Below are positions 1 through 57,886 of a stretch of DNA of 57,886 nucleotides, one piece after another (the first letter of the stretch is position 1; every line of letters starts with the position of its first letter). This stretch comes from Chloroflexota bacterium (GTDB lineage: Bacteria > Chloroflexota > UBA6077 > FW602-bin22 > JAMCYS01). The stretch lies in the NCBI GenBank assembly GCA_023473795.1, contig JAMCYS010000117.1, forward strand, positions 1 through 57,886, written 5' to 3'. Under the pieces are notes generated by a model. It saw nothing but the letters and a program-made list of their open reading frames with translations. It had not been told where the DNA came from and did not search any database. The translations under genes were made by a program, and so were the position numbers.

Positions 1-744
1 GTGGGCGGCGCCCAGGCCATCGCCGCCCTCGCCTACGGCACCGAGACGGTGCCCCGAGTGGACAAGATCGTCGGCCCGGGCAACATCTTCGTTGCCCTGG
101 CCAAGCGGCGGCTCTACGGCGAGGTGGGCATCGACCAGGTCGCCGGGCCCACGGAAACCGTGGTCCTCGCCGACGACGGGGCGGACGCCGCTGCCGTGGC
201 GGCGGACCTGCTGGCCCAGGCCGAGCACGACCCGCTGGCCTCGCCCATTCTCATCACCACCAGCCAGCGCCTGGCCCTGGCGACCGCCGTGGAGGTGGAG
301 CGCCAGCTGGCGGCGCTGCCGCGGCCGGAGGCGGCCCGGCAGTCTCTGGGCAGCCGGGGCGGCGCGGTCGTGGTGGAGAGCGTCGAGCAGGGACTGGCCC
401 TGGCCAACGAGTACGCGCCCGAGCACCTCTGCCTGCTGGTGGCCGACCCCTGGCGCTACCTGCCGCTGGTGCAGAACGCGGGCGGGGTCTTTCTGGGCGA
501 GCGCTCGCCCGAGACGATGGGCGACTACATCGCCGGCCCCAGTCACGTCATGCCCACGAACGGCACGGCGCGTTTCGCCTCGGCGCAGAGCACCGACGAT
601 TTCCTCAAGATCACCAACCTGGTGGCGTTGGGCGAGGCCGAGTTCCGGGCCCTCGCCCCCGACGCCATCGCTTTGGCCGAGGCCGAGGGGCTGAACGCCC
701 ACGCCGCGGCCATCCGAACCAGATTCCCCAAGGGAGGCCAATAG
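1..744 (+). CDS. hisD: Histidinol dehydrogenase, 3' part
   Basis: Catalyses the last two steps of histidine biosynthesis, oxidising L-histidinol to L-histidine with two NAD+ in the cytoplasm. The window opens inside the gene, so only the C-terminal 247 residues are present and the first codon here is not the real start. Family signatures are clear: the segment [14 protein letters not shown], then AEHDPLASP, the EHLCLL stretch, and [14 protein letters not shown] near the C terminus. These carry the substrate- and zinc-binding surroundings of the family. The TAG stop overlaps the GTG start of hisC by one base, so the two are translationally coupled in a his operon. Confidence 0.96.
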
Positions 745-1853
745 TGGCGAGCGACAAGTTGACGCGACTGCTGCGTCCGGACATCTCAACCTTTCAGGGC
801 TACACGCCGGTCGAGCCCTTCGAGCGCCTGAGCGAGAAGCTGGGCATTCCCCTGGATCAGATCGTCAAGCTCGATGCCAACGAGAACCCCTACGGTTGCT
901 CGCCGCGGGCCCAGAACGCCGTGGCCGAGTTCAACCGCTACCACATCTATCCCGACTCCTACGGCGTGGAGCTCTGCGAGGCCCTGGAGAAGTTCCTGAG
1001 CGTGAGCAGGACGCAGATCGCTCTGGGCAACGGCTCGGACGAGCTGCTGGACTTCCTCTGCCGCCTGCTGGTGAGTCCCGGGGACAAGGTAGTGACGGCG
1101 GTGCCGACCTTCCCCATGTATCGCTTCAACACCGCCTCCTTCGGCGGCCAGATCGTCGAGGTGCCGCGGGACGAGAACTTCGAGGTCCAGCTGGAGCCGC
1201 TGTTGGCGGCGATCGACGATCGCACCAAGATGGTGATGCTGGCCACGCCCAATAACCCCACCGGCAACCCGATAGCCCCCGAGCACGTGCGGCGGCTGCT
1301 GGAAACCGGCGCGGTGGTCGTGGTGGACGAGGCCTACGCCGAGTTCGCCGGCTTCTCCTATGCTTCCTGGGCCAAGGATTACGAGAACATCGTGGTGCTG
1401 CGCACCTTCAGTAAGTGGGCGGCGCTGGCCGGTCTGCGGGTGGGTTACGGCGTCTTCCACCCCAATCTCATTCAGCACTTCTGGCGCATCAAGCCGCCCT
1501 ACAACGTCAACGTGGCGGCGCAGGCGGCCGCCGTCGCCTCGCTGGCCGACGTGGACTATCTGATGGGCAACGTGCGGCGGATCGTGGCGGAGCGGGAGCG
1601 CCTGAGCGGGGAGCTGAAGAAGTTGCCTTACCTGCAGGTCTACCCTTCGGCGGCCAACTACATTTACATCAAGTTCCTGCGGGGCGACGCCCTGGCGGTG
1701 AAGAAGGCGCTGGAGAAGCGGGGAGTGTTCGTGCGCTACTACGACGAGGCGTACCTGCGCGGCGGCTTCCGCATCACCGTGGGCAAGCCGGAACACAGCG
1801 AGGCGCTGCTAGCCGGGATGGCCGAGATCACCAAGCGGATGGGCATCGGCTGA
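744..1853 (+). CDS. hisC: Histidinol-phosphate aminotransferase
   Basis: PLP-dependent class I/II aminotransferase converting imidazole acetol phosphate and glutamate to histidinol phosphate and 2-oxoglutarate. The 369-residue length fits the family. Visible features are LDANENPYG near residue 42, NGSDELLDFL (phosphate-binding turn), ATPNNPTGNP, VVVDEAYAEF, and RTFSKWAALAGLRVGYG, whose lysine should form the Schiff base with PLP. The GTG start overlaps the hisD stop. The C-terminal RITVGKPEHSEALL includes the usual substrate arginine. HisB follows after about 340 bases of repeat-containing sequence, so the operon is interrupted but probably still functionally linked. Confidence 0.96.
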   Translation: MASDKLTRLLRPDISTFQGYTPVEPFERLSEKLGIPLDQIVKLDANENPYGCSPRAQNAVAEFNRYHIYPDSYGVELCEALEKFLSVSRTQIALGNGSDELLDFLCRLLVSPGDKVVTAVPTFPMYRFNTASFGGQIVEVPRDENFEVQLEPLLAAIDDRTKMVMLATPNNPTGNPIAPEHVRRLLETGAVVVVDEAYAEFAGFSYASWAKDYENIVVLRTFSKWAALAGLRVGYGVFHPNLIQHFWRIKPPYNVNVAAQAAAVASLADVDYLMGNVRRIVAERERLSGELKKLPYLQVYPSAANYIYIKFLRGDALAVKKALEKRGVFVRYYDEAYLRGGFRITVGKPEHSEALLAGMAEITKRMGIG

Positions 1854-1925
1854 GCGCGCCCAGAACAAGCGGCGCGCGTGGTACACTGAGAGTGCCGGGT
1901 CGGCGACGATAGCCATAGGTTATGT

Positions 1926-2150
1926 TATTCTGAGGCCCCGCAGGGGCCGAAGAATCTCCTCGCTGGGCAACGGGCGCGACTTCGCTGCCACTTTGGCAGA
2001 CGAGCGCACTTCTGCGTCGCGTCAGCTGGATTCTTCGTCTGCCTGGCGGCGCGTTCGCGCTGACGCATCGATACGAGCGCGCGCCTTCACTATGGTATGC
2101 TGGAACTACCGCGCGGAGAGCACGCCGCGGGGGACAAGCCCCCGCGCTAC
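1926..2150. repeat. Repeat-filled gap between hisC and hisB
   Basis: The 342-base gap between hisC and hisB holds no convincing gene. It contains a TTATTCTGAG-GGGCCGAAGAATCTCC element (about 1926-1957) and a facing TGGATTCTTCGTC half near 2028, matching the dispersed family seen at 3379-3522 and 10468-10770. A perfect hairpin follows: CGCGGGGG at 2126-2133 and CCCCCGCG at 2139-2146 with loop ACAAG. Related GGACAAGCCCCC sequence recurs, inverted, near 17518-17540. The hisB ribosome binding site AGGAGG lies just before its ATG. Confidence 0.6.
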
Positions 2151-2195
2151 AGGCCGGAGCCGGACGGGCGGCGATCGTTGTCAGGAGGACACACC

Positions 2196-2789
2196 ATGGC
2201 GAGGCGAGCAGAGGTTGAGCGGCGGACGGGCGAGACCGACGTCCGCGTAGAACTGGCTGTTGAGGGTAGCGGCGCCTCGGAGGTGCGTACCGGCATCGGC
2301 TTTCTCGACCACATGCTGAACACCCTCGCCCGCCACGGGCTGTTCGACCTCACGGTAGAGGCCAGCGGCGACCTGGAGGTGGACGAGCACCACACCGTGG
2401 AAGACGTGGCCATCGTCCTGGGTCGTGCCTTCAACGAGGCCCTGGGCGAGCGCCGGGGCATCCGGCGCATGGGGCACGCCGTGGTGCCGATGGACGAGGC
2501 CCTGGCGCTGGTGGCGGTGGACTGTGGCGGCCGCGGCCAGGCCTTCGTCGAGGCGCCGTTCACCTACTCGCGGATCGGCGACCTGGGGGCCGATCTGGTG
2601 AGCCACTTCATCGAGACGCTAGCGCGCGAGGCACGGCTGACGATCCACGCCCGCCTGCTGGCGGGCGAGAACGACCACCACCGGGCCGAGGCCATCTTCA
2701 AGGCCCTGGCGCGGGCCATGGACGACGCCACCAGCCTGGACCCCCGCCGGGCGGATGTTATCCCCAGCACCAAGGGCACGCTAGAGTAA
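2196..2789 (+). CDS. hisB: Imidazoleglycerol-phosphate dehydratase
   Basis: Manganese-dependent enzyme dehydrating imidazole glycerol phosphate to imidazole acetol phosphate in histidine synthesis. It is 197 residues, a monofunctional HisB without the phosphatase domain found in enterobacteria. Metal-binding motifs are present: FLDHMLNTLARHG, DEHHTVEDVAIVLG, SHFIETLAREA and NDHHRAEAIFKALARA, with the usual C-terminal PSTKGTLE. The ATG at 2196 was chosen because AGGAGG lies upstream at close to ideal distance and the protein then begins at the expected RRAEVERRTGET. An in-frame upstream start would only add low-complexity residues. Confidence 0.97.
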   Translation: MARRAEVERRTGETDVRVELAVEGSGASEVRTGIGFLDHMLNTLARHGLFDLTVEASGDLEVDEHHTVEDVAIVLGRAFNEALGERRGIRRMGHAVVPMDEALALVAVDCGGRGQAFVEAPFTYSRIGDLGADLVSHFIETLAREARLTIHARLLAGENDHHRAEAIFKALARAMDDATSLDPRRADVIPSTKGTLE

Positions 2790-2800
2790 CCCGACCGCCT

Positions 2801-3244
2801 CTAGCCCCGCACCACCAGCACGGGGCGCTGGGAGTGGTGCAGCACGTAGTCGGAGACGCTGCCCAGCAGCAGGTCTTCCAGCTGTGAGTGCCCTCTCGCC
2901 CCGATGACGATCAGGTCCGCCTGGCGGTCGCCGGCTATCTGGCAGATCTGACGGGGCGGCGCCCCTTCAGCCAGCACCGGTTCGGCGTTGACGTTGAGTT
3001 CCTTGGCCTCGGCCAGCACTTCGTCGAGCGCCGTTTGCCCCGCGCCGCGCAGCTCGCGGACCGCTTCCTGGTAGTGCATGCCCAGGACCTGGGTGTGATG
3101 CGTGTCGACCACGTAGAGCACCACTACCCGGGCGGTGAGGGCGCGGGCCAGGTACAGCGCGTGGGCCGCGGCGCGGCGGGCCGTGTCGGAGCCGTCGACG
3201 GCCACCAGAATCGTGCAGTAGGGCGAGGCGGTGTTCCAGGACAT
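2801..3244 (-). CDS. Universal stress protein (UspA family)
   Basis: A 147-residue single-domain UspA-fold protein. Such proteins bind ATP or form dimers and accumulate under starvation or stress; the specific role is unknown. The N-terminal strand ILVAVDGSDTARRAA and the C-terminal GARGHSQLEDLLLGSVSDYV followed by PVLVVR carry the G-x2-G-x9-G-S nucleotide-binding signature, so an ATP-binding type is likely. The ATG at 3244 is preferred over longer readings because GGGAGG precedes it at about ten bases. It converges on hisB, separated by eleven bases. Confidence 0.9.
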   Translation of the reverse strand: MSWNTASPYCTILVAVDGSDTARRAAAHALYLARALTARVVVLYVVDTHHTQVLGMHYQEAVRELRGAGQTALDEVLAEAKELNVNAEPVLAEGAPPRQICQIAGDRQADLIVIGARGHSQLEDLLLGSVSDYVLHHSQRPVLVVRG

Positions 3245-3378
3245 GCCGGCCTTACCTCCCAGAATTAGCGATCGCCCGCCATGATAGCCACTCTGCCGGC
3301 GGCATGCAAATAGGCCGGCCTGGGCTGGTTCTACCACAAATCGGGGGGCTAGCTGGTTAGGCGAGCTGGCCACTCCCG

Positions 3379-3522
3379 TGTCATTCCAAGGCCGCTTCTA
3401 GCGGCCGAGGAATCTGACGAGTACCAGGACGGGCCTCCTCCGCCAGGCCAACTGCGACAGTAGGCCACCAACCCGGCAGCGAGCAGATTCTTCGCCCGCC
3501 TCGCGGCGAACTCAGAATGACA
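3379..3522. repeat. MITE-like inverted repeat element, 144 bp
   Basis: The 505-base gap 3245-3749 has no gene but holds this element. It is bounded by TGTCATTC (3379-3386) and GAATGACA (3515-3522), with internal GAGGAATCTGACGAG on the left and CAGATTCTTCGCCCGCC on the right, again roughly inverted. A small GGCCGCTTCTAGCGGCC hairpin sits inside the left end. Similar ends bound elements at 10468-10770 and 29056-29196. No transposase is encoded, so a non-autonomous or extragenic palindromic repeat is the best description. Confidence 0.6.
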
Positions 3523-3749
3523 AAGGGTTCGCCTGACTAACAGAGCAACCCCCCGACTGTTGGTGCAACCGCACAGGAAGCCGGTCATGCGTCCTCGCCC
3601 TCCCGGTGCGGGAGCGCAGTGCCGGGGTAGACTGTCAAAGGTTATAATGGTAGCCAGGTGCCGGGCGCGTTCTGAACGAACGCTTCGCCGCCCGCGGGAA
3701 CTGGCACTGCCAGCGGCCGAGTGCCCATTACATTGGTTGGAGAACTTGC

Positions 3750-4649
3750 TTGCCAGGCGCAAGTGCCGTGCCGCCCATCTTGCCGCTCACTCCCCCCGAC
3801 TGGGGGGAATACGAGCTGCTCGACTCGGGGGAGGGAGAGAAGCTGGAGCGCTACGGGCCTTACGTGCTGGCGCGGCCGGAGAGGGCGGCGCTATGGCGTA
3901 AGGCGCTGCCCGCCCGGCGCTGGCAGGCGGCCGACGCCGTCTTCACGCTGGCCGAGCGGGGCGAGGGCGAGTGGCAGCGGCGCCGGCCCCTGCCCGAGCG
4001 CTGGCCCCTGCGTTTTGGCAACCTCGCCTTCTACGCCCGCCTGACACCCTTCCGCCACACTGGCGTCTTTCCCGAGCAGGCGTCCCACTGGCTGTGGCTG
4101 CAGCGTCTGGTTGCGGCCGCCTCCCGGCCGTTGGAGGTGCTGAACCTCTTTGCCTACACGGGCCTCGCCAGCCTGGCCTGCGCCGCCGCCGGGGCTAGCG
4201 TCGTCCATGTGGATGCCTCCCGCCCCACCCTCGGTTGGGCCAAAGACAACGCCGCCCTCTCCGGCCTGGCCGACCGGCCAATCAGGTGGATTCTGGACGA
4301 TGCCCTCAAGTTCGTCAAACGCGAGGGCCGGCGGGGCAGGCGCTACGACGGCATCATCATGGACCCGCCGGCGTTCGGTCGCGGCCCCAAGGGCGAGCTC
4401 TGGCGCTTCGGCGATTCGTTCCCCGCCCTGCTGGACGCCTGCCGGCCGCTGTTGGCGGAGCGTCCCCTCTTCGTGCTGGTGACGGCCTACGCCACCGAGG
4501 ATTCGAGCCTCACCCTGCATAACCTGCTGCGCGAGTGGCTGGGTGCGCGCGGCGGCCGGCTGGAGGCAGGAGAGCTGGCGCTGCTGGACGGCGCCGGGCG
4601 GGCGCTCTCGCTGGCAATCTACGGGCGCTGGGCAAGCGGGGAGGCGTAG
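3750..4649 (+). CDS. Class I SAM-dependent methyltransferase (RlmI-like)
   Basis: About 299 residues with a Rossmann methyltransferase core resembling the C-terminal half of RlmI/RlmK-type 23S rRNA cytosine methyltransferases. Seen: RFGNLAFYARLTPFRHTGVF before the core, motif I LNLFAYTGLASLACAAAGA (about residues 130-150), motif II acidic VVHVDASRPTLGWAKDN, and the DPPAFGRGPKGELW motif in the catalytic region. The substrate is inferred to be RNA but not proven. The TTG at 3750 is uncertain; a GTG 15 bases downstream is equally possible. The stop abuts the RlmE gene, suggesting an RNA-modification operon. Confidence 0.85.
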   Translation: MPGASAVPPILPLTPPDWGEYELLDSGEGEKLERYGPYVLARPERAALWRKALPARRWQAADAVFTLAERGEGEWQRRRPLPERWPLRFGNLAFYARLTPFRHTGVFPEQASHWLWLQRLVAAASRPLEVLNLFAYTGLASLACAAAGASVVHVDASRPTLGWAKDNAALSGLADRPIRWILDDALKFVKREGRRGRRYDGIIMDPPAFGRGPKGELWRFGDSFPALLDACRPLLAERPLFVLVTAYATEDSSLTLHNLLREWLGARGGRLEAGELALLDGAGRALSLAIYGRWASGEA

Positions 4650-5282
4650 ATGCCCAAAGGCTGGCGCAAGGAGCAGAGCCGCGACCCCTACTTCCGCCGG
4701 GCCAAGGCGGAGGGCTACCGCGCCCGCTCGGCCTACAAATTGCTGGACCTCGACGCCAAGTTCCACCTCCTGGGGCCGGGCAAGCGGGTGCTCGATCTGG
4801 GTGCGGCGCCCGGCAGCTGGACGCAGGTGGTGCTGCGGCGCTGTGGCGGCCACTGCACCGTGGCGGCGGTCGATTTGCAGGAGATGGAGCCGGTGCCGGG
4901 GGCCACGCTCATCCAGGGCGACATCGCCAGCCCAGCGATACGGGCCCAGATGGCGGCGGCGCTCTCCGGGCCAGCCGACCTCGTGCTCTCGGACGTCTCT
5001 CCCAGGGTTTCTGGCATCGCCCTCACCGACCACGCTCGCTCCCTCGCCCTGGCCGAGGCGTCACTGGACGTGGCCGAGCACTTCCTCAAGCCGGGCGGCG
5101 CCTTCGTGGTCAAGGTCTTCATGGGCGAGGACTTCAACCGCATCCTCGTGCTGGCGCGGAGCCGCTTCGCCAAGGTGCAGGTCTTCCAGCCCCAGGCCAC
5201 GCGGGAAGAGAGCCGGGAGCGCTACGTCGTCGGCCTCGGCTTCCGCCCGCCCGCCGGAGAGGCAAAGGAAACGCCGGGTTAG
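4650..5282 (+). CDS. rlmE: 23S rRNA (uridine-2'-O)-methyltransferase RlmE/RrmJ
   Basis: FtsJ-family enzyme that methylates the 2'-OH of the A-loop uridine (U2552 in E. coli numbering) in 23S rRNA, using SAM. Its 210 residues match the family. The K-D-K-E catalytic tetrad is visible: lysine in YRARSAYKLLDLD, aspartate in DLVLSDVSP, lysine in FVVKVFMGEDF and glutamate in REESRERYVVGLGF. The SAM motif is VLDLGAAPGSWTQVVL. It starts directly after the preceding methyltransferase stop with no gap, consistent with co-translation. Confidence 0.95.
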   Translation: MPKGWRKEQSRDPYFRRAKAEGYRARSAYKLLDLDAKFHLLGPGKRVLDLGAAPGSWTQVVLRRCGGHCTVAAVDLQEMEPVPGATLIQGDIASPAIRAQMAAALSGPADLVLSDVSPRVSGIALTDHARSLALAEASLDVAEHFLKPGGAFVVKVFMGEDFNRILVLARSRFAKVQVFQPQATREESRERYVVGLGFRPPAGEAKETPG

Positions 5283-5421
5283 TCGCTGCATCCGACCCGT
5301 GAACGGAGTCACGCTACGTACTACTCTCAACGCCACCCGCAGACAGGCCGACGCCCCTGTGCTATGATGGCCCGGCCCGCTTCGCCCAAGCGAGCGAAAA
5401 CAGTGGGGAGGTCCTGGCACG

Positions 5422-5877
5422 GTGATGACCGGCGACGAAGCGGAAGCCAAGACGATCGAGTACTTCTACGGCGGCTACAACTGAGCACAGTCCGTCCTGC
5501 AGGTTCTGCAGGAGGCCTACGCGGTGAAGGGCGGGGTCGACCCCAGACCGGCCTTCGCTCTGGGCGGGGGCGTTGGCCACGCGGGCGATGTCTGCGGCGC
5601 CATTCTGGGAGGGGCGGTCGCCGTGGGCGAGCTGGTGGGTGACCACGTGGCGGACGTGCGGCAGGCCAAGGACAAGGCGCGCGAGCTGGTGCTGCCCTTC
5701 TACCGCGACTTCCAGGCGGAGTTCGGTGACGTCGATTGCCGGCCGCTGTCCGGCTTCGACCTCAGCACCGCGGAGGGCTTCCAGGCCTACAGAGCCAGCA
5801 CCGCCAAAGACGAGCGCTGCCGCCGCTTCGTCATCTACGCCGTGCGTCGACTGCTGCCCCTGGTGGAGCAGGTCTAA
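5422..5877 (+). CDS. Probable selenoprotein, C-GCAxxG-C-C family
   Basis: Putative redox protein of 151 residues if the in-frame TGA at 5482-5484 is read as selenocysteine (residue 21). The frame from GTG 5422 runs TIEYFYGGYN, then TGA, then AQSVLQVLQEAYA. In this family the residue after YN is an invariant cysteine, so the TGA sits exactly at the active-site position. The remaining signature is present downstream: GGGVGHAGDVCGAILGG, then DVDCRPLSG and DERCRRF. GGGGAGG at 5405-5411 supports GTG 5422 (ATG 5425 also possible). The gene is followed after one base by a metallo-beta-lactamase-fold gene. An alternative is a nonsense mutation with a short product from GTG 5524. Confidence 0.8.
5485..5513 (+). 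promoter_or_regulatory. SECIS-like hairpin after in-frame TGA
   Basis: Immediately downstream of the TGA, TCCTGCAG (5495-5502) pairs perfectly with CTGCAGGA (5506-5513) around a GTT loop. The loop G lies 19 bases after the stop triplet, inside the distance range known for bacterial SECIS elements, which place a guanine in a small apical loop for SelB binding. The hairpin falls within coding sequence, as bacterial SECIS elements do. The function is inferred from geometry and context. Confidence 0.65.
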
Positions 5878-5878
5878 G

Positions 5879-6730
5879 ATGAGCGTGCGCCTGACAACCC
5901 TGACCGACAACGCCGTGCGCACGGGCAAGCTGGGCCTGCTGGCCGAGCACGGCCTCTCCATCCTGGTCGAGGCGCATGGCAAGCGGGTTCTCCTGGACGC
6001 CGGCCAAACGGATACCGCGGTGCGCAACGCGCGGGCCCTCGGGCTGGACCTCGGCGCCGTCGACGCCATCGTGCTCAGCCACGGTCACCAAGACCACACC
6101 GGCGGGCTGAGGGCCGTGCTGCGGGAGGTTTCCCGGCAGGGCCGCGAGGTGCCGGTGTACGCCCATCCCGACCTCTGGACGGCCCGCTACTCGCTGCGAG
6201 AGGGCGAGCGCCCGCGCTTCACGGGCCTGCCCTACCGCGAGGAGGGCATGGCGGCCCTGGGGGCGCGCTTCCACTACTCCGCGATCCCGCGGGAGGTGTT
6301 TCCCGGCATCTGGACCACGGGCGAGGTCCCGCGGCGCAACGACTTCGAGAAACTGGACCCCGCCCTCAAGGTGCGCCTGTCCGACGGCTGGGGCCAGGAC
6401 CAGATTCTCGACGACCAGGCGCTGGTGGTCACCTCCGCCCGAGGGCTGATCGTGGTGCTGGGCTGCGCCCACGCTGGCATCGTCAATACCCTGGCCCACG
6501 CGCGGCAGTTCACGGGCGAGCGGCGCCTCCACGCCGTGGTCGGCGGCACCCACCTCGGTCTGGGCTTGAAGGAGCAGCTGGCGCCGTCGGTGGCTGCTTT
6601 GCGGGAGATGGGCATCGAGCGCCTGGGCGTGTCGCACTGCACGGGGCCCGAGGCGTCGGCCGAGCTGGCGCGGGCCTTCGGGCCGGCTTTCTTCTACAAC
6701 AACGCCGGCAGCGTGGTGGACCTGGGCTAG
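5879..6730 (+). CDS. MBL-fold metallohydrolase (methylaminobenzene phosphate synthase-like)
   Basis: A 283-residue metallo-beta-lactamase-fold protein of the branch annotated as 7,8-dihydropterin-6-methyl-4-(beta-D-ribofuranosyl)aminobenzene-5'-phosphate synthase. The metal motif SHGHQDHTGG (about residues 65-74) is intact. Further conserved parts are LLAEHGLSILVE at the N terminus, VLGCAHAGIVNT, GGTHLGLG and a C-terminal VSHCTG with FFYNNAGS. The actual substrate is not known; bacteria without methanopterin keep many such paralogs. It starts one base after the selenoprotein stop and is probably co-transcribed, so a thiol or redox partnership is possible. Confidence 0.85.
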   Translation: MSVRLTTLTDNAVRTGKLGLLAEHGLSILVEAHGKRVLLDAGQTDTAVRNARALGLDLGAVDAIVLSHGHQDHTGGLRAVLREVSRQGREVPVYAHPDLWTARYSLREGERPRFTGLPYREEGMAALGARFHYSAIPREVFPGIWTTGEVPRRNDFEKLDPALKVRLSDGWGQDQILDDQALVVTSARGLIVVLGCAHAGIVNTLAHARQFTGERRLHAVVGGTHLGLGLKEQLAPSVAALREMGIERLGVSHCTGPEASAELARAFGPAFFYNNAGSVVDLG

Positions 6731-6932
6731 CCTGCAAACGCGGAGGCATGGCGCAGTCTGCCAAGCAGCCGTTTCCCAGAGACCCGCGAGGCGCATTGGG
6801 CAACGAGCGGTGGCGTCCCCTCTGCGCGATATGACCTTGTGTCCGAGGAACACGGAAGAGCTTGCCACCGCGAACTGGAACCAATCTGTCGAGAACCGCC
6901 ACCAGGCCGCAGCGACACGGCCTAGTAACCGC

Positions 6933-7580
6933 CTACCTCGCCTGCGCCACCTGGGGCAGCTGGCTGAGGGGCTGCTGGCTGCCGCCCTCTAGATAACCGA
7001 TCTTGTCGCCCGCCTTGACGCCACGACGGGCGTAGAAGCCCAGGGGTACCTCCAGGGTGTAGCGGTAGGCTTGCGGCGGGTAGTGCAGGTCCTCGGTCCG
7101 CGGCGCCATGTCGTCCAAACCCAGGATGGTGCCGTCGGCGGCGATCCAGGCTATCGACAGCGCCACTAGCGTGTTCTGCATCCAGAAGGCGCCGGTGGTG
7201 TCGGCGGGGAAAACGAAGAGCATGCCCTCGCCGTCGGTCAGGCTGCGGCGGAACATGAGGCCGAGCTCCCGCTGCTGCGGCGTGAGCGCCAGCTCCGCCT
7301 GCACCTCGACCGGGCCGGCGGCCGCGGCGATAACCAACGGCATCCGGGCGGAGGGAGTGGCGGCCGGCGTTTGGCCGGCCGGGCCGGGGGTGGCCGTCGC
7401 CAGCGAGGTCGGCGGCCGAGATGTGGCGGTGGGCAGGGCCGGTAAGATCGTGGGCGTAGCCGGGGGCACGGCGAGTGGCACAGTGGCGGTGGCCGGCGGC
7501 GGGGCCGGCGCCGGCACGGCGGTCTGGCAGCCTGCGGCCAGCAAGCAGAGCGCGAGCAGCAGCAGAGCCGGGCGCCGCAT
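6933..7580 (-). CDS. DUF192 lipoprotein
   Basis: About 215 residues. The start MRRPALLLLALCLLAAGC is a lipoprotein signal peptide with lipobox LAAGC, so the mature protein is probably lipid-anchored outside the membrane. A long Pro/Thr/Ala-rich linker (roughly residues 20-90) precedes a DUF192 domain (about 95-205) with VEVQAELALTPQQRELGLM, GMLFVFP, FWMQNTLVALSIAWI and LEVPLGFYARRG, the usual family landmarks. Function of DUF192 is not established; some members bind carbohydrate or occur with toxins. A TTG one codon upstream is possible. The 200 bases between the MBL gene and this stop show nothing recognisable. Confidence 0.9.
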   Translation of the reverse strand: MRRPALLLLALCLLAAGCQTAVPAPAPPPATATVPLAVPPATPTILPALPTATSRPPTSLATATPGPAGQTPAATPSARMPLVIAAAAGPVEVQAELALTPQQRELGLMFRRSLTDGEGMLFVFPADTTGAFWMQNTLVALSIAWIAADGTILGLDDMAPRTEDLHYPPQAYRYTLEVPLGFYARRGVKAGDKIGYLEGGSQQPLSQLPQVAQAR

Positions 7581-7813
7581 CAAACCACCGGCTCCCCGCG
7601 CTTGACCTCGTTCGACTTAAGAACGGCGTACCACTGGTTGGCTATCATCTCTTTCTCACTTTGCCCCAATAAATCGGGCACTTCTGGTCACTGCCTGCAT
7701 TCTGATAGCATTCAGGGTGCGGGTTGATTATAGCTCCCCCGGACAAGCGTGTCCAACTAAGTGCCTCACATCTAACAAGCCTGTTCCTTACTGATCATAC
7801 GTTTGAGTAATGC

Positions 7814-8200
7814 TCAGAACAGCGTGTGCCACTGTACGGGGAGCCGCAGCAGCGGTCGGGGTTGGTGTATCTTGAGATATTGAAGGGAGACCGGCTCGCC
7901 CCGCGACTCGCCCGAGGAGGTGTAGCGGTAGGCGTCCGCCATCTGGTAGCCCTCGAATCGCTCGGCGACGGCGTCGATGCGCCGCAGCCACTTGACGTTC
8001 CTCATCCCGTACCAGCCGGACACCAGCAGGCGAACCGGATAGCCATGCTGTGGCTCCAGGGGACGATCGTTCAGGGCGTAGGCGAGCAGCACCTCGTCGC
8101 GCCCGGCCTCGGCCAGGCTGAGGCTCCGCTGGTACTCCTGCACGACGCCTCCCTGCACCCCTCGGTCGAGGCCGGTGAACACGAGCTCGACGGCCCGCCT
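7814..8200 (-). pseudogene. Truncated sulfite-oxidase-like molybdopterin domain
   Basis: The minus-strand frame shows the core of an oxidoreductase molybdopterin-binding domain: ELVFTGLDRGVQGG, EYQRSLSLAEAGRDEVLLAY, PLEPQHGYPVRLLVSGWYGM and NVKWLRRIDAV. About 125 residues remain. The N-terminal half of the domain and the cofactor cysteine are missing upstream of about 8200, where an alpha/beta-hydrolase fragment begins on the other strand. The C-terminal end diverges after GEPVSLQ and stops at 7814. Both ends are lost, so this is a remnant. The gap 7581-7813 holds a small GGACA/TGTCC hairpin and no gene. Confidence 0.7.
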
Positions 8201-8930
8201 CTGGTGCTGCAACACGCCATCACCGATAGCCTGGCCATCTGGCAGAGCACCGGCTTCACCAGAACCCTGCGGGATGAACATAGACTGATTCTGATCGACG
8301 CCCGGGGCCACGGGGCCAGCGACAAGCCCCACGATCCGGCCGCCTACACGCCGGCATCGCTGGTGAGCGACTTCACGGCGGTACTGGCTGCGCTCGGCCT
8401 GGCCTCGGCCCACTACTGGGGCTATTCCCTGGGGGCGATGACGGGGCTCGAGGCGGTGCGCCTGGCCCCCACCAGGTTGCGTTCCCTAATCCTGGGGGGG
8501 CCGCAACCCCTACGGGACGCAAACAGAGGCCGAGCGCCAGCCCGGCGAGCGTCTGTTTTGGGGTCTGGAGATGGCCGTGGCCCACGGTATGCCCGCCTAC
8601 GTGGCCGGAATGGAGAAGATGCTCGGCCCCCTCGCTCCCGCAGAGAAGGCGCTCGTGCTGGCGGACGATCCGCTGGCCCTGCTGGCGGCGGCCAAGGCGA
8701 TAACCTCCCTCACCGTGTGGCCCGGCGCCGAGGCGATACTGCCCACCATCGCCGTCCCCTGCCTGATCTACGCCGGGGAGGCCGACGCCCTATTGGTGGG
8801 CGCCGCGGAGGGAGCCAGGCACGTGCCCCTGGCCACGTTCGTCACGCTGCCCGGCGGCGACCATGCAGGCACGCAAAAGGACGACCGGATCCTGCCCTAC
8901 ATCAGGCGGTTTCTGAAGGTCGCCGACTAG
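8200..8930 (+). pseudogene. Alpha/beta hydrolase, 5'-truncated and frameshifted
   Basis: Remnant of an alpha/beta-hydrolase-fold enzyme. The first frame shows GPPLVLQHAITDSLAIW (oxyanion region), LILIDARGHGASDKP and YWGYSLGAMTGLEA, whose G-Y-S-L-G holds the nucleophile. At a run of seven Gs near 8495 the homology shifts by one frame: LILGG continues as GRNPYGTQTEAERQ, then AVAHGMPAYVAGMEKM, IAVPCLIYAGEADAL (acid region) and TLPGGDHAGT (histidine). The start lacks a translation signal and collides head-on with the molybdopterin remnant. The shift could be a homopolymer sequencing error, but the missing 5' end argues for a pseudogene. Confidence 0.7.
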
Positions 8931-9193
8931 CCGGGCGGCTGCCCGCGCCCGGCGCGCACGGCTCTGGCGGGAGCCGTTCCGGGGTAGGGTCCGGGGCGCC
9001 ACCCCCAACTCTCCTTATGGATGCAGTGGACCGACCGGATGGGCAGCTTGTCAGCTTCGGTTGTGACAGAAGGCATCGGGGCGGCCCCGGTACGCGCTGT
9101 GCACTGGCAATGGAGCGCGGCGCCACGTTGGCACGCGCGTCCGCGCCAGCGGCTCCTGGTGGGCAAACATCAGTAGGGGGGCACGAGGGGACA

Positions 9194-9583
9194 GTGTTGG
9201 AGAAGCGAGTTGACCTGCTGGTGACGTTGATGGATGCGACCTATGATAGCAAGACTGCCTGGCAAGAGACGACCGTGCCCCGGCAGTTCGCTCTCTGCCT
9301 CGGCAGCGGCACGGTTCTGTTCGACGAGTTCAGCCCCGACGATATCGAGGACAACGGCCCTCTGTCGCCGTACTACAGGATCACGGTCCTCGACGAGCAC
9401 GGGATCAAAGTCGATAAGTGGACCGTCAAGCACACCGACAGGTGGTTCAAGACCGTCTCGGACTTCTTTGCCTTCGTCAACGAAACCTACGGTCGGGCGG
9501 GGCAGACCATCGACTCCATGGTAGGCGAGCTACAGGCAGGCGGAGGTGAGGCGACGGCCGGCAAGCGCAGGCCTGCCGCCTAA
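9194..9583 (+). CDS. Hypothetical small soluble protein
   Basis: About 129 residues, not recognised. The segment with ordinary codon use begins at LEKRVDLLVTLMDATYDSKT; a GTG at 9194 preceded by GAGGGG is the likely start, with a TTG three bases on. The protein is acidic and aromatic in the middle (FDEFSPDDIEDNGPLSPYYR), has no membrane segment or cysteine motif, and ends in a basic tail (AGKRRPAA). It overlaps the stop of the convergent membrane protein gene by four bases. The 263 bases upstream, after the hydrolase remnant, show no feature. Confidence 0.55.
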   Translation: MLEKRVDLLVTLMDATYDSKTAWQETTVPRQFALCLGSGTVLFDEFSPDDIEDNGPLSPYYRITVLDEHGIKVDKWTVKHTDRWFKTVSDFFAFVNETYGRAGQTIDSMVGELQAGGGEATAGKRRPAA

Positions 9584-10326
9584 GCTTGCTGGACTTGGCT
9601 GGCGGCCTCGGCCTTGGCGAGCTCCTCCAAATACCTCTTGATGTTGGCCAGTTCGGCCACGCCGATCAGGCCAACCTGCTTGCCGGTGGCAAAGCGCTTG
9701 GCTTTGGGCGTGAAGCCTGGAATGGAGACTACCAGGGCACGGTCTGCCTTCTTGGCTTTGATGAGGTCATTGAGGAACTTGGCCGGGGGAAAGTCCACTA
9801 ATTCCCGCTGCGTGCGGCAGTGAACCAGCACCGTCAGACCCTCTTTCTTCATGGCCCAATCCACCACTTGCTCCGTGCCGGGCAGCGGCGGCAGGATGTC
9901 GTAACCCAGTCCGCGATAGAGGTCGGCCACTTCGCGCTGCAGTCGGCCGCCCGAGATCATGCTCCAGTAATTGTGCCGGCTCTGCTTGTCGCGTTCCTTG
10001 GCGTTCTTCAGCTCCCGGCGATACCGTTTCAGCTTCTCCTGCTCCGTCCAGAACGGCAGCGGCACGCTGAGCATAATGAGGAAGAAGAACATGCCGCCCG
10101 CCAGGCCGGCGAAGATAGATAAGGGCACGGCCATCATGTAGAAGTTGAACATAGGATCGCCGATGCTGCGGGCGAAGACGTAGCCGTAGCCGATGTTGAG
10201 GGCCAGCGCGAGAAACGCCAGGCCGGCGAGCACGGCCACGCCCACCCGCAGGCGCCAGTACTGCTTGTCCAGCTCGTCGATCCGCGCTTCGCTGAGTCCA
10301 AACTCCTCGGGCTTGGGTGCTGCCAT
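9580..10326 (-). CDS. Two-TM membrane protein with Mrr-like nuclease-fold domain
   Basis: About 248 residues. A short helical N terminus (EEFGLSEARIDELDKQYWRL) is followed by two membrane helices (about 28-50 and 65-90) and a basic helical linker. The C-terminal half (about 125-235) resembles the Mrr/restriction-endonuclease-like fold: GRLQREVADLYRGLGYDI, VVDWAMKKEGLTVLVHCRTQ, then LNDLIKAKKADRALVVSIPGFT. The catalytic D...QxK pattern is altered (HCR in place of QxK), so activity is doubtful. ATG 10326 was chosen for the GGGGTGGG upstream; an in-frame ATG at 10376 would add 17 residues. Function unknown. Confidence 0.7.
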   Translation of the reverse strand: MAAPKPEEFGLSEARIDELDKQYWRLRVGVAVLAGLAFLALALNIGYGYVFARSIGDPMFNFYMMAVPLSIFAGLAGGMFFFLIMLSVPLPFWTEQEKLKRYRRELKNAKERDKQSRHNYWSMISGGRLQREVADLYRGLGYDILPPLPGTEQVVDWAMKKEGLTVLVHCRTQRELVDFPPAKFLNDLIKAKKADRALVVSIPGFTPKAKRFATGKQVGLIGVAELANIKRYLEELAKAEAASQVQQA

Positions 10327-10467
10327 CGTCTGTCCCACCCCTTCCAGGCGATTCAACGCCGCCAGTCTCGCGGACATAATAGGTTGCAGACGTGTCGGAG
10401 TCAATCGGGGCTGGGCACCCGCTTGCATTCCGGTTAGGTAATGACATAGTGGCAGTCAGGTGCTTGC

Positions 10468-10770
10468 CCTGTCATTTTGAGCGGCAGGCAGGCCGCGAAG
10501 AATCGTCCATTGCCCTGGCGGGCCACCACCGAGAATGAAAATGGGCATTCCTCGTGGAGGCGGTCGGTGGCGCCGGGCCCTGGACGCCCTGGAGGGCGGC
10601 GGCAAGCCGCCGCACTCCACGTTGCCCCCACGGTCGCTCAGCGAGTGCCCATTTTCATAGGAATCTCCTTCGCCTAAGGGCGCAGTCCCCCGCACAAGCG
10701 GGACCCAGACCCGCCGCTAGGGCGGCAAGGAGATGCTTCGCCCCGCCGCAGCGGGGCTCAGTATGGCAGG
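10468..10770. repeat. MITE-like element with nested inverted repeat
   Basis: The gap 10327-10805 contains no gene but a 303-bp element with imperfect terminal inverted repeats CCTGTCATTTTGAG (10468-10481) and CTCAGTATGGCAGG (10757-10770), with family-typical GCGAAGAATC and GGAGATGCTTCGC inside each end. Nested within is a second pair, TGAAAATGGGCA (10536-10547) and TGCCCATTTTCA (10646-10657), perfectly inverted. It looks like one small element that landed in another, or one composite palindromic element. No transposase reading frame is present. Confidence 0.55.
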
Positions 10771-10805
10771 CTCGCTTTGATCCGTTTCCCCAGGGCGGCC
10801 GGCCA

Positions 10806-11576
10806 TCAGGCCACGTCGGGCCGGCGATAGGTGGCCCCACCCATGGGTTTGTCCTCCGCCAGCACCAGCCCCGCCCGGCAGACGATGGCCCGCAGCAGCT
10901 CGCGGCTCTCCTCCCGGCCGGCCAGTAGCCGCAACGGCAGCTCGAGCCGCTTGCCGGCACCATTCACCTGGCAGCCGCCGCCCGCCGGCCGCAACAGCAG
11001 GCAGTCCACCTCGCGCCAGTCTAGCAAGCGCGCCCAGGGTGGCAGCCAGTAACCCGCCTCCAGACCCTCTTCGTCGATCTCCAGACGTGAGACAAAGGTG
11101 AAGGCGCCCCCGACTCTGGTCAGGGCGAAGGACCAACCCACGGTCAGCACGAGTGCGGGCCACAGCAGAGCGAAATTGTTGAGGCCGAACGCCAGTACCC
11201 AGCCCCAGATCAGCAGCCCGCTCAGGTAGACGCCGAGACTGAGGAAGACGGGACGCAAGCGCACCTGGTACTGCCTGTGGACCGGGGGCGGGACCGCGCG
11301 GTCGCACCCCTCTGGTTCCGCTCGCGAGAGCGACCAGCCCCAGGACAGGCGAACCAGACCGAGCCCCGCTTGCTCGCCGAAACTCTCCAGCGCTCGCCGC
11401 ACTTCCCTCTGCCGCGCGTCGCTGCCCAGCTCCACCTGCCAGAGCCCGGGCTCGGGTGCGGCGTCCTCGCCGAGGGCGTAGACCGGTAGCGATCCGTAGA
11501 GGTACCGGTCGAAACTACGCCGCAGCTCGCCACCGGCCTCGTTCGGGCAGCGGAAGGTGGCCGTGTAGCGCTTCAT
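10806..11576 (-). CDS. Membrane protein with PH-like C-terminal domain
   Basis: 256 residues, not assigned to a named family. An N-terminal soluble part (1-95) begins MKRYTATFRCPNEAGGELRR. Two membrane helices follow (about 108-130 and 133-155: VFLSLGVYLSGLLIWGWVLAF, then a second). The C-terminal part starts FTFVSRLEIDEEGLEAGYWLPPWARLLDWREVDCLLL, a pattern seen in bacterial PH-like membrane proteins where strands follow a helix pair. It is probably in one unit with the downstream-lying small membrane protein gene at 11608 (same strand, 31 bases away). Function unknown. Confidence 0.7.
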   Translation of the reverse strand: MKRYTATFRCPNEAGGELRRSFDRYLYGSLPVYALGEDAAPEPGLWQVELGSDARQREVRRALESFGEQAGLGLVRLSWGWSLSRAEPEGCDRAVPPPVHRQYQVRLRPVFLSLGVYLSGLLIWGWVLAFGLNNFALLWPALVLTVGWSFALTRVGGAFTFVSRLEIDEEGLEAGYWLPPWARLLDWREVDCLLLRPAGGGCQVNGAGKRLELPLRLLAGREESRELLRAIVCRAGLVLAEDKPMGGATYRRPDVA

Positions 11577-11607
11577 TCCCCACTCCCCCTATCCCGCCCG
11601 AGCGTTC

Positions 11608-11985
11608 TCACCGGCCCAACTCCCGCTCGATAATCTCCACGGCCTCGCGCGCCTGCCCCGGCCCCGCGCCGGTCACTTGGCGGTAGACAAGGATGGCCTC
11701 GAGCTTCTGGTCCAGACGCAGCAGGTCGGCCACACCTGCGCGAAGGCTGTAGTCCGGCTCGGTCGAGAGGCGGTGGCGAATCACCTCCGCCTCCGGCGAG
11801 AGCGGTGGCAAAGCGCGCTGGCTCCGGGCCAGCACCAGCAGGAAGACGAGGGCCAGGGCGAGAGTAACCTCGGTCAGCAGCAACAGCGGCATCAGGGGGT
11901 TGGCGCCGCCGGTCTGCACCCAGAGGCCTATGCTCAGCCCGATAAAGAACAGGACCAACAGCAACGAGATGACCAAAACGCGCAT
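11608..11985 (-). CDS. Small two-TM protein with cytoplasmic helical tail
   Basis: 125 residues. Two hydrophobic segments at the N terminus (about 3-24 and 30-53) are followed by a charged helical domain ending REAVEIIERELGR. The segment LRLDQKLEAILVYRQVTGAGPGQAREAVEIIE resembles the short ribosomal-protein-L7/L12-C-terminal-like helix pair found in many small membrane proteins (KxxAIKxxREVTGxGLKEAKEAVE). That would be a degenerate copy; the similarity is by eye. It lies directly upstream, in transcription order, of the 10806-11576 gene. Confidence 0.65.
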   Translation of the reverse strand: MRVLVISLLLVLFFIGLSIGLWVQTGGANPLMPLLLLTEVTLALALVFLLVLARSQRALPPLSPEAEVIRHRLSTEPDYSLRAGVADLLRLDQKLEAILVYRQVTGAGPGQAREAVEIIERELGR

Positions 11986-12017
11986 CGGTCTACATCTTAC
12001 CCAGGGCTGGCGAGCTT

Positions 12018-13076
12018 CTAGACAGGCAGCCTACTAACCACTGGGCCTTCTCTGCTATCGGCTACCTGCCAGCCGGAATCGGCGATGGCCTGGCGCAGGC
12101 GGTCGGCGGCGGGCCAATCCCGGCGGCCCCGCGCCGTTTCCCGTTCGGCGACCAGCCGCAACACCGCGTCGGGCGGCCCCGACTCGACGGCGGGCGCGGC
12201 GAGCTGCGGCGCCCGCGCCGCGTCCCAGACGGCAGCAGGCAGGTCATCCGTCGGGTCGGGGTGGAAATCGCCCAGGTAGTCCAGCGGCAGGCGCCGACCG
12301 CTGCCGAAGCACAGCTCCTCGCCCTGTCGGAGTATCGTCACCCCGCCCCGGCCAAACACCAGGCAACGGCCCGCAGCGAGATCCACTATCAGCGCCGTGT
12401 GCTCGTCGATGCCGACGATGGTGGCAGGTTCGGGCAGGAGCTCCCGCAGCCGGGCGAAGCGCTCCCGGCCCATGAAGCAGCGGCTAGTGTCCAGCTCGGC
12501 GCCGCCCTCGCAGTTGTTCCAGTGGGGCACAAGCACGAGCCGTAGGCCGTAGGGAGCGAAGAAGTCGAGCCCCTGGGCCCAGTGCAGGTCGAGCCCCGCC
12601 TTGTAGATTTCGTAGACCGGTATCGTGTAGGCGCTGGCCGCCGCGGTGGCCGCGCTGGCCAGAATAACCGCGCCGCCCAGGCGGTGGCGGGCCTGCAAGT
12701 ACCGCCAGGCCAGGCTGTTCTCCAGCTGACGCGCCGCATAGGTCGGGCTGCCGGGCCCCAGGAAGATGGCGCAGGCGCGCAGTAGGGGCTCGATCAAGGA
12801 CGGATCGTCGGGGCTGAACTCGCTCCCTTTGCGCCGCGCGGGCACCACGTCTACCTGCAAACGGTAGTTGGCCAGGTGCACCCGGAGGTAGTCCGCCACC
12901 TTGCCGGCGACGACAGCCGTGTTGGGCTGGAAGCCGGCCGGCGTCTCCAGAATGGCCAGGCGCACGGGCGGGACGATCAGCTTCAGCAGCCACTCGTAGA
13001 CCCGCCGGCCGCTGGGCGCGGTTTCGCCCGAGCCGAAGAGCACGACCTGGCCCGGCGCAGGCTCCATCTCCGCCAT
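12018..13076 (-). CDS. S51/class-I-amidotransferase-like protein with CysRS-like tail
   Basis: About 352 residues. Residues about 1-290 form a peptidase-S51/cyanophycinase-like domain: [71 protein letters not shown] (serine elbow region) and VPHWNNCEGGAELDTSR, TIVGIDEHTALIVD. The canonical GTSAGA nucleophile motif is not conserved exactly, so peptidase activity is uncertain. The last 45 residues (RLVAERETARGRRDWPAADRL onward) resemble the C-terminal helical domain of cysteinyl-tRNA synthetase. Starts at 13076 or 13067 are both possible; GGGAGGG lies immediately upstream. Confidence 0.75.
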   Translation of the reverse strand: MAEMEPAPGQVVLFGSGETAPSGRRVYEWLLKLIVPPVRLAILETPAGFQPNTAVVAGKVADYLRVHLANYRLQVDVVPARRKGSEFSPDDPSLIEPLLRACAIFLGPGSPTYAARQLENSLAWRYLQARHRLGGAVILASAATAAASAYTIPVYEIYKAGLDLHWAQGLDFFAPYGLRLVLVPHWNNCEGGAELDTSRCFMGRERFARLRELLPEPATIVGIDEHTALIVDLAAGRCLVFGRGGVTILRQGEELCFGSGRRLPLDYLGDFHPDPTDDLPAAVWDAARAPQLAAPAVESGPPDAVLRLVAERETARGRRDWPAADRLRQAIADSGWQVADSREGPVVSRLPV

Positions 13077-13258
13077 CTCCCTCCCGAACGTCGCCCGCTC
13101 TCGCGCCGAGGCGCCCGTCCGCCCGTAGAGTAGCACGAAGAGATGGCTATGCCAATGCGTTGGGCGCGGCCGCGTTCAGGCGATCCAGCTCTTCCAGCAG
13201 CACCCGGTTCTCCGGTATGTCGCTCATGGACTCGCCGTAGTGCTGGTAGCGAACGCGG

Positions 13259-14008
13259 CTACCTTCCCACCCGCCGCAGCAGCTCCGCCGCCGCCGTCAC
13301 CGTCTGGGCCTGCCGCGCCTCAGGGCTGACCTCAGGCGGGTTGTCGCCGGGCTGAGGGCGGTAGGCGCCAAACTGGGCGTGATTGCCTCCCTCGACGACC
13401 AAGAACCTGGTGCTGGGCGGCAACAAGCGACGAGTGTCGGCGATCTTGGCCAGCGTCGCCAGTCCGTCGCGGCTGCCGGAGACCGACGCCACCGGCAGGT
13501 TGAAGCCGGAGAGGTCGTCGCTGACGTCGGGGTAGGAGGCCCAGAGCACCAGCCCCTGCACGGACCCGGGATGGGAGTGGACAAAGCGCGCCGCCATCGA
13601 GCCGCCCAGCGAGTGCCCACCGACGGCCCACGCCTTGACCTGAGGGTAGGCGGACATGACCTCGGCAGCCCTGTCGGGGGCGAGCACGGCCAGGTTGAAG
13701 GGCATGGGCGTGTCCACCACCAGGAAGCCCTGGGCGGCGATGTCCCGCGGGGGCGGCGCGTAGGCACGGTAGTCCACCCGCCCGCCCGGGTAGAAGATAA
13801 GGCCGGTGGTGGGCACGGGAGGACTGGCAGGGCGGAAGACCAGCCACTGTCCGCTCTCCACCTGCACCTGGCCGTCGGACCGCAGCGCCGCCAGCGCCCG
13901 CGCCGTCGGTTGGGCCGCGAGGCTGGCCCAGACGAGGCCTCCCCCCAGGGCCAATACCACGACCACTGGGATCAGCCAGAACCAGCGGCGCGAGGGGCGA
14001 ACGCTCAA
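13259..14008 (-). CDS. Alpha/beta hydrolase (fold-5 type), membrane-anchored
   Basis: About 249 residues. The N terminus has one hydrophobic segment (WLIPVVVVLALGGGLVWASL), a signal anchor or uncleaved signal, so the catalytic domain is probably extracytoplasmic. The fold is visible in TGLIFYPGGRVDYRAYAPPP (oxyanion), AVGGHSLGGSMAARFV (nucleophile serine), SVSGSRDGLAT (acid) and EGGNHAQFGAYRP (histidine). The TTG at 14008 shares bases with the TGA that would end the epimerase gene in its original frame, indicating translational coupling. No substrate can be assigned. Confidence 0.85.
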   Translation of the reverse strand: MSVRPSRRWFWLIPVVVVLALGGGLVWASLAAQPTARALAALRSDGQVQVESGQWLVFRPASPPVPTTGLIFYPGGRVDYRAYAPPPRDIAAQGFLVVDTPMPFNLAVLAPDRAAEVMSAYPQVKAWAVGGHSLGGSMAARFVHSHPGSVQGLVLWASYPDVSDDLSGFNLPVASVSGSRDGLATLAKIADTRRLLPPSTRFLVVEGGNHAQFGAYRPQPGDNPPEVSPEARQAQTVTAAAELLRRVGR

Positions 14009-14917
14009 CCCAGCACGTCCCGCAGGGCAGGCTCGGGTTCGGCGAAGCGGCAGGCAAAACCCAGCTCCTGCAGTCGCCGGGGCACGACCCTCTGCGAGCG
14101 AGCCCAGGACCATCTCCGCCATCTCGCCAAACACCAGGCGCACGAGAAACCCGGGTGTGGGGAACCAGGAGGGCCGGTGCAGGGCGGCGCCCAGGGCGCG
14201 GGCGAAGCTCGCGTTGCGCACCGGCTCGGGCGCCGCCAGGTTGAAGGGGCCGTGCGCCGTCTCGTTGGCCAGCAGGAAGCGCATAGCCCCGCTCTCGTCG
14301 GCGTGGTGGATCCAGGAGAACCAGTGCCGCCCGCCCGCCACCGGTCCGCCCACGAAGAAGTAGAAAGGCAGCGACATCAAGCGCAGCATGACGGCGTTCT
14401 TGGCCAGCACGGGGGCGCTGCGCACTACCACCCGGCGCACGCCCATCCCCTCCACCGGCTCCGTCGTGGCCTCCCAATCCTGGCACAGCCTGGCCAGGAA
14501 ATCGCTGCCGGCCGGCGTCGACTCGTCGATGACCGCCTCGCCTCGGGGGCCGTAGTAGCCGATGGCGGAGGCCTGTAATAGCACCCGAGGCTTCTCCCTG
14601 GCCTGTTCAATGGCCTGCGCCAGGGCCAGCCCCGGCTCGATGCGGCTGGCGCGCAGGCGCCGCTTTCGCGCCTCCGTCCAGCGCCCGCCAGCCAGGTTCT
14701 CCCCCGTGAGGTTCACCACCGCCCCGGCGCCGTCCACGAGAGGCGCCCAACCGGTGGCGGTGCGGCCGTCCCAAGCTTCAGCCCGCGCGCCGGGCGGCAG
14801 CCCGCGTATCCGGCCAGGGCTGCGGCTGAGAACGACCACCTCGTGGCCTTCGGCGGCAAGAGGGGCGCTAAGGATGCGGCCGAGCAAGCCGCCGCCCCCG
14901 GCGATCACGATGCGCAT
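14005..14917 (-). pseudogene. TIGR01777-type SDR epimerase, frameshifted near C terminus
   Basis: NAD(P)-dependent SDR of the YfcH/SulA-like family. MRIVIAGGGGLLGR carries the Rossmann glycine motif; GAVVNLTGENLAGGRWTEARK, LLQASAIGYYGPRGE (catalytic Tyr), RVVVRSAPVLAKNAVMLRLM and WFSWIHHADESGAMRFLL are family hallmarks. GAGGAGG precedes the ATG. At 14094-14103 the tetranucleotide GCGA is tandemly duplicated, throwing the frame. Without the extra four bases the protein would end SQRVVPRRLQELGF-type sequence and DVLG at 14005, the usual family ending. As written, translation runs on into the next gene and would give a fusion of about 594 residues. Confidence 0.8.
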
Positions 14918-15242
14918 CGGCAACCTCCTCGCCCCTGGCTCGGGGGGCGTCCCAGGCCATTCTACAGCTTGGCCGCGGCCCCGCACAAAGCGGAAGAGGC
15001 CCCAACTACTGGCCATCTGACCAGGCCTCAGTCCCGGCCACATGGCTTTTGACTCGCCACCTGAGGCACGTCTATACTATTGACGACCTGCCGCAAGGAT
15101 GTCCGGACGCATTACGCGGTCTTTGCAGGCCCATAACGCGGCCTTAACCCCGGGCAGTTAGCATTTACATTTAGCGATACCTTGTCCAGATAGTCGCCGG
15201 CCGGGTGGTCTGGCTACCCCCGGCCTGAAAGGAGTGAGCCAA
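14918..15242. other. Divergent intergenic region, no gene seen
   Basis: About 325 bases between the divergent epimerase and TolB-like genes. It should carry both promoters but I cannot place them with confidence. Short related strings ACGCATTACGCGG and CCATAACGCGGCC occur near 15108-15143. AAAGGAG at 15228-15234 is the ribosome binding site of the TolB-like gene. Confidence 0.4.
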
Positions 15243-16703
15243 GTGCGCCGGATTCTGGCCATTCTGCTCTCCGTCGCCTTCCTATTGCCCGCGCTCGCCA
15301 CGCCCGCGGCGGCGCAAGACGCCCGCACCTTCGCCGAAACGGGCAAGACCGTGCAGGGCGCCTTCCTCGACTTCTACGATGCCAAAGGCGGATCACAGAT
15401 CTTTGGGGCGCCGATTACCGACGAACAGGTGGAGAACGGGCGCACGGTGCAGTACTTTGCCAAGGCTCGCTTCGAGCTGTGGCCCGAGAACCCGCCCGGC
15501 TACCAGGTGCAACTGGGACTGCTGGCGGTCCAGCTGGGCAAGGTGCAGCCCCCCATCCAGGCCGACACCAGCGGCGACCCCAACCGCCGCTTCTTCCCCG
15601 AGACGGGCCACGTGCTGGCCTTTGGCTTCAGGACCTTCTGGGAGACTCACGGCGGGCTCGACATCTTCGGCTATCCCACCACCGAGCAGTTGGTGGAAAA
15701 CGGCCTGATCGTGCAATACACCCAACGGGCCCGCTTCGAGTGGTATCCGGATGACGCCGCCAACCCGGTGCAGTTGGGGGACCTGGGCCGCGAGTACCTG
15801 GGCCTGGGGCCTCAACCCGTGGCCGGGGGCACTACCGCCCCGGCGGCCGATAACGACTTGATCCTCTTCCAGCAGACCAACGGCGGCGACATCTACACCG
15901 TGCGCCCCGACGGCAGCGACCTGCGCAAGGTGGCCCACGGCTTGGATCCCTCGTGGTCGCCCGACCGCACCCATATTATCTACGCCAGTTGGGACTATCC
16001 CTGGGGCATCTACATGGCCAACGCCGACGGCAGTAACCCCCACCTGGTCTACCTGGAGCAGTACCTACAGTCGCCCCAGATGTCTCCCGACGGGCGCTTC
16101 ATCGCTTACAGTCAGAAGTATCAGGGAGAACGCCTGCGCCCAGCCCAAGTCGACGGCAGGTTCCAGCTCGTTCCCGTGCTTGTCGACCTCTGGCGGGTGG
16201 CCGCCGTCAATGTGCAGACCGGCCAGGTGCACCAGGTTGATTCGGACGACGTTTGCGTGTCCCCCACCTGGTCGCCTGATACGCGGCTTGGCTTCAACGG
16301 CATCCAGGGCATCTACATCCTGAACCAGATCGATCACGACCGCAAGGTGACCCAGCTGCCGAACACCACGCCCATTTTCGAGTCGCCGAGCTGGTCGCCC
16401 GACGGCCAGTACTTCGCCTTCCAGTGGCGGCAGCACGACCACGAGGAGGTCGGCGTCATCGACGCTCAGGGGAATGGCTTCCACCTGCTGACGTCGAGCC
16501 CGCCCTTCACCACCCCGGCCAACAACCTGACGCCCAGCTGGTCGCCCGACGGCAAGTCCATCGCCTTCCTCAGCGACAGGACCGGCAAGTGGCAGCTATG
16601 GGTTATGAACGCCGACGGCAGCAACCAGCGGATGGTGCCCACCGGCGACTTGACGATCGACTACCAGAACGTACACGAGCGGCCGGTCAGTTGGGGCAAG
16701 TAG
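15243..16703 (+). CDS. Secreted TolB-like propeller with two FPETGK-type repeats
   Basis: About 486 residues. A Sec signal peptide (residues 1-24, ending ATPAAAQ) is followed by two copies of a roughly 75-residue module: FAETGKTVQGAFLDFYDAKG with IFGAPITDEQVENGRTVQYF, and FFPETGHVLAFGFRTFWETHG with IFGYPTTEQLVENGLIVQYT. After a short linker comes a TolB/PD40 beta propeller with repeated SWSPDG motifs (DPSWSPDRTHIIY, SPQMSPDGRFIAY, SPSWSPDGQYFAF, TPSWSPDGKSIAF) and adjoining NADGSN turns. The module is common in Chloroflexota extracellular proteins. It probably acts as a surface binding or scaffold protein. GTG 15243 is preferred to 15234 because AAAGGAG precedes it by nine bases. Confidence 0.85.
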   Translation: MRRILAILLSVAFLLPALATPAAAQDARTFAETGKTVQGAFLDFYDAKGGSQIFGAPITDEQVENGRTVQYFAKARFELWPENPPGYQVQLGLLAVQLGKVQPPIQADTSGDPNRRFFPETGHVLAFGFRTFWETHGGLDIFGYPTTEQLVENGLIVQYTQRARFEWYPDDAANPVQLGDLGREYLGLGPQPVAGGTTAPAADNDLILFQQTNGGDIYTVRPDGSDLRKVAHGLDPSWSPDRTHIIYASWDYPWGIYMANADGSNPHLVYLEQYLQSPQMSPDGRFIAYSQKYQGERLRPAQVDGRFQLVPVLVDLWRVAAVNVQTGQVHQVDSDDVCVSPTWSPDTRLGFNGIQGIYILNQIDHDRKVTQLPNTTPIFESPSWSPDGQYFAFQWRQHDHEEVGVIDAQGNGFHLLTSSPPFTTPANNLTPSWSPDGKSIAFLSDRTGKWQLWVMNADGSNQRMVPTGDLTIDYQNVHERPVSWGK

Positions 16704-16739
16704 TAGCGGCCTGACAGGACTGGTTGCCCAGTTCACCCA

Positions 16740-16773
16740 GTCTCCCCCTTGCCCGCGACGGGAAGGGGGAGAC
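16740..16773 (+). terminator. Strong hairpin after TolB-like gene
   Basis: GTCTCCCCCTT (16740-16750) pairs perfectly with AAGGGGGAGAC (16763-16773), with an inner CCCG/CGGG pairing around CGA. It sits 36 bases after the stop codon. No T tract follows, so it may act as an mRNA 3' end or be a dispersed palindrome rather than a classical terminator. Confidence 0.55.
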
Positions 16774-16813
16774 GGTCTATGAGCACAACTCCGCGTACGA
16801 GGGAGGTTCGCCG

Positions 16814-17434
16814 ATGGGCGTCGAGTCTCTGGAGAAGTGGCTTCGCCGCGCCGCGGGCGCGGGCTTAGTGGTCTTCATCGGGGTGGTGATGCAGGGGCTG
16901 GCCCGTTCGGCGCGGCGCCCCAAGGGCCGCAGCAGCGGCCCGGCGGTGTGGACGCTGGGCACCCTACGCGCCAGCTACCTGCCAATGAGCGTGGTCGCCG
17001 TCGGCTTCCTCTACAAGATCTGGAAGCCGCTGCCGCTACGCTTGCCCGCGCCGCTGCGCCTGGCGCTGAGCTTAGTGGGGGCCTTGCTCTACTTCCCCGG
17101 TCTGGCCCTCTTCCTCTGGGGCCGGCGGACGATGGGCGAGATGTACGATCTCTCCAGCGGCCTAGGGGTGCAGCTCTACGCCGACCACAAGCTAGTGACG
17201 ACGGGGCCCTTCGCCCTCGTGCGCCATCCGCTCTACCTCGGCGGCATCGTCGCCGAGCTGGGGGCGCTGCTGATCTTCCGCAACTGGGCTATGCTGCTCA
17301 TCGCGCTCAACGCGCCGGCGCTTATGACGCGGGCGCGGCGCGAGGAAGTGGCGCTGGCCGACGAGTTCGGCGAGGAGTGGTCGGAGTACAAGCAGCGCAC
17401 ACCTATGCTCGTGCCGAGGGTGAGGGCCGGCTAG
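16814..17434 (+). CDS. Isoprenylcysteine carboxyl methyltransferase-like membrane protein
   Basis: 206 residues with about four to five membrane helices. The C-terminal half has the ICMT/PEMT-type signature: VTTGPFALVRHPLYLGGIVAELGALL, then TRARREEVALADEFGEEWSEYKQRTPML. In the family the RHPxY helix pair and the EE..L...FG..Y..Y stretch bind SAM, and substrates are lipids or isoprenoid thiols. The bacterial substrate here is unknown. ATG 16814 has GGGAGG at good distance. Confidence 0.8.
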   Translation: MGVESLEKWLRRAAGAGLVVFIGVVMQGLARSARRPKGRSSGPAVWTLGTLRASYLPMSVVAVGFLYKIWKPLPLRLPAPLRLALSLVGALLYFPGLALFLWGRRTMGEMYDLSSGLGVQLYADHKLVTTGPFALVRHPLYLGGIVAELGALLIFRNWAMLLIALNAPALMTRARREEVALADEFGEEWSEYKQRTPMLVPRVRAG

Positions 17435-17551
17435 AGCGTTTGGTGTGGGTTGACCCTGCGGTGCGGGAGTGGATAAGAAATGGGGCAGCTCTGGTCGTAG
17501 CGCGCGGGCCATGTCCCCCGACAGGGGGGCTTGTCCTCCGCGGTAGGACCT

Positions 17552-17619
17552 GAGCGGACTGAAGTCCGCACTACGAACGACGAGGAGCCCCTGTTTGTAG
17601 TGCGGACTTCAGTCCGCTC
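17552..17619. repeat. Long inverted repeat, AGTGCGGACTTCAGTCCGC family
   Basis: Two 23-base arms, GAGCGGACTGAAGTCCGCACTAC (17552-17574) and its exact reverse complement (17597-17619), flank a 22-base spacer. Each arm is itself partly palindromic (CGGACT-GA-AGTCCG). The same 23-base arm recurs once at 43805-43827. Just upstream, near 17518-17540, lies an inverted variant of the GGACAAGCCCCC hairpin found at 2126-2146. Confidence 0.75.
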
Positions 17620-17630
17620 GCCGCACTTCC

Positions 17631-18476
17631 TCAAGGCGCGCCCGTCTGCTCGGCAAGGCCTCGCTCCGCCGCCGCGGCGTAGACGCCCCACAGTTCCCGG
17701 GGCAGCAAAGCGCCCACCCGGCCCATCATCCTTTGCCGCGCCCAGTCGTCCAGGGTGAGGTCGCTCTCAGGCGGCGGCTCGCCCAGGTGGAAAGGGCGGC
17801 CGAAGCGGATGACGATGCGCCCGTCGGGTCCCTGGTACTGGCCCAAGGGCAGCACGGGGAAGCCGTGGTTGCTGAGGCGCTGTACGAAGGCCCCCGATCC
17901 GGGTCGGGCCTCCTGGAGGGCGATGGTGCCGGTGCCCTCGGGGAAGATGGCCACGGGCTGCGGCTCGGCGGCGGCACCGCGGCCGCGCCTGCCCAGGTAG
18001 CCCAGAATCTGGCGCAGGGCGCGCACCCGGCCGGCGACGTCGGCAGGGTCCGAGGGGGTGGGCACGCAGCCCCAGACGCGCAGGGCGCGAGGGAAGACGA
18101 CCGCGCTGAGCGGGTTGGGCAGCCAGCGGCCCCGGAACTCCAACCAACGCCAATCGGCCAGGCCGAGCCAGTGCAGCTCCTGCCCACCCGGCGCCCGCGC
18201 CTCGGCCACGGCCCGGGTGATGGCCAGGGCCACCATGCCCACCCAGAGGCCCGGCGCCTGGAAGTGGTTGACCACTAGTACGAAGGCCTGGCGCGCGGGG
18301 ATGTTCTCTCTGCCCTCGATCACAGGCGGGGGCTGGAAGGCGGGCAGGATGCGAGCGGCGTCCGCCGCCAGCGAGCGCCGGCGGCCGCGCAGCACCGCTC
18401 CCACCGCCATCGCCAGATTGCCCGGCCCCCAACCACGCAGGGTGCGCAGAATCGCCGGATCGCCGCAATTGCCCAT
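17631..18476 (-). CDS. PlsC-like 1-acylglycerol-3-phosphate acyltransferase homolog
   Basis: About 281 residues with the glycerophosphate acyltransferase domain: VLVVNHFQAPGLWVGM (motif I), FPRALRVWGCVP (motif II), VAIFPEGTGTI (motif III) and GFPVLPLGQYQGPDGRIVIRFG (motif IV). Motif I lacks the aspartate of the NHX4D charge relay (glycine instead), so classical acyltransferase activity is uncertain. No clear membrane segment. The ATG at 18476 has AGGAG at eight bases; an ATG two codons upstream is too close to it. The gene stands alone, divergent from the thioredoxin-like gene. Confidence 0.75.
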   Translation of the reverse strand: MGNCGDPAILRTLRGWGPGNLAMAVGAVLRGRRRSLAADAARILPAFQPPPVIEGRENIPARQAFVLVVNHFQAPGLWVGMVALAITRAVAEARAPGGQELHWLGLADWRWLEFRGRWLPNPLSAVVFPRALRVWGCVPTPSDPADVAGRVRALRQILGYLGRRGRGAAAEPQPVAIFPEGTGTIALQEARPGSGAFVQRLSNHGFPVLPLGQYQGPDGRIVIRFGRPFHLGEPPPESDLTLDDWARQRMMGRVGALLPRELWGVYAAAAERGLAEQTGAP

Positions 18477-18639
18477 CGGCATTCTCCTGCCGCCGTCTGC
18501 TCCGGATTATACGGGGTTGGCCGCGCGGTGAACAGTCGCGGGGCGGGTTGCCCGCGCGCGGCCGCCAGGCATATAATCTGCGCGGCCGGCCGCGGCGCCA
18601 GACAGCGGGCGCGCGCCCCGGCACAAGGAGGAGCAGCCA

Positions 18640-19236
18640 ATGGCAGTTACCCGGGAACGCTTCGCTTCCGGCCTCACCTTCGAGCAGTACAAACAGCAGA
18701 TGACCCGCAACCGCGAGCGGTTCGAGCAGAACGAGCGCGAGGTCCAGATCAAACCGCCGGACCTTGCCGCGTTCCAGGCGCTGCCCCAGCCGCTGGACGT
18801 GCTGGTGCTGGCCGAGGACTGGTGCGGCGACGTCATCGCCAACCTGCCGGTGCTGGGCCGGCTGGCGCAGGAAAGCGGCAAGCTGAACGTGCGGGTCTTC
18901 CTGCGCGATCAGAACCTCGACCTGATGGACCAGTACCTGAAGGAGGGGAAGTATCGCTCCATCCCAGCCTTCGTCTTCTTCGACCGGTACTTCAACGAAC
19001 TGGGCCGTTTCATCGAGCGCCCGGACGACATCAGCCGCCTGCGCGAGCGGAAGCGGCGCGAGCTGTACGGACAGCACCCGGAGTACGGCTCCCCCGAGAC
19101 GCCCATCGACCAGCTGCCGGAGGAGGCGCGGGCCGGTCTGATGCAGTGGATGGCGTCGCTGCGCGAGGAACTGAAGCCCTCCCAGGACCAGGCCGTCATT
19201 CGCGACCTGCGCGCCATCGTCGAACGCGCCAAGTAG
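18640..19236 (+). CDS. Thioredoxin-family protein with single active-site Cys
   Basis: 198 residues of the Thioredoxin_9-like family. The core strand and active site read LDVLVLAEDWCGDVIANLPVL; the usual W-C-G-D-C has valine at the second cysteine position, leaving only one cysteine. The cis-proline region is SIPAFVFFDRYFNELGRFIERP. An N-terminal helical part contains FEQYKQQMTRNRERFEQNE. It is cytoplasmic. AAGGAGGAG precedes the ATG. It lies eleven bases before a SelW-like gene and shares its direction, suggesting a small redox operon. A one-cysteine thioredoxin could work by a monothiol mechanism; this is inference. Confidence 0.85.
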   Translation: MAVTRERFASGLTFEQYKQQMTRNRERFEQNEREVQIKPPDLAAFQALPQPLDVLVLAEDWCGDVIANLPVLGRLAQESGKLNVRVFLRDQNLDLMDQYLKEGKYRSIPAFVFFDRYFNELGRFIERPDDISRLRERKRRELYGQHPEYGSPETPIDQLPEEARAGLMQWMASLREELKPSQDQAVIRDLRAIVERAK

Positions 19237-19246
19237 CGGGGCGACG

Positions 19247-19513
19247 ATGGCTAGGCGACCGGTCAAAGTCACCATCACCTACTGCGCGGAGTGCGGCTAC
19301 GAGCGCCAAACGCTGGCCCTGACCGAGGCGCTGTTGCTGGCCTGCGGCCACGAGCTGAGCGGGGTGGAGCTGATCCCCTGGGTTGAGGGCTCGTTCGAGG
19401 TCGTGGTGGGCGGTGAGCGGGTGCACTCCATGTACCGCGACGGCGGTTTCCCCGAGCCCGCCAACGTCGTCGCCGCTGTGCACAGGATTGCCGGCGGCGA
19501 GGGGCTACCCTAG
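19247..19513 (+). CDS. SelT/SelW/SelH-family (Rdx) thioredoxin-like protein
   Basis: 88 residues. The N terminus VKVTITYCAECGYERQTLAL contains the CxxC of the Rdx family; the second position, selenocysteine in several homologs, is TGC cysteine here. The C-terminal GSFEVVVGGERVHSMYRDGGFP is the conserved strand-turn and substrate loop. It is a presumed cytoplasmic thiol oxidoreductase. It ends in a one-base overlap with the GTG of the following permease gene. Confidence 0.85.
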   Translation: MARRPVKVTITYCAECGYERQTLALTEALLLACGHELSGVELIPWVEGSFEVVVGGERVHSMYRDGGFPEPANVVAAVHRIAGGEGLP

Positions 19514-20394
19514 TGGGCGAGGCCGCGGCGCTCGGCTGGGCCGCGCTCTTCAGCCTCAACTCGATCTTCATGCGCTGGGGCGGTATGAAGGTCGACGTGG
19601 TGTGGCTGAACGCTTTTCGCACCCTGGTCGCGGCCGTGCTGATGCTGGTCGTGTTGCTCGTCTTCAGCGGGCCCGCCGGCCTGCTGGGCCTACCTCAGCA
19701 AACCATCATCTGGCTGGCGGCTTCGACGATCATCACCGTGCCCATCGGCGATTCGCTGTTCTTCATGAGTTGCCAGCACATCGGCGTCGCGCGCGGTCTG
19801 CCCATCGCCAATGCCTATCCGCTCGTCTCCGTGGTGCTGGCCGTTGCCTTCTTAGGCGAGGCCGCCAGCTGGCGCCTGGCGCTGGGCACCGTCCTCATCC
19901 TGGGCGGGGCCTACCTGGTGGCACGACCGCGAGCGGGCGAAGCGAAGGCCAGCCTGGCCGCGGGCGCCCGGCGCACCGGCGTGCTCCTGGGGGTGGGGGC
20001 CTCCCTGGCCTGGGGTGTGGGCGTGATCGCCGACAAGATCGCCATGCAGGCGCAGTCGATCGATCTGGCGGGTGCCGCCTTCCTGCGCCTGGCCTGCGCC
20101 GCCGTGTTCCTGTTCGTTTTCGCGCGCCGGCAGCCGTTCCGCGGCGCCTGGCTCAACCTGGCGCCCGCCTTCTACGTGGGGCTGCTGGCGGCAGCGGGCA
20201 TTTGCGGCGTCGGCGCTCCCTTGGCCTGGCTGTTCGCGATCCAGAACGCGGGCGCGGCGCGGGCGGGCTTGCTGGCGGCGACCGGCCCGCTCTGGGGCCT
20301 GCTGCTCTCGGCCCTGCTGTTGCGCGAGCCGGTGACGCGTGCCACAGTCGCCGGGGCGGTTCTGACCGTGGCCGGCGTCTGGGCGATACTCTGA
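19513..20394 (+). CDS. EamA-family (DMT) permease
   Basis: 293 residues with about ten predicted membrane helices arranged as two EamA repeats. Recognisable parts: LFSLNSIFMRWGGMKVDVVW, IGDSLFFMSCQHIGVARGLP, NAYPLVSVVLAVAFLGEAAS (end of repeat 1) and LLAATGPLWGLLLSALLLRE (end of repeat 2). It is likely an exporter of a small metabolite; the substrate cannot be read from sequence. Translationally coupled to the SelW-like gene by the TAGTG overlap. Confidence 0.88.
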   Translation: MGEAAALGWAALFSLNSIFMRWGGMKVDVVWLNAFRTLVAAVLMLVVLLVFSGPAGLLGLPQQTIIWLAASTIITVPIGDSLFFMSCQHIGVARGLPIANAYPLVSVVLAVAFLGEAASWRLALGTVLILGGAYLVARPRAGEAKASLAAGARRTGVLLGVGASLAWGVGVIADKIAMQAQSIDLAGAAFLRLACAAVFLFVFARRQPFRGAWLNLAPAFYVGLLAAAGICGVGAPLAWLFAIQNAGAARAGLLAATGPLWGLLLSALLLREPVTRATVAGAVLTVAGVWAIL

Positions 20395-20746
20395 GGGCAC
20401 GGAGACTTCACCGCAGAGGGCACAGAGGACGCAGAGAACAGCACGGGGATCGAGAAGAGACTAACCACCGAGAACACCGAGACCAGACGAAAGCAGATGA
20501 AGGAGAATGGCGTCCCGCTCTCTGATCTCTAGGGCGAGCGAGGTCTCCTTTTTGTTCTCTCGGTGCTCTCAGTGTCCAAGTGGTTCATGCTTCTCCTAGT
20601 TCTCTGCTCAGCGCTCTCTCCGTTCCCAGCGGTGTCATCCGTCTCTCTATCCGGTCTCGGTGTCCTCGGTGACTCGGTGGTTTACCATATTCCGGTTGTC
20701 CGCACTGCGCCCGCGTGGTGGACAATGAAGCGCGAGGAGGATATCA
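20395..20746. repeat. Repeat region, CACCGCAGAGG / ACCACCGAG family
   Basis: No gene. After the permease stop come CACCGCAGAGGGCACAGAGG-type tandem motifs, then AACCACCGAGAACACCGAGACC (20463-20484), which is nearly the reverse complement of GGTCTCGGTGTCCTCGGTG (20653-20671) followed by ACTCGGTGGTT. The intervening part also has TCTCGGTGCTCTCAGTG. The whole block looks like an imperfect inverted-repeat element of about 300 bases. GAGGAGG near 20735 is the ribosome binding site of the next gene. Confidence 0.55.
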
Positions 20747-21934
20747 ATGCCAGGTTCCAGTTTCCAGCCTGCCGGCGAGCTGGCCGGCGTGCCTCAGATC
20801 GGCGTCGGCGTCATCGGCTATGGTTTCATGGGCCGCGCGCACTCCCTAGGCTACAAGCGCCAGATCGATGCCTACTGGCCGCCCAAGGTGCTGCCCCGGC
20901 TGCTGGCCATCTGCGGCCGCAACGGCGAGCGGGTGCGCGCCGCCGCCCAGCGCTGGGGCTACGAGGGCTACTACACTGACTGGCGGGAGCTGATCGCCGA
21001 CCCGGCGGTGCGGATCGTCGATAACTGCACCCAGCCCTTCCTGCACGCCGAGCCCTCTCTGGCCGCTCTGGCGGCGGGCAAGCACGTGCTCTGCGAGAAG
21101 CCGCTGGCGCCGACCCTGGCCGAGGCGCGGCAGATGCGCGACGCCGCGCGCCAGTCGGGGAAGGTCCATATGACCGGCCTCAACTACCGCTTCGTGCCGG
21201 CCATCCGCCTGGCCTACGAGATCGTCCAGAGCGGCGCCCTGGGCGAGCTGCAACTCTTCCGCGCCAGCTACCTGCAGGAGTTCCGGCGTGACCCGACGAT
21301 GCCGGCGCTGAGCGGTTCGCCCGAGGGTCGCGGCCGCGGGGTGGTCGGCAACCTGGGCGCCCATGCCATCGACCTGGCCTACCATCTGGTGGGCGACATC
21401 GCCCGCGTCTCCGGCGTCGTGGTCAACCACATCGCCAGGCGACCGGCGGCGGCCGGCGCCAGCGAGCTGATCCCCGAGAAGGAAGAGGACACCGCCCACG
21501 GTCTGCTGGAGTTCGCCAACGGCGTCACCGGCTTCGTGGAGGCGACGCAAGTCGCCACCGGCCGCAAGAACCAGCTGGTGCTGGAGATCAACGGCAGCCG
21601 GGGCAGCCTGCGCTTCGACCTGGAGCGGCTGAACGAGCTGCAGGTGTACCTGCTGGACGAACAGGACCCGCTCAAGATGGGCTTCCGCGACATCGTGGTC
21701 ACCGAGGGCGCGCATCCGTTGCTCAAGCACTGGTGGCCGCGCGGCCACGTGTTGGCCTGGGAGAACACCTTCGTGGGCGAGTTGAATCACCTGCTCACCT
21801 GCGTGGCGGAAGGCAGGCAGGCCGGGCCAGAGGGCGCCAGCTTCGAGGACGGCTACAAAGCAGCGCTGGTGGGGGAGGCGCTGCGCGTCTCCTCCCGCGA
21901 GGGGCACCGGGTGGACGTGCAGAGCCTGGAGTAG
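20747..21934 (+). CDS. Gfo/Idh/MocA-family oxidoreductase
   Basis: 395 residues. The N-terminal Rossmann domain (about 17-150) has GVGVIGYGFMGRAHSLGY, the NAD(P)-binding GxGxxG, and GKHVLCEKPLAPTLAEARQM, whose EKP lysine is a catalytic or cofactor residue of the family. The C-terminal domain includes GVVGNLGAHAIDLAYHLVGD with the conserved aspartate and histidine pair, then DTAHGLLEFANGVTGFVEAT. Family members oxidise sugars, inositols or related compounds; substrate unknown. Good ribosome binding site and a monocistronic look. Confidence 0.92.
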   Translation: MPGSSFQPAGELAGVPQIGVGVIGYGFMGRAHSLGYKRQIDAYWPPKVLPRLLAICGRNGERVRAAAQRWGYEGYYTDWRELIADPAVRIVDNCTQPFLHAEPSLAALAAGKHVLCEKPLAPTLAEARQMRDAARQSGKVHMTGLNYRFVPAIRLAYEIVQSGALGELQLFRASYLQEFRRDPTMPALSGSPEGRGRGVVGNLGAHAIDLAYHLVGDIARVSGVVVNHIARRPAAAGASELIPEKEEDTAHGLLEFANGVTGFVEATQVATGRKNQLVLEINGSRGSLRFDLERLNELQVYLLDEQDPLKMGFRDIVVTEGAHPLLKHWWPRGHVLAWENTFVGELNHLLTCVAEGRQAGPEGASFEDGYKAALVGEALRVSSREGHRVDVQSLE

Positions 21935-22004
21935 GGCGTCGCGCGCCCGAGTGGCACGAAATGTGAATCCAAGGCGGTCTACTATTCATTCGAGGTGGAC
22001 CGCT

Positions 22005-22097
22005 ATGGAGGAGTACCCCGCCGGCCGCTGCCTGCATTGCGACAGCGACCTGCGCGAGACGACAAACCAGGCGATCAGCTTGGCAACCGAGCCATGA
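22005..22097 (+). CDS. 30-residue CxxC micro-protein, coupled to next gene
   Basis: A short frame of 30 residues beginning MEEYPAGRCLHCDSDLRETT, with one CxxC motif as in half of a zinc ribbon. GAGGTGG ends six bases before the ATG, and the TGA stop overlaps the next ATG as ATGA. These translation signals argue that it is real or at least a translated leader for the following gene. No family is recognised. Confidence 0.5.
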   Translation: MEEYPAGRCLHCDSDLRETTNQAISLATEP

Positions 22098-22282
22098 CCT
22101 CCTGCCCGCTGGCGCTAGGCGACCGGGTGACGCACGAGGAGTGGGGCGAGGGAACGGTGGCGCGGGTCTCTGGCGACACCGTGACCGTGCTCTTCCGCGG
22201 CGTGGGCCACAAGACCCTGGCCCTGGCCATCGTCTGGCCCCACAAGCTGCGCCAGCTGGGCGACGAAGACGCGGCAGCGTAG
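22094..22282 (+). CDS. DUF3553-like / UvrD C-terminal-type small protein
   Basis: 62 residues. CPLALGDRVTHEEWGEGTV, then VSGDTVTVLFRGVGHKTLAL, closely resembles the Tudor-like domain at the C terminus of PcrA/UvrD helicases (DUF3553), which binds RNA polymerase or nucleic acid in that context. Here it stands alone without a helicase. ATG 22094 is coupled to the preceding micro-protein. A role in nucleic-acid or polymerase binding is inference from the domain. Confidence 0.75.
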   Translation: MTSCPLALGDRVTHEEWGEGTVARVSGDTVTVLFRGVGHKTLALAIVWPHKLRQLGDEDAAA

Positions 22283-22372
22283 GGGAGAACAGCCAGCCAC
22301 CCGCGCGGGCGATCGTAGTGGCGCTGGTGGGAAGGGCCAGGCTTGCCGCCCGGCCCCAAACTGGAGAAACGG

Positions 22373-23671
22373 CTACAGCTTGCGCTTGTCGACGACGCGC
22401 TGGGCTTTGCCCTGGCTGCGCTCGATGGCGCCGGGCTCCATCAACTTGACACGCACGCCGATGCCCAACGCCACCTCCAGGCGGTGCTCCACCAGCTCTC
22501 GCAGGGTGAACATCTTACGGGCGCCGTCGGAGAAGGTCCGCTCGGAGACCTCCAGCTGAACCTCGATGTCGTCCAGCGCGCCCGAGCGCTCCACCACGAT
22601 CTGGTAGTGGGGCTCGGCGCCCTCCACCGCCAGCAGAACCTCTTCGATCTGAGAAGGAAAGACGTTCACCCCGCGGATGATCAGCATGTCGTCGGTGCGG
22701 CCGAAGACCCGCGCCATGCGGGCCGTGGTGCGGCCGCAGGGGCAGGGTTCGAGAGTTACCTTGGAGATGTCGCGGGTGCGGTAGCGCACCACCGGGAAGG
22801 CTTCTTTGGTCAGGCTGGTAAAGACCAGCTCGCCCGGCTCACCCTCCGGCACCGGCTGGCCCGTGTCGGGGTCGAGCACCTCCACCAGAAAATGGTCCTC
22901 GTTGATGTGCAGGCCGCTGCGCTCCTGGCACTCGCCCGAGACGCCAGGACCGATGATCTCGCTCATGCCATAGTTGTCAGTGGCGAAGATGCCGAGCCGC
23001 GCCTCGATCTCACGGCGCATGTTCTCCGACCAGGGCTCGGCGCCGAAGAGCCCCCAGCGCAGGCGCAGCAGGGAGCGATCGATGCCCATCTCGCCCATCA
23101 CCTCGGCGATGCGCAGGGCGTAAGAAGGCGTGCAGATGAGCGCCGTGCTGCCGAAGTTGAGCATCGTCTCCACCTGGCGCTCGGTGTTGCCGCCGGACAC
23201 GGGCAGCACCGTGGCACCCACCCGCTCTAGGGCGTAGTGCAGGCCGAAGGCGCCGGTGAAGAAGCCGTAGCCGAAGGAGACCTGGGCCACGTCTTCGGCC
23301 GTGACGCCGGCCGCCGTGACCAGGCGAGCCATCACCTCGGCCCAGGTCTCCAGGTCCTGGCGCGTGTAGCCGACGACCGTTGGCTTGCCGGTGGTGCCGG
23401 AGGAGGCGTGCACGCGCACCACCTCCTTGAGCGGCACCGCGAAGAGGCCGTAGGGGAAGTGATCGCGCAGGTCGTTCTTGGTCAGCAGAGGCAGGCGCGC
23501 CAGCTCGGCCTGAGAGCACACGTCCCGCGGCTTGAGGCCCGCGGCGTCGAACCGTTCCCTGTAGAAGGGCATCGTCTCGTAGACGCGGGCCAGAGTCTCC
23601 CGCAGGCGTTCGTTTTGCAGGCGGCGCAGGTCGGCGCGCGGCCGGCACTCGTTCTCCCTGTCCCAGATCAT
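22373..23671 (-). CDS. paaK: Phenylacetate-CoA ligase family protein
   Basis: 432 residues of the adenylate-forming PaaK family, converting an aryl acetate such as phenylacetate to its CoA thioester with ATP. Seen: MPFYRERFDAAGLKP at the N terminus, phosphate loop VRVHASSGTTGKPTVVGYT, FGYGFFTGAFGLHYALERVG, DNYGMSEIIGPGVSGEC (A5-like), YRTRDISKVTLEPCPCGRTT and GVNVFPSQIEEVLL near the C-terminal domain. It is the last gene of a minus-strand operon after a LarA-like gene and an ACT-domain gene, ten bases behind the latter. In anaerobes and archaea such ligases often process arylacetates from amino-acid degradation. Confidence 0.92.
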   Translation of the reverse strand: MIWDRENECRPRADLRRLQNERLRETLARVYETMPFYRERFDAAGLKPRDVCSQAELARLPLLTKNDLRDHFPYGLFAVPLKEVVRVHASSGTTGKPTVVGYTRQDLETWAEVMARLVTAAGVTAEDVAQVSFGYGFFTGAFGLHYALERVGATVLPVSGGNTERQVETMLNFGSTALICTPSYALRIAEVMGEMGIDRSLLRLRWGLFGAEPWSENMRREIEARLGIFATDNYGMSEIIGPGVSGECQERSGLHINEDHFLVEVLDPDTGQPVPEGEPGELVFTSLTKEAFPVVRYRTRDISKVTLEPCPCGRTTARMARVFGRTDDMLIIRGVNVFPSQIEEVLLAVEGAEPHYQIVVERSGALDDIEVQLEVSERTFSDGARKMFTLRELVEHRLEVALGIGVRVKLMEPGAIERSQGKAQRVVDKRKL

Positions 23672-23681
23672 CCCCCGCCCC

Positions 23682-24095
23682 CTACTGCTCCAGGATCCTC
23701 GCCCCGCCGTCCCGCAGCACGGCCAGGGCCCGCAGCGAGTCCTCGAAGCGCAGGTAGACGACGGCCTTGCCCGCCTCCTCCGCCAGCGAAGCGTACATGT
23801 ACTCGATGTTGACGTCGCCGCGCGCCAGCAGCGCCAGCACCGCGGCCAGCGCCCCGGGCTTGTCCACCAGCTCGACGGCTACGACGTCGCTGACGTCGGC
23901 CAGGAAGCCGCCCTCTTTCAGTGCCTTGAGGGCCCGCGTGGTGTCGTCGACCACGAGGCGGAAGATGCCGAAATCGGGGGCGTCGGCCATCGAAATGGCA
24001 CGGATATTGACCCCCGCGTCGCGCAGCAGGGCCGTCACCCGCGCCAGCCGTCCCGGCCGGTTATCGATGAGGATGGAGATTTGTTTGGTGAGCAC
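23682..24095 (-). CDS. Tandem ACT-domain protein
   Basis: 137 residues made of two ACT domains (about 3-70 and 71-137): ISILIDNRPGRLARVTALL with NIRAISMADAP, and VAVELVDKPGALAAVLALL with NIEYMYASLAEEAGK. Paired-ACT proteins of this size usually sit next to PaaK genes and are thought to bind amino acids as sensors. The GTG start lies one base after the LarA-like stop, so the two are tightly coupled. Regulation of the adjacent ligase or operon is inference. Confidence 0.9.
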   Translation of the reverse strand: MLTKQISILIDNRPGRLARVTALLRDAGVNIRAISMADAPDFGIFRLVVDDTTRALKALKEGGFLADVSDVVAVELVDKPGALAAVLALLARGDVNIEYMYASLAEEAGKAVVYLRFEDSLRALAVLRDGGARILEQ

Positions 24096-24096
24096 T

Positions 24097-25326
24097 CTAC
24101 TTTACTTCCATCTGCACCGAGGCGTAGGGATACACGCCCACCTTGGCACCGGCGCCGTGGCGCGGCAGCAGCTCGGCCAGCACCTCGCCCCAATCCTTGC
24201 ACCAGATCACCTTCTCCTCAGCCCCCAGCTCCTGACGGTCGAGCTGCGAGAGGCGCGGCGCGAAGACGATGACCTTGTTCGCCTTGGCCAGGTTCTTCGC
24301 CCGCCCGCCGGGCTTCCAGTTGCGCCCGCCGAAGTCGGTGCCGAAGCGGCCCGACCACTGGTGGAGGTTCTGGCCCTCGTGCGAGTAGGTGATCAGCACC
24401 ACGTCGCCGCCCTCGCGCAGCGAGAGAGGCACGCACCACGTGGAACGGGCGAACTGGCTCTCGTCGGGGTAGCCGTTGATCACCAGCAGGTCGGCCTCAC
24501 GCACCGCCTCGGTGTAGTAGACCTCGCGCGCCTGCTTGGCGGCCTGGCGATGCTCGGCCACGAAGTCGCCCGCGTAAAGCCCCACTACCTCGCGCTTGTT
24601 GTTGAGGATCGCGTCCACCTTGAAGTGCAGGCCGGCCAGCCGGGCGCACTCCTCCAGGTCGAGACGAAACTCGTTGCCGTCCACCTTGCCCAAACCGGAG
24701 GTGGCGTGGCCCATGTACTTCTTGTGGTGGAAGTCGATGGTCTCCAGGCCGGAGATGCCGGGCATGATCAGCTTGCCGCCGCCGCCGAAGCCGGCGTTGG
24801 GGTGGGGAATGAGGCTGCCCACCGCGACCCGCAGATCGCAGCTGACGAACTCGCGGTTCACCCAGACGGGCGTGCCGTGGCTGGTGGCGCCGACGTTGAC
24901 CAGGTTGTCCCAGATGCTGTGGTTGTACACGTTGTACTTCTTGACGATCTCCTCGCCCAGCTTGGCGGCCAGCTCGGGATAGATGAGCGGCCGGTGGGTG
25001 CCTGGGGCGCAGAGGAAGCGGATGTGCCGGTCCTCGATGCCGCCCGCGTGCAGCTCCTCCAGCACGAAAGGCACGATGCGGCTGGCGGGCGTGGGCTTGG
25101 GCAGGTCGTCGAAGAGCACCACGACCTCCTTCTTGCCCCTGGCCAGCTCGGCCAGGCGCGGCGCGCCGATGGGGTTGAGCAGGGCGGCCCGCATCTGCTC
25201 GTCGTCGAGGGCCGGCAGGTCGTGGCCGGCCATCCGGCACTCCTTGATGTCCCAGTAGCCGGGAAAAGAAAGGTCGATCTCGTTGTCCCCGAACCAGGCG
25301 TTGACGCGAATGCTGATCTTCTGCAT
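24097..25326 (-). CDS. LarA-like nickel-pincer racemase family protein
   Basis: 409 residues with the Lar_N (DUF2088) domain and a C-terminal domain. Seen: VVVLFDDLPKPTPASRIVPF, FLCAPGTHRPLIYPELAAKL, YNHSIWDNLVNVGATSHG, and SLIPHPNAGFGGGGKLIMPG, which in LarA carry the histidines and the lysine that attach the nickel pincer cofactor. In lactate racemase the cofactor catalyses hydride transfer; paralogs act on other 2-hydroxy acids. The larB/C/E cofactor genes are not in this window. First gene of the operon with ACT and PaaK; GAGGAGG lies upstream of ATG 25326 at a longish distance. An aromatic 2-hydroxy acid is a reasonable substrate guess given paaK. Confidence 0.85.
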   Translation of the reverse strand: MQKISIRVNAWFGDNEIDLSFPGYWDIKECRMAGHDLPALDDEQMRAALLNPIGAPRLAELARGKKEVVVLFDDLPKPTPASRIVPFVLEELHAGGIEDRHIRFLCAPGTHRPLIYPELAAKLGEEIVKKYNVYNHSIWDNLVNVGATSHGTPVWVNREFVSCDLRVAVGSLIPHPNAGFGGGGKLIMPGISGLETIDFHHKKYMGHATSGLGKVDGNEFRLDLEECARLAGLHFKVDAILNNKREVVGLYAGDFVAEHRQAAKQAREVYYTEAVREADLLVINGYPDESQFARSTWCVPLSLREGGDVVLITYSHEGQNLHQWSGRFGTDFGGRNWKPGGRAKNLAKANKVIVFAPRLSQLDRQELGAEEKVIWCKDWGEVLAELLPRHGAGAKVGVYPYASVQMEVK

Positions 25327-25573
25327 GGCTAGTGAGGCGCCTCCTCGGCCGAAATGGACGGCGCCGCCCGTGCGGCAGGACGGCGCCGTGTGCCCCGATT
25401 GTAACCCATCCCGGCCCGCCAGGGAAGGACCCCTGCCGACGAGCCGACCATCCGGCCTGTGGCACAACCCTCGGGCGGGCTAGGACTTGATGAGCACCAG
25501 GCGCGGTGCTAAGATGGCATAAGCGCCAATGGCGCCGTCGCAGATTCTGGGGAGAATGAGGAGCGATAGAGCA

Positions 25574-26872
25574 ATGGATCTGCCAACCGATCTGCCAATG
25601 CCCAAAATGTACAAGATTCGCCAGCAGCTGGAAGTGCCGCAGGTCGAGGACGTCCCGGCCGCGGTGCGGGCCGAGCTGCGGCGCATCGGCATCGCCCAGC
25701 TGGTGAAGCCCGGCCAGCGCATCGCGTTGACGGCCGGCAGCCGGGGCATCGTCAATATCGTGCCCATCATCAAGACCACCGGCGAGGTCCTCAAGGAGCT
25801 GGGCGCCAAGCCGTTCGTCATCCCCACCATGGGCAGCCACGGCGGCGCCACCCCCGAGGGCCAGCGCAACGTGCTGAAGAACATCGGCATCACCGAGGAA
25901 TCGGTCGGCGTGCCTATCCTATCCTCGCTGGAAGTGGTGCAGATCGGCAAGACCGCCGACGGCGTGCCCGTCTACCTCGACAAGAACGCCTCCGAGGCCG
26001 ACGGCATTATCGTCATCGCCCGCGTCAAGCCGCACACCGACTTCGAGGGGCCGATCGAGAGCGGTCTGATGAAGATGATGGTGATCGGCCTGGGCAAGCA
26101 CAAGGGCGCGCTCGCCGCCCACCGCGGCGCCATGACCCGCGGCTTCCAGCACACCATCCCCTCCATCGCCCGCGTCGTGCTCAAGGAGGCGCCCATCGTC
26201 TGCGGCGTCGTCACCGTCGAGAACGCCTACGACGAGACGGCCAAGATCCAGGCGGTGAAGCGCGAGGAGGTGGAGGAGCGCGAGATGGAGCTGCTGGCCC
26301 TGGCCAAGCGGCTCTTCGCCCGCCTGCCTTTTCAGGAAATGGACATCCTGCTGGTGGACGAGCAGGGCAAGGACATCACCGGCGCCGGCATGGACCCCAA
26401 CGTGATCGGCCGCATCCAGAACCGGGCCTCGGAGGAGGCCGAGTGGCCGAAGATCACCCGCCTCATCACCCGCGACCTCACCGAGGCCACGCACGGCAAC
26501 GCCACCGGCATGGGCAAGGCCGACTTCACCACCCGGCGGCTGTTCGAGAAGATTGACTACGCCTCCACCTACATCAACTGCGTCACCGGCGGCGCCCCGG
26601 AGGGCGCCCGCATCCCGATGGTCTGCGACAGCGACAAGCAGGCCCTGATCTACGCCATGACCACCATCGGCGACAAGGACGAGAAGACCATGAAGCTGAT
26701 GTGGATCAAGAACACGCTGGAGCTGGAGGACATCTACGTCTCCGAGGACTTCCTGCCCGAGGTCAAGGCGCGGCCGGACCTGCGGGTGCTGGAGGGGCCG
26801 GTGGCGATGCAGTTCGACGGCGAAGGCTATCTGGTGGACAAGTTCCCGCGCCGCAAGCCCGGCGCCCACTAG
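25574..26872 (+). CDS. Second Lar_N (DUF2088) family protein
   Basis: About 432 residues. It shares the family pattern but belongs to a different subfamily from the divergent neighbour: RIALTAGSRGIVNIVPII, FVIPTMGSHGGATPEGQRNV, GIIVIARVKPHTDFEGPIES, GLMKMMVIGLGKHKGALAAH, and a C-terminal TGGAPEGARIPMVCDSDKQA. Conserved histidines and lysines at GSHGG, KPHTDF and GKHKG suggest metal or pincer-type chemistry, unproven. ATG 25574 follows GAGGAG by about eleven bases; ATG 25556 is an alternative. Promoters for this gene and the operon at 25326 must lie between them. Confidence 0.85.
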   Translation: MDLPTDLPMPKMYKIRQQLEVPQVEDVPAAVRAELRRIGIAQLVKPGQRIALTAGSRGIVNIVPIIKTTGEVLKELGAKPFVIPTMGSHGGATPEGQRNVLKNIGITEESVGVPILSSLEVVQIGKTADGVPVYLDKNASEADGIIVIARVKPHTDFEGPIESGLMKMMVIGLGKHKGALAAHRGAMTRGFQHTIPSIARVVLKEAPIVCGVVTVENAYDETAKIQAVKREEVEEREMELLALAKRLFARLPFQEMDILLVDEQGKDITGAGMDPNVIGRIQNRASEEAEWPKITRLITRDLTEATHGNATGMGKADFTTRRLFEKIDYASTYINCVTGGAPEGARIPMVCDSDKQALIYAMTTIGDKDEKTMKLMWIKNTLELEDIYVSEDFLPEVKARPDLRVLEGPVAMQFDGEGYLVDKFPRRKPGAH

Positions 26873-26906
26873 GGCGGAGCTAGGAACAACCACATAGGCT
26901 AATCAA

Positions 26907-26940
26907 GACGAAGAGCCCGCCGACCGGCGGGCTCTTCGTC
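26907..26940 (+). terminator. Rho-independent terminator-like hairpin
   Basis: A perfect 15-base-pair stem, GACGAAGAGCCCGCC (26907-26921) with GGCGGGCTCTTCGTC (26926-26940), loop GACC, 34 bases after the DUF2088 gene stop, followed by TTAT. Strong candidate terminator. Confidence 0.85.
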
Positions 26941-27054
26941 TTATCGCCACGCTTGCCGTGCCAGCTGCCCTTGCTTGCTATTCCGTCGACGACCTCGGAT
27001 AATACGTACTTGGACCAGTAGCTGCTCGCAGAAGTGGTGCAATTGAACCCAACG

Positions 27055-27273
27055 ATGCCCAGGGTGACCGCCCAGCAGGTCCTGCGGGTCATGCGGAAGG
27101 ACGGCTGGACAGAAGTGCGACGCAGTGGCTCGCACGTCTCGCTTAGGCATCCCAGCAAACCCGGACTGGTCGTGATCCCCATGCACTCGGCGAGGACCGT
27201 CCGCCTGGGAACGCTGGCCAAGATTCTCAAGGATGCCGGCTTGACGGTGGATGAGTTCAGGAGGTTACTGTGA
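27055..27273 (+). CDS. hicA: HicA-type mRNA interferase toxin
   Basis: 72 residues of the HicA/YcfA fold (double-stranded-RNA-binding-like). VTAQQVLRVMRKDGWTEVRR leads to the catalytic GSHVSLRHP, whose histidine is the family active site, then VVIPMHSARTVRLGTLAKIL and a C-terminal AGLTVDEFRRLL. HicA cleaves mRNA when free of HicB. ATG 27055 gives the usual family start; upstream GTG codons would add six or seven residues. Overlaps hicB by four bases. Confidence 0.92.
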   Translation: MPRVTAQQVLRVMRKDGWTEVRRSGSHVSLRHPSKPGLVVIPMHSARTVRLGTLAKILKDAGLTVDEFRRLL

Positions 27274-27506
27274 AGGAATACTCAGTCATACTGCTGCCCG
27301 ACCCGGAAGAAGGCGGTTTCACGGTGACCGTCCCTGCCCTCCCAGGGATCACTACCGAGGGCGATACCGAGGAGGAAGCTCTGGCCAACGCGCGCGACGC
27401 GATCGAATTGTACCTGCAGAGTCTGGCCGAACTGGGGGAAGCCGCACCGTCCGAAATGGCGCACGCGCGTCTGGTCACAGTACGGGTTTCCAGCCCAGCG
27501 GCCTGA
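27270..27506 (+). CDS. hicB: HicB-family antitoxin
   Basis: 78 residues: YSVILLPDPEEGGFTVTVPA, LPGITTEGDTEEEALANARD and AIELYLQSL form the partial RNase-H-like HicB fold that neutralises HicA. No C-terminal ribbon-helix-helix or HTH domain is present, so it is the short form and may need no DNA binding for toxin neutralisation. The GTG start overlaps hicA as GTGA, the classical toxin-first arrangement of this system. Confidence 0.92.
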   Translation: MKEYSVILLPDPEEGGFTVTVPALPGITTEGDTEEEALANARDAIELYLQSLAELGEAAPSEMAHARLVTVRVSSPAA

Positions 27507-27600
27507 TGCCAATGGTCTTCTCCGGCGACAATGCGACTGGCCGGCCTTCGTGTACAGGCTGGCGTCAGGGGGCGCCGTAGACAGGCGCAGAGTCAGGCCA

Positions 27601-28884
27601 CTAGGCGAGGGGATAGCGGCCGCGGCGGCGAAGGGTCTCGTACATGGCCAGGACGTTGGCCACCGGCACGCCGGCCTGGACGTTGTGCACGGTGTTGAAG
27701 ACGAAGCCACCCCCCGGCCCGAATACCCGTAGGCGCTCCGCCACTTCGGCGCTTACTTCCTCTGGCGTGCCAAAGGGCAGCGTGCGTTGCGTGTCCACCC
27801 CGCCTCCCCAGAAGACGACCCGTTCGCCGTAGGTGCGCTTGAGGAAACAAGGGTCCATGCCGGCGGCCGAGCACTGCACCGGGTTGAGGACATCGAAGCC
27901 GGCGGCGACGATGTCCTCCAGCAGCGCCACAACCGAGCCGCAAGTGTGGATGAACGTCTTCCAGCGGGTGTGGGCATGAATCCAGCCGTTCAGCTGCTTG
28001 TGGAAGGGTTGGTACAGCTCCCGGTAGGTCCGCGGCGAGACGAAGGGCCCCGTCTGGGTGCCGAAGTCCGTGCCTGAGACCATTAGCACGGCGATCCGCT
28101 CGCCCACCGCCGCGTGCAGACGCTCCAGATTGGCCAGGGCGATCTCGCACTGCCGCTCGAAGAGCCGGTAGACGAAGTCGCGGCGGGTGGCGGTGCTCAT
28201 GTACCACTCGGCCACATCGCGGATGCCCTTGGGGTGCTTGAGCCAGGGCGCGGGCACCTGCGCCACGTCGCCGAAGGCCAGGCCGGGGAAGCTGGCCAGG
28301 ATGGCCCGGTCGGTGGTGTAGAGGCGCTCGGCCTCGGCGGCGTAGTAGGCCAGGTCGTCGTCGGAGGCGGGGCCGAACTCCTCCAGGTTGTCCGCCAGGT
28401 TCTCCTGCCAGTCGTCCAGCGGCTCCTGACGGATGATGGCGTCGAAGTAGAAGCCGCCGGCGGGCATGCGGCCGCTGGGCGGGGCACTCTTGTCGCCCCG
28501 CGGGTACATTAGAATCTCGCCGTTGGACTCGGGCTCGGTGTTGAAGCCGGCCGGGACCAGCACCGGCGTCCCGTCGAAGGTCGTCCAGGGCCGCCAGCCC
28601 TCGTTGCGGTAGCCGAACAGCGTCTCCCGCTTGCCCAGGGCCACCACGTCCGTGCCCAGGCGCGCCGCCAGGTCGGGCGCGATCTCGCCCAGCATCTGGT
28701 AGGGCTCCACCACCTTGACGGGCCTGCCGGGCTCGTCCAGGCCGAGCGCCTGGCGCAGGGCATAGACGTTGCTGACGTGCATCCCCGTGACGCCGCTGCC
28801 GCCCAGGTCCAGCGGCACGCGGTCCGGCTCGCGATGGCTCAGCGCCAGCTCCACCCGCTGGCGGGAGGTAAGGGAGGTAACCAT
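27601..28884 (-). CDS. Uroporphyrinogen-decarboxylase-family protein (corrinoid methyltransferase type)
   Basis: 427 residues with a URO-D-like TIM barrel. The N terminus TSRQRVELALSHREPDRVPL is typical of the MtaA/CmuA-like branch. Further landmarks are VLMVSGTDFGTQTGPFVSP, FIHTCGSVVALLEDIVAAGF (zinc ligand region H-x-C), VLNPVQCSAAGMDP and VFWGGGVDTQRTLPFGTPEE. This branch generally transfers methyl groups between corrinoid proteins and thiols or demethylates substrates, rather than making coproporphyrinogen. Substrate unknown. A TPP-enzyme remnant lies immediately upstream. Confidence 0.88.
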   Translation of the reverse strand: MVTSLTSRQRVELALSHREPDRVPLDLGGSGVTGMHVSNVYALRQALGLDEPGRPVKVVEPYQMLGEIAPDLAARLGTDVVALGKRETLFGYRNEGWRPWTTFDGTPVLVPAGFNTEPESNGEILMYPRGDKSAPPSGRMPAGGFYFDAIIRQEPLDDWQENLADNLEEFGPASDDDLAYYAAEAERLYTTDRAILASFPGLAFGDVAQVPAPWLKHPKGIRDVAEWYMSTATRRDFVYRLFERQCEIALANLERLHAAVGERIAVLMVSGTDFGTQTGPFVSPRTYRELYQPFHKQLNGWIHAHTRWKTFIHTCGSVVALLEDIVAAGFDVLNPVQCSAAGMDPCFLKRTYGERVVFWGGGVDTQRTLPFGTPEEVSAEVAERLRVFGPGGGFVFNTVHNVQAGVPVANVLAMYETLRRRGRYPLA

Positions 28885-28889
28885 GCCGC

Positions 28890-29055
28890 CTACCCCGCTT
28901 CCATGCCACCTGGCAGCTCACCCAGGCGGCGGTAGTAATCCTTGAAGCCCCACGAGTAGTCCCAGGGGCCGACCACGAACTCGACCACCGCGGGCTGACC
29001 CGCTTGGTTGGCGGCTAGAGCCCGCTCCAGGGCCGAGCGGATGTCGCCCGCCTGC
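28890..29055 (-). pseudogene. TPP-dependent enzyme, C-terminal remnant
   Basis: About 50 residues, IRSALERALAANQAGQPAVV, then EFVVGPWDYSWGFKDYYRRL and a TAG stop, match the end of acetolactate-synthase-like thiamine-pyrophosphate enzymes (RAL...GKPAVVEVVVDP). The sequence matching the family stops where a MITE-like element begins at 29056, so the remaining gene was deleted or replaced. No start signal is left. Confidence 0.6.
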
Positions 29056-29196
29056 CCTGTCATGCCGAGGGTCGTCGCACCGGCCCGAAGCATCCCCTGG
29101 CGCCGGCAGGCGAGCCTCCGCCGCAGCGACCACATGGTTCAGAGCGGAGCGAAGGAGGAGATGCTTCGCTCGCTATGTTCGCTTCAGCATGACAGG
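29056..29196. repeat. MITE-like element, 141 bp, perfect 10-bp ends
   Basis: CCTGTCATGC (29056-29065) and GCATGACAGG (29187-29196) are exact inverted repeats. Inside, GAAGCATC near 29088 and GATGCTTC near 29160 form a second inverted pair. Size and end sequences match the element at 3379-3522. It marks the truncation point of the TPP-enzyme remnant. Between it and 29282 nothing else is recognised. Confidence 0.65.
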
Positions 29197-29282
29197 CCAT
29201 TGTCGTCTATGTTGGTCGCCCGCGAAAGTGTCCGCATGATTCTTGGCAACTAACCCCACGCCGGTCTCTGGCCGCCCGTATC

Positions 29283-30991
29283 TCACCCCCTTGGCACGAC
29301 GGGCAGGGTCACCCGCGTCGGGCGCGGGCCGTCGTGGAACACGGTCTGCCGGGCCGTGACGAAGGCGCTGTCCTCCCAGTAGTCCCGCCCCGTGTTGTGG
29401 TTGCGGTCGTAGTTCGGGAAATCGCTGGACGAGATGTCCAGACGGAGACGGTGCCCGGCCAGGAACAAGTTGCTGGTCGGCGTCATCTTCATAGTGTACT
29501 CGTAGACTCGACCTGGCGTCAGAAAGGAAGGGGCTTCGTAGGACTCGCGGTAGCGGGCGCGTACGATGCCCCGGCTCACGTCCACGGCGAACCCATCCGG
29601 ATGCACGTCCACCAAGCGCACTGCCCAGTCGGTGTCCGGGGCCGAAGAGGCGGCGTGGAGCTTCAAGACCGGCTGGCCGGTGACCTCCAGGGCCCGCTCC
29701 AGTGGCGGCGTCTGTAGCAGAGCACATCCCGGCGGTCGTCGTGCAGGCGCACGTCGCCCGGGGCGGCGTGGCCGTTGAGGTTGTGCAGGCTCATCAGGGG
29801 GTCGCGCGGGTCGTAGAGGAAGCCGTCGGGCTCCTCCGCCGCCGGCTGCTCGGGGCTCAAGAAGCCGTCGCCCGCCGGGGTATTGGCCCGGCCACCGCTG
29901 TGGCAGTAGAAGTCTGTGGGGATGGCGCGGGCAAGCGGCCACTCGTCCTCGTCGTGCCACCTGTTCTCGCCCATCACGAAGAGGCGCACCGGCGGCTCGT
30001 CCATCACGCCGCCGTCGCCGCCCTTCAGCCAGTAGTCGAACCAGCGCGCGGCGACCGTGGGGAAGGACAGCTCGGCCTCAGGGCCGAAGTCCATCACCCC
30101 CACCTTGCGGAAGAAGGCGAAGCCGTGCGTCCAGGGCCCCACCATCAGCTTCTGGCCACGCCTGGCCCTCGCCGAGCGACCGCTCTTCACCATCTCAGAA
30201 TAGAGGCCGACGGTGCCGTTCAGACGGTCGTACCAGCCGGTGGCGTGGAAGATCGGCGCGTCGATTTCGGGACACTGCTCGGCGAAGCGGAACCAGTCCT
30301 CGTGGTGGTGGGAGAGCCAGTCCTTCTTGAAGCCGGCCAGGGCGCTTTCGGGCAGGTCGGCGAGGGGCGTGAACCAGAGCGACTTGGCCCGCTCAAAGGT
30401 GGCCCAGCGCCTTTTGGCTTCGGCGGCGGCCTGCGGGCCGGGCAGACCCAGGCGCCGCCGCGACTCCGGCACCAGCTCGTTCAGCAGCCATTGCAGCTGG
30501 CGGTCGCGGGCGAAGATGCCCAGCCAGGTGCCCCGCGAATCGGGGATCATGCCACCAGCAAACATCGCCCGCAAGTGCGGCGGCCGCGTCGGCGCCAGCT
30601 TCCATTGGGTCCAGGCCAGGTAAGACACCCCGAAGGTGCCCACCTCGCCGGTCGAGCCCGGCAACCCGGCCGCCCACTCCACCGAGTCGTAGCCGTCGGC
30701 CACGCAGGCGTTGCCGCGCGTGGGCGAGTAGTAGGGGTCGAACTCGCCCTCGGAGGCGAAGCGCCCGCGCACGTCTTGCACCACCACGACGTAGCCGTGG
30801 GCCGCCAGTTCCTCCACCCGGTCCGCCTGGGCCGTGAGCCGCTTGTCGTAGGTGGTCCGGGCCAACAGCACGGGGAAGGGGCCGTCCGCCAGCGGCCGGT
30901 AGACGTCGGCCCGCAGAAGCGTGCCGTCGCGCATCCGCGCCGGCAGGTCGGATGCCTTCGTGACCCGATATAGCAGCTCTATGGTTACCAT
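29283..30991 (-). pseudogene. CocE/NonD family hydrolase, one-base frameshift
   Basis: Serine hydrolase of the X-Pro dipeptidyl-peptidase/cocaine-esterase group, about 569 residues if repaired. N-terminal catalytic domain: MRDGTLLRADVYRPLADGPF, YVVVVQDVRGRFASEGEF, VGTFGVSYLAWTQWKLAP (nucleophile), MVGPWTHGFAFFRKVG (histidine). The C-terminal jelly roll reads LKLHAASSAPDTDWAVRLVD and SSSDFPNYDRNHNTG. At about 29713 one C appears missing: DVLCY should continue QTPPLERALEVTG, but the frame shifts. The 5' 1,104 bases are exactly repeated at 31913-33016. It may be a true pseudogene or an assembly error. Confidence 0.8.
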
Positions 30992-31912
30992 GTGTCCCGA
31001 CTTATCCTCCGCTGGGGCTAGGTTACGTTACTGCTTCGCGACTGGAACCATCTCAAGATGGATGCTCTCGCCCAACCGCCGTCCGTCCGGCAGAGAGTAC
31101 ATTCCCGCGATCAATTCGTACTGTCCATCAGCCGTAGAGGGAGGGACTTTGAGCTCGTACGTCTCTTTGAGAATTTGTCCCACTCGCCAGCGTGAGGTGG
31201 GGTAAAGGCCGGCGTAAGGTTGATGGTCCAGTTGCGCCAGCAAGCGTTGGTCCGCTGCTGCTCCCTCCGGGCGCAACAGTTGCACGAACACCGTGTAGTC
31301 GGCGGCCAGGTTGCGGTTCGCCCGCCAATAGAGCGTGACCCGCAGCGCCTCGCCCGGCCGCACTGACTGCTGGTCCAGGTCATAGCCTAGTAGGGTTACT
31401 TGCCCATCAAGGCTGGCCGCCAACTGGTGTTGTGCCCGGCCGGCGTATACCGAGGCGAGGTTGGGGCTGCCTCTGAACAGCAGTCCGGCAAAACCGACCG
31501 CGAGTCGCGCTGCCTGGTCTCTATCGCCAGCCAGCGGCACCACAATCTCTAACAGCGTCGTACCATCGGCCATGTCGCGATACTGGTTGGACCAAAGGAA
31601 GCCGAAGAGAACCAGATGCTCCCCTTCGGGCTGGCTGGCCGCGAAGCCGCGCAGGCGCAGCGTGGCGTCTCCTACCGGCACGGCGTAGCGGCTCTCGGGC
31701 TCCAGCTGCCAGCCGTTGGCCCGGTAACAGGTCGGCGGGTTGTGGTAGAACATGTTCCAGTCGGCACTCGCCAGCAGCCGCAGCCAGAGCATCTCGCCCC
31801 GTTCGTTCGTGTAGCGGCGTAGCACGTGCTGCTTCGCCCCTAGCGTTAGACTCTCAGTATCGCCGTCCGGTTCGTCCACGCCCCGCCACTCGCCTAGCTG
31901 GCGTGGCAGACT
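29888..31912. repeat. Tandem duplication, unit 1 (2,025 bp)
   Basis: Sequence 29888-31913 recurs at 31913-33938 with offset 2,025; all parts compared by eye, including every overlapping translated frame, are identical. The last C of unit 1 is the first C of unit 2. It covers the 5' two thirds of the CocE gene and the 3' part of the EpsI gene. Confidence 0.95.
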
Positions 31913-33016
31913 CCGGCCACCGCTGTGGCAGTAGAAGTCTGTGGGGATGGCGCGGGCAAGCGGCCACTCGTCCTCGTCGTGCCACCTGTTCTCGCCCATC
32001 ACGAAGAGGCGCACCGGCGGCTCGTCCATCACGCCGCCGTCGCCGCCCTTCAGCCAGTAGTCGAACCAGCGCGCGGCGACCGTGGGGAAGGACAGCTCGG
32101 CCTCAGGGCCGAAGTCCATCACCCCCACCTTGCGGAAGAAGGCGAAGCCGTGCGTCCAGGGCCCCACCATCAGCTTCTGGCCACGCCTGGCCCTCGCCGA
32201 GCGACCGCTCTTCACCATCTCAGAATAGAGGCCGACGGTGCCGTTCAGACGGTCGTACCAGCCGGTGGCGTGGAAGATCGGCGCGTCGATTTCGGGACAC
32301 TGCTCGGCGAAGCGGAACCAGTCCTCGTGGTGGTGGGAGAGCCAGTCCTTCTTGAAGCCGGCCAGGGCGCTTTCGGGCAGGTCGGCGAGGGGCGTGAACC
32401 AGAGCGACTTGGCCCGCTCAAAGGTGGCCCAGCGCCTTTTGGCTTCGGCGGCGGCCTGCGGGCCGGGCAGACCCAGGCGCCGCCGCGACTCCGGCACCAG
32501 CTCGTTCAGCAGCCATTGCAGCTGGCGGTCGCGGGCGAAGATGCCCAGCCAGGTGCCCCGCGAATCGGGGATCATGCCACCAGCAAACATCGCCCGCAAG
32601 TGCGGCGGCCGCGTCGGCGCCAGCTTCCATTGGGTCCAGGCCAGGTAAGACACCCCGAAGGTGCCCACCTCGCCGGTCGAGCCCGGCAACCCGGCCGCCC
32701 ACTCCACCGAGTCGTAGCCGTCGGCCACGCAGGCGTTGCCGCGCGTGGGCGAGTAGTAGGGGTCGAACTCGCCCTCGGAGGCGAAGCGCCCGCGCACGTC
32801 TTGCACCACCACGACGTAGCCGTGGGCCGCCAGTTCCTCCACCCGGTCCGCCTGGGCCGTGAGCCGCTTGTCGTAGGTGGTCCGGGCCAACAGCACGGGG
32901 AAGGGGCCGTCCGCCAGCGGCCGGTAGACGTCGGCCCGCAGAAGCGTGCCGTCGCGCATCCGCGCCGGCAGGTCGGATGCCTTCGTGACCCGATATAGCA
33001 GCTCTATGGTTACCAT
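31028..33016 (-). CDS. In-frame CocE-EpsI chimera created by duplication
   Basis: 662 codons. The first 368 are the CocE/NonD catalytic region, identical to the copy starting at 30991, up to FYCHSGGR. From SLPRQLGEWRG onward, 294 codons are the EpsI sensor region and its beta-sandwich tail, identical to the copy at 33053. The junction keeps frame by chance. The chimera has the hydrolase nucleophile and histidine motifs but lacks the CocE jelly-roll domain, and the EpsI half lacks its membrane anchor. A folded, functional product is doubtful. It could be transcribed from the exosortase operon. Confidence 0.75.
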   Translation of the reverse strand: MVTIELLYRVTKASDLPARMRDGTLLRADVYRPLADGPFPVLLARTTYDKRLTAQADRVEELAAHGYVVVVQDVRGRFASEGEFDPYYSPTRGNACVADGYDSVEWAAGLPGSTGEVGTFGVSYLAWTQWKLAPTRPPHLRAMFAGGMIPDSRGTWLGIFARDRQLQWLLNELVPESRRRLGLPGPQAAAEAKRRWATFERAKSLWFTPLADLPESALAGFKKDWLSHHHEDWFRFAEQCPEIDAPIFHATGWYDRLNGTVGLYSEMVKSGRSARARRGQKLMVGPWTHGFAFFRKVGVMDFGPEAELSFPTVAARWFDYWLKGGDGGVMDEPPVRLFVMGENRWHDEDEWPLARAIPTDFYCHSGGRSLPRQLGEWRGVDEPDGDTESLTLGAKQHVLRRYTNERGEMLWLRLLASADWNMFYHNPPTCYRANGWQLEPESRYAVPVGDATLRLRGFAASQPEGEHLVLFGFLWSNQYRDMADGTTLLEIVVPLAGDRDQAARLAVGFAGLLFRGSPNLASVYAGRAQHQLAASLDGQVTLLGYDLDQQSVRPGEALRVTLYWRANRNLAADYTVFVQLLRPEGAAADQRLLAQLDHQPYAGLYPTSRWRVGQILKETYELKVPPSTADGQYELIAGMYSLPDGRRLGESIHLEMVPVAKQ

Positions 33017-33937
33017 GTGTCCCGACTTATCCTCCGCTGGGGCTAGGTTACGTTACTGCTTCGCGACTGGAACCATCTCAAGATGGATGCTCTCGCCCAA
33101 CCGCCGTCCGTCCGGCAGAGAGTACATTCCCGCGATCAATTCGTACTGTCCATCAGCCGTAGAGGGAGGGACTTTGAGCTCGTACGTCTCTTTGAGAATT
33201 TGTCCCACTCGCCAGCGTGAGGTGGGGTAAAGGCCGGCGTAAGGTTGATGGTCCAGTTGCGCCAGCAAGCGTTGGTCCGCTGCTGCTCCCTCCGGGCGCA
33301 ACAGTTGCACGAACACCGTGTAGTCGGCGGCCAGGTTGCGGTTCGCCCGCCAATAGAGCGTGACCCGCAGCGCCTCGCCCGGCCGCACTGACTGCTGGTC
33401 CAGGTCATAGCCTAGTAGGGTTACTTGCCCATCAAGGCTGGCCGCCAACTGGTGTTGTGCCCGGCCGGCGTATACCGAGGCGAGGTTGGGGCTGCCTCTG
33501 AACAGCAGTCCGGCAAAACCGACCGCGAGTCGCGCTGCCTGGTCTCTATCGCCAGCCAGCGGCACCACAATCTCTAACAGCGTCGTACCATCGGCCATGT
33601 CGCGATACTGGTTGGACCAAAGGAAGCCGAAGAGAACCAGATGCTCCCCTTCGGGCTGGCTGGCCGCGAAGCCGCGCAGGCGCAGCGTGGCGTCTCCTAC
33701 CGGCACGGCGTAGCGGCTCTCGGGCTCCAGCTGCCAGCCGTTGGCCCGGTAACAGGTCGGCGGGTTGTGGTAGAACATGTTCCAGTCGGCACTCGCCAGC
33801 AGCCGCAGCCAGAGCATCTCGCCCCGTTCGTTCGTGTAGCGGCGTAGCACGTGCTGCTTCGCCCCTAGCGTTAGACTCTCAGTATCGCCGTCCGGTTCGT
33901 CCACGCCCCGCCACTCGCCTAGCTGGCGTGGCAGACT
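31913..33937. repeat. Tandem duplication, unit 2 (2,025 bp)
   Basis: Second copy, directly adjoining the first. The left boundary joins EpsI codons to CocE codons (ACT then CCGGCCAC), and the right boundary returns to unique EpsI sequence after GGCAGACTC. Only one base of homology is seen at the breakpoints (GGCCCGG at the left source, ACTCGCC at the right). Confidence 0.95.
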
Positions 33938-34213
33938 CGCCAGGTCGCCGCGGGGCCGCAGGTCGTAGGGGCTGGCGAGCAGCGCTTCGTCGGTCGTGCG
34001 CGTCCACCAATCGCTATCGGCGAGCAGCACGTAGGCTGGATCGGGGCCCCGTGGTGCTCCCGTTTGGGGAACGGAGGGTGCCGACGCCGGCACCGCCGTG
34101 GCGGTCCCGGAAAGCGCCGTCTCCACGGCCCTGTAGGGCCGCGCGTAGGCTCCCAGCAAAGCCAATAGCAGCAGAGCGGCGACTAGACCGAGGCGGCGGG
34201 CGTCAGCTGACAT
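33053..34213 (-). CDS. epsI: EpsI-domain exosortase-associated protein with beta-sandwich tail
   Basis: 386 residues. A signal anchor (LGLVAALLLLALLGAYARPY, about 8-27) is followed by a Ser/Ala/Pro linker and the EpsI domain (about 95-240): SLPRQLGEWRGVDEPDGDTE, VLRRYTNERGEMLWLRLL, MFYHNPPTCYRANGWQ and GEHLVLFGFLWSNQYRDMAD. The cysteine-containing NPPTCYRANGW block is the family mark. Residues about 275-386 form a separate domain, LLGYDLDQQSVRPGEALRVT onward, like the tail of Chloroflexota glycosyltransferases. EpsI proteins partner exosortases in protein sorting or exopolysaccharide export. Overlaps the exosortase 3' end by 31 bases. Confidence 0.88.
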   Translation of the reverse strand: MSADARRLGLVAALLLLALLGAYARPYRAVETALSGTATAVPASAPSVPQTGAPRGPDPAYVLLADSDWWTRTTDEALLASPYDLRPRGDLASLPRQLGEWRGVDEPDGDTESLTLGAKQHVLRRYTNERGEMLWLRLLASADWNMFYHNPPTCYRANGWQLEPESRYAVPVGDATLRLRGFAASQPEGEHLVLFGFLWSNQYRDMADGTTLLEIVVPLAGDRDQAARLAVGFAGLLFRGSPNLASVYAGRAQHQLAASLDGQVTLLGYDLDQQSVRPGEALRVTLYWRANRNLAADYTVFVQLLRPEGAAADQRLLAQLDHQPYAGLYPTSRWRVGQILKETYELKVPPSTADGQYELIAGMYSLPDGRRLGESIHLEMVPVAKQ

Positions 34214-35067
34214 CGCAGTAGTTTGCACACCAATGCCATAAGAACGAGCGTCAGGGTCCAGGAGAGGTAACCTGCCGCCAGGTCGTGATAGGCTATTCCA
34301 GCCTCGTTGCCAAAGTGCTGGGCCACCCAGAGCAGGGAGGCGATGCGCACTTCGTTGGCCAGCACGGCGATCGGCACCACCAGCAACAATAGCGCCAACT
34401 TGGCCCAACTGCTGGCATGTAACAGATAGGCCAACAGCGCCCCCAGCACCAGCAGAGCGATTAGGGAGTTGAGACCGCTACAGGCTAACCCCACGACGAA
34501 GCTGGCGCCAGGGATGCTCACTGCCGCGCCCTGTTGCTGCACGGGCACTCCCACGATGCCGGCCAGCGCCGCGGCCAGCGTGCTGGCCACAACCTGCAGT
34601 TCGATGGCCAGGTCGTTGACAAAGGGCAAGGGTACCATGAAGAGGAGATAGCCGAATGGGAAAGCCAGCAGGCGGGCCCAGGCCCAGCCTCGGAGGTACA
34701 ACGCCGTGGCGCCCAAACAGCCGACGAAAGCCAGGCAGGCGACAAAGTACGCCTGCCGCCAGATACACTCCGCTGCCAGAGCCAGACAGGCCGCCAGCAG
34801 CAAGACTGCCAGCGGAACGGGCTGGGAGGGGAGGCTAACCAGGCGCATCCGCAGTCGCCAGACCAGAAACAGAGAGATCAGGGGTACCAGGAAGCCGTGG
34901 CTGTAGTAGGAATCGCTCAGCCAAGCCATCACCAGCCAAGCGGCGGGCGTAACGAATAGCGCCCCGCCAAGTGCCACCACCAGTAGGACGAGGGTCCCTT
35001 CCAGCCTAACATTCGGTCGCTGCCGTCGCCCCCCTTGGCCAATAGAACTCACACCAATACTCCACAC
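34183..35067 (-). CDS. Exosortase (EpsH family transpeptidase)
   Basis: 294 residues with about eight membrane helices. It should cleave PEP-CTERM proteins and pass them to a surface acceptor. The three catalytic residues are present: Cys196 in LACSGLNSL, Arg241 in ANEVRIA and His261 in AYHDLAAG. The N-terminal family motif SDSYYSHGFLVPLIS lies at about 51-65, and RLLAFPFGYLLFMVPLP at about 132-148. The GTG at 35067 is the longest start; a GTG at 35052 is also possible. Its presumed substrate lies just upstream and EpsI just downstream, so the locus is nearly self-sufficient. Confidence 0.92.
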   Translation of the reverse strand: MWSIGVSSIGQGGRRQRPNVRLEGTLVLLVVALGGALFVTPAAWLVMAWLSDSYYSHGFLVPLISLFLVWRLRMRLVSLPSQPVPLAVLLLAACLALAAECIWRQAYFVACLAFVGCLGATALYLRGWAWARLLAFPFGYLLFMVPLPFVNDLAIELQVVASTLAAALAGIVGVPVQQQGAAVSIPGASFVVGLACSGLNSLIALLVLGALLAYLLHASSWAKLALLLLVVPIAVLANEVRIASLLWVAQHFGNEAGIAYHDLAAGYLSWTLTLVLMALVCKLLRCQLTPAASV

Positions 35068-35158
35068 GGCGAGTCAGCCCACCGGATAACGCGCGGAGTA
35101 TACCATTGAGGTCTTGCCCAGGCAACGAGTAGCCGGCAGCAGGAGACTGAAACGACGA

Positions 35159-35188
35159 AGCGCCGTGCCCCTGGCGGGGCACGGCGCT
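35159..35188 (-). terminator. Terminator hairpin after PEP-CTERM gene
   Basis: AGCGCCGTGCCCC (35159-35171) and GGGGCACGGCGCT (35176-35188) form a perfect 13-base-pair stem with loop TGGC, 30 bases beyond the PEP-CTERM gene stop. On the minus strand a moderately T-rich stretch (TCGTCGTTTC) follows. It separates the substrate gene from the exosortase transcript. Confidence 0.8.
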
Positions 35189-35218
35189 CTTCGCGTCCGT
35201 AGTGGTGGCTGTCGTTAG

Positions 35219-36208
35219 CTAACGCGACCGGCGCAGGCGCAGGTAGCCGCCCAGGCCCAAGAGGCCGGTGGCTAGGAGCATTAGCGAGCCAGGCTCCGGC
35301 ACTGTGGCGGGCGGGGCCGGCGACGGCGTCGGCGTCGGCGTCGGCGATGGTGTCGGCGATGGCGTGGCCGTGGGCACGGCCACAGGGGCCGTGCCGAAAC
35401 TGACGTAGTCGCTGATCGTGCTTGACTGCCCGGCCGTCAAGGCGATGTTCTGCCATTCCAGGCCGGCGCCGTTGTCCTGGTACGCAGCGCTGATCGTGTT
35501 GTGGAAGCCCGAACCTGGTGTGCCAGAGAGGCCGACTTCGCTCCAAATGGTGCCGTAGTAGTTCTCCTCGTACCGGGAGCCTGCGGTGATAGGCTGGAAG
35601 ACGATGTACCAGTTCTGAGCCTGGTTGTAACCGCCAACGCCGCCGGTCGAGGCATTGTAGTAGCCATAGCCATTGTCGCTGCCCTGCAGGTAGAGGTCAG
35701 CCGCGTGGAAGTAGGTGGCGGTGGCGGCGGAGGTGCCCCGGTTGGTCAGAGTCACGTCCTGGCGCAGGTAAGGCTGGCCGTTGACGTAGATGATCCTCTG
35801 CACCAGCCGGATGCCGGTGGTGCCGGCGTCCACGGTATTCGTTACCACCCAGGGGTTCCCCGCCGAGCCATCTCCAGTCGGGCCAGTCTGGCTGACTGGG
35901 ATGAAGTTGGACCAAGGTCCGTAGGACACGTTGCCGACCCAGACGAAGATGCCGTGGTAAACAGTGGTCGTGCTGCCACCTGGGTAGAACTGGCCTACGT
36001 TGTTGTACTGGACCTGGAACGAGCTGTCGTTGTTGATGAAGATCTTCAGCGGGCTGCCAGTGATGGTGACAGTCGTGGCATCGGCGGTGACTTCAGGGGA
36101 CGCCTTCTGGGCCGAGACGGTGAGCACCGAACCGAGGACCAGGCCGAGTGCCAAGAACAGCGCTAGGGCCAGCCGTCCGACGCGCTCAAGATGTCCTAAT
36201 GGTGGCAA
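35219..36208 (-). CDS. PEP-CTERM secreted protein, exosortase substrate
   Basis: About 330 residues. A signal peptide (LALALFLALGLVLGSVLTVSAQ) leads to a beta-rich exported domain (about 40-275) with FINNDSSFQVQYNNVGQF, YHGIFVWVGNVSYGPWSNFI and YFHAADLYLQGSDNGYGY. A Pro/Thr/Ser repeat linker (PTATPSPTPSPTPTPTPSP) is followed by the C-terminal sorting signal VPEPGSLMLLATGLLGLGGY with RLRRSR: PEP box, membrane helix and basic tail. The start is uncertain; TTG 36208 with GCGGGGG upstream is proposed, since the frame stays open further without a good signal. Function of the exported domain is unknown. Confidence 0.85.
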   Translation of the reverse strand: MPPLGHLERVGRLALALFLALGLVLGSVLTVSAQKASPEVTADATTVTITGSPLKIFINNDSSFQVQYNNVGQFYPGGSTTTVYHGIFVWVGNVSYGPWSNFIPVSQTGPTGDGSAGNPWVVTNTVDAGTTGIRLVQRIIYVNGQPYLRQDVTLTNRGTSAATATYFHAADLYLQGSDNGYGYYNASTGGVGGYNQAQNWYIVFQPITAGSRYEENYYGTIWSEVGLSGTPGSGFHNTISAAYQDNGAGLEWQNIALTAGQSSTISDYVSFGTAPVAVPTATPSPTPSPTPTPTPSPAPPATVPEPGSLMLLATGLLGLGGYLRLRRSR

Positions 36209-36644
36209 ACCCCCGCTGGTTAGAACGAGGATGTATTCCTGTTTCCTTGCGAGGATTGGCGCCGCGCTCTGCCCAATCGCCCGCACGCCTTCCAGCAGAG
36301 AATGGGATCTCCCGTTCTCTCGGTTTGCCGCCAGCCAGAGCACCGTCCAGCCGCCGCTTCTACCAGAAGCCAATAGCCGGCCCGGCCAGCAGTTGTCCAA
36401 AGTGGCCCGATTATACTGATCATCGGCAACCCAGTCAATAGTCTAGTAATCGCTAATACTCAAACTTGCCAGGAACAATGGCTAGATCGGACTAGTACTC
36501 CTCGGCCAGCGCCAGGGCAGGCTGGGGGCGTTGGCGGCGCCGGTGTTTGCCTTGACTTTTGCCCAGGCCGCGTCTATGCTGCCCGCAGCAAGGCAAGCCC
36601 GCACTGGCGCGAGCTTGCCGTTTTGGCCACGGGAGTGCAAGCCT
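36209..36644. other. Divergent region before the korDABC operon
   Basis: About 436 bases without a convincing gene. It should hold the promoters of the PEP-CTERM gene (minus) and of the korDABC-sucCD operon (plus). Just before korD, CTTGACTTTTGCCCAGGCC (36550s) offers a possible -35 TTGACT. No clear -10 or operator was identified. Confidence 0.35.
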
Positions 36645-36878
36645 ATGCCCGATAGCGTCGTGACCCGCAAGGGTCAGAGATTGCGCATCCTGCTGACGCC
36701 GCGCTACTGCAAGGGCTGCGGCATCTGCGTCGAGTTGTGCCCCGCCAAGGTTTTCGGCTCCGAGCCCGCCACCGGCAAGGCTTATCTGGCCGCCGTCGAG
36801 CGCTGCGTCGACTGCGGCCTCTGCGAGCTGTGGTGCCCCGACTACGCCATCAGCCTGGAAAGGGAGGCCAACCTATGA
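36645..36878 (+). CDS. korD: 2-oxoacid:ferredoxin oxidoreductase delta subunit (2x 4Fe-4S)
   Basis: 77 residues with two 4Fe-4S binding motifs, YCKGCGICVELCPAKVF and RCVDCGLCELWCPDYAI, each CxxCxxCxxxCP. It carries electrons from the TPP-containing subunits to free ferredoxin. ATG 36645 is preceded by GGGAG. The stop overlaps korA as ATGA, the first of a chain of overlaps through the whole operon. Confidence 0.93.
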   Translation: MPDSVVTRKGQRLRILLTPRYCKGCGICVELCPAKVFGSEPATGKAYLAAVERCVDCGLCELWCPDYAISLEREANL

Positions 36879-38002
36879 CCACCCCCAGACTGCTGCAGGG
36901 CAACGAGGCTCTGGTGGAGGGGGCGCTGGCCGCGGGCGTGCGCTTCTTCGCCGGCTATCCCATCACCCCCGCCACGGAGATCCTGGAACTGATGGCGCGG
37001 AAGCTGCCGCGCCTCGGTGGCAAGTTCATCCAGATGGAGGACGAGCTCGGCTCGATGGGCGCGGTCATCGGCGCCTCCGTCGCCGGCGCCAAGGCCATGA
37101 CCGCCTCCTCCGGGCCCGGCATCTCGCTCAAGCAGGAAAACATCGGCTTTGCCATCATCGCCGAGATACCGTGCGTGGTGGTCAACGTCATGCGCGGCGG
37201 GCCCTCGACCGGTATGCCCACCCTCCCCTCCCAGATGGACGTGATGCAGGCCAAGTGGGGCGCCCACGGCGACCACCCGGCCATCGCCCTCGCCCCCTGG
37301 TCGGTGGAGGAGTGTTTCACCACCGCCGTCCGCGCCGTCAACCTGGCCGAGCGCTTCCGCACCCCAGTGACGCTGCTCTCCGACGCCGAGATCGCCCACA
37401 TGCGCGAGGTCTACGCGCCCCCCGAGTCGGTGGAGACCATCGACCGCCCGCGCCCCAATTGCCCCCGCGAGGAGTACGTGCCCTACCGGCCGGACGAGCG
37501 GGGCATCCCGGCCATGGCCGACTTCGGCTCCGGCTACCGCTGGCATCCCGACAGCAATTGCCACGACGAGTACGGCTTCCCCGCCACCAACAACCACGCC
37601 GTCGGCGACAAGCTGGTGCGGCGCCTGGTGGGCAAGGTCAACGACTACGCCGAGGAGATCCACTGGCTGAGCGAGGAGCGGTTGGAGGACGCGGAGATCG
37701 TGGTCTTCGCTTTCGGCTCGGTGGCTCGCTCGGCCTCAGAGGCAGTGGACGTCGCCCGCTCCCAGGGCATCAAGGCCGGCCTGCTGCGGCCGATCTCCAT
37801 TTGGCCCTTCCCCGACCCCGCCGTGGCCAAGGTCGCCGCCCGCGCCAAGGCCATCCTCGTCGCCGAGGGCAACCTGGGGCAGCTGCTGGGCGAGGTGCAG
37901 CGGGTGGCGGCCGGGCGCTGCCCGGTGGCCCACTTCAGCCGCGTTGACGGGCTGATCCCCCGGCCGGAGCAGATCCTGGCCCGGATCAAGGAGCTGGCCT
38001 GA
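36875..38002 (+). CDS. korA: 2-oxoglutarate:ferredoxin oxidoreductase alpha subunit
   Basis: 375 residues. VRFFAGYPITPATEILELMA and FIQMEDELGSMGAVIGASVA form the pyrimidine-binding domain with the conserved YPITP and MEDE motifs; SSGPGISLKQENIGFAIIAE and VNVMRGGPSTGMPT follow. The C-terminal domain runs EIVVFAFGSVARSASEAVDV to the end. With korB it oxidatively decarboxylates 2-oxoglutarate (by linkage to sucCD) to succinyl-CoA, or runs in reverse for CO2 fixation. The oxygen-sensitive enzyme suggests an anaerobic or microaerophilic lifestyle, though aerobes also keep it. Confidence 0.93.
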   Translation: MTTPRLLQGNEALVEGALAAGVRFFAGYPITPATEILELMARKLPRLGGKFIQMEDELGSMGAVIGASVAGAKAMTASSGPGISLKQENIGFAIIAEIPCVVVNVMRGGPSTGMPTLPSQMDVMQAKWGAHGDHPAIALAPWSVEECFTTAVRAVNLAERFRTPVTLLSDAEIAHMREVYAPPESVETIDRPRPNCPREEYVPYRPDERGIPAMADFGSGYRWHPDSNCHDEYGFPATNNHAVGDKLVRRLVGKVNDYAEEIHWLSEERLEDAEIVVFAFGSVARSASEAVDVARSQGIKAGLLRPISIWPFPDPAVAKVAARAKAILVAEGNLGQLLGEVQRVAAGRCPVAHFSRVDGLIPRPEQILARIKELA

Positions 38003-38835
38003 TGCTATCGACCGCGCAGATGCTCGAGAAATACTACCTTGTGGACAAGCTGCCCAACATCTGGTGCGCCGGTTGCGGCGACGGCGCCATCGCCGCCGCG
38101 CTGGTCCGCGCCGTCGACGAGCTGGGCATCGACAAGAACAGCCTGACCCAGGTCAACGGTATCGGCTGCTCGGGCCGGGTGGGCGCCTACCAGGATTTCG
38201 ACGTCATCAAGGGCACCCACGGGCGGGCCCTGGCCTTCGCCACCGGCATCAAGCTGTTCAAGCCCGAACTGACCGTGGTGGCGATCATGGGTGACGGCGA
38301 CTGCGGGGCCATCGGCGGCAATCATTTCATACATGCAGCTAGGCGCAACATCGACCTGACTGCCCTGGTCATCAATAACCGCATCTACGGCATGACCGGC
38401 GGCCAGTCCTCGCCCACCACCCCCTTCGGCGACCGGGCCAGCACGGCCCTGACCGGCTCTGTGGAGCGGCCCTTCGACCTCTGCCAGCTGGCCATAGGGG
38501 CAGGCGCCACCTACGTCGCCCGGGGCACGGTCTATCACATCAAGCAGCTGCAGCGCCTCCTCAAGAACGCCATCGCCCACAAGGGCTTCTCGTTCGTGGA
38601 AGTGGTGAGCCAGTGCCCGATCTACTACGGGCGCTACAACGACGAGGCTAGTCCGGCGGCGATGCTGCGCTGGCAGAAGGAGAGCGCGGTCAGCGTGACG
38701 GCGGCCCAGGGTCTCTCCCCGGAGGAGCTGCAGGGCAAGATCGTGATCGGCGAGTTCGTCGCCAAGGACGAGCCCGAGTTCGTGTCTGAATACCAGGCGC
38801 TGATCGACAGGTACGGGCAGGAGGCTGCCGAATGA
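38002..38835 (+). CDS. korB: 2-oxoglutarate:ferredoxin oxidoreductase beta subunit
   Basis: 277 residues. NIWCAGCGDGAIAAALVRAV has the first iron-sulfur-type CxxC and glycine motif; GIGCSGRVGAYQDFDVIKGT follows; and VVAIMGDGDCGAIGGNHFIH with INNRIYGMTGGQ is the TPP diphosphate/Mg2+ motif (GDG...NN). A fourth cysteine for the proximal cluster is in VVSQCPIYYGRYN. Start and stop overlap korA and korC. Confidence 0.94.
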   Translation: MLSTAQMLEKYYLVDKLPNIWCAGCGDGAIAAALVRAVDELGIDKNSLTQVNGIGCSGRVGAYQDFDVIKGTHGRALAFATGIKLFKPELTVVAIMGDGDCGAIGGNHFIHAARRNIDLTALVINNRIYGMTGGQSSPTTPFGDRASTALTGSVERPFDLCQLAIGAGATYVARGTVYHIKQLQRLLKNAIAHKGFSFVEVVSQCPIYYGRYNDEASPAAMLRWQKESAVSVTAAQGLSPEELQGKIVIGEFVAKDEPEFVSEYQALIDRYGQEAAE

Positions 38836-39383
38836 AACGCTACGAGGCCCGCCTGAGCGGCCTGGGCGGCCAGGGGGTGATCCTGGCGGGCATCATTCTG
38901 GCCGAGGCCGCCGGCATTCACGAGGGGCGCCAGGTCGTGCAGACCCAGTCCTACGGCCCAGAGTCGCGCGGCTCGGCCTGCAAGTGCGACGTGATCATCG
39001 GCGACGAGCCGGTGAAGTACCCGGGGGTCTACCGCCTCAACCTGCTCGTCGCTCTCAGCCAGGATGCCTGCGACAAGTACGCCCGCGACCTCGTGCCGGA
39101 CGGACTGCTGATCTACGACCCGCTATACGTCAAGAATCTGCCCGAGCGCCCCTTGCGGGCCTGCGCCGTCAAAGCCACCGAGACCGCCGAGGGGCTGGGG
39201 CGCAAGATCGCCGCCAACATGGTGGCGCTGGGAGCGGTGGCGGCCCTGGCCGGCCTGGTCTCGGCCGACTCGCTGGCCAGGGCGGTGGCGGCCCGTTCGC
39301 CCCGCGGCACCGCCGAGGGCAACCTGGCCGCCTTCCGGGCTGGCCTGGCGGCCGCGCGGGAGCTGCGGAGCGCCATCTCATGA
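38832..39383 (+). CDS. korC: 2-oxoacid:ferredoxin oxidoreductase gamma subunit
   Basis: 183 residues of the gamma (CoA-binding) subunit: YEARLSGLGGQGVILAGIIL, QTQSYGPESRGSACKCDVII and VSADSLARAVAARSPRGTAE. It completes the four-subunit Kor enzyme. ATG 38832 overlaps korB by four bases, and its stop overlaps the sucC-like start as ATGA. Confidence 0.94.
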   Translation: MKRYEARLSGLGGQGVILAGIILAEAAGIHEGRQVVQTQSYGPESRGSACKCDVIIGDEPVKYPGVYRLNLLVALSQDACDKYARDLVPDGLLIYDPLYVKNLPERPLRACAVKATETAEGLGRKIAANMVALGAVAALAGLVSADSLARAVAARSPRGTAEGNLAAFRAGLAAARELRSAIS

Positions 39384-40522
39384 TGCTCCTGGAGCACATG
39401 GGCAAGGCCGAACTGGCCGCCCGCGGCTTGCCCGTGCCCCGCGGCATCGTCGCCACCAGCCACGACGCCGCCTACGAGGCGGCGGTGGCGCTGGGCGGCC
39501 GGGTGGTGGTGAAGGCCCAGATCCCAGTCGGCGGGCGGGGCAAGGCCGGCGGCATCCTGCGGGTGCCAAACCCCTCGGCCGCGAGCATGGCCGCCGGCAG
39601 TTTGCTATATAAGAAATTGCTCGGCCACCAGGTGCGCTCCGTGCTGGTCGAGGAGCGACTGAACATCGTCCACGAGCTCTTCCTCGGCCTGGCGGTCGAG
39701 CCGGGCTCCGGCCGATACCTGGCGCTGTTCAGCGACCAGGGTGGCATCAACATCGAAGAGGTGGCGGCCCAGACCCCGGCGCGGGTGCGCCGGCTCTGGC
39801 TGGACCCGCTGCAAGGTCTGCCCGCCGACGCCGCCCGGCAGCTGGCCGCGGGATTGGTGGAAGAGGAACTGCTGCCGGAACTAGAGAAGATACTGGCCGG
39901 CCTCTACGACGCCTTCCGCGAGCGCGACGCCATCATCGCCGAGATCAACCCCCTGGCGCTCCTGGCCGACGGGCGTTTGGTGGCGGCCGACTGCCGCATT
40001 GAGGTGGACGACGACGCGCTCTACCGCCAGCCGCAATGGCAGACCTACAAGCAGTCCCTGCTGGACGAACGCGAGCGCCGGGCGCAGGAGATCGGCGTCT
40101 CCTACGTGGCCCTCGACGGCGACGTGGGCCTGATCGCCTCCGGGGCCGGCCTAGGGATGGCCAGTCTGGACATGCTGCGCCTGGCGGGGCTGGAGCCGGC
40201 CAACTTCCTGGACACCGGCGGCGGCATCAACCGCGAGCTGATGCGCCGGGCGGTGGAGCTGACGCTCTACCCCGGCGGGGTAAGAGGCGAGCTGGTCAAC
40301 CTCTACGGCGGCATCAATCCGATGGTCGAGGCGGCCCTGGGCATCGTGGACGCCCTGCGGGCTATGCCCCGGCGCAAGCCGCTGGTGGTGAAGCTGCTAG
40401 GCAACCGCCAGGAGGAAGCCTGGGCGATCCTGGAGGCGGAGGGCGTGCCGGTGGTCAAGGTGGTGCAAACGGAGGAGGCGGCCGGCAAGCTGGCCGAGTT
40501 GCTGGCGGGAGTCGGGCGATGA
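39380..40522 (+). CDS. sucC: Succinyl-CoA synthetase beta subunit (ADP/GDP-forming)
   Basis: 380 residues. The ATP-grasp domain begins LEHMGKAELAARGLPVPRGI, with VVVKAQIPVGGRGKAGGI (nucleotide-binding lysine and glycines), EERLNIVHELFLGLAV and AIIAEINPLALLADGRLVAAD (metal ligands). The C-terminal CoA-ligase domain has ANFLDTGGGINRELMRRAVE and LVNLYGGINPMVEAALGIVD. Together with sucD it converts succinyl-CoA to succinate with NTP synthesis. A second Met overlaps the start (ATGATG). Sequence details differ from textbook SucC, so a related acid-CoA ligase cannot be excluded. Confidence 0.88.
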   Translation: MMLLEHMGKAELAARGLPVPRGIVATSHDAAYEAAVALGGRVVVKAQIPVGGRGKAGGILRVPNPSAASMAAGSLLYKKLLGHQVRSVLVEERLNIVHELFLGLAVEPGSGRYLALFSDQGGINIEEVAAQTPARVRRLWLDPLQGLPADAARQLAAGLVEEELLPELEKILAGLYDAFRERDAIIAEINPLALLADGRLVAADCRIEVDDDALYRQPQWQTYKQSLLDERERRAQEIGVSYVALDGDVGLIASGAGLGMASLDMLRLAGLEPANFLDTGGGINRELMRRAVELTLYPGGVRGELVNLYGGINPMVEAALGIVDALRAMPRRKPLVVKLLGNRQEEAWAILEAEGVPVVKVVQTEEAAGKLAELLAGVGR

Positions 40523-41388
40523 TCCTTCTAGACCAGAACACCCGCGGCATCGTCCAGGGCGTCACCGGGCGCGTCGGCTCCGTGCAGACCAAGTGGATGG
40601 TGGAGTACGGTAGCAGCCTCGTCGCCGGAGTGACCCCTGGCAAGGGCGGCCAGACGGTGCACGGCCTGCCGGTCTACGACACGGTACAGGAGACGGTGGA
40701 GAGGCACGGCGCCAACGCCTCGGTCATCTTCGTGCCGGCGCCCGCCGCCAAGGCGGCCGTGCAGATGGCCCTCGAAGTCGGGCTCAAGCTGGTGGTAGTA
40801 ATCACCGAGCACGTGCCGGTGCACGACAGCCTGGCGATGAAGAGAATGGCCCAGGAGCACGGGGCCTGGCTGCTGGGGCCCAACTGCCCGGGCCTCTTGA
40901 CCCCGAGCGTGGGCAAGCTCGGCATCATGCCGGGCAACCTCTTCCGGCCGGGGCCGGTGGGCGTGGTGGGCCGCTCGGCCACCCTCACCTACGAAGTGGC
41001 GGGCAACCTGAGCGCCGCCGGCCTGGGCCAGAGCACGGCCGTGGGCGTGGGCGGGGACATGGTGACCGGCAGTCGCTTCCTGGACGTGCTGCGCTTGTTT
41101 GAGGCTGACCCCCAGACCGAGGCGGTGGCCCTGGTGGGGGAGATCGGCGGCACGGCGGAGGAGGAGGCGGCTCGCTTCATCAAGGAGATGACGAAGCCAG
41201 TGGTGGCGCTGATCGCCGGGCGCAACGCCCCGGTCGAGAAGAAGCTGGGCCACGCCGGGGCGATCATCCGTGGCGGCCAGGGCACGCCCCAGAGCAAGGT
41301 GGCCGCCCTAGCGGCGGCCGGCGTAGCCGTGGCCGACTCCCCCGCCGAAGTGGCGCGGCTGGTAAGAGAGCGGCTGCGGCGGGATTAG
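40519..41388 (+). CDS. sucD: Succinyl-CoA synthetase alpha subunit
   Basis: 289 residues. The CoA-binding Rossmann domain has [40 protein letters not shown] and [20 protein letters not shown]. The ligase domain carries [17 protein letters not shown] and [20 protein letters not shown], whose histidine (GHAGA) is the phosphorylated residue. It overlaps sucC as ATGA and is the last gene of the kor-suc operon. A paired kor-suc unit gives substrate-level energy conservation from 2-oxoglutarate. Confidence 0.92.
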
Positions 41389-41454
41389 CCTGTATCGCAA
41401 GTTGGGCAGTGGGTGGATTGAGAACCCCGGCTGCGCTATACTGAAGCCGACGCC

Positions 41455-41487
41455 ATTACGCAAGTTGCGTAACGCAACTTGCGTAAT
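41455..41487. promoter_or_regulatory. Perfect 15+15 palindrome between sucD and ATPase gene
   Basis: ATTACGCAAGTTGCG (41455-41469) and CGCAACTTGCGTAAT (41473-41487) are exact reverse complements with TAA between them. It is 66 bases past the sucD stop and 17 before the TTG of the ATPase gene. Lacking a T tract, it could be an operator dimer site, an mRNA 3' hairpin, or a recombination site. Moderate A+T makes it stand out from its surroundings. Confidence 0.7.
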
Positions 41488-41504
41488 GCTCTCGGAGTGG
41501 GCCA

Positions 41505-42668
41505 TTGGAGAATCCGTTTCGCTATGGTGAGATAGTCACCGGCCGCGCCTTCACCGATCGTCGAACTGAGCTGGCGGAGCTGACGGCCGATATTCACAAC
41601 GGGCAAAACGTCGTCATCATCTCGCCACGCCGTTACGGCAAGACCTCGCTCGTCTTCCAGGCTATCGACGGCCTAAAACGAGAAGGGGTCCTTGTCGCCT
41701 ACTTGGACATGTTTCGTACGCCGTCCAAAGACCGTTTGGCGACCCATCTGGCACAATCGATCTACGGCGGTCTGGTCGCACCATTCGGGCGCCTGTGGCA
41801 GCGGGCCACGGATGTCTTCCGTAACCTGCCGCTCAATCCCAAGATCACTATCAACCAGGACGGTGCCCCCTCGTTCGAATTCGCTCCCGGCGAGCGGGAG
41901 CGCGACGTCGACCAAGCCATAGAAGCGCTGCTCGGACTGCCGGGCCAGATCGCCCAGGAACGGCAACGCAGAGTGGCATTTGTTATCGATGAGTTCCAGC
42001 AGGCGGTGGACATCGACCCGCACTTGCCGGCCGTGATGCGCGCCGTCTTTCAACTGCAGACAGAAGTGGCTCACGTCTTCCTTGGCAGTCGCCAGCACTT
42101 GCTACAACGAGTTTTCACCGCCGAGAACGAGCCTATGTACCGGCTGGCGAAACCGCTGCCGTTGCGTGCTATTCCTGCGGCCGACTTCGCTGAGTTCATC
42201 GCCAGCCAGTTTGCCAGCAGCGGGCAGAGGATCACCGGCGAAGCCGTCGAGCGCATTCTGACAGCCACAGGCTGTCACCCCCACGATACGCAGGAACTGA
42301 GCTACTTTACCTGGGAGATGGCGAGGTCAGAGGGCGCACCGGCAGGCGCCAGCACCGTCGTCAGGGCGCTCGAGCGGGTCATCGACGCGGAGGATGCCCG
42401 TTACACCACGCTTTGGGAAGGCCTCTCACCCTACCGGCGCCTGGTTTTGCTGTCCGTGGCCAGCGCGGGCGGCAACGGCATCTACTCGCAGGAATACCGG
42501 CGTCAGCACAGGCTTGGCGCCGCCTCCTCGGTACAAAGAGCCATGGCCTACCTGTTGGAGAACGATTTGGTCGAGTCGACGCCCGACGGCGCCTATCACG
42601 TGCCCGACGCGTTCTTGCGAGCCTGGCTGCAGCGTCTCTCGGTTTCCCAGCCAATTAAGCGACCGTGA
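41505..42668 (+). CDS. P-loop ATPase (archaeal-type ATPase / AAA family)
   Basis: 387 residues. Residues about 1-20 (PFRYGEIVTGRAFTDRRTEL) are the conserved lead of this family, followed by the Walker A region VVIISPRRYGKTSLV (about 36-50) and a Walker B RRVAFVIDEFQQAVD near 155. Sensor-like VFLGSRQHLLQRVFTAENEP and a C-terminal winged-helix part (MAYLLENDLVESTPDGAYHV) complete it. Such proteins are STAND-like or regulatory ATPases of unknown role. The TTG start follows GGAG. The neighbouring terpenoid-cyclase-like gene overlaps its stop by GTGA. Confidence 0.85.
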   Translation: MENPFRYGEIVTGRAFTDRRTELAELTADIHNGQNVVIISPRRYGKTSLVFQAIDGLKREGVLVAYLDMFRTPSKDRLATHLAQSIYGGLVAPFGRLWQRATDVFRNLPLNPKITINQDGAPSFEFAPGERERDVDQAIEALLGLPGQIAQERQRRVAFVIDEFQQAVDIDPHLPAVMRAVFQLQTEVAHVFLGSRQHLLQRVFTAENEPMYRLAKPLPLRAIPAADFAEFIASQFASSGQRITGEAVERILTATGCHPHDTQELSYFTWEMARSEGAPAGASTVVRALERVIDAEDARYTTLWEGLSPYRRLVLLSVASAGGNGIYSQEYRRQHRLGAASSVQRAMAYLLENDLVESTPDGAYHVPDAFLRAWLQRLSVSQPIKRP

Positions 42669-43666
42669 GTGTGGGAAAGGCCGAGATCGCCGGTGGCTGG
42701 CGCTCGCGCCTGCGCTACGATCCCCTGCCACCGCTGCTGGCGGCGGGGAACGCCGCCTTGGACTACTGGGCCCGGCGCGACCTGCTGGGGGAGGACGTGC
42801 CGCCGGCAGATGACCTCTGGCAGCTGCCGGGGGTCCGGCGCCTCCTAGCACGGCAAGGGCCCGACGGCTCATGGGCCTACCCCGGTGGCGGCAAAGCGCA
42901 CCTGCGGGCGCGCGAGGACTACGACCAGATTGAGACCTATCGTTCGCTGGGCATCCTGGTAGAGAAGTACGGCCTCACGCGGGAGCATCCCGCTCTGGCC
43001 CGGGCGGCAGGGTGGCTACTGGCCCACCAGAGCGCCGAGGGCGACCTGCGGGGCATCTACGGCCAGCAATACAGCCCCAACTACACCGCGGCTATAATGG
43101 AACTGCTGCTCAAGGCCGGCTACGAGGGCGATCAGAGGCTGGAGAAGGCCTTCGCCTGGCTCCTGGCCTCTCGCCAGCGCGACGGCGGCTGGGCCATCCC
43201 CGTGCGGACGCTGGCTCTCAACCTGGACGAGGCGCTGGCGGCGCCCGAGGCCCTGCCGGGCGACCCGGACAAGCGGTCCTCCGGCTGGGTGACGGCCGTG
43301 GTGCTGCGCGCCTTCGCCGCCGACGAGCGCCGGCGGTACTCGGTCGAGGCCCAGCGGGCGGGGGAGTTGCTGGCGTCGCGCTTCTGGCGGCGGGACCCGT
43401 ATCCGGACCGGCAGGGGAGGGAGTTCTGGGGCAAGTTCTCGTTTCCCTTCTGGTTCGGGGACCTGCTCTCGGCGCTGGACTCGCTCTCCCGGCTAGGCTT
43501 CTCTGGCGACCACCCGGCCGTCGCCAATGGTCTGGCCTGGCTGGCGGAGCGGCAGGTCGCCACTGGACTTTGGGAGGTGACGCGTTTGCGCGACGGCGAG
43601 GGCGACTTGGAGCTATGGCTGGCCCTCGCCATCGGCCGGGTTTGCCGGCGCTTCTGGGGCGAATAG
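42665..43666 (+). CDS. Terpenoid-cyclase/prenyltransferase-fold protein
   Basis: 333 residues with repeated helix-pair units of the alpha/alpha toroid fold: LARQGPDGSWAYPGGG, DQIETYRSLGILVEKYGLT, QQYSPNYTAAIMELLLKAGY, LLASRQRDGGWAIP and LARQxxDGxW-like ends. QW-type motifs (QGPDGSW, QRDGGW) are seen in squalene-hopene cyclases and related proteins, but the catalytic DxDD of the cyclases is not found. An unknown binding or enzymatic role is likely. GTG 42665 overlaps the ATPase stop. Confidence 0.7.
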   Translation: MSVGKAEIAGGWRSRLRYDPLPPLLAAGNAALDYWARRDLLGEDVPPADDLWQLPGVRRLLARQGPDGSWAYPGGGKAHLRAREDYDQIETYRSLGILVEKYGLTREHPALARAAGWLLAHQSAEGDLRGIYGQQYSPNYTAAIMELLLKAGYEGDQRLEKAFAWLLASRQRDGGWAIPVRTLALNLDEALAAPEALPGDPDKRSSGWVTAVVLRAFAADERRRYSVEAQRAGELLASRFWRRDPYPDRQGREFWGKFSFPFWFGDLLSALDSLSRLGFSGDHPAVANGLAWLAERQVATGLWEVTRLRDGEGDLELWLALAIGRVCRRFWGE

Positions 43667-43686
43667 GCAAAAAGCTGGGAACGAGG

Positions 43687-43708
43687 TCTCTGGCATGAAT
43701 GCCAGAGA
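43687..43708 (+). terminator. Hairpin after the terpenoid-cyclase-like gene
   Basis: TCTCTGGCA (43687-43695) and TGCCAGAGA (43700-43708) pair perfectly around TGAA, about 20 bases after the stop. No T tract follows, so termination is only likely, not certain. Confidence 0.45.
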
Positions 43709-43804
43709 GGCAATACGAGCGATAGCCAGCATAGGAACCACCACTGCCAGTCTATGTTGCCAACCTTCATTACTCCGCACTACAAGCCAACGCCCGCTCC
43801 GTTC

Positions 43805-43827
43805 GTAGTGCGGACTTCAGTCCGCTC
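43805..43827 (+). repeat. AGTGCGGACTTCAGTCCGC repeat copy
   Basis: GTAGTGCGGACTTCAGTCCGCTC matches exactly the right arm of the inverted repeat at 17597-17619. A shortened partner, CTCCGCACTAC, lies at about 43773-43783, so this is a decayed version of the same inverted-repeat element. It sits between the terminal hairpin and the DegV gene. Confidence 0.75.
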
Positions 43828-43848
43828 CGGTCCTGGCGCGGGCCTCCC

Positions 43849-44691
43849 CTACGGCCGCTGGGTGCTGCCCAGAAAGGCCACGCCGACGGCGCCGCGCCCG
43901 GCGTGGGTGCCCACGGCCGGCCCCGCCTGGTAGACGATGACCTCCCGACCGGGAGCGGCCTGCTCCACCAGCCCGACGAGCGTCCGCACCAAGTCGGGCG
44001 CGTCCGTGTAGCCCACGGCCACGCGGCCATCCGGCGCCCGTTGCCCCGTCATCTCCGCGACTCGCGCCAGGCACCTGAGCAAGGTGCGTATCCGCTCCAC
44101 CGGGTGCACCTCGCCGTCGTCGACCGCAATGAGAGGCTTGATGTTGAGCAGGGTCCCTAGCCAGGCCGAGGCGTGGCCGATGCGGCCACCCCGGCGCAGG
44201 CTCTCCAGGGTGTCGACGGCAACGTAAAGGTGGGCGCGGGGGACCAGGTCCGCCGCCAGCCGTCGCGCCTCGGCCAAAGAGGCCCCTTGCCGGGCCGCCT
44301 CGGCGACTCGCAGCGCCAGCAAGCCACAACCCATCGAGGCCGAGAGCGAATCGACCACCGCTACGCGCTCGGGACCCACCTCGGCGGCGGCCAGCAGGGC
44401 GGAGTTGTACGTGGAACTAACCTTGCTACTTACGGTGATTGCCAGTATGTCTCTGCCGGCGTCGAGAGCCCGCCGAAAGGCCACCGCGAAGTCTGCCGGC
44501 GCCGGGGCGGCCGTCGTCGGCAGAGTAGGGCTGGCCCGTAGCTTCTCGTAGAAGGCGTCGCCCGCCAAGTCAACGCCGTCGAGGTAGACATCGTTGCCGA
44601 AACGTACCGTGACCGGCACAACCTGGACATCCAGGTCCCGGGTCAGGTTGGCCGGGATATCGGCGGTGCTATCGACGACCACCTGCAGCAT
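43849..44691 (-). CDS. DegV-family fatty-acid-binding protein
   Basis: 280 residues with the DegV fold. It starts MLQVVVDSTADIPANLTRDL and continues DVYLDGVDLAGDAFYEKLRA, PTTAAPAPADFAVAFRRALD, ITVSSKVSSTYNSALLAAAE, VVDSLSASMGCGLLALRVAE and a late THAGRGAVGVAFLG, all family marks. DegV proteins (FakB type) bind fatty acids and present them to FakA kinase. The ATG at 44691 is preferred to the upstream GTG 44724 because it gives the normal DegV start and has AAAGAGG before it. Monocistronic. Confidence 0.93.
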   Translation of the reverse strand: MLQVVVDSTADIPANLTRDLDVQVVPVTVRFGNDVYLDGVDLAGDAFYEKLRASPTLPTTAAPAPADFAVAFRRALDAGRDILAITVSSKVSSTYNSALLAAAEVGPERVAVVDSLSASMGCGLLALRVAEAARQGASLAEARRLAADLVPRAHLYVAVDTLESLRRGGRIGHASAWLGTLLNIKPLIAVDDGEVHPVERIRTLLRCLARVAEMTGQRAPDGRVAVGYTDAPDLVRTLVGLVEQAAPGREVIVYQAGPAVGTHAGRGAVGVAFLGSTQRP

Positions 44692-44918
44692 GGGGCCTCT
44701 TTCGCCAAGCGCAGTCTCGGCCACTCGGTACCGGCGACGAATGTTAGCACGGGCTGCGCCTGCTCACCAGTGGGTCAGGCCGGCGGATGAAGGCGCGAAC
44801 GCTACTGAGGCCGGCCGCCTTACCCCGGGCGAAATCCTAGTTCACGAGGTTTGCGCCAATAAAGCCCGAGAATGCGCCTTCTCACGTGGGTCTTCCGCTA
44901 TAGCCAGGCCCCCAACAC

Positions 44919-45845
44919 CTACGGGCTGGACTGTCGAACGCCCAGCCAGCGCCAACGCTGCACTGGGTCGGTGACTGCCCGCACCCAGGTTGCCAGCAGA
45001 TTGAACGAAAGCGTAGTGAGCAGGATGGCCAGCCCGGGGAAAGTCACTAGCCACCACGCGGTGGTGATGTACTGGCGCCCTTGCGCCAGCATCAATCCCC
45101 AGGACGACTCCGGCGGCTGAATGCCCAGCCCCAAGAAATCGAGCGACGCTTCGGTGAGGATGACGGTGGCGACCTCCATCGTGGCAAGCACCAGAAGGGG
45201 CGAGAGTAGATTGGGCAGCACATGCACGAAGATGATGCGGCGGTTGGTGCAGCCGATCGCCCGTGCCGCATCGACGAAGGCGGTCTCCCGCAACGATAGC
45301 GTCAGGCTTCGCGTCACGCGCGCGTAGACCGTCCAGCGGGTGATCGCCAACACGAGGACCACGTTGAGAAACCCCGAGCCCGCCCCGTAGAGGATGACCA
45401 GGGCCAGAAGTAGGGACGGAAACCCCATCTGCACGTCCACGACGCGCATGATGACGTCGTCGGCCCGCCCCCGATAGTACCCGGCGAGTAGCCCTAGCAA
45501 TGTGCCGAGGACACCGGAGACCAGGACGCTGGCAAGGCCCACCGTGAGGGAGATCCGTGAACCATAGATCAGCCGGCTCAACTGATCTCGCCCCAGCGCG
45601 TCGGTCCCCAGGATGTGGGCAATTCCCTGGTCTGCTGGCGTCATGGGGCCCTCGTTGCGCAAGAGGAGACTTTGCGCGTAGGGATCGTGCGGGGAGACAA
45701 CCCCAGCCCCCACCGCGGCAACAACCACGAACACCACGAAGGCGAGGGCGCTCAGCGTCACCCTGTCTCGGAGCAGGGCGCGAACAAACTCGCCCCGACC
45801 CGTCGCCGCGAAGCGTGTGCCAGGCGCTGTCAATTGTACGTTCAT
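44919..45845 (-). CDS. Oligopeptide/dipeptide ABC transporter permease (DppC type)
   Basis: 308 residues. An N-terminal OppC domain helix is followed by HILGTDALGRDQLSRLIYGS, RISLTVGLASVLVSGVLGTL and the EAA-type loop ETAFVDAARAIGCTNRRIIF with HVLPNLLSPLLVLATMEVAT. The later GLGIQPPESSWGLMLAQGRQ is typical of DppC. It overlaps the partner permease by four bases. The substrate is not predictable from the permease. Confidence 0.92.
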   Translation of the reverse strand: MNVQLTAPGTRFAATGRGEFVRALLRDRVTLSALAFVVFVVVAAVGAGVVSPHDPYAQSLLLRNEGPMTPADQGIAHILGTDALGRDQLSRLIYGSRISLTVGLASVLVSGVLGTLLGLLAGYYRGRADDVIMRVVDVQMGFPSLLLALVILYGAGSGFLNVVLVLAITRWTVYARVTRSLTLSLRETAFVDAARAIGCTNRRIIFVHVLPNLLSPLLVLATMEVATVILTEASLDFLGLGIQPPESSWGLMLAQGRQYITTAWWLVTFPGLAILLTTLSFNLLATWVRAVTDPVQRWRWLGVRQSSP

Positions 45846-46762
45846 GAGTATCGCACCCGCGGGTCGATGACCGAGTAGGACAGATCAACGATTAGGTTGA
45901 GCGCCACCACCATCAAGGCGATCACGAAGACCTCGGCCTCGACGACCGGAAAGTCCCTGTGCTCAATGGCTTGAATCAGCAGGATGCCGATCCCAGGCCA
46001 GGCAAAGACGGTCTCGATGACAACCGCGCCGTTTAGCAAGGCGGCCATCTCATCCGCCGCCAGAGTGATGATGGGGATGGCCGCGTTCCTTAGGGTGTGA
46101 TAGAACAGCACTAGTCGCTCCGGTATCCCTTTAGCCCGCGCCGTGGTCACGTAGGCTTTGCTCAACTCGTCCAGCATAGTGCTGCGCGTTAGCTGGCTGA
46201 TCCTCCCCACGGGCCTGAAGGCCAGCGTCAGAGCGGGCAAAATCACAAACTGCGGGCCGCCATACCCAGAGGTGGGCAACCAGTCCAGCTGAACCGCGAA
46301 AACGAGTATCAACGTCAGGCCGAGCCAGAAATCGGCGGTGGAGACGCCCCCCAGCGAGAGCACGGTGATGATTCTATCCGTGACCGCGCGTGGCTTGAGG
46401 GCCGCCAAGACACCCAGAACAACGGCCGTGGGCAGGGCTATGATCACCGTGACCGCCGTCAGGTAAAGGGTGGCGGGCAACCGTTGGAGTACCAGGGGCA
46501 GGGCAGGCACCCGCTGCCAAAGGGAGTCACCGAATTCCCCGTGCGCTAGGCCCGAGAGAAACCGACCCAGCTGGACGTAAAGTGGATCATCTAGACCCAG
46601 CTGCCGCCGCAAGGCCAGGTACTGCTCCTGCGAAGCCTCCGGGCGCAGCATCAGTCTCGCCGGGTCGCCGATCATGTGCATTACCAAAAACACGACCAGG
46701 ACTACGCCGGCGATCACGAATACCGAGTGAAAGAGACGCCTGGCGAGGTAGCGTACTAGCAT
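45842..46762 (-). CDS. Oligopeptide/dipeptide ABC transporter permease (DppB type)
   Basis: 306 residues with six membrane helices: MLVRYLARRLFHSVFVIAGV at the N terminus, HMIGDPARLMLRPEASQEQY, LPTSGYGGPQFVILPALTLA and the EAA loop LSKAYVTTARAKGIPERLVL with FYHTLRNAAIPIITL. EFGDSLWQRVPALPLVLQRL is the DppB-type periplasmic loop. It lies between the substrate-binding protein gene and the DppC-type gene. Confidence 0.93.
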   Translation of the reverse strand: MLVRYLARRLFHSVFVIAGVVLVVFLVMHMIGDPARLMLRPEASQEQYLALRRQLGLDDPLYVQLGRFLSGLAHGEFGDSLWQRVPALPLVLQRLPATLYLTAVTVIIALPTAVVLGVLAALKPRAVTDRIITVLSLGGVSTADFWLGLTLILVFAVQLDWLPTSGYGGPQFVILPALTLAFRPVGRISQLTRSTMLDELSKAYVTTARAKGIPERLVLFYHTLRNAAIPIITLAADEMAALLNGAVVIETVFAWPGIGILLIQAIEHRDFPVVEAEVFVIALMVVALNLIVDLSYSVIDPRVRYS

Positions 46763-46895
46763 GCCCCTGTCCTCAGCAATGTGGACCTATCTGCCGTCTG
46801 CTGGAGCGCCGCGGCGAAGAGCGGCGACGTGGGCAACTGAGCGGGCCGAGAGCAGCACCCATCGGCACTGTCCCCGGCCCTTCCTAAGCGTCGGA

Positions 46896-48566
46896 CTACT
46901 GGAGCTTCATCTCCTTGACGAGCATGAAGCCGTCCAGCCTCGCCTTCCACACGAAAGTCTTGCTGAGACCGAAGTTAAGGTCCATGTGAATCACCGGCAC
47001 GGCGCCGTAGTCGTCGTAGAACATCTTGGTGACTGCCCGCAGCGCCGTGACTCGCTTGTCCCCCGTCAGCGGCAGGGCGGCTGCGAGCGCCTTGTCCAGC
47101 TGCTCGTTGCAGTAGGTGGAGGCAGCGCCCGCGCAGCGGTAGTACGACTGGGCGGTGGAGCTCACGTCCATAATTTCGTTGCCGTGCGGGTTGTTCGTGA
47201 TCCAGCCGCGCGTCGGCAGGATATCCTTTTGGGGCATGGAGTACTGCTTGTTGAACGCGGCCGGGTCCACGACCTCACTCTTGGCGTTGAGGCCGACAGT
47301 TCGCAGTTGGTTGGCGGTGTACTCAGCGAACTCGTCGTGGCGCAGGTAGATGCCGCGACGGGTGGCGCAGGTGATGGCAGCATCAACCTGGACGCCGGCT
47401 GCCTTGGCGTCGGCCACCAGCTTCTTCGCCTGCTCCATATCGTACGGGTACGGCTTGAGGTCGGCGTTGTAGCCCAGAGCCGAGGGCCCGACGAGCTGCG
47501 ACGCCGGACGGCCCGCGCCGCCGAAGAGCTTATCGGCGACGCCCTGCTTGTCAATCGACAAGGCGATGGCCTTGCGGACGCGCTGATCCTTCATCGCCGT
47601 GTGCATCGTGTCCAACCGCAAGAAGACGGTCTCGACGCTAGGCGCCGACACGCCCTGCGGCGTCGTCTTGGCCTCCTCAGGGGAGATGAACCGCGCGAAC
47701 TGAACCTCGCCAGCTTTGACCATGGCGGTACGCACCGGCGACTCGGCGCGGAAGATGAAATCGACGTCCTTAATTGTGATCTCGCCGTGGGCGTCCTTGG
47801 GGGCCGCCAAGCCCCACCAATCGGGATTCGCCGTCAGGCGGATGTACTGGCCCTTGGCCCATTCCACGAAGCGATAGGGACCGGTGCCAATAGGCTTGAC
47901 TGGCAGCGACTTCGGATCGTTCTTCACCTGAGCCGGATTGGGCAAAGGCGAGAAGTAGAGTCGCGACGGCAGGATCGGGTCGGGTTGCTCGGTAACTACG
48001 TCGAGCGTTGAACTGTCGACCGCCTTGGCAGTCAACTGCGGACCGATGTACGCCATGATTTCGAAGTTGTTCTGGGGTGACCACGTGTAGTTCAGGCCGA
48101 AAGCCGCTCCCTCAGCGTCCAGGGGATCGCCATTGTGGAACTTGACCCCTTGGCGCAGCTTGAAACGCCAGGTAGTGGGGTTGACCTGCTCCCAACTCGT
48201 GGCGAGCTCACCCACCAACTCGTTCGTGACCGGATCGCGATTGAGCAGTGCCTCCTGGACGTTGCGGAGGACCGGATGACCGTCAGTGCTATACGCCTTC
48301 CAGTTCTCAAGGGTGTCCGGCTCCACCGAGAGGGCTATGACCAGCTTACCCGCCGGAGCTTTGGCCGTGGCCGGGGCAGTAGTAGGCTTCGGCGCGGCCG
48401 GAGCAGGAGAGGTTGCCTGGGGCGCGGCCGTCGGCGCGCTGGCTGGTGCGGGCGCCGCCGGCTGGCAAGCCGCCAACACGGGTGCCCCGACGACGGCAAA
48501 ACCAGCCAAGGCGGTCCTTTTCAGCAATTCTCTTCGTGACAAGCACACGTTGACCCGTGACTCCAT
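46896..48566 (-). CDS. Family-5 ABC transporter substrate-binding lipoprotein
   Basis: 556 residues. The N terminus SRRELLKRTALAGFAVVGAP resembles a twin-arginine-type lead and ends in lipobox VLAAC (Cys about 34), then an Ala/Pro/Thr linker. The solute-binding domain shows KLVIALSVEPDTLENWKAYS, WRFKLRQGVKFHNGDPLDAE, SLPVKPIGTGPYRFVEWAKG and LRLDTMHTAMKDQRVRKAIA. It is the first gene of the operon. No ATPase subunit genes are found within this window, so the transporter must share ATPases encoded elsewhere. AAGGAGA precedes the start codon. Confidence 0.92.
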   Translation of the reverse strand: MESRVNVCLSRRELLKRTALAGFAVVGAPVLAACQPAAPAPASAPTAAPQATSPAPAAPKPTTAPATAKAPAGKLVIALSVEPDTLENWKAYSTDGHPVLRNVQEALLNRDPVTNELVGELATSWEQVNPTTWRFKLRQGVKFHNGDPLDAEGAAFGLNYTWSPQNNFEIMAYIGPQLTAKAVDSSTLDVVTEQPDPILPSRLYFSPLPNPAQVKNDPKSLPVKPIGTGPYRFVEWAKGQYIRLTANPDWWGLAAPKDAHGEITIKDVDFIFRAESPVRTAMVKAGEVQFARFISPEEAKTTPQGVSAPSVETVFLRLDTMHTAMKDQRVRKAIALSIDKQGVADKLFGGAGRPASQLVGPSALGYNADLKPYPYDMEQAKKLVADAKAAGVQVDAAITCATRRGIYLRHDEFAEYTANQLRTVGLNAKSEVVDPAAFNKQYSMPQKDILPTRGWITNNPHGNEIMDVSSTAQSYYRCAGAASTYCNEQLDKALAAALPLTGDKRVTALRAVTKMFYDDYGAVPVIHMDLNFGLSKTFVWKARLDGFMLVKEMKLQ

Positions 48567-48877
48567 TTCATTCTCCTTCGACCTTGATGATCTGTCAGCG
48601 CCACGAAGGCAGATGCACAGATACTACGGCCCAGCAGGCCAACTTGCGGACGGCAAACGTCCAGCCGACGGTCCCTGGTTCCCGATCTTCGGACCACGAC
48701 GCTGCTCACACCCGGTCTCTGGACCCAACGCCTTACTTGCGGCCGAGCCTACGTTTTCCCGACGGCCACCCCCTTCCTCGTTCGCGGAACGCGCTGCTCC
48801 ACGTCCAGGCCAACCGGTCGGTTGGCTGTTCTCACCTGGCTCGACATTCCCGCGAGGTCGTCCGCGCGCCCCGGCAC

Positions 48878-49030
48878 CTACTGAGTAGATTGGCGGCCGT
48901 CTCGGCGCCATGACGCCCTCTGGGGGACCGGGATTATCAAGTAAGCGACAGCCAAGCGCTCCAACGCGTCACGAATTGGGATGCGGCTGATCGCGAACTT
49001 TCCTATGAGTGCGCCCTGGGGATAGACAGG
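48878..49030 (-). pseudogene. GntR-type HTH remnant
   Basis: The 794-base gap 48567-49360 has no intact gene. On the minus strand one frame reads GALIGKFAISRIPIRDALER followed by LAVAYLIIPVPQRASWRRDG and a TAG at 48878. This resembles the winged-helix core of GntR/FadR regulators (ISR.PIRDAL.RL is the recognition helix). No start codon signal and no effector domain remain. It sits divergent of the peptidase gene and upstream of the ABC operon, where GntR regulators often lie. ATTGTAGAC and ATTGTCAAC half-site-like strings occur near 49162-49191. Confidence 0.4.
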
Positions 49031-49360
49031 TTTGGACGTAGCCTGCCAGACAGGATTAGATCGTGTATCGAAGTGGAGGTGATGGACTGGCAGAAAGGAG
49101 GACGGCGCGCCATTACCACCACCCGCCGAAAGACCGATTGAGCCAACCGCCGCTGGGATCTATTGTAGACACACTGCACACGATTGTCAACGGGGACCTA
49201 GCCCTAGGCCGGCCTGCAAGCCCGCTTGGCCGTCCAAACGCACGAATTCAGGCGAACTTAACAATCTGGCAACGCTGAGGGGGCAAACCCTTAGCTATTG
49301 CCAATTACAGTTGAAACTAGAAAACCAGGGACGAAGGAGTTCCACACAGAGGATCCAAAT

Positions 49361-50803
49361 ATGAACAACAGGATGCTTACCGCATTGGTTCTGATTCTAG
49401 CTCTTACCGTCGCCGGGTGCGTAGGGCCGGGGGCGGCGTTGGGCCAACCGTCCGCCAGTAGTACGCCAACGGCAGTAACCGCGCCCGCTTCGACCGCTCC
49501 TGCCGCCACGCCCTCGCCGACGACCCAGCCGTCGGCCAGCTCAACCCAGACGTCCACGTCGTCACAGACGTCAGCGACAGCGTCGACCACCACCAGCAAC
49601 GACCCGGCCGTGGCCGCAGTCCAGGCGGTGATCCAGAAGGCCGACCAGGAACAACAAGACGCCTTCGCCAAGCATGACCCGACGATCATGAAGGACACGG
49701 CGACGACGAGTTACTACAACGAGTTGACTCAGATCAACACCGACATGGCCAAGGGCGGTGTCACCGCCATCAAGCTGCTCAAGATCGAATGGGGCCCCGT
49801 GACCATTAATGGCACGTCCGCCCAGGTCACCAACTGGGAGACCTGGCAGACGAACTATTCCGACGGTTCCACCGACCAGAGCCGCGACCGCAATATCTAC
49901 ACTCTGGTGCAGGAGCAGGGCGTCTGGAAGATCCAGACCGACCAGCACCCCGATAGCGGCTTGAACCAGCAGCCCGGTGGCTCTTCGGCCACCAATCCGC
50001 CTGCTCCTACGTCGCCCACGTCGCCCAGCAACCCAGTGGCCCCCGTCGCCCCAATCAGCAGCGACGGCGTGTCCCGCAACTGGTCGGGCTACGCCGCCCA
50101 GGGTGGCACGTTCACTTCCGTGACCGGGACCTGGACCCTGCCGGCAGCCAACACCAGCGGTAGCTTCGGCGCCAGCGCCACCTGGGTCGGCATTGGCGGC
50201 GTCTCCAGCCACGACCTTATTCAGGCCGGCACCCAGGAGACCAGCGACGGCTCCGGCACCATCCACTACAACGCCTGGATCGAGACGCTGCCCCAAGCGT
50301 CGCAGTCGGTGCCGCTGACAGTGCTGCCCGGTGATTCGGTGACGGTCTCCATCACCCAGCAGTCGGCCGGCCAGTGGCTGATCGTACTGAAGGATAATAC
50401 CACCGGCAAGAGCTACCAGACGAACGTGCAGTACCAGTCCTCCCTCTCCTCGGCGGAGTGGGTGCAGGAGGCACCTAGCGCTGGGCGTCGTGTGGTACCT
50501 TTGGACCAGTTCGGCACCGTACAGTTCACCGCTGGTTCGGCGATCAAAGATGGCAACAAGGTCTCCCTCAAAGCAGCCGGCGCCCAGCCCATCACCATGA
50601 TCGATTCCCAGGGCAACGCCCTCGCCGTCCCATCAGCCTTGGGCAGCGACGGCAGCAGCTTTAGCGTGAGTCGCACGACCACCACTATTCCGGTGGTGCC
50701 CACCGTGCCCAACCGCGCCGGCTTGTCCGGCCGGTCGGGCGCCGCGCCCGCCCCTTCCTTTGGCAACGCCGGCCTGACTCTGCCACTGGCGGCAGTAAAC
50801 TGA
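49361..50803 (+). CDS. Lipid-anchored G1-family (eqolisin) glutamic peptidase
   Basis: 480 residues. MNNRMLTALVLILALTVAGC is a lipoprotein signal with lipobox VAGC. A Ser/Thr/Ala linker follows (about 25-75), then a compact domain (about 80-195) with AVIQKADQEQQDAFAKHDPT and IYTLVQEQGVWKIQTDQHPD resembling SnoaL/NTF2-type folds, another Pro-rich linker, and a G1 domain from about 235: SRNWSGYAAQGGTFTSVTGT, ATWVGIGGVSSHDLIQAGTQ and SSLSSAEWVQEAPSAG. In eqolisins a glutamine and a glutamate form the catalytic dyad; candidates are the Gln of IQAGTQ and the Glu of SAEWVQEAP. ATG 49361 has AGAGGA at eight bases. Confidence 0.85.
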   Translation: MNNRMLTALVLILALTVAGCVGPGAALGQPSASSTPTAVTAPASTAPAATPSPTTQPSASSTQTSTSSQTSATASTTTSNDPAVAAVQAVIQKADQEQQDAFAKHDPTIMKDTATTSYYNELTQINTDMAKGGVTAIKLLKIEWGPVTINGTSAQVTNWETWQTNYSDGSTDQSRDRNIYTLVQEQGVWKIQTDQHPDSGLNQQPGGSSATNPPAPTSPTSPSNPVAPVAPISSDGVSRNWSGYAAQGGTFTSVTGTWTLPAANTSGSFGASATWVGIGGVSSHDLIQAGTQETSDGSGTIHYNAWIETLPQASQSVPLTVLPGDSVTVSITQQSAGQWLIVLKDNTTGKSYQTNVQYQSSLSSAEWVQEAPSAGRRVVPLDQFGTVQFTAGSAIKDGNKVSLKAAGAQPITMIDSQGNALAVPSALGSDGSSFSVSRTTTTIPVVPTVPNRAGLSGRSGAAPAPSFGNAGLTLPLAAVN

Positions 50804-51202
50804 CGAGCGACCTCGAGCGGGCGGGTGGCGCCTCCACCCGCTCGCCCGGCGCCGCCTTGTATAGAAGGTGACGGAGCCCCTCCCGGCCCGCCACCTTCGC
50901 TTTTCCCCGCTTCGCCGCATCCTCCCCTCGTCCTCTCTGCGAATCCTGGCCAGGGAGTCCATCGACCCAGCTGGCGGCGCCCCTGCGCTCGCTGTGCCAC
51001 GGACTGGGCTGGACCAAGCTTGGCCCAATTCCTGCGTATTCCTGCGTATTATCGAGCGGTGCCAGTTGCCCTGCCCCGCGGACGGCCAGACGATGAGCCC
51101 GCGGGTGCAAGCGGCGCTCGTCCCGCCACCGGCACGAAAGACGCCCGTTCACGGCAAGCCAGGTGTATGTAGCCCTTGCCGGTAGTCGGCCAAGAGGCGA
51201 CA
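50804..51202. other. Gap with terminator-like hairpin
   Basis: GCGGGTGG (50821-50828) and CCACCCGC (50834-50841) form a hairpin with loop CGCCT shortly after the peptidase stop, a probable mRNA 3' end. The remaining 350 bases contain a short tandem ATTCCTGCGT, ATTCCTGCGT near 51029-51048 and no gene I can support. Confidence 0.45.
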
Positions 51203-51673
51203 ATGAAGCGCAGATCGCTCCGCAGGGTTGTACCCCTCGCTTTGCTTCTCATCCTTCTCTCGGCGCTGACGGTGGGCTGGTCGGTATCGGGTTTGCCGCT
51301 AGCCCACAAGGGCTCTACCCTCGATGCCTCACTGGCAATGGCTTTCTCGACCGACGTCTGCCCCGAGTGCCCAAGCGAGCCAAATGGCGTGGTACAGTCG
51401 TCTCTCGACTCACCTGCCTTGCCTCCGGTCACAGGCAGGCCGCATCCACGCCATGACGCGGTCGCTTTCGAGGACCTATCACTCCCGCCGGATGCCGCAG
51501 CGGCCAGAGCCGTACTGCAGGCGACCGACGCTCAGACGTGCTACGTCGTTCTGCACGCCCTAGCCAACCTCAGCCCCGACGAGCAGAACGTGCTGATGTC
51601 TGGCATGGAGCGGGCACTCGGCGAAGGTGGGGGGCTAGGGGGACTGCGGGCTGGCCCACCCCCTACTAATTAA
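51203..51673 (+). CDS. Hypothetical exported protein
   Basis: 156 residues, not recognised. The N terminus MKRRSLRRVVPLALLLILLS with ALTVGW is a signal peptide or membrane anchor. The mature part has a CPEC motif (VCPECPSEPNG) and, in the second half, a helical LPPDAAAARAVLQATDAQTC followed by ALANLSPDEQNVLMSGMERA. The last part is glycine-rich. AGAGG precedes the ATG. It stands in the same direction as the peptidase but 400 bases away. Confidence 0.5.
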   Translation: MKRRSLRRVVPLALLLILLSALTVGWSVSGLPLAHKGSTLDASLAMAFSTDVCPECPSEPNGVVQSSLDSPALPPVTGRPHPRHDAVAFEDLSLPPDAAAARAVLQATDAQTCYVVLHALANLSPDEQNVLMSGMERALGEGGGLGGLRAGPPPTN

Positions 51674-51700
51674 TGGGGACAGAATCAGCCAGCCGGCCGG

Positions 51701-52246
51701 TCAGTTGACAACGCCAACCACCCTGTCCAGCTCCCACTCGGGGATGAACTTGCGCCACTGCTCGCAGCTGTTGATGTGCCGGTAGAGGATGTAGTAGTTG
51801 CTCGCCTTGGGCTCGTAGGGCTGGCGGATGAGGCGCATGTGCGCCTCCTCCGGCCTGCGGCTGCCCTTGTGATGATTGCAGGCCCCGCAGGCGCTGACCA
51901 GGTTCTCCCAGGTGTGCGTGCCCCCCCGATGGCGAGGCAGCACGTGGTCGAGCGTCAGATCCTTGGTGCGAACGCCGCAGTACTGGCAGGTGTAGTTGTC
52001 ACGCAAGAAGACCTCCCGCCGGCATAGGCGCACCTTCGGCCGCGGGCGGCGAATGTGGTAGACCATGCGGATCACCGACGGGCGGGCAAAAGAATGCGAG
52101 GGCGTCTGCAACGCCCTCATTCCTTGCTCGATCACCTCGGCCTTCCCCCGCAGCAGCAGCACGAAAGCCCGGCGCACGTTGCAGATGTTTAACGGCTCGT
52201 AATTCTGGTTGAGCACGAGCACAGACTGCTCGGGGGGAACGTCCAA
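51701..52246 (-). CDS. HNH endonuclease
   Basis: 181 residues. An N-terminal part (VLVLNQNYEPLNICNVRRAF) characteristic of stand-alone bacterial HNH proteins precedes the nuclease (about 85-135): FLRDNYTCQYCGVRTKDLTL with DHVLPRHRGGTHTWENLVSA and CGACNHHKGSR. Two CxxC pairs bind zinc, and the DHV and N...N...HH residues form the beta-beta-alpha metal active site. It is not part of a restriction system here. Similar proteins are widespread, with unknown cellular role. The TTG start at 52246 is uncertain. Confidence 0.9.
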   Translation of the reverse strand: MDVPPEQSVLVLNQNYEPLNICNVRRAFVLLLRGKAEVIEQGMRALQTPSHSFARPSVIRMVYHIRRPRPKVRLCRREVFLRDNYTCQYCGVRTKDLTLDHVLPRHRGGTHTWENLVSACGACNHHKGSRRPEEAHMRLIRQPYEPKASNYYILYRHINSCEQWRKFIPEWELDRVVGVVN

Positions 52247-52359
52247 GGACCGGCCACTCCTGCCCAGGGTTATTGGCCCCTATTCTAGCACCCCTGCCTG
52301 CCCGTTTCAACGACGGCCGCGTTGCGCCTTTCTTCCTTTGGGAGCAGGGGCCGCCAGCC

Positions 52360-53013
52360 CTAACGCAAAAACCGCACCACCTCGTCTCTGGGCCGGCGCG
52401 GCCCGGGTTGTGGCTCCTCGGCGGGATAGCCGACGGGCAGCAAGGCGACGAAGTCCAGTTCGGGCGGGATCTCCAGTAGACGCTCGATCTCCTGCTTGGC
52501 CTGCTGCGGCCCGGCCATCCAGCAGGCGCCCAGCCCCTGCGCGTGCAGCGACAACAATAGGGTAGTGATCGCCGCCGCCGCGGACTGCAGCCGCGAAGCG
52601 CCCACTCGGCGGGCCTCGCCTATCTGAACGGCCTGCGGGTCAGCCGCGCCCCGCGCGGCCAGTACCTGGTCGGCCACGCTCTCGTAGCAGCCCGTAGCCA
52701 CGGCGATGCAGACGGGCGCGTTGCGGAAGAAATCGGACGTGCGCAGCCAGCGACGCACGCTTTCGCCAAAGCGGGCCGCTTCCGGCCAGCCCGCCATCAG
52801 CTCGGTCTTGGCCTTAACGGCGTCCGCCAGCTTGCCGATCAGTTGCCGATCTTTGACTACGTAGAAGGCCCACGACTGGCGGTTGCCGCCATTGGGCGCC
52901 CAGACGGCGAGGTCTAGCGCCCGCTGCAGCAACTCGTCGGGCACCTCCCTGTCGGCATAGCGGCGTATCGAGCGGCGTGATTGCACCAGCGCCGCGAGCT
53001 CCTCGAACTGCAA
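52360..53013 (-). CDS. Nitroreductase-family protein
   Basis: 217 residues of the FMN-dependent nitroreductase fold: VQSRRSIRRYADREVPDELL (FMN arginines), WAPNGGNRQSWAFYVVKDRQ (FMN contact), a central variable part, LSLHAQGLGACWMAGPQQAK and a C-terminal VALLPVGYPAEEPQPGPRRP. It reduces quinones, flavins or nitro compounds with NAD(P)H in many relatives; the substrate here is unknown. The TTG start has GGGAGG upstream. Confidence 0.88.
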   Translation of the reverse strand: MQFEELAALVQSRRSIRRYADREVPDELLQRALDLAVWAPNGGNRQSWAFYVVKDRQLIGKLADAVKAKTELMAGWPEAARFGESVRRWLRTSDFFRNAPVCIAVATGCYESVADQVLAARGAADPQAVQIGEARRVGASRLQSAAAAITTLLLSLHAQGLGACWMAGPQQAKQEIERLLEIPPELDFVALLPVGYPAEEPQPGPRRPRDEVVRFLR

Positions 53014-53077
53014 AGGTCCACCTCCCAGCGATTGTCCGGCCCATTCTACCAGCCCGGGCGCGGAGGGTCTACGGCGG

Positions 53078-53535
53078 TCACAGGACCGCCAGGCCTAGCC
53101 GCAGCAGCGTCAGCGAATGGGGCGGGAAGGTGTAGGAGAGCGGCAGGGGCCGGGCGCCCAGCGGGCGCTCGCGCACCGCCACCGCCTCCGGCTGTGCGAA
53201 GGAGTTGACAACCGTCGGGTCTGTGCCATTGACCTCGAAGGCAGTGCCCGCCAACACGCGGGCTGGCTCTGCCAACTCGATCGCAGTCGTCTGCGCCCGC
53301 TCGGGGTCGCGGTTGACCACCGCCAGCACCAGATTCTTGCCCGCCGCGTCGCGGCTCGCCGCCAAGTCCAGCACTGGGAACGGCCCCAGGTCGGCCACTC
53401 GGTGCGGCCGCGGCGACGTCTCCTCGGTAGGGTCCAGGGCATACGCGTCGCAGGCGACGTAGGCGTCGAGTGCAATTTCCCGCGTGTGCTCGGCGTAGAG
53501 GCGCAGCGGATGATAGATCGTCTTGCGCTCCGACA
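53078..53535 (-). pseudogene. Alpha-L-arabinofuranosidase (GH51), C-terminal remnant
   Basis: About 150 residues resembling the end of GH51 enzymes: IYHPLRLYAEHTREIALDAY, PFPVLDLAASRDAAGKNLVL, AVVNRDPERAQTTAIELAEP, FEVNGTDPTVVNSFAQPEAV and the last SYTFPPHSLTLLRL. The entire catalytic barrel is missing, and the sequence upstream of about 53535 is unrelated, so only the C-terminal beta domain is left. Confidence 0.65.
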
Positions 53536-53698
53536 ACTTGGCACAGTACGAGCTAGTTAGGACCACGATACTAGGTGAAGGGCACGCCGTCCTCCCTTCG
53601 CCGAGCTCCGTCGGCGCCTGCGTACTTAAGGCCAACTGGGAGGCTCCAAGCGTCGGCGTCGTCCTCGTTGAAAACGTGCGCTGGCTCAACCGCGGGTA

Positions 53699-53756
53699 TT
53701 GACCCTCACGTTGCGACGATGCTATAATTAGGGCAGCCTAATTTAGGGTAACCTAA
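53699..53756 (+). promoter_or_regulatory. Sigma70-type promoter with two DtxR boxes
   Basis: TTGACC (53699-53704) and TATAAT (53723-53728), 18 bases apart, form a near-consensus promoter. Immediately downstream are two palindromes in tandem, TTAGGGCAGCCTAA (53728-53741) and TTAGGGTAACCTAA (53743-53756), both close to the DtxR/IdeR consensus core TTAGGNTANCCTAA. The first overlaps the -10. Binding by the metal-loaded regulator of the next gene would block transcription. Confidence 0.9.
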
Positions 53757-53765
53757 GGGAATGCG

Positions 53766-54674
53766 GTGTGGACCGTGAGCCAGCAGATTGAGGATTACCT
53801 CGAGGCCATTCGCAAACTAGAGGAGAGGGCAGGCTACGCGACTACCTCCGCCCTGGCACGCGAGCACCGCGTGGCGGCTCCCTCGGTCACGGAGATGCTT
53901 CGGCGCCTCTCCGAGCAGGGGTTGGTGACGTACGAGCAGCGCAAGGGCGTCAGGCTGACCCCCGAAGGCCGCAGGCGAGCCGCCTCGGTTGTGCGCCGCC
54001 ACCGACTGTGGGAGCGCTTCCTGCACGACGTGCTGGGATTCAAGTGGGATAAGGTGTACGACGAGGCCTGCGCGCTGGAGCACGCGACTTCGCCGGAGGT
54101 CGAGCGGCGACTGGCCGAAGCGCTGGGCAACATTGACACCTGCCCGCACGGCCACGCCATCCCCGGTCCCGACGGCGAGACGGACCTACCATTCCTAGTG
54201 CCGCTGTCGGAACTGAAGGCCGGCCAGACAGCGCGCGTCGTCAGAGTCACTGAGGAGCCCGCGGAGCTCTTACGCCGGATCGGTGCCCTGGGGATCAGGC
54301 CGGGGGTCAACGTGCGGCCGGGGAACGACGCACGGGGAGAAGGGACGGTTTCGCTCTGGGTGGGGGAACAGCAACGGCAGGTAGAGCGCGAGATTGCCGC
54401 TCACATAATGGTCGTGCCCCTTTCTCCAGAAGAGGTCGAGGAGGACAGCATCTCCCTCCTTGGCGATCTGGCGCCGGGGGAGGTGGGGGTGGTTCGGGAC
54501 TTCCACGGGGGGCACACCTTTGTCGCCCGCTGTCTCGCTCTCGGCTTCACGCTTGGCGTGGAGGCCAAGATGGTGCAAAACGTTGGCCACGGCCCGGTGA
54601 TCGTCCTCGTGCGCGACACGCGCGTGGCACTGGGCCGCGGCGAGGCCGAGAAGATCGTCGTCACTAGGAAGTAG
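53766..54674 (+). CDS. DtxR-family metal-dependent repressor with two SH3/FeoA domains
   Basis: 302 residues. The winged-helix domain (about 3-70) starts VSQQIEDYLEAIRKLEERAG, with SALAREHRVAAPSVTEMLRR as HTH. The dimerisation and metal-binding domain (about 70-137) has HRLWERFLHDVLGFKWDKVY with the conserved HxxxE and CPHGHAIP. Residues about 140-220 look like an SH3/FeoA-type domain, and about 228-302 like a second (LGDLAPGEVGVVRDFHGGHT, then GPVIVLVRDTRVALGRGEAE). The start is GTG 53766 or GTG 53775. Autoregulated through the boxes ahead, it likely represses feoB when iron is plentiful. Confidence 0.9.
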   Translation: MWTVSQQIEDYLEAIRKLEERAGYATTSALAREHRVAAPSVTEMLRRLSEQGLVTYEQRKGVRLTPEGRRRAASVVRRHRLWERFLHDVLGFKWDKVYDEACALEHATSPEVERRLAEALGNIDTCPHGHAIPGPDGETDLPFLVPLSELKAGQTARVVRVTEEPAELLRRIGALGIRPGVNVRPGNDARGEGTVSLWVGEQQRQVEREIAAHIMVVPLSPEEVEEDSISLLGDLAPGEVGVVRDFHGGHTFVARCLALGFTLGVEAKMVQNVGHGPVIVLVRDTRVALGRGEAEKIVVTRK

Positions 54675-54678
54675 GGGC

Positions 54679-56721
54679 ATGGGCAGAATAGCCGATCTGG
54701 TCGGGGCTAGGTCTCCAGCCGAGGGACAGACAGAGCGTAAGGCCGTCGTCGCCCTGGTCGGAGCGCCGAATGTGGGCAAGAGCACCGTCTTCAACCTGCT
54801 CACCGGCCTCTCCCAGCACGTGGGCAACTGGCCGGGTAAGACGGTCGAGGTGAAGACGGGCGTCCACCACCAGGGTGACGTGGAGCTGGAGATCGTCGAC
54901 CTCCCCGGCACCTACAGCCTCACGGCGAACTCCCCCGAGGAGCAGGTGGCCCGCGACTACATCATCCAGAGGCGGCCGGATGTGGTGGCCGTGGTGCTGA
55001 ACGCGGCCAACCTGGAGCGGACCCTCTACCTGGTGGCCGAGGCCCTGGAGCTGCCGTCGCCGGTGGTGGTGGCCCTCAACATGGTGGACGTCGCGGAGAG
55101 GGAAGGCATGAGGGTGGAGCCAGAGGTGCTTCAGGCCGCCCTGGGCGTGCCGGTGGTGCCGATGGTGGCATCCCGGGGAGAGGGCGTGCGAGAGCTGGTG
55201 GACACCATCGCCCGGTTGGCCCTGGGGGCTTATCCCTACATCCCGAAGCGCCCGGAGCCGGGACCGGAGCTGGGCGCGCTGGTCGGCCGCGTGGAGGATC
55301 TGCTGGGCGAGGAGACTCCACCTCCCCATCCCCGCCGCTGGCTGGCGCTCAAGCTGTTGGAGGGAGACAGGGACGCTATCGAGCTGGCCCGGGCGAACAT
55401 TCCGGGGGATCGATGGGAGCAGCTCAACTCCCTGCTGCGCGAGAACGAGGATGCCGTCGTGTCCATCGCCGGGGCCCGTTACCAGTGGATCGAGAGGATG
55501 GTCCGGGCGGCCGTCGTCGCTCCTCGCCAGGGGGCCATCTCCCTGACCGACAGGCTCGATCGCGCGGCAACCCACTCCCTTGTCGGACCCGCGATCCTGC
55601 TGGGACTCCTCGGCGTCCTCTTCTGGCTGGTCTACCGGGTCGGCGGGCCGGCGATGGACCTCCTGGACGGGGCGATGGGAGCCGGCGGCGACCTGCTGCG
55701 GGAGTCCCTGGCCGGCGCCCCTCCCTGGGTCGCGGGGCTGCTGGTCGATGGGGTGCTGGGGGGCGTGGGTACGGTCCTCGTCCTTCTCCCCATTCTGATG
55801 ATCTTCTTCCTGGGTATGGCCTTCCTGGAGGACGTGGGCTACATGGCCAGGGCAGCCTTCGTGGCGGATCGCTTCATGCACCTGATGGGTCTCCACGGCA
55901 AGTCGTTCCTCCCCCTCTTCCTCGGCTTCGGCTGCAACGTGCCGGCCGTATTGGGCACGCGGGTCATCCAGTCGCACCGCGCTCGGCTTCTCACCATCCT
56001 TCTGGCACCGCTGGTGCCCTGCTCCGCCAGGATCGTGGTGCTGGTCTTCGTCGCCGGGGCTCTCTTCGGCGACGCCGCTCCCCTCGTGACCTGGGGGCTG
56101 GTTGCCCTAAGCCTCACCCTGCTGGCGATCTCCGGGGTTCTCCTCGACCGCACTCTCTTTCGGGGCGAGCGCCCGGCCTTCATCATGGAGCTGCCTCTTT
56201 ACCACCTACCCAACTGGCGGACCATCGCCCTGGAGGTATGGCAGCATACCAGGGCCTTCGTGGCGCGGGCGGGGACGATCATCCTGGTCGTGTCGGTGCT
56301 GGTGTGGGCGCTGGCCGACCAGCCGGCCGGCAGTATCGAGGAGAGCTACCTGGCCCAGGTGGGAAGGCTGCTGGAGCCGCTGGGCGGGCTGATGGGGCTG
56401 GACTGGAGGATGATGGTGGCCGTGCTAACCAGCTTCGTGGCCAAGGAGAACGCTCTCGCCACCATGGCCGTCCTGTCCGCGGGCGGCGAGGAGAGCAGTC
56501 TCGCGGCGGCGCTGCCCCAGATGTTGACGCCGGCCGCCGCCCTGGCCTTCCTGGTCCTTCAGGTCACCTTCATCCCCTGTGTCGCCACGATCGGGGTGAT
56601 CCAGCAGGAGACGAGGAGCTGGCGTTGGACCGGTCTCGCGCTGCTCTACCTGCTTGTGCTTTCGCTGGCCATGAGGATAGCCACCTACCAGGCGGCGCGG
56701 TTCCTGGCCTTGGGGGGCTGA
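54679..56721 (+). CDS. feoB: Ferrous iron transport protein B
   Basis: 680 residues. The N-terminal G domain has G1 VALVGAPNVGKST, a G2 region VGNWPGKTVEVKTG, G3 EIVDLPGTYSL and G4 VVALNMVDVA. A helical GDI domain follows (about 170-270). The membrane part has about eight to ten helices with two gate motifs; LFLGFGCNVPAVLGTR and LAPLVPCSARIVVLVFV carry the conserved cysteine, and MVAVLTSFVAKENALATMAV lies in the second. It imports Fe2+ with GTPase control. Its ATG is four bases after the regulator stop. Confidence 0.97.
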   Translation: MGRIADLVGARSPAEGQTERKAVVALVGAPNVGKSTVFNLLTGLSQHVGNWPGKTVEVKTGVHHQGDVELEIVDLPGTYSLTANSPEEQVARDYIIQRRPDVVAVVLNAANLERTLYLVAEALELPSPVVVALNMVDVAEREGMRVEPEVLQAALGVPVVPMVASRGEGVRELVDTIARLALGAYPYIPKRPEPGPELGALVGRVEDLLGEETPPPHPRRWLALKLLEGDRDAIELARANIPGDRWEQLNSLLRENEDAVVSIAGARYQWIERMVRAAVVAPRQGAISLTDRLDRAATHSLVGPAILLGLLGVLFWLVYRVGGPAMDLLDGAMGAGGDLLRESLAGAPPWVAGLLVDGVLGGVGTVLVLLPILMIFFLGMAFLEDVGYMARAAFVADRFMHLMGLHGKSFLPLFLGFGCNVPAVLGTRVIQSHRARLLTILLAPLVPCSARIVVLVFVAGALFGDAAPLVTWGLVALSLTLLAISGVLLDRTLFRGERPAFIMELPLYHLPNWRTIALEVWQHTRAFVARAGTIILVVSVLVWALADQPAGSIEESYLAQVGRLLEPLGGLMGLDWRMMVAVLTSFVAKENALATMAVLSAGGEESSLAAALPQMLTPAAALAFLVLQVTFIPCVATIGVIQQETRSWRWTGLALLYLLVLSLAMRIATYQAARFLALGG

Positions 56722-56722
56722 C

Positions 56723-57013
56723 GTGCTGATCCAGTTACTGCGCCTAATCGCCGAATCGGACGGCGTGGTCGCGACATCCAGCCTGGCGCGGAAGCTCGGG
56801 GTGAGCGAGGTCCTCTTCAGGCACATGGTTGAGGAACTGGTCCACCTAGGGTACCTCGCCTCCCTCACGCACGACTGCCAGGCTGGGTTGTGTCCCCTCT
56901 GCCCCAGCAGAACCAGCTGCGCGCTGCCCTTGGAGACACGGCTGTGGATACTCACCGAAAAGGGGCGGCGACTGGTGGATAGGTTGCCCTACCAGTCATT
57001 CGGCCGCGCGTAA
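56723..57013 (+). CDS. FeoC-like winged-helix Fe-S protein
   Basis: 96 residues. The N-terminal winged helix (LLRLIAESDGVVATSSLARK, LGVSEVLFRHMVEELVHLGY) is followed by a cysteine cluster DCQAGLCPLCPSRTSC, and a C-terminal wing with ILTEKGRRLV. The cysteine pattern suggests an iron-sulfur or metal site, like FeoC and related proteins that sit behind feoB. It may report iron or redox state to FeoB or control its degradation; this is inference. GTG 56723 is one base after the feoB stop. Confidence 0.8.
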   Translation: MLIQLLRLIAESDGVVATSSLARKLGVSEVLFRHMVEELVHLGYLASLTHDCQAGLCPLCPSRTSCALPLETRLWILTEKGRRLVDRLPYQSFGRA

Positions 57014-57076
57014 GAGGCGGTTGCCTGTTGAGGGGGACGTGGAGGGCAATGCCAGGGGCCGCTGCCGACCGACATT

Positions 57077-57223
57077 CTAGCGCCCGAAGGTGAATCTGAG
57101 GACGGCCGCGGCGCCCAGGAAGATGCCTGCCAAAGCGACGCCCACCCTGGGGTCACACATGGCGGCGAGCAGCACCAGCAGCGCGGCCACGATGGTAATA
57201 TCGTTCTCGGCGTGGTTGTTCAT
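57077..57223 (-). CDS. 48-residue membrane protein
   Basis: A short protein MNNHAENDITIVAALLVLLA, then AMCDPRVGVALAGIFLGAAA and VLRFTFGR. It contains two hydrophobic stretches (about 9-22 and 27-42) and should sit in the membrane. GGGAAGGGAG ends six bases before the ATG, a good ribosome binding site. It converges with the FeoC-like gene. No family is recognised. It was too short for standard length cut-offs. Confidence 0.6.
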   Translation of the reverse strand: MNNHAENDITIVAALLVLLAAMCDPRVGVALAGIFLGAAAVLRFTFGR

Positions 57224-57322
57224 CTTGTACTCCCTTCCCCGTACAACGGACCGTGTCGCCGAGGGTTTCGGTAGTGGGCTAATCGCTCACCGCTTGTCAC
57301 ACATCCTTCACTCACAACGCTG

Positions 57323-57352
57323 TTGACATCCGTCCCCTACTTGTGGTATTTT
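57323..57352 (+). promoter_or_regulatory. Probable promoter of the livK-like gene
   Basis: TTGACA (57323-57328) is a consensus -35; TATTTT (57347-57352), 18 bases later, is a weaker -10. Transcription would start near 57360, giving a leader of about 315 bases. Confidence 0.6.
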
Positions 57353-57359
57353 CTGCTCC

Positions 57360-57675
57360 ACTGACCGCAAGGTCAGACAAACGGAATAGGGCCAGGTAAG
57401 AAGTGCGTTTGCCGTGGGCTTCGCGTTTTACTTTTATTACGCGTTCGCCGGGCACGCTTAGGTTGCTGGCGTTGGCTGCCGTGCGCAGTTAGACGCGAAG
57501 CCAGGGCCGAGGGCGTGTTCCATTAGCCGCCCGCAGCCTTTCAGTTCTCCCCGTAAGTAGCTACCAAAAGCACCAATCATAAAGGCCGCGGGGCAGGCGG
57601 GAACCCGCGGCCTTCGTCTTCGCGCTTGCTGCCCCGCGGCCACTCAGAAATAAATAGGTGGAGGAGCAGAGGTCT
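57360..57675 (+). promoter_or_regulatory. Structured 5' leader with two exclusive hairpins
   Basis: Gene-free 5' leader. It opens with hairpin CTGACC-GCAA-GGTCAG (57361-57376). GGCTTCGCGT (57417-57426) pairs perfectly with ACGCGAAGCC (57493-57502). Near the gene, AAGGCCGCGGG (57582-57592) can pair with CCCGCGGCCTT (57604-57614), while the overlapping GGCCGCGGGGCAG (57584-57596) can pair with CTGCCCCGCGGCC (57629-57641). The last two exclude one another. The layout resembles an attenuator or riboswitch; no known class was recognised. Confidence 0.55.
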
Positions 57676-57886
57676 ATGTTAGCGCCCCGTCGTCTACTCC
57701 AACTCGTGGTCGCTATCCTTCTCTTGCTGCCGGTTCTAGCAGGCTGCTCGGCCGGTAGTGCTACCGCCGAGCCCTACAAGATCGGCGCCTTGTTTGCCGT
57801 CACCGGCAACAACTCTCCCCTGGGCACGCCCGAGAAGGAGACGGCCCAATTGCTGGAAGAGCAGATCAATGCCAAAGGCGGCATCA
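57676..57886 (+). CDS. LivK-type branched-chain amino acid ABC binding lipoprotein, 5' part
   Basis: The first 70 residues. A lipoprotein signal MLAPRRLLQLVVAILLLLPV leads to lipobox VLAGC, then the beginning of a type-1 periplasmic binding domain, YKIGALFAVTGNNSPLGTPE with EEQINAKGGI, matching the LivK/peripla_BP_6 family start. GGAGGAG lies upstream. The ligand cannot be told from this fragment. Cut by the window end. Confidence 0.88.
   Translation, partial: MLAPRRLLQLVVAILLLLPVLAGCSAGSATAEPYKIGALFAVTGNNSPLGTPEKETAQLLEEQINAKGGI

Follow-up and report, generated by a model that had tools for sequence, protein, structure and literature searches.

A probable selenocysteine form of the C-GCAxxG-C-C protein family in an uncultured member of the Chloroflexota

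The DNA analysed here (the window; 57,886 nucleotides) is contig C29 of a draft genome, referred to below as G000, from the phylum Chloroflexota (4.44 Mb in 170 contigs, 96% complete). Between an rlmE-like ORF (4650-5282) and a gene for an MBL-fold hydrolase lies a reading frame of the C-GCAxxG-C-C family that is open except for one internal TGA (Table 1). Third-position GC in the segment that precedes the TGA (5425-5481) is 0.89, similar to that of the neighbouring genes. As anticipated in a preliminary description of the locus, standard gene calling with translation table 11 delivers only a truncated ORF that begins at GTG5524.

Table 1. Features at the C-GCAxxG-C-C locus, in window coordinates
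Feature	Position	Strand	Basis and remarks
C-GCAxxG-C-C family (PF09719) gene, predicted selenoprotein with TGA readthrough	5422..5877	+	Start GTG5422 or ATG5425, stop TAA5877; profile scores, alignment
Shine-Dalgarno-like GGGGAGG	5405..5411	+	Sequence; 10 nt 5' of GTG5422, 13 nt 5' of ATG5425
In-frame TGA, predicted selenocysteine (residue 21 from GTG5422)	5482..5484	+	Invariant first Cys column; same-column TGA in seven further genes
Putative bacterial SECIS hairpin UCCUGCAG[GUU]CUGCAGGA	5495..5513	+	Arms 5495-5502 and 5506-5513, loop GTT 5503-5505
Cys58 codon, family Cys (DVCGA)	5593..5595	+	Invariant in alignment
Cys106 codon, family Cys (DCRPL)	5737..5739	+	Invariant in alignment
Cys133 codon, family Cys (ERCRR)	5818..5820	+	At least 90% conserved; invariant among Sec forms
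Short ORF expected from table-11 gene calling	5524..5877	+	GTG start behind AGGAGG 5510-5515; lacks U21; under TIGR01909 cut-off
MBL-fold hydrolase gene	5879..6730	+	PF00753; nearest solved structures 2p4z, 3h3e

The product obtained by reading through the TGA exceeds the curated cut-offs of both family profiles, with 69.3 bits against PF09719 (cut-off 27) and 50.9 bits against TIGR01909 (cut-off 47.4), whereas the product from GTG5524 alone reaches 42.1 bits with TIGR01909 and falls below its cut-off. When 15 homologs from Chloroflexota are aligned with Sec written as Cys, residue 21, C58 and C106 occupy invariant columns and C133 a column that is at least 90% conserved, and U21, C58, C106 and C133 together give the cysteine pattern of the family if Sec is allowed in place of Cys. 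The preliminary description had put the TGA at the invariant first cysteine, between conserved coding stretches and with the later family cysteines intact; the alignment agrees on each count, and the region 5' of position 5524 is kept in both Sec and Cys homologs. The frame almost certainly encodes a Sec form of a C-GCAxxG-C-C protein of about 150 residues.

We surveyed homologs in the host genome and in 400 Chloroflexota genomes; scans of named genomes turned up a single relative, the Chloroflexi MAG JAMCWX010000006.1 of the same order. An in-frame stop is present in eight homologs from five genomes, namely the window gene and a paralog on contig C15 of the same genome, one gene each in G029 and G392, and two in each of G081 and G011. 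In all eight the stop is TGA, never TAA or TAG, and it lies in the column of U21, which holds either Sec or Cys across the homologs. A frame disrupted differently in related genomes had been named beforehand as the pattern that would speak against selenocysteine; no stop was found elsewhere within the matched stretch in any surveyed homolog. The C15 paralog (L009/L043, G000:C15:37035-37472) reads SGYN-U-AQSILQVLQ around its TGA and has a 7-bp hairpin with a GUC loop, while a third paralog in the host (C110) has no stop. The five genomes with TGA forms all possess tRNA-Sec, which on its own is weak evidence because 304 of the 400 surveyed genomes do so. G113 (G113:C41:1465-2388 and whole genome) was considered as a case of Sec loss, since its family protein is a Cys form and no tRNA-Sec was detected in this 86%-complete assembly. 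This was rejected because G113 carries a TGA-bearing selD, and the missing tRNA-Sec is probably an assembly gap.

The perfect 8-bp hairpin that had been noted behind the TGA, with a GTT loop starting at the 19th base (18 nt between TGA and loop), agrees with the published model of the bacterial SECIS (bSECIS), which specifies a loop of 3-9 nt, a stem of 4-16 bp, a G in the first two loop positions and a distance of 16-37 nt from the UGA (PMC13188914). In DNA fetched from the host genome, 61 of 1981 TGA trinucleotides (3.1%) are followed by a bSECIS-type hairpin that is equally stable or stabler, and seven of 1981 (0.35%) if the loop must also lie at +16 to +20. Synonymous recoding of the peptide of the window gene yields such a hairpin 10.7% of the time, and the LQVLQ peptide written in preferred codons is palindromic in itself. 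Given these background rates, the window hairpin taken singly is unusual to a moderate degree, and the significant part is its recurrence across the TGA genes.

For the comparative count a hairpin had to have its loop at 16-21 nt and an energy of at most -6 kcal/mol, and the 31 rows of the Cys set were reduced to 29 usable ones by removal of two off-target pattern hits. Of the TGA genes, 8/8 have a SECIS-like hairpin in the +16 to +21 range, as against 1/29 usable Cys homologs (Fisher p about 1e-7, for genes that are related and hence not independent). A 7-bp hairpin is kept in the second G011 gene (G011b) despite a different peptide (LLAAAEA), and in the C15 paralog and one G081 gene (G081a) TTG..CAA stands in place of CTG..CAG, so that synonymous substitutions in both arms preserve a stem pair. 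Formal covariation over the eight aligned hairpins is not significant (the score was reached in 133 of 500 shuffles), in part owing to a shifted hairpin register in some of the genes, and the case for a SECIS therefore rests on hairpin presence and absence. In relatives from the same order or class, selD genes with a TGA have variants of UGGCGCAG[GUN]CUGCGCCA at 33 nt from the TGA, in contrast to 18 nt for the window hairpin; the apical core GCAG[GUN]CUGC is common to the two, which would be expected of elements read by a single SelB.

The preliminary description had proposed a search for selA, selB, selC and selD, and the first three are present in the host genome: a tRNA-Sec with anticodon tca as read by ARAGORN (71.9 bits), SelA (544 bits) and SelB (363 bits). 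Formate dehydrogenase alpha (FdhA; L118, G000:C97:29350-31365; 798 bits) is, as judged from its sequence, a further selenoprotein of this genome. It has a TGA at the canonical Sec site (CARI-U-HSPTVAGL), followed by the hairpin GGUGGCC[GGUCU]GGCCACC with its loop at 18-19 nt; this loop and that of the window hairpin are both of the G/GU type, but the stem sequences differ. Together with the tRNA-Sec, SelA and SelB, the FdhA TGA supports decoding of UGA as Sec independently of the window gene.

The search for selD had a different outcome, as no match to canonical selD above the cut-off was obtained in the 96%-complete host assembly (best 83.6 against 125 bits). Among 21 genomes checked, SelD is present in 18, nearly always with a TGA of its own, and none passes the cut-off in G000, G019 and G169, which belong to the same order. 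We consider a gap in the assembly the likeliest reason why it is missing from the host genome. It is very unlikely that this lineage decodes UGA as Sec (with tRNA-Sec, SelA, SelB and at least three TGA genes) without canonical SelD and obtains selenophosphate from a diverged AIR-synthase/HypE-like protein such as that encoded at C107:6679-7683. This gene (L069) is located directly upstream of selB; it was rejected as SelD, its likeness being only that of a general AIR-synthase/HypE-like protein, and similarly weak SelD matches occur in relatives that have true SelD.

We put the probability at about 95% that the locus encodes a C-GCAxxG-C-C selenoprotein of about 150 residues with Sec inserted at the UGA by way of SelB and the downstream hairpin. 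As TGA differs from TGC and TGT by one base and the assembly is fragmented into 170 contigs, one has to consider a pseudogene, in which a nonsense mutation or a sequencing error interrupts what used to be a Cys gene; this is nevertheless highly unlikely, as the same column holds TGA in seven other genes (for a total of eight in five genomes, with intact flanking frames), every TGA gene has a downstream hairpin that Cys homologs lack save 1/29, and apart from the TGA the frame is open, with third-position GC like that of coding sequence. It is equally unlikely that translation truly begins at GTG5524 and that the upstream similarity is a relic. The perfect AGGAGG at 8 nt spacing and the ORF delivered by standard gene calling would suit such a start, but the conserved region 5' of 5524 includes the invariant first Cys/Sec, the 3' arm of the hairpin shares bases with the AGGAGG, and neither AGGAGG nor a start codon is found at this place in the related gene of G029. 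Insertion of another amino acid at the TGA, for example Trp, would likewise keep the frame open, but the probability of this is negligible: homologs show Cys in the column, not Trp, and a tRNA-Sec with anticodon tca, SelA, SelB and an FdhA TGA at the expected Sec site all occur in the genome. The overlap of the AGGAGG with the SECIS arm (window 5510-5526 up to the GTG) is an observation in its own right, and because of this motif a short form lacking Sec could additionally be made from GTG5524.

With selenocysteine as the preferred reading, SelB would bind the hairpin and bring Sec-tRNA-Sec to the UGA, where the ribosome would place Sec at the first invariant family cysteine and continue to TAA 5877. 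The position of the codon, the hairpin, the presence of tRNA-Sec, SelA and SelB, and the conservation of TGA or Cys in the column are shown computationally; insertion of Sec in the cell we infer from these, and insertion through SelB and the SECIS is the best-supported mechanistic step. Sec21 may serve in redox chemistry, with Cys58, Cys106 or Cys133 as its probable partner (Cys58 being the most likely), and a selenenylsulfide between U21 and C58 would be the simplest reading of a low-confidence, mostly helical model in which both residues start predicted helices. This AlphaFold model is poor (pLDDT 62.6, from a two-row alignment), and no fold match was found for it; PDB profile matches to TAL-effector repeats were dismissed as summed sub-threshold repeat matches. 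As regards function only, the Sec and Cys residues might serve as ligands of an Fe-S cluster or metal instead of carrying out thiol-selenol catalysis. Profile comparison gives a weak match of the N-terminal region, from roughly U21 past C58, to split-Soret cytochrome c (1h21), a protein that holds an iron-sulfur cluster. We regard ligation as improbable, although by a smaller measure than the alternatives above, as the E-values are marginal (0.006 and 0.016) and Sec usually replaces Cys at catalytic rather than structural positions.

The statement in the preliminary description that this family has selenocysteine members was correct. C-GCAxxG-C-C selenoproteins are tabulated in PMC9312934 and PMC13188914, the latter crediting form 1 to Zhang & Gladyshev 2007 and form 2 to 2008, and the NCBI name of TIGR01909 itself reads '(seleno)protein'. 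Sec in the family is thus already on record, and the window gene is a new, well-supported member from a poorly annotated lineage, differing from tabulated forms 1 and 2 in its origin from an uncultured Chloroflexota. Relative to the TIGR01909/PF09719 family, its product lies above both curated cut-offs and has the four family Cys positions, one of them as predicted Sec, with the SECIS within the cistron. Similarity to the DVU_1555 family C-GCAxxG-C-C protein (NF045669) is distant (37.4 bits, below the cut-off of 103). The HUGP/GUXX-star fusion selenoprotein (NF045501) is credited in PMC13188914 to Haft & Tolstoy 2025. Residues 5-147 of the product of the window gene align to positions 8-154 of the 236 in this profile with 78.2 bits (cut-off 325), but the protein has YN-U-AQ in place of the HUGP motif and lacks the C-terminal GUXX-star domain, and by sequence it is not a member. 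The name of the motif and the colinear match of the G392 homolog to the first 162 positions (287.7 bits) suggest that the HUGP Sec and U21 occupy the same column. This homolog (L105, G392:C16:452-892) is a stand-alone HUGP-type selenoprotein gene (GHH-U-GPSVLQV) whose frame ends after the NF045501 match; beyond the stop, in the same frame, there is a CCPRC-containing stretch (LLYTGSCCPRCAED) that is perhaps the second domain of NF045501 as a separate gene.

Annotation of the window gene is corrected accordingly, as its product would otherwise lack the probable active-site residue, and eight predicted Sec genes of the C-GCAxxG-C-C family are added for the Chloroflexota. The apical SECIS core is common to unrelated selenoproteins of one lineage. 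The Sec form marks the probable reactive cysteine of the family, and the question of the family's biochemical role thereby becomes testable.

The MBL-fold gene starts one base after the selenoprotein gene (TAA 5875-5877, ATG 5879), as had been described, and is probably cotranscribed with it. The suggestion that its product is a partner did not hold, and we rejected the enzyme as a functional partner since the pairing is not conserved beside the family gene: at the other TGA or Cys loci that were examined, tblastn located no MBL homolog close to the family gene, and among the 400 genomes both genes occur within about 2 kb only in G337, on opposite strands. Other neighbours are seen elsewhere. 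In G081 (L049, contig C44) the interval from about 2.2 to 7.2 kb holds, one after another, a cysK-like gene, mnmA, larE, the Sec gene and queG, and in G113 mnmA is near the Cys form of the family. The mnmA, larE and queG neighbours hint at a sulfur-transfer context rather than a conserved operon.

Follow-up and report, generated by a model that had tools for sequence, protein, structure and literature searches.

The window analyzed here, 57,886 bp long, is the entire contig C29 of a draft genome that totals 4.44 Mb in 170 contigs. It encodes an exosortase, an EpsI-like protein, and a CocE-type hydrolase, and contains a twofold tandem repeat across whose join a chimeric CocE-EpsI open reading frame extends. 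The features are:

29283-29727, minus strand: 3′ portion of cocE in a shifted frame (upstream edge approximate), matching PepX_C and positions 398-550 of TIGR00976
29663-30991, minus strand: 5′ portion of cocE, 442 codons, ending after a one-base frameshift near 29720
29888-31912, no strand assigned: unit 1 of the twofold tandem repeat, 2,025 bp, exactly identical to unit 2
31028-33016, minus strand: chimeric ORF of 662 codons, CocE residues 1-368 plus EpsI residues 158-451, from ORF and profile evidence
31787-32039, no strand assigned: junction fragment, 126 bp either side of 31913, the sole stretch with 127-mers absent from the one-copy sequence (125 k-mers)
31913-33937, no strand assigned: unit 2 of the tandem repeat, exactly identical to unit 1; the shared C is base 33938
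33053-34408, minus strand: epsI-like gene, ORF intact, DUF3485
34183-35067, minus strand: exosortase (EpsH family), by profile match
57760-57886, no strand assigned: final 127 bases of the contig, which contig C4 also has as its final 127 bases in reverse complement, a footprint of a k=127 graph

Self-comparison of the window revealed a 2,026-base exact match between 29888-31913 and 31913-33938 at an offset of 2,025, with unrelated flanks and one base, a C, shared by the copies at the join; the letters thus agree with the original prediction of two identical units meeting in a single shared base. No second repeat of at least 30 bp was found within the 57,886-bp window, and the repeat region was not found elsewhere in the 4.44-Mb assembly. 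Deletion of one unit in silico left the minus-strand order exosortase, epsI, cocE, with no loss.

The fusion that had been predicted, 368 codons of CocE joined in frame to 294 codons of EpsI, is likewise present in the assembled letters. In the CocE part (residues 1-368) the Peptidase_S15 domain is whole and PepX_C is mostly lost, and the EpsI part (residues 369-662, corresponding to EpsI residues 158-451) keeps most of DUF3485 and a C-terminal extension, with loss of the N-terminal hydrophobic segment. Among the matches listed from 200 other genomes of the phylum, each covered one half of the fusion and none covered both. The further claim that both parental genes are largely present is accurate for the epsI-like gene, the ORF of which is intact, but overstated for cocE, which is frameshifted by one base near 29720, outside the repeat unit, with CocE profile coverage split between two frames, 2-414 and 398-550. 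This split, placed only approximately, could reflect a pseudogene or a consensus error. Elsewhere in the neighborhood, the exosortase and a PEP-CTERM protein adjoin the EpsI-like protein (34183-36400); the C-terminal extension of the EpsI-like ORF has relatives, among the matches listed from the same order and other genomes, in long open frames of mostly 750-1,070 codons; and when GTDB genome contigs were scanned for the exosortase, distant relatives only were recovered, at 27-37% identity.

Thirteen pairs of contig ends in the assembly, one of which involves the end of the window, overlapped by exactly 127 bp, and any other overlap length occurred at most once or twice; the assembly is therefore a short-read de Bruijn graph assembly with k=127, from an assembler that appears to have been SPAdes-like. 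The 127-mer set of the window equals that of a one-copy version supplemented with the 253-bp junction fragment and also that of a three-copy version, and the k-mer sets of two and three copies are equal even at 2,027 bases. Neither the number of copies nor their identity is thus observable in a k=127 graph. Because both copies were spelled from the same graph edge, their perfect identity is forced and provides no evidence of recency, and the description of the duplication as very recent, which had been drawn from that identity, does not hold. Tandem repeats are known to give rise to loops in de Bruijn graphs, and in a test of assemblers SPAdes rebuilt tandem repeats longer than the insert, unitig output included (PMC6052550).

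Direct repeats of at least 150 bp were sought in the window and in each of 140 further stretches of the same assembly, together 2.04 of 4.44 Mb, with larger contigs represented by at most their first 20 kb each and contigs C142-C170 outside the survey. Twelve tandem repeats were recovered, every one in exactly two copies, with units spanning 557-2,025 bp (2025, 854, 752, 698, 557, 888, 1647, 990, 1479, 676, 1798, and 910 bp). Eleven of the 12 were letter-perfect, with overlaps of 0-3 bp at the join (0, 0, 0, 0, 1, 1, 1, 1, 1, 2, and 3 bp). Random joining predicts overlaps of 0, 1, 2, and 3 bp at frequencies of 0.52, 0.29, 0.12, and 0.04, and the observed values fit this null, with none of the excess that microhomology-driven duplication would be expected, if not strictly required, to produce (mean 0.91 bp, P=0.36). 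The sibling units shared no common end sequence. The same scan returned no repeats in 1.69 Mb of controls, comprising 52 loci of other genomes (561 kb) and 80 IMG/VR loci (metagenomic viral contigs, 1.13 Mb); under equal rates, the recovery of all 12 in this genome and none in these controls, which derive from other samples and other assemblers rather than from other bins of this metagenome, has P ~7e-4.

Several of the siblings could be related to the genes that they occupy. A 1,798-bp twofold repeat at L178:1299-4896 joins a small YggU-like ORF in frame to the 3′ half of rho (names taken from reading the translations rather than from a profile search), forming a second apparent chimera. Exact twofold repeats of 698 bp (L082:10563-11959) and 910 bp (L196:8581-10400) each lie inside a single gene, a lipoprotein-like ORF and a large membrane protein, respectively, and both are out of frame. 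The 752-bp tandem repeat at L075:14965-16470 has one mismatch and, as read from its printed ends, a join overlap of ~9 bp. Where the repeats hit same-strand gene pairs, two of five were fused in frame (the window and L178), which is near the chance expectation of ~1/3, and in-frame fusion is therefore not a sign of selection.

One further sibling, an exact 557-bp twofold repeat at L105:1513-2627 on contig C50 (unit 1513-2069), lies wholly inside ftsY and shifts its frame, 557 not being divisible by three. With one copy, ftsY has an open frame of 308 codons that includes the C-terminal part of FtsY, whereas as assembled there is no full FtsY frame. A search of the assembly with the FtsY profile returned the two broken pieces plus a third protein, which scored under the curated cut-off and is probably the related GTPase Ffh. 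All 14 control genomes contained ftsY. Most bacteria studied require FtsY, although some streptococci can do without it. Since the only ftsY of the assembly is frame-shifted by this repeat, the repeat is implausible as a fixed genotype.

Given 12 repeats in 2.04 Mb of this genome versus none in 1.69 Mb of controls, the k=127 graph, and the broken ftsY, we consider it highly probable that the repeat at 29888-33938 is a short-read assembly artefact over a chimeric junction. The original prediction had left two options, a recent illegitimate duplication or an assembly artefact; these same observations favor the second and disfavor the first. Under the artefact reading, a few reads would run from the end of the 2,025-bp stretch straight back into its beginning, possibly originating from a self-circularized or end-ligated library fragment; such reads would place a loop on one edge of the k=127 de Bruijn graph, and an assembler taking the loop one extra time would spell the same edge twice. 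That library chimeras supplied the junction reads is suggested by the random overlaps at the joins, by the spread of the repeats over unrelated genes, and by the ftsY case. The true locus is then probably single-copy, in the order exosortase-EpsI-cocE with cocE frameshifted near 29720, and the 662-codon chimera probably does not exist as a real gene. Against the artefact reading, some bacteria, such as streptococci, can dispense with FtsY, and the L075 repeat, with its ~9-bp overlap and mismatch, may be a real duplication; none of the other eleven resembles one. A literature search did not return a paper describing this exact artefact.

Readings in which the junctions exist in cells fared considerably worse. 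It appears improbable that the population carries many sub-2-kb tandem duplications, joined without shared sequence, as a standing source of fusions like CocE-EpsI. It is also unlikely that real tandem duplications, confined to a minority of the cells or strains, were spelled into the consensus by the assembler. Bacterial populations are known to contain spontaneous tandem duplications, the junction k-mers must stem from some reads, and a broken ftsY would be tolerable in a minority state; however, 12 independent duplications within 2 Mb, all of them abundant enough to outlast graph cleaning, would be extraordinary, and the overlaps show no microhomology excess over random joining.

We likewise give little credence to a genuine, fixed, recent tandem duplication that arose by illegitimate recombination and created a CocE-EpsI fusion gene. 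This is what the sequence as assembled depicts, and the 662-codon ORF is open and in frame with the CocE catalytic domain whole. However, the repeat belongs to a set of 12 such repeats recovered from under half of the genome, the k=127 graph makes its identity inevitable, its frame would be kept by chance about one time in three, none of the matches listed from the 200 genomes of the phylum spans the fusion, and ftsY is destroyed by a sibling of this type. That the loop came from a small DNA circle excised at the locus is barely conceivable: the unit as a circle would give the same k-mers, but no integrase, repeat, or replication gene was seen at its ends, the breakpoints fall inside two ordinary genes, and the sibling units lack a common end sequence. 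A mobile-element or circle reading was rejected, the units being without common ends and the window without a tRNA.

In a metagenome bin assembled at k=127, twofold tandem repeats of 0.5-2 kb with perfect identity should not be taken as recent duplications, and such repeats can also make essential genes appear broken. Were the repeats real, homology-free duplication would have a hotspot in this lineage.

Compared with known systems, the two halves of the chimeric ORF match the CocE/NonD hydrolase (TIGR00976) and EpsI/DUF3485 families, but the fused architecture occurs in none of the matches listed from the 200 phylum genomes. The repeat resembles short-junction tandem duplication by illegitimate recombination in bacteria in its direct tandem order, its novel join, and the little sequence shared there; it differs in that too many such repeats occur in one assembly, one of them breaks the only ftsY, and the copy number is not visible in the assembly. 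The other likeness is to a self-cycle loop in a de Bruijn graph that is walked twice (PMC6052550, PMC9104695). Those studies concern real repeats or circles, whereas here the loop would stem from chimeric junction reads; the features in common are exact copies, two turns, identity forced by construction, a unit longer than a typical short-read insert, and k=127 end overlaps in the contigs.

Follow-up and report, generated by a model that had tools for sequence, protein, structure and literature searches.

Terminator hairpins in the 5' leaders of ABC-transporter operons have been collected by Naville and Gautheret (2010, PMC2965389), who report 205 ABC-transporter candidates and call the attenuators diverse and rapidly evolving. 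The leader described here, upstream of a livK-like gene, resembles these ABC-leaders in that an ABC-transporter operon has a terminator-like hairpin in its 5' leader. It differs from the five ABC-leaders of their Figure 4, which form an antiterminator within a conserved motif, whereas ours comes from one species and its possible antiterminator does not rise above chance. The leader-peptide attenuators of branched-chain amino acid operons (PMC6123439) likewise place a terminator in the leader, but their peptides, as presented in that article, are rich in these amino acids (15 in the 32 residues of the ilvGMEDA leader peptide), whereas the 29-codon ORF of our leader is at chance level.

Two leader RNAs carry the name of livK: the livK RNA motif RF01744, a candidate cis-RNA named in a table of PMC2864571 for Pseudomonadales, and a (p)ppGpp aptamer named livK in Oxobacter pfennigii (PMC12373219). 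Neither at the gathering score nor with E up to 5 does our leader match RF01744, and it matches no Rfam riboswitch family. The T-box leaders (RF00230) of the same genome also combine a leader and a terminator upstream of amino-acid genes, but a search of the livK leader for the T-box marks GTGGNACC, AGAGAG, CCGTTA and GRGTAG found none of them, and the leader has no match to the T-box model. The Oxobacter pfennigii aptamer belongs to the ykkC superfamily. Premature termination is also a feature of livJ of E. coli; in the openly licensed literature we found no paper on this termination, and no description of the present livK leader.

The livK leader and its operon

The window, that is, the whole stretch of 57,886 nucleotides analysed, is one contig (G000:C29) of a 4.44-Mb genome in 170 contigs, from an uncultured bacterium of Chloroflexi type. 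It ends within the livK-like gene, whose 5' end lies at 57676-57886 on the plus strand (ATG at 57676-57678, in frame with the called ORF) and which is truncated by a contig break at window positions 57760-57886. The last bases of the window recur, as a 127-base overlap, at the end of contig C4, which holds the remainder of livK (L003) followed by the H, M and G genes. From this overlap and the unbroken reading frame, we infer that the two contigs adjoin in the genome. The domains encoded by livKHMG are Peripla_BP_6 (binding protein), BPD_transp_2 twice (permeases) and ABC_tran with BCA_ABC_TP_C (ATPase). The livK-like gene proposed in the first-pass annotation is borne out, by its domains and by its continuation on C4. 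The proposal of amino-acid uptake fits the same gene families, amino acids being a possible substrate of the binding protein. The assembly splits the livK leader and its operon onto separate contigs.

The upstream neighbour is an iron locus (53766-57013) in which a DtxR-type repressor, joined to FeoA domains (Fe_dep_repress, Fe_dep_repr_C and FeoA in two stretches), is accompanied by FeoB and by a FeoC-like protein scoring slightly below the Pfam cut-off. On the minus strand, a 48-aa ORF (57077-57223) runs towards feoC and away from the livK promoter; it contains hydrophobic stretches and has a plausible ribosome-binding site.

That promoter is a sigma-70-type consensus match on the plus strand, as are all the leader features below: TTGACA-18-TATTTT, with TG before the -10, at 57323-57352. 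The consensus -35 reported earlier is thus present, 18 nt from TATTTT, and the match is unique in 56900-57886, against an average of 0.3 in shuffles. From the presumed start near 57360 to livK, the leader is roughly 318 nt long. It begins, as had been noted, with a GNRA-capped hairpin, P0 (CTGACC-GCAA-GGTCAG, 6 bp, 57361-57376, -8.8 kcal/mol), located at the presumed transcript start. A long hairpin, S (57417-57502, -41.4 kcal/mol, z -4.0), is closed by a 10-bp stem (57417-57426/57493-57502) and followed by a second hairpin, P (57503-57540, z about -2.4), which on paper rivals a possible antiterminator. Next comes a terminator-like 11-bp hairpin, T (57582-57622), which pairs 57582-57592 with 57604-57614 and has the tail TTCGTCTT, and which shares bases with a 13-bp hairpin, H (57584-57641; 57584-57596/57629-57641). 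Checked letter by letter, the 13-bp, 11-bp and 10-bp stems are all perfect and lie where the first-pass annotation had placed them.

By computation, the whole leader folds to -135 kcal/mol (z -2.62), and none of 100 shuffles was as low. Taken by part, z was -4.0 for the long stem, -3.4 for the 11-bp hairpin, -3.9 for the 13-bp hairpin and -6.3 for the GNRA hairpin, with none of 200 shuffles as low in any case, values that are flattered because the parts were chosen after being seen. When the leader was dinucleotide-shuffled 3000 times, 0.9% of the shuffles contained perfect inverted repeats of at least 11 bp and 0.07% contained repeats of at least 13 bp (loop up to 66); two stems of at least 10 bp with a common arm never arose. 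Window-wide, 13-bp inverted repeats are not unique, six having arms of at least 13 bp.

The possibility that the pairings belong to a dispersed palindrome was not realised: the leader matches only itself, the other match being the 127-base contig overlap. The word GGCCGCGGG was also considered as a dispersed element and rejected, as it is an ordinary word of the genome (404 places, versus 387 for the reversed control). Elsewhere in the window, the long palindromes at 17552-17619 and 43774-43814 have TCCGCACTAC in common and look like a dispersed repeat.

Scanned with Rfam 15, the whole window gave no match at the gathering score, and in 57250-57720 the best matches at E up to 5 were far below the cut-off, in agreement with the earlier statement that no known riboswitch class was recognised. 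The window contains no tRNA or tmRNA.

Hairpin T and the terminators of the genome

Hairpin T is a perfect GC hairpin with A before it and TTCGTCTT after it. It lies 568 nt past the feoC stop (57013) and 61 nt before livK, downstream of its own promoter. Its likeness to terminators was assessed by computation against the hairpins of the window and 400 kb more of the genome (457,886 bases), genes being called by a simple codon-usage script. We found 75 perfect hairpins with arms of at least 9 and loops of 3 to 12, 47 of them with arms of at least 11. Of these 47, the 6.3 kb of convergent gaps contain 13, the 39.9 kb of tandem gaps 27 and the 15.0 kb of divergent gaps one, the other six lying in genes; the crowding of such hairpins in convergent gaps is the pattern of terminators. 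In tandem gaps, 22 of the 27 lie no more than 120 nt after a called stop. T is the farthest of the 27 from the called upstream stop, at 860 nt, the next being at 270 nt; feoC was missed by the script, and the distance from T to feoC is 568 nt rather than 860.

The tail of T contains five T in eight positions. In a manual comparison of 30 such hairpins, for which the median is three, this is one of the better tails, and only three of the 29 others have six. The T-boxes of the genome offer a second yardstick. Twelve of their terminator modules were scored by script; the first module of L095 was wrongly located. The tails of the other eleven have four to seven T: eight with six or seven, two with five, and one with four, in which the stem extends its pairing into the tail itself. 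The tail of T equals those of the two weaker correctly located T-box terminators and is weaker than most T-box terminators of the genome. These counts therefore place the tail of T at the weak end of attenuators and at the strong end of gene-end hairpins. Overall, T matches the genome's own terminators and looks like a premature terminator. The tail-like word CTTCGTCTT was rejected as a general terminator tail of this genome: a stem of at least 7 bp accompanies it at only three of 30 places, two of which are both strands of one hairpin, the third being the leader's own.

In all, eleven T-box matches were found in the genome (L092-L102), two above the gathering score and ten with E below 1e-8, none of them in the leader. 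One precedes a gene (ORF L075:8434-10338) that we take to be ilvD-like, encoding dihydroxy-acid dehydratase, so that the organism uses a T-box on the branched-chain amino acid pathway. Within the livK leader, AGGCGGGAACCCGCG at 57595-57609 is a T-box look-alike and was discarded, as it is not the T-box sequence.

Several features of these T-boxes are worth recording for themselves. The Rfam family cut-off misses most T-boxes of this lineage. The leader before the ilvD-like gene (L095, G000:C62:68240-68680) has two successive GTGGNACC antiterminator/terminator modules, at 251 and 354, about 100 nt apart, after an apparently single stem I. Another T-box leader (L097, G000:C76:1400-1930) has an extra stretch before the antiterminator, ending in GTGGGGATTGAAAC, which to our eye recalls the end of a CRISPR repeat.

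Order of transcription and competing explanations

The first-pass annotation had seen in T and H two mutually exclusive GC-rich hairpins, a description that implies a switch. In folds of the growing transcript, the probability of T is near 1 for RNA ends at 57614-57622, 0.86 at 57630 and 0 at 57641, where H takes over. H is indeed far more stable (-40.8 versus -23.2 kcal/mol), and the full leader adopts it at equilibrium. However, its 3' arm is transcribed only after T and its tail, and the footprint of RNA polymerase delays the availability of this arm further. Because the arm emerges after the polymerase has passed the terminator, H cannot decide termination; it is ruled out as an antiterminator in the usual sense, and the implied switch between the two hairpins was not borne out. 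The practical lesson is that hairpins sharing an arm need not form a switch: the order of transcription must permit one.

Another antiterminator can be drawn upstream. It spans 57526-57598 (57526-57541/57581-57598), is favoured only in transcripts ending at about 57596-57606, and appears in minimum-energy folds together with a closing stem, P1 (57383-57393/57511-57521). Successive minimum-energy folds give P1 at 57522, P at 57545, P1 with the antiterminator at 57600, and P with T at 57614. The energy gained on adding the antiterminator arm is -1.5 kcal/mol, versus a mean of -7.8 with the upstream sequence shuffled, 197 of the 200 shuffles reaching this -1.5 or a lower value, and the mean pairing probability of the arm was matched or exceeded in 28 of 200 upstream shuffles. 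A GC-rich arm finds pairing partners in much upstream sequence. As the shuffled controls do as well, this antiterminator, although it can be drawn, does not stand out from chance. The ribosome-binding region of livK (GGTGGAGGAGCAGAGG, 57657-57672) has a mean unpaired probability of 0.17 in the leader; a possible anti-Shine-Dalgarno segment (57545-57552) pairs with 57657-57665 in the full leader, and seven of 100 shuffles hid the site equally well.

The livK-like operon thus has a well-folded leader, driven by a promoter, with a terminator-like hairpin in it. Attenuation is therefore the best reading, one of the two that the earlier annotation had suggested and one that T, the promoter, the folding and the operon together support. 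We give about an even chance to a promoter-proximal intrinsic terminator in the livKHMG 5' leader bringing about transcription attenuation of the ABC transporter, and the leader is probably nothing out of the ordinary, an ABC-transporter attenuator of a general kind already known. RNA polymerase would start near 57360 and make a strongly folded RNA (P0, S and P), then T. T would act as a terminator, some or most transcripts stopping at about 57615-57622, and termination would be regulated, some condition allowing a fraction to continue into livK. Branched-chain amino acids may be the signal, by analogy with the gene. In read-through RNA reaching 57641, the more stable H would displace T; as H forms only once the RNA has reached this point, it would be a consequence of read-through and not its cause.

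The same hairpins could do without any switch: H above all, but also the others, may stabilise the 5' end of the mRNA or fix the expression level, T being read through constitutively. We consider this rather unlikely. The stability of H, which far exceeds that of T and makes H the equilibrium state of the full leader, would suit it, as would an antiterminator not above chance, but T has the tail of a terminator and the corresponding position relative to the promoter, and would be superfluous for a stable 5' end. Promoter, well-folded body and terminator-like end also make up a complete transcription unit, which might be a separate small RNA gene of about 260 nt (promoter at 57323, terminator T), livK being expressed by read-through or from elsewhere. 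However, only 53 nt separate the tail of T from the livK start codon, a second promoter match was not found there, and the putative small RNA has no Rfam match and no homologue elsewhere (400 genomes searched by covariance model), so that we regard such a gene as unlikely.

An improbable explanation is that of a new riboswitch or protein-binding leader, with P0-S-P as sensor and P versus the upstream antiterminator as switch. The alternation of successive minimum-energy folds and the z of about -4 for the long stem speak for it; yet covariation is not possible with a single sequence, and the gain from the antiterminator arm falls short of the shuffled mean given above. An uncharacterised riboswitch, the other reading of the first-pass annotation, finds no support, the searches for homologous leaders having yielded neither covariation nor a conserved core. 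A more specific form of this explanation, a lineage-restricted new riboswitch in which P0-S-P would be the aptamer and P/T (off) versus P1/antiterminator (on) the expression platform, in an organism that runs ilvD by T-box, appears quite improbable. Ribosome-mediated attenuation would require a leader peptide, for which the candidate is the 29-codon ORF (GTG to TAG, 57403-57492) that overlaps the long stem and ends in LRLLALAAVRS. Its stop codon abuts the 3' arm of that stem (57493-57502) and it contains several Leu codons. However, a closed ORF of at least 29 codons occurs in 1500 of 2000 shuffles, its GC3 of 0.62 is unlike that of the genome (0.88 in feoB), its Leu content (5 of 29) is near the 16% of feoB, and its ribosome-binding site is weak by eye; moreover, P and T remain the best fold when the 3' half is released. 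With an ORF at chance level and an ordinary Leu content, it is probably not a leader peptide, and we reject this candidate as most improbable.

If transcription attenuation were confirmed, the leader would be an attenuator new to Rfam, on a transporter operon in a lineage that has received little study, and the organism would govern the synthesis and the uptake of related amino acids with leader RNAs of different kinds.

Relatives of the leader and of LivK

A BLAST search with the leader in 151 genomes (150 others) returned only itself, plus short matches of 23-40 bases at E of about 1e-3 to 8e-3. In 400 genomes (399 others), a covariance model covering the long stem and P also returned the leader alone, plus two partial matches of 46-47 bases at E of about 0.06; this model is insensitive because it was built from a single sequence. 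The leader had no match in the plasmid collection. With no homologous leader among 399 other genomes by the model or 150 by BLAST, nothing shows selection on the structure.

The upstream regions of LivK relatives in the same order are clearly different. Among named genomes, only Chloroflexi bacterium UBA6077 (L012) has a close LivK, the nearest relative at about 68% identity. Its livK leader is different and shorter, with a terminator-like hairpin of its own. In this region (L012:2772-2860), a perfect-consensus promoter (TTGACA-16-TATAAT) precedes a 7-bp hairpin that begins some 11 nt past the presumed start of transcription; TTTCTTTT comes next and ends 147-148 nt from the mature LivK homology, the same distance as T. 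As a whole, this leader folds no better than chance (z +0.7), and its alignment with the window leader gave no convincing likeness, so that it was set aside as a relative. The livK 5' region of UBA6077 may itself be an attenuator.

A uniform rule (stem of at least 7, five T in eight, within 300 nt) was applied to 19 livK upstream regions, after exclusion of L030 (only 76 bases upstream), L026 (same record as L012), L035 (match to part of LivK), and the distant L023 and L024, which have 23-25% identity. It found a site in four of the 19, versus 1.2 expected; at the stricter six T there were three, versus 0.3 expected, the window not being among the three. The survey gives mild support to 5' termination near livK with a fast-changing sensor, in line with the picture drawn by Naville and Gautheret for ABC transporters; the 15 of 19 regions without a site by the uniform rule count against a general rule.

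Two livK upstream regions from the same order, L027 and L028, have AGGAGGTGATGCC in common about 80-110 bases upstream of the livK start. It opens short ORFs of about 20 codons, ending TTGCTAA, and is presumably a near-complete complement of the 16S 3' end.
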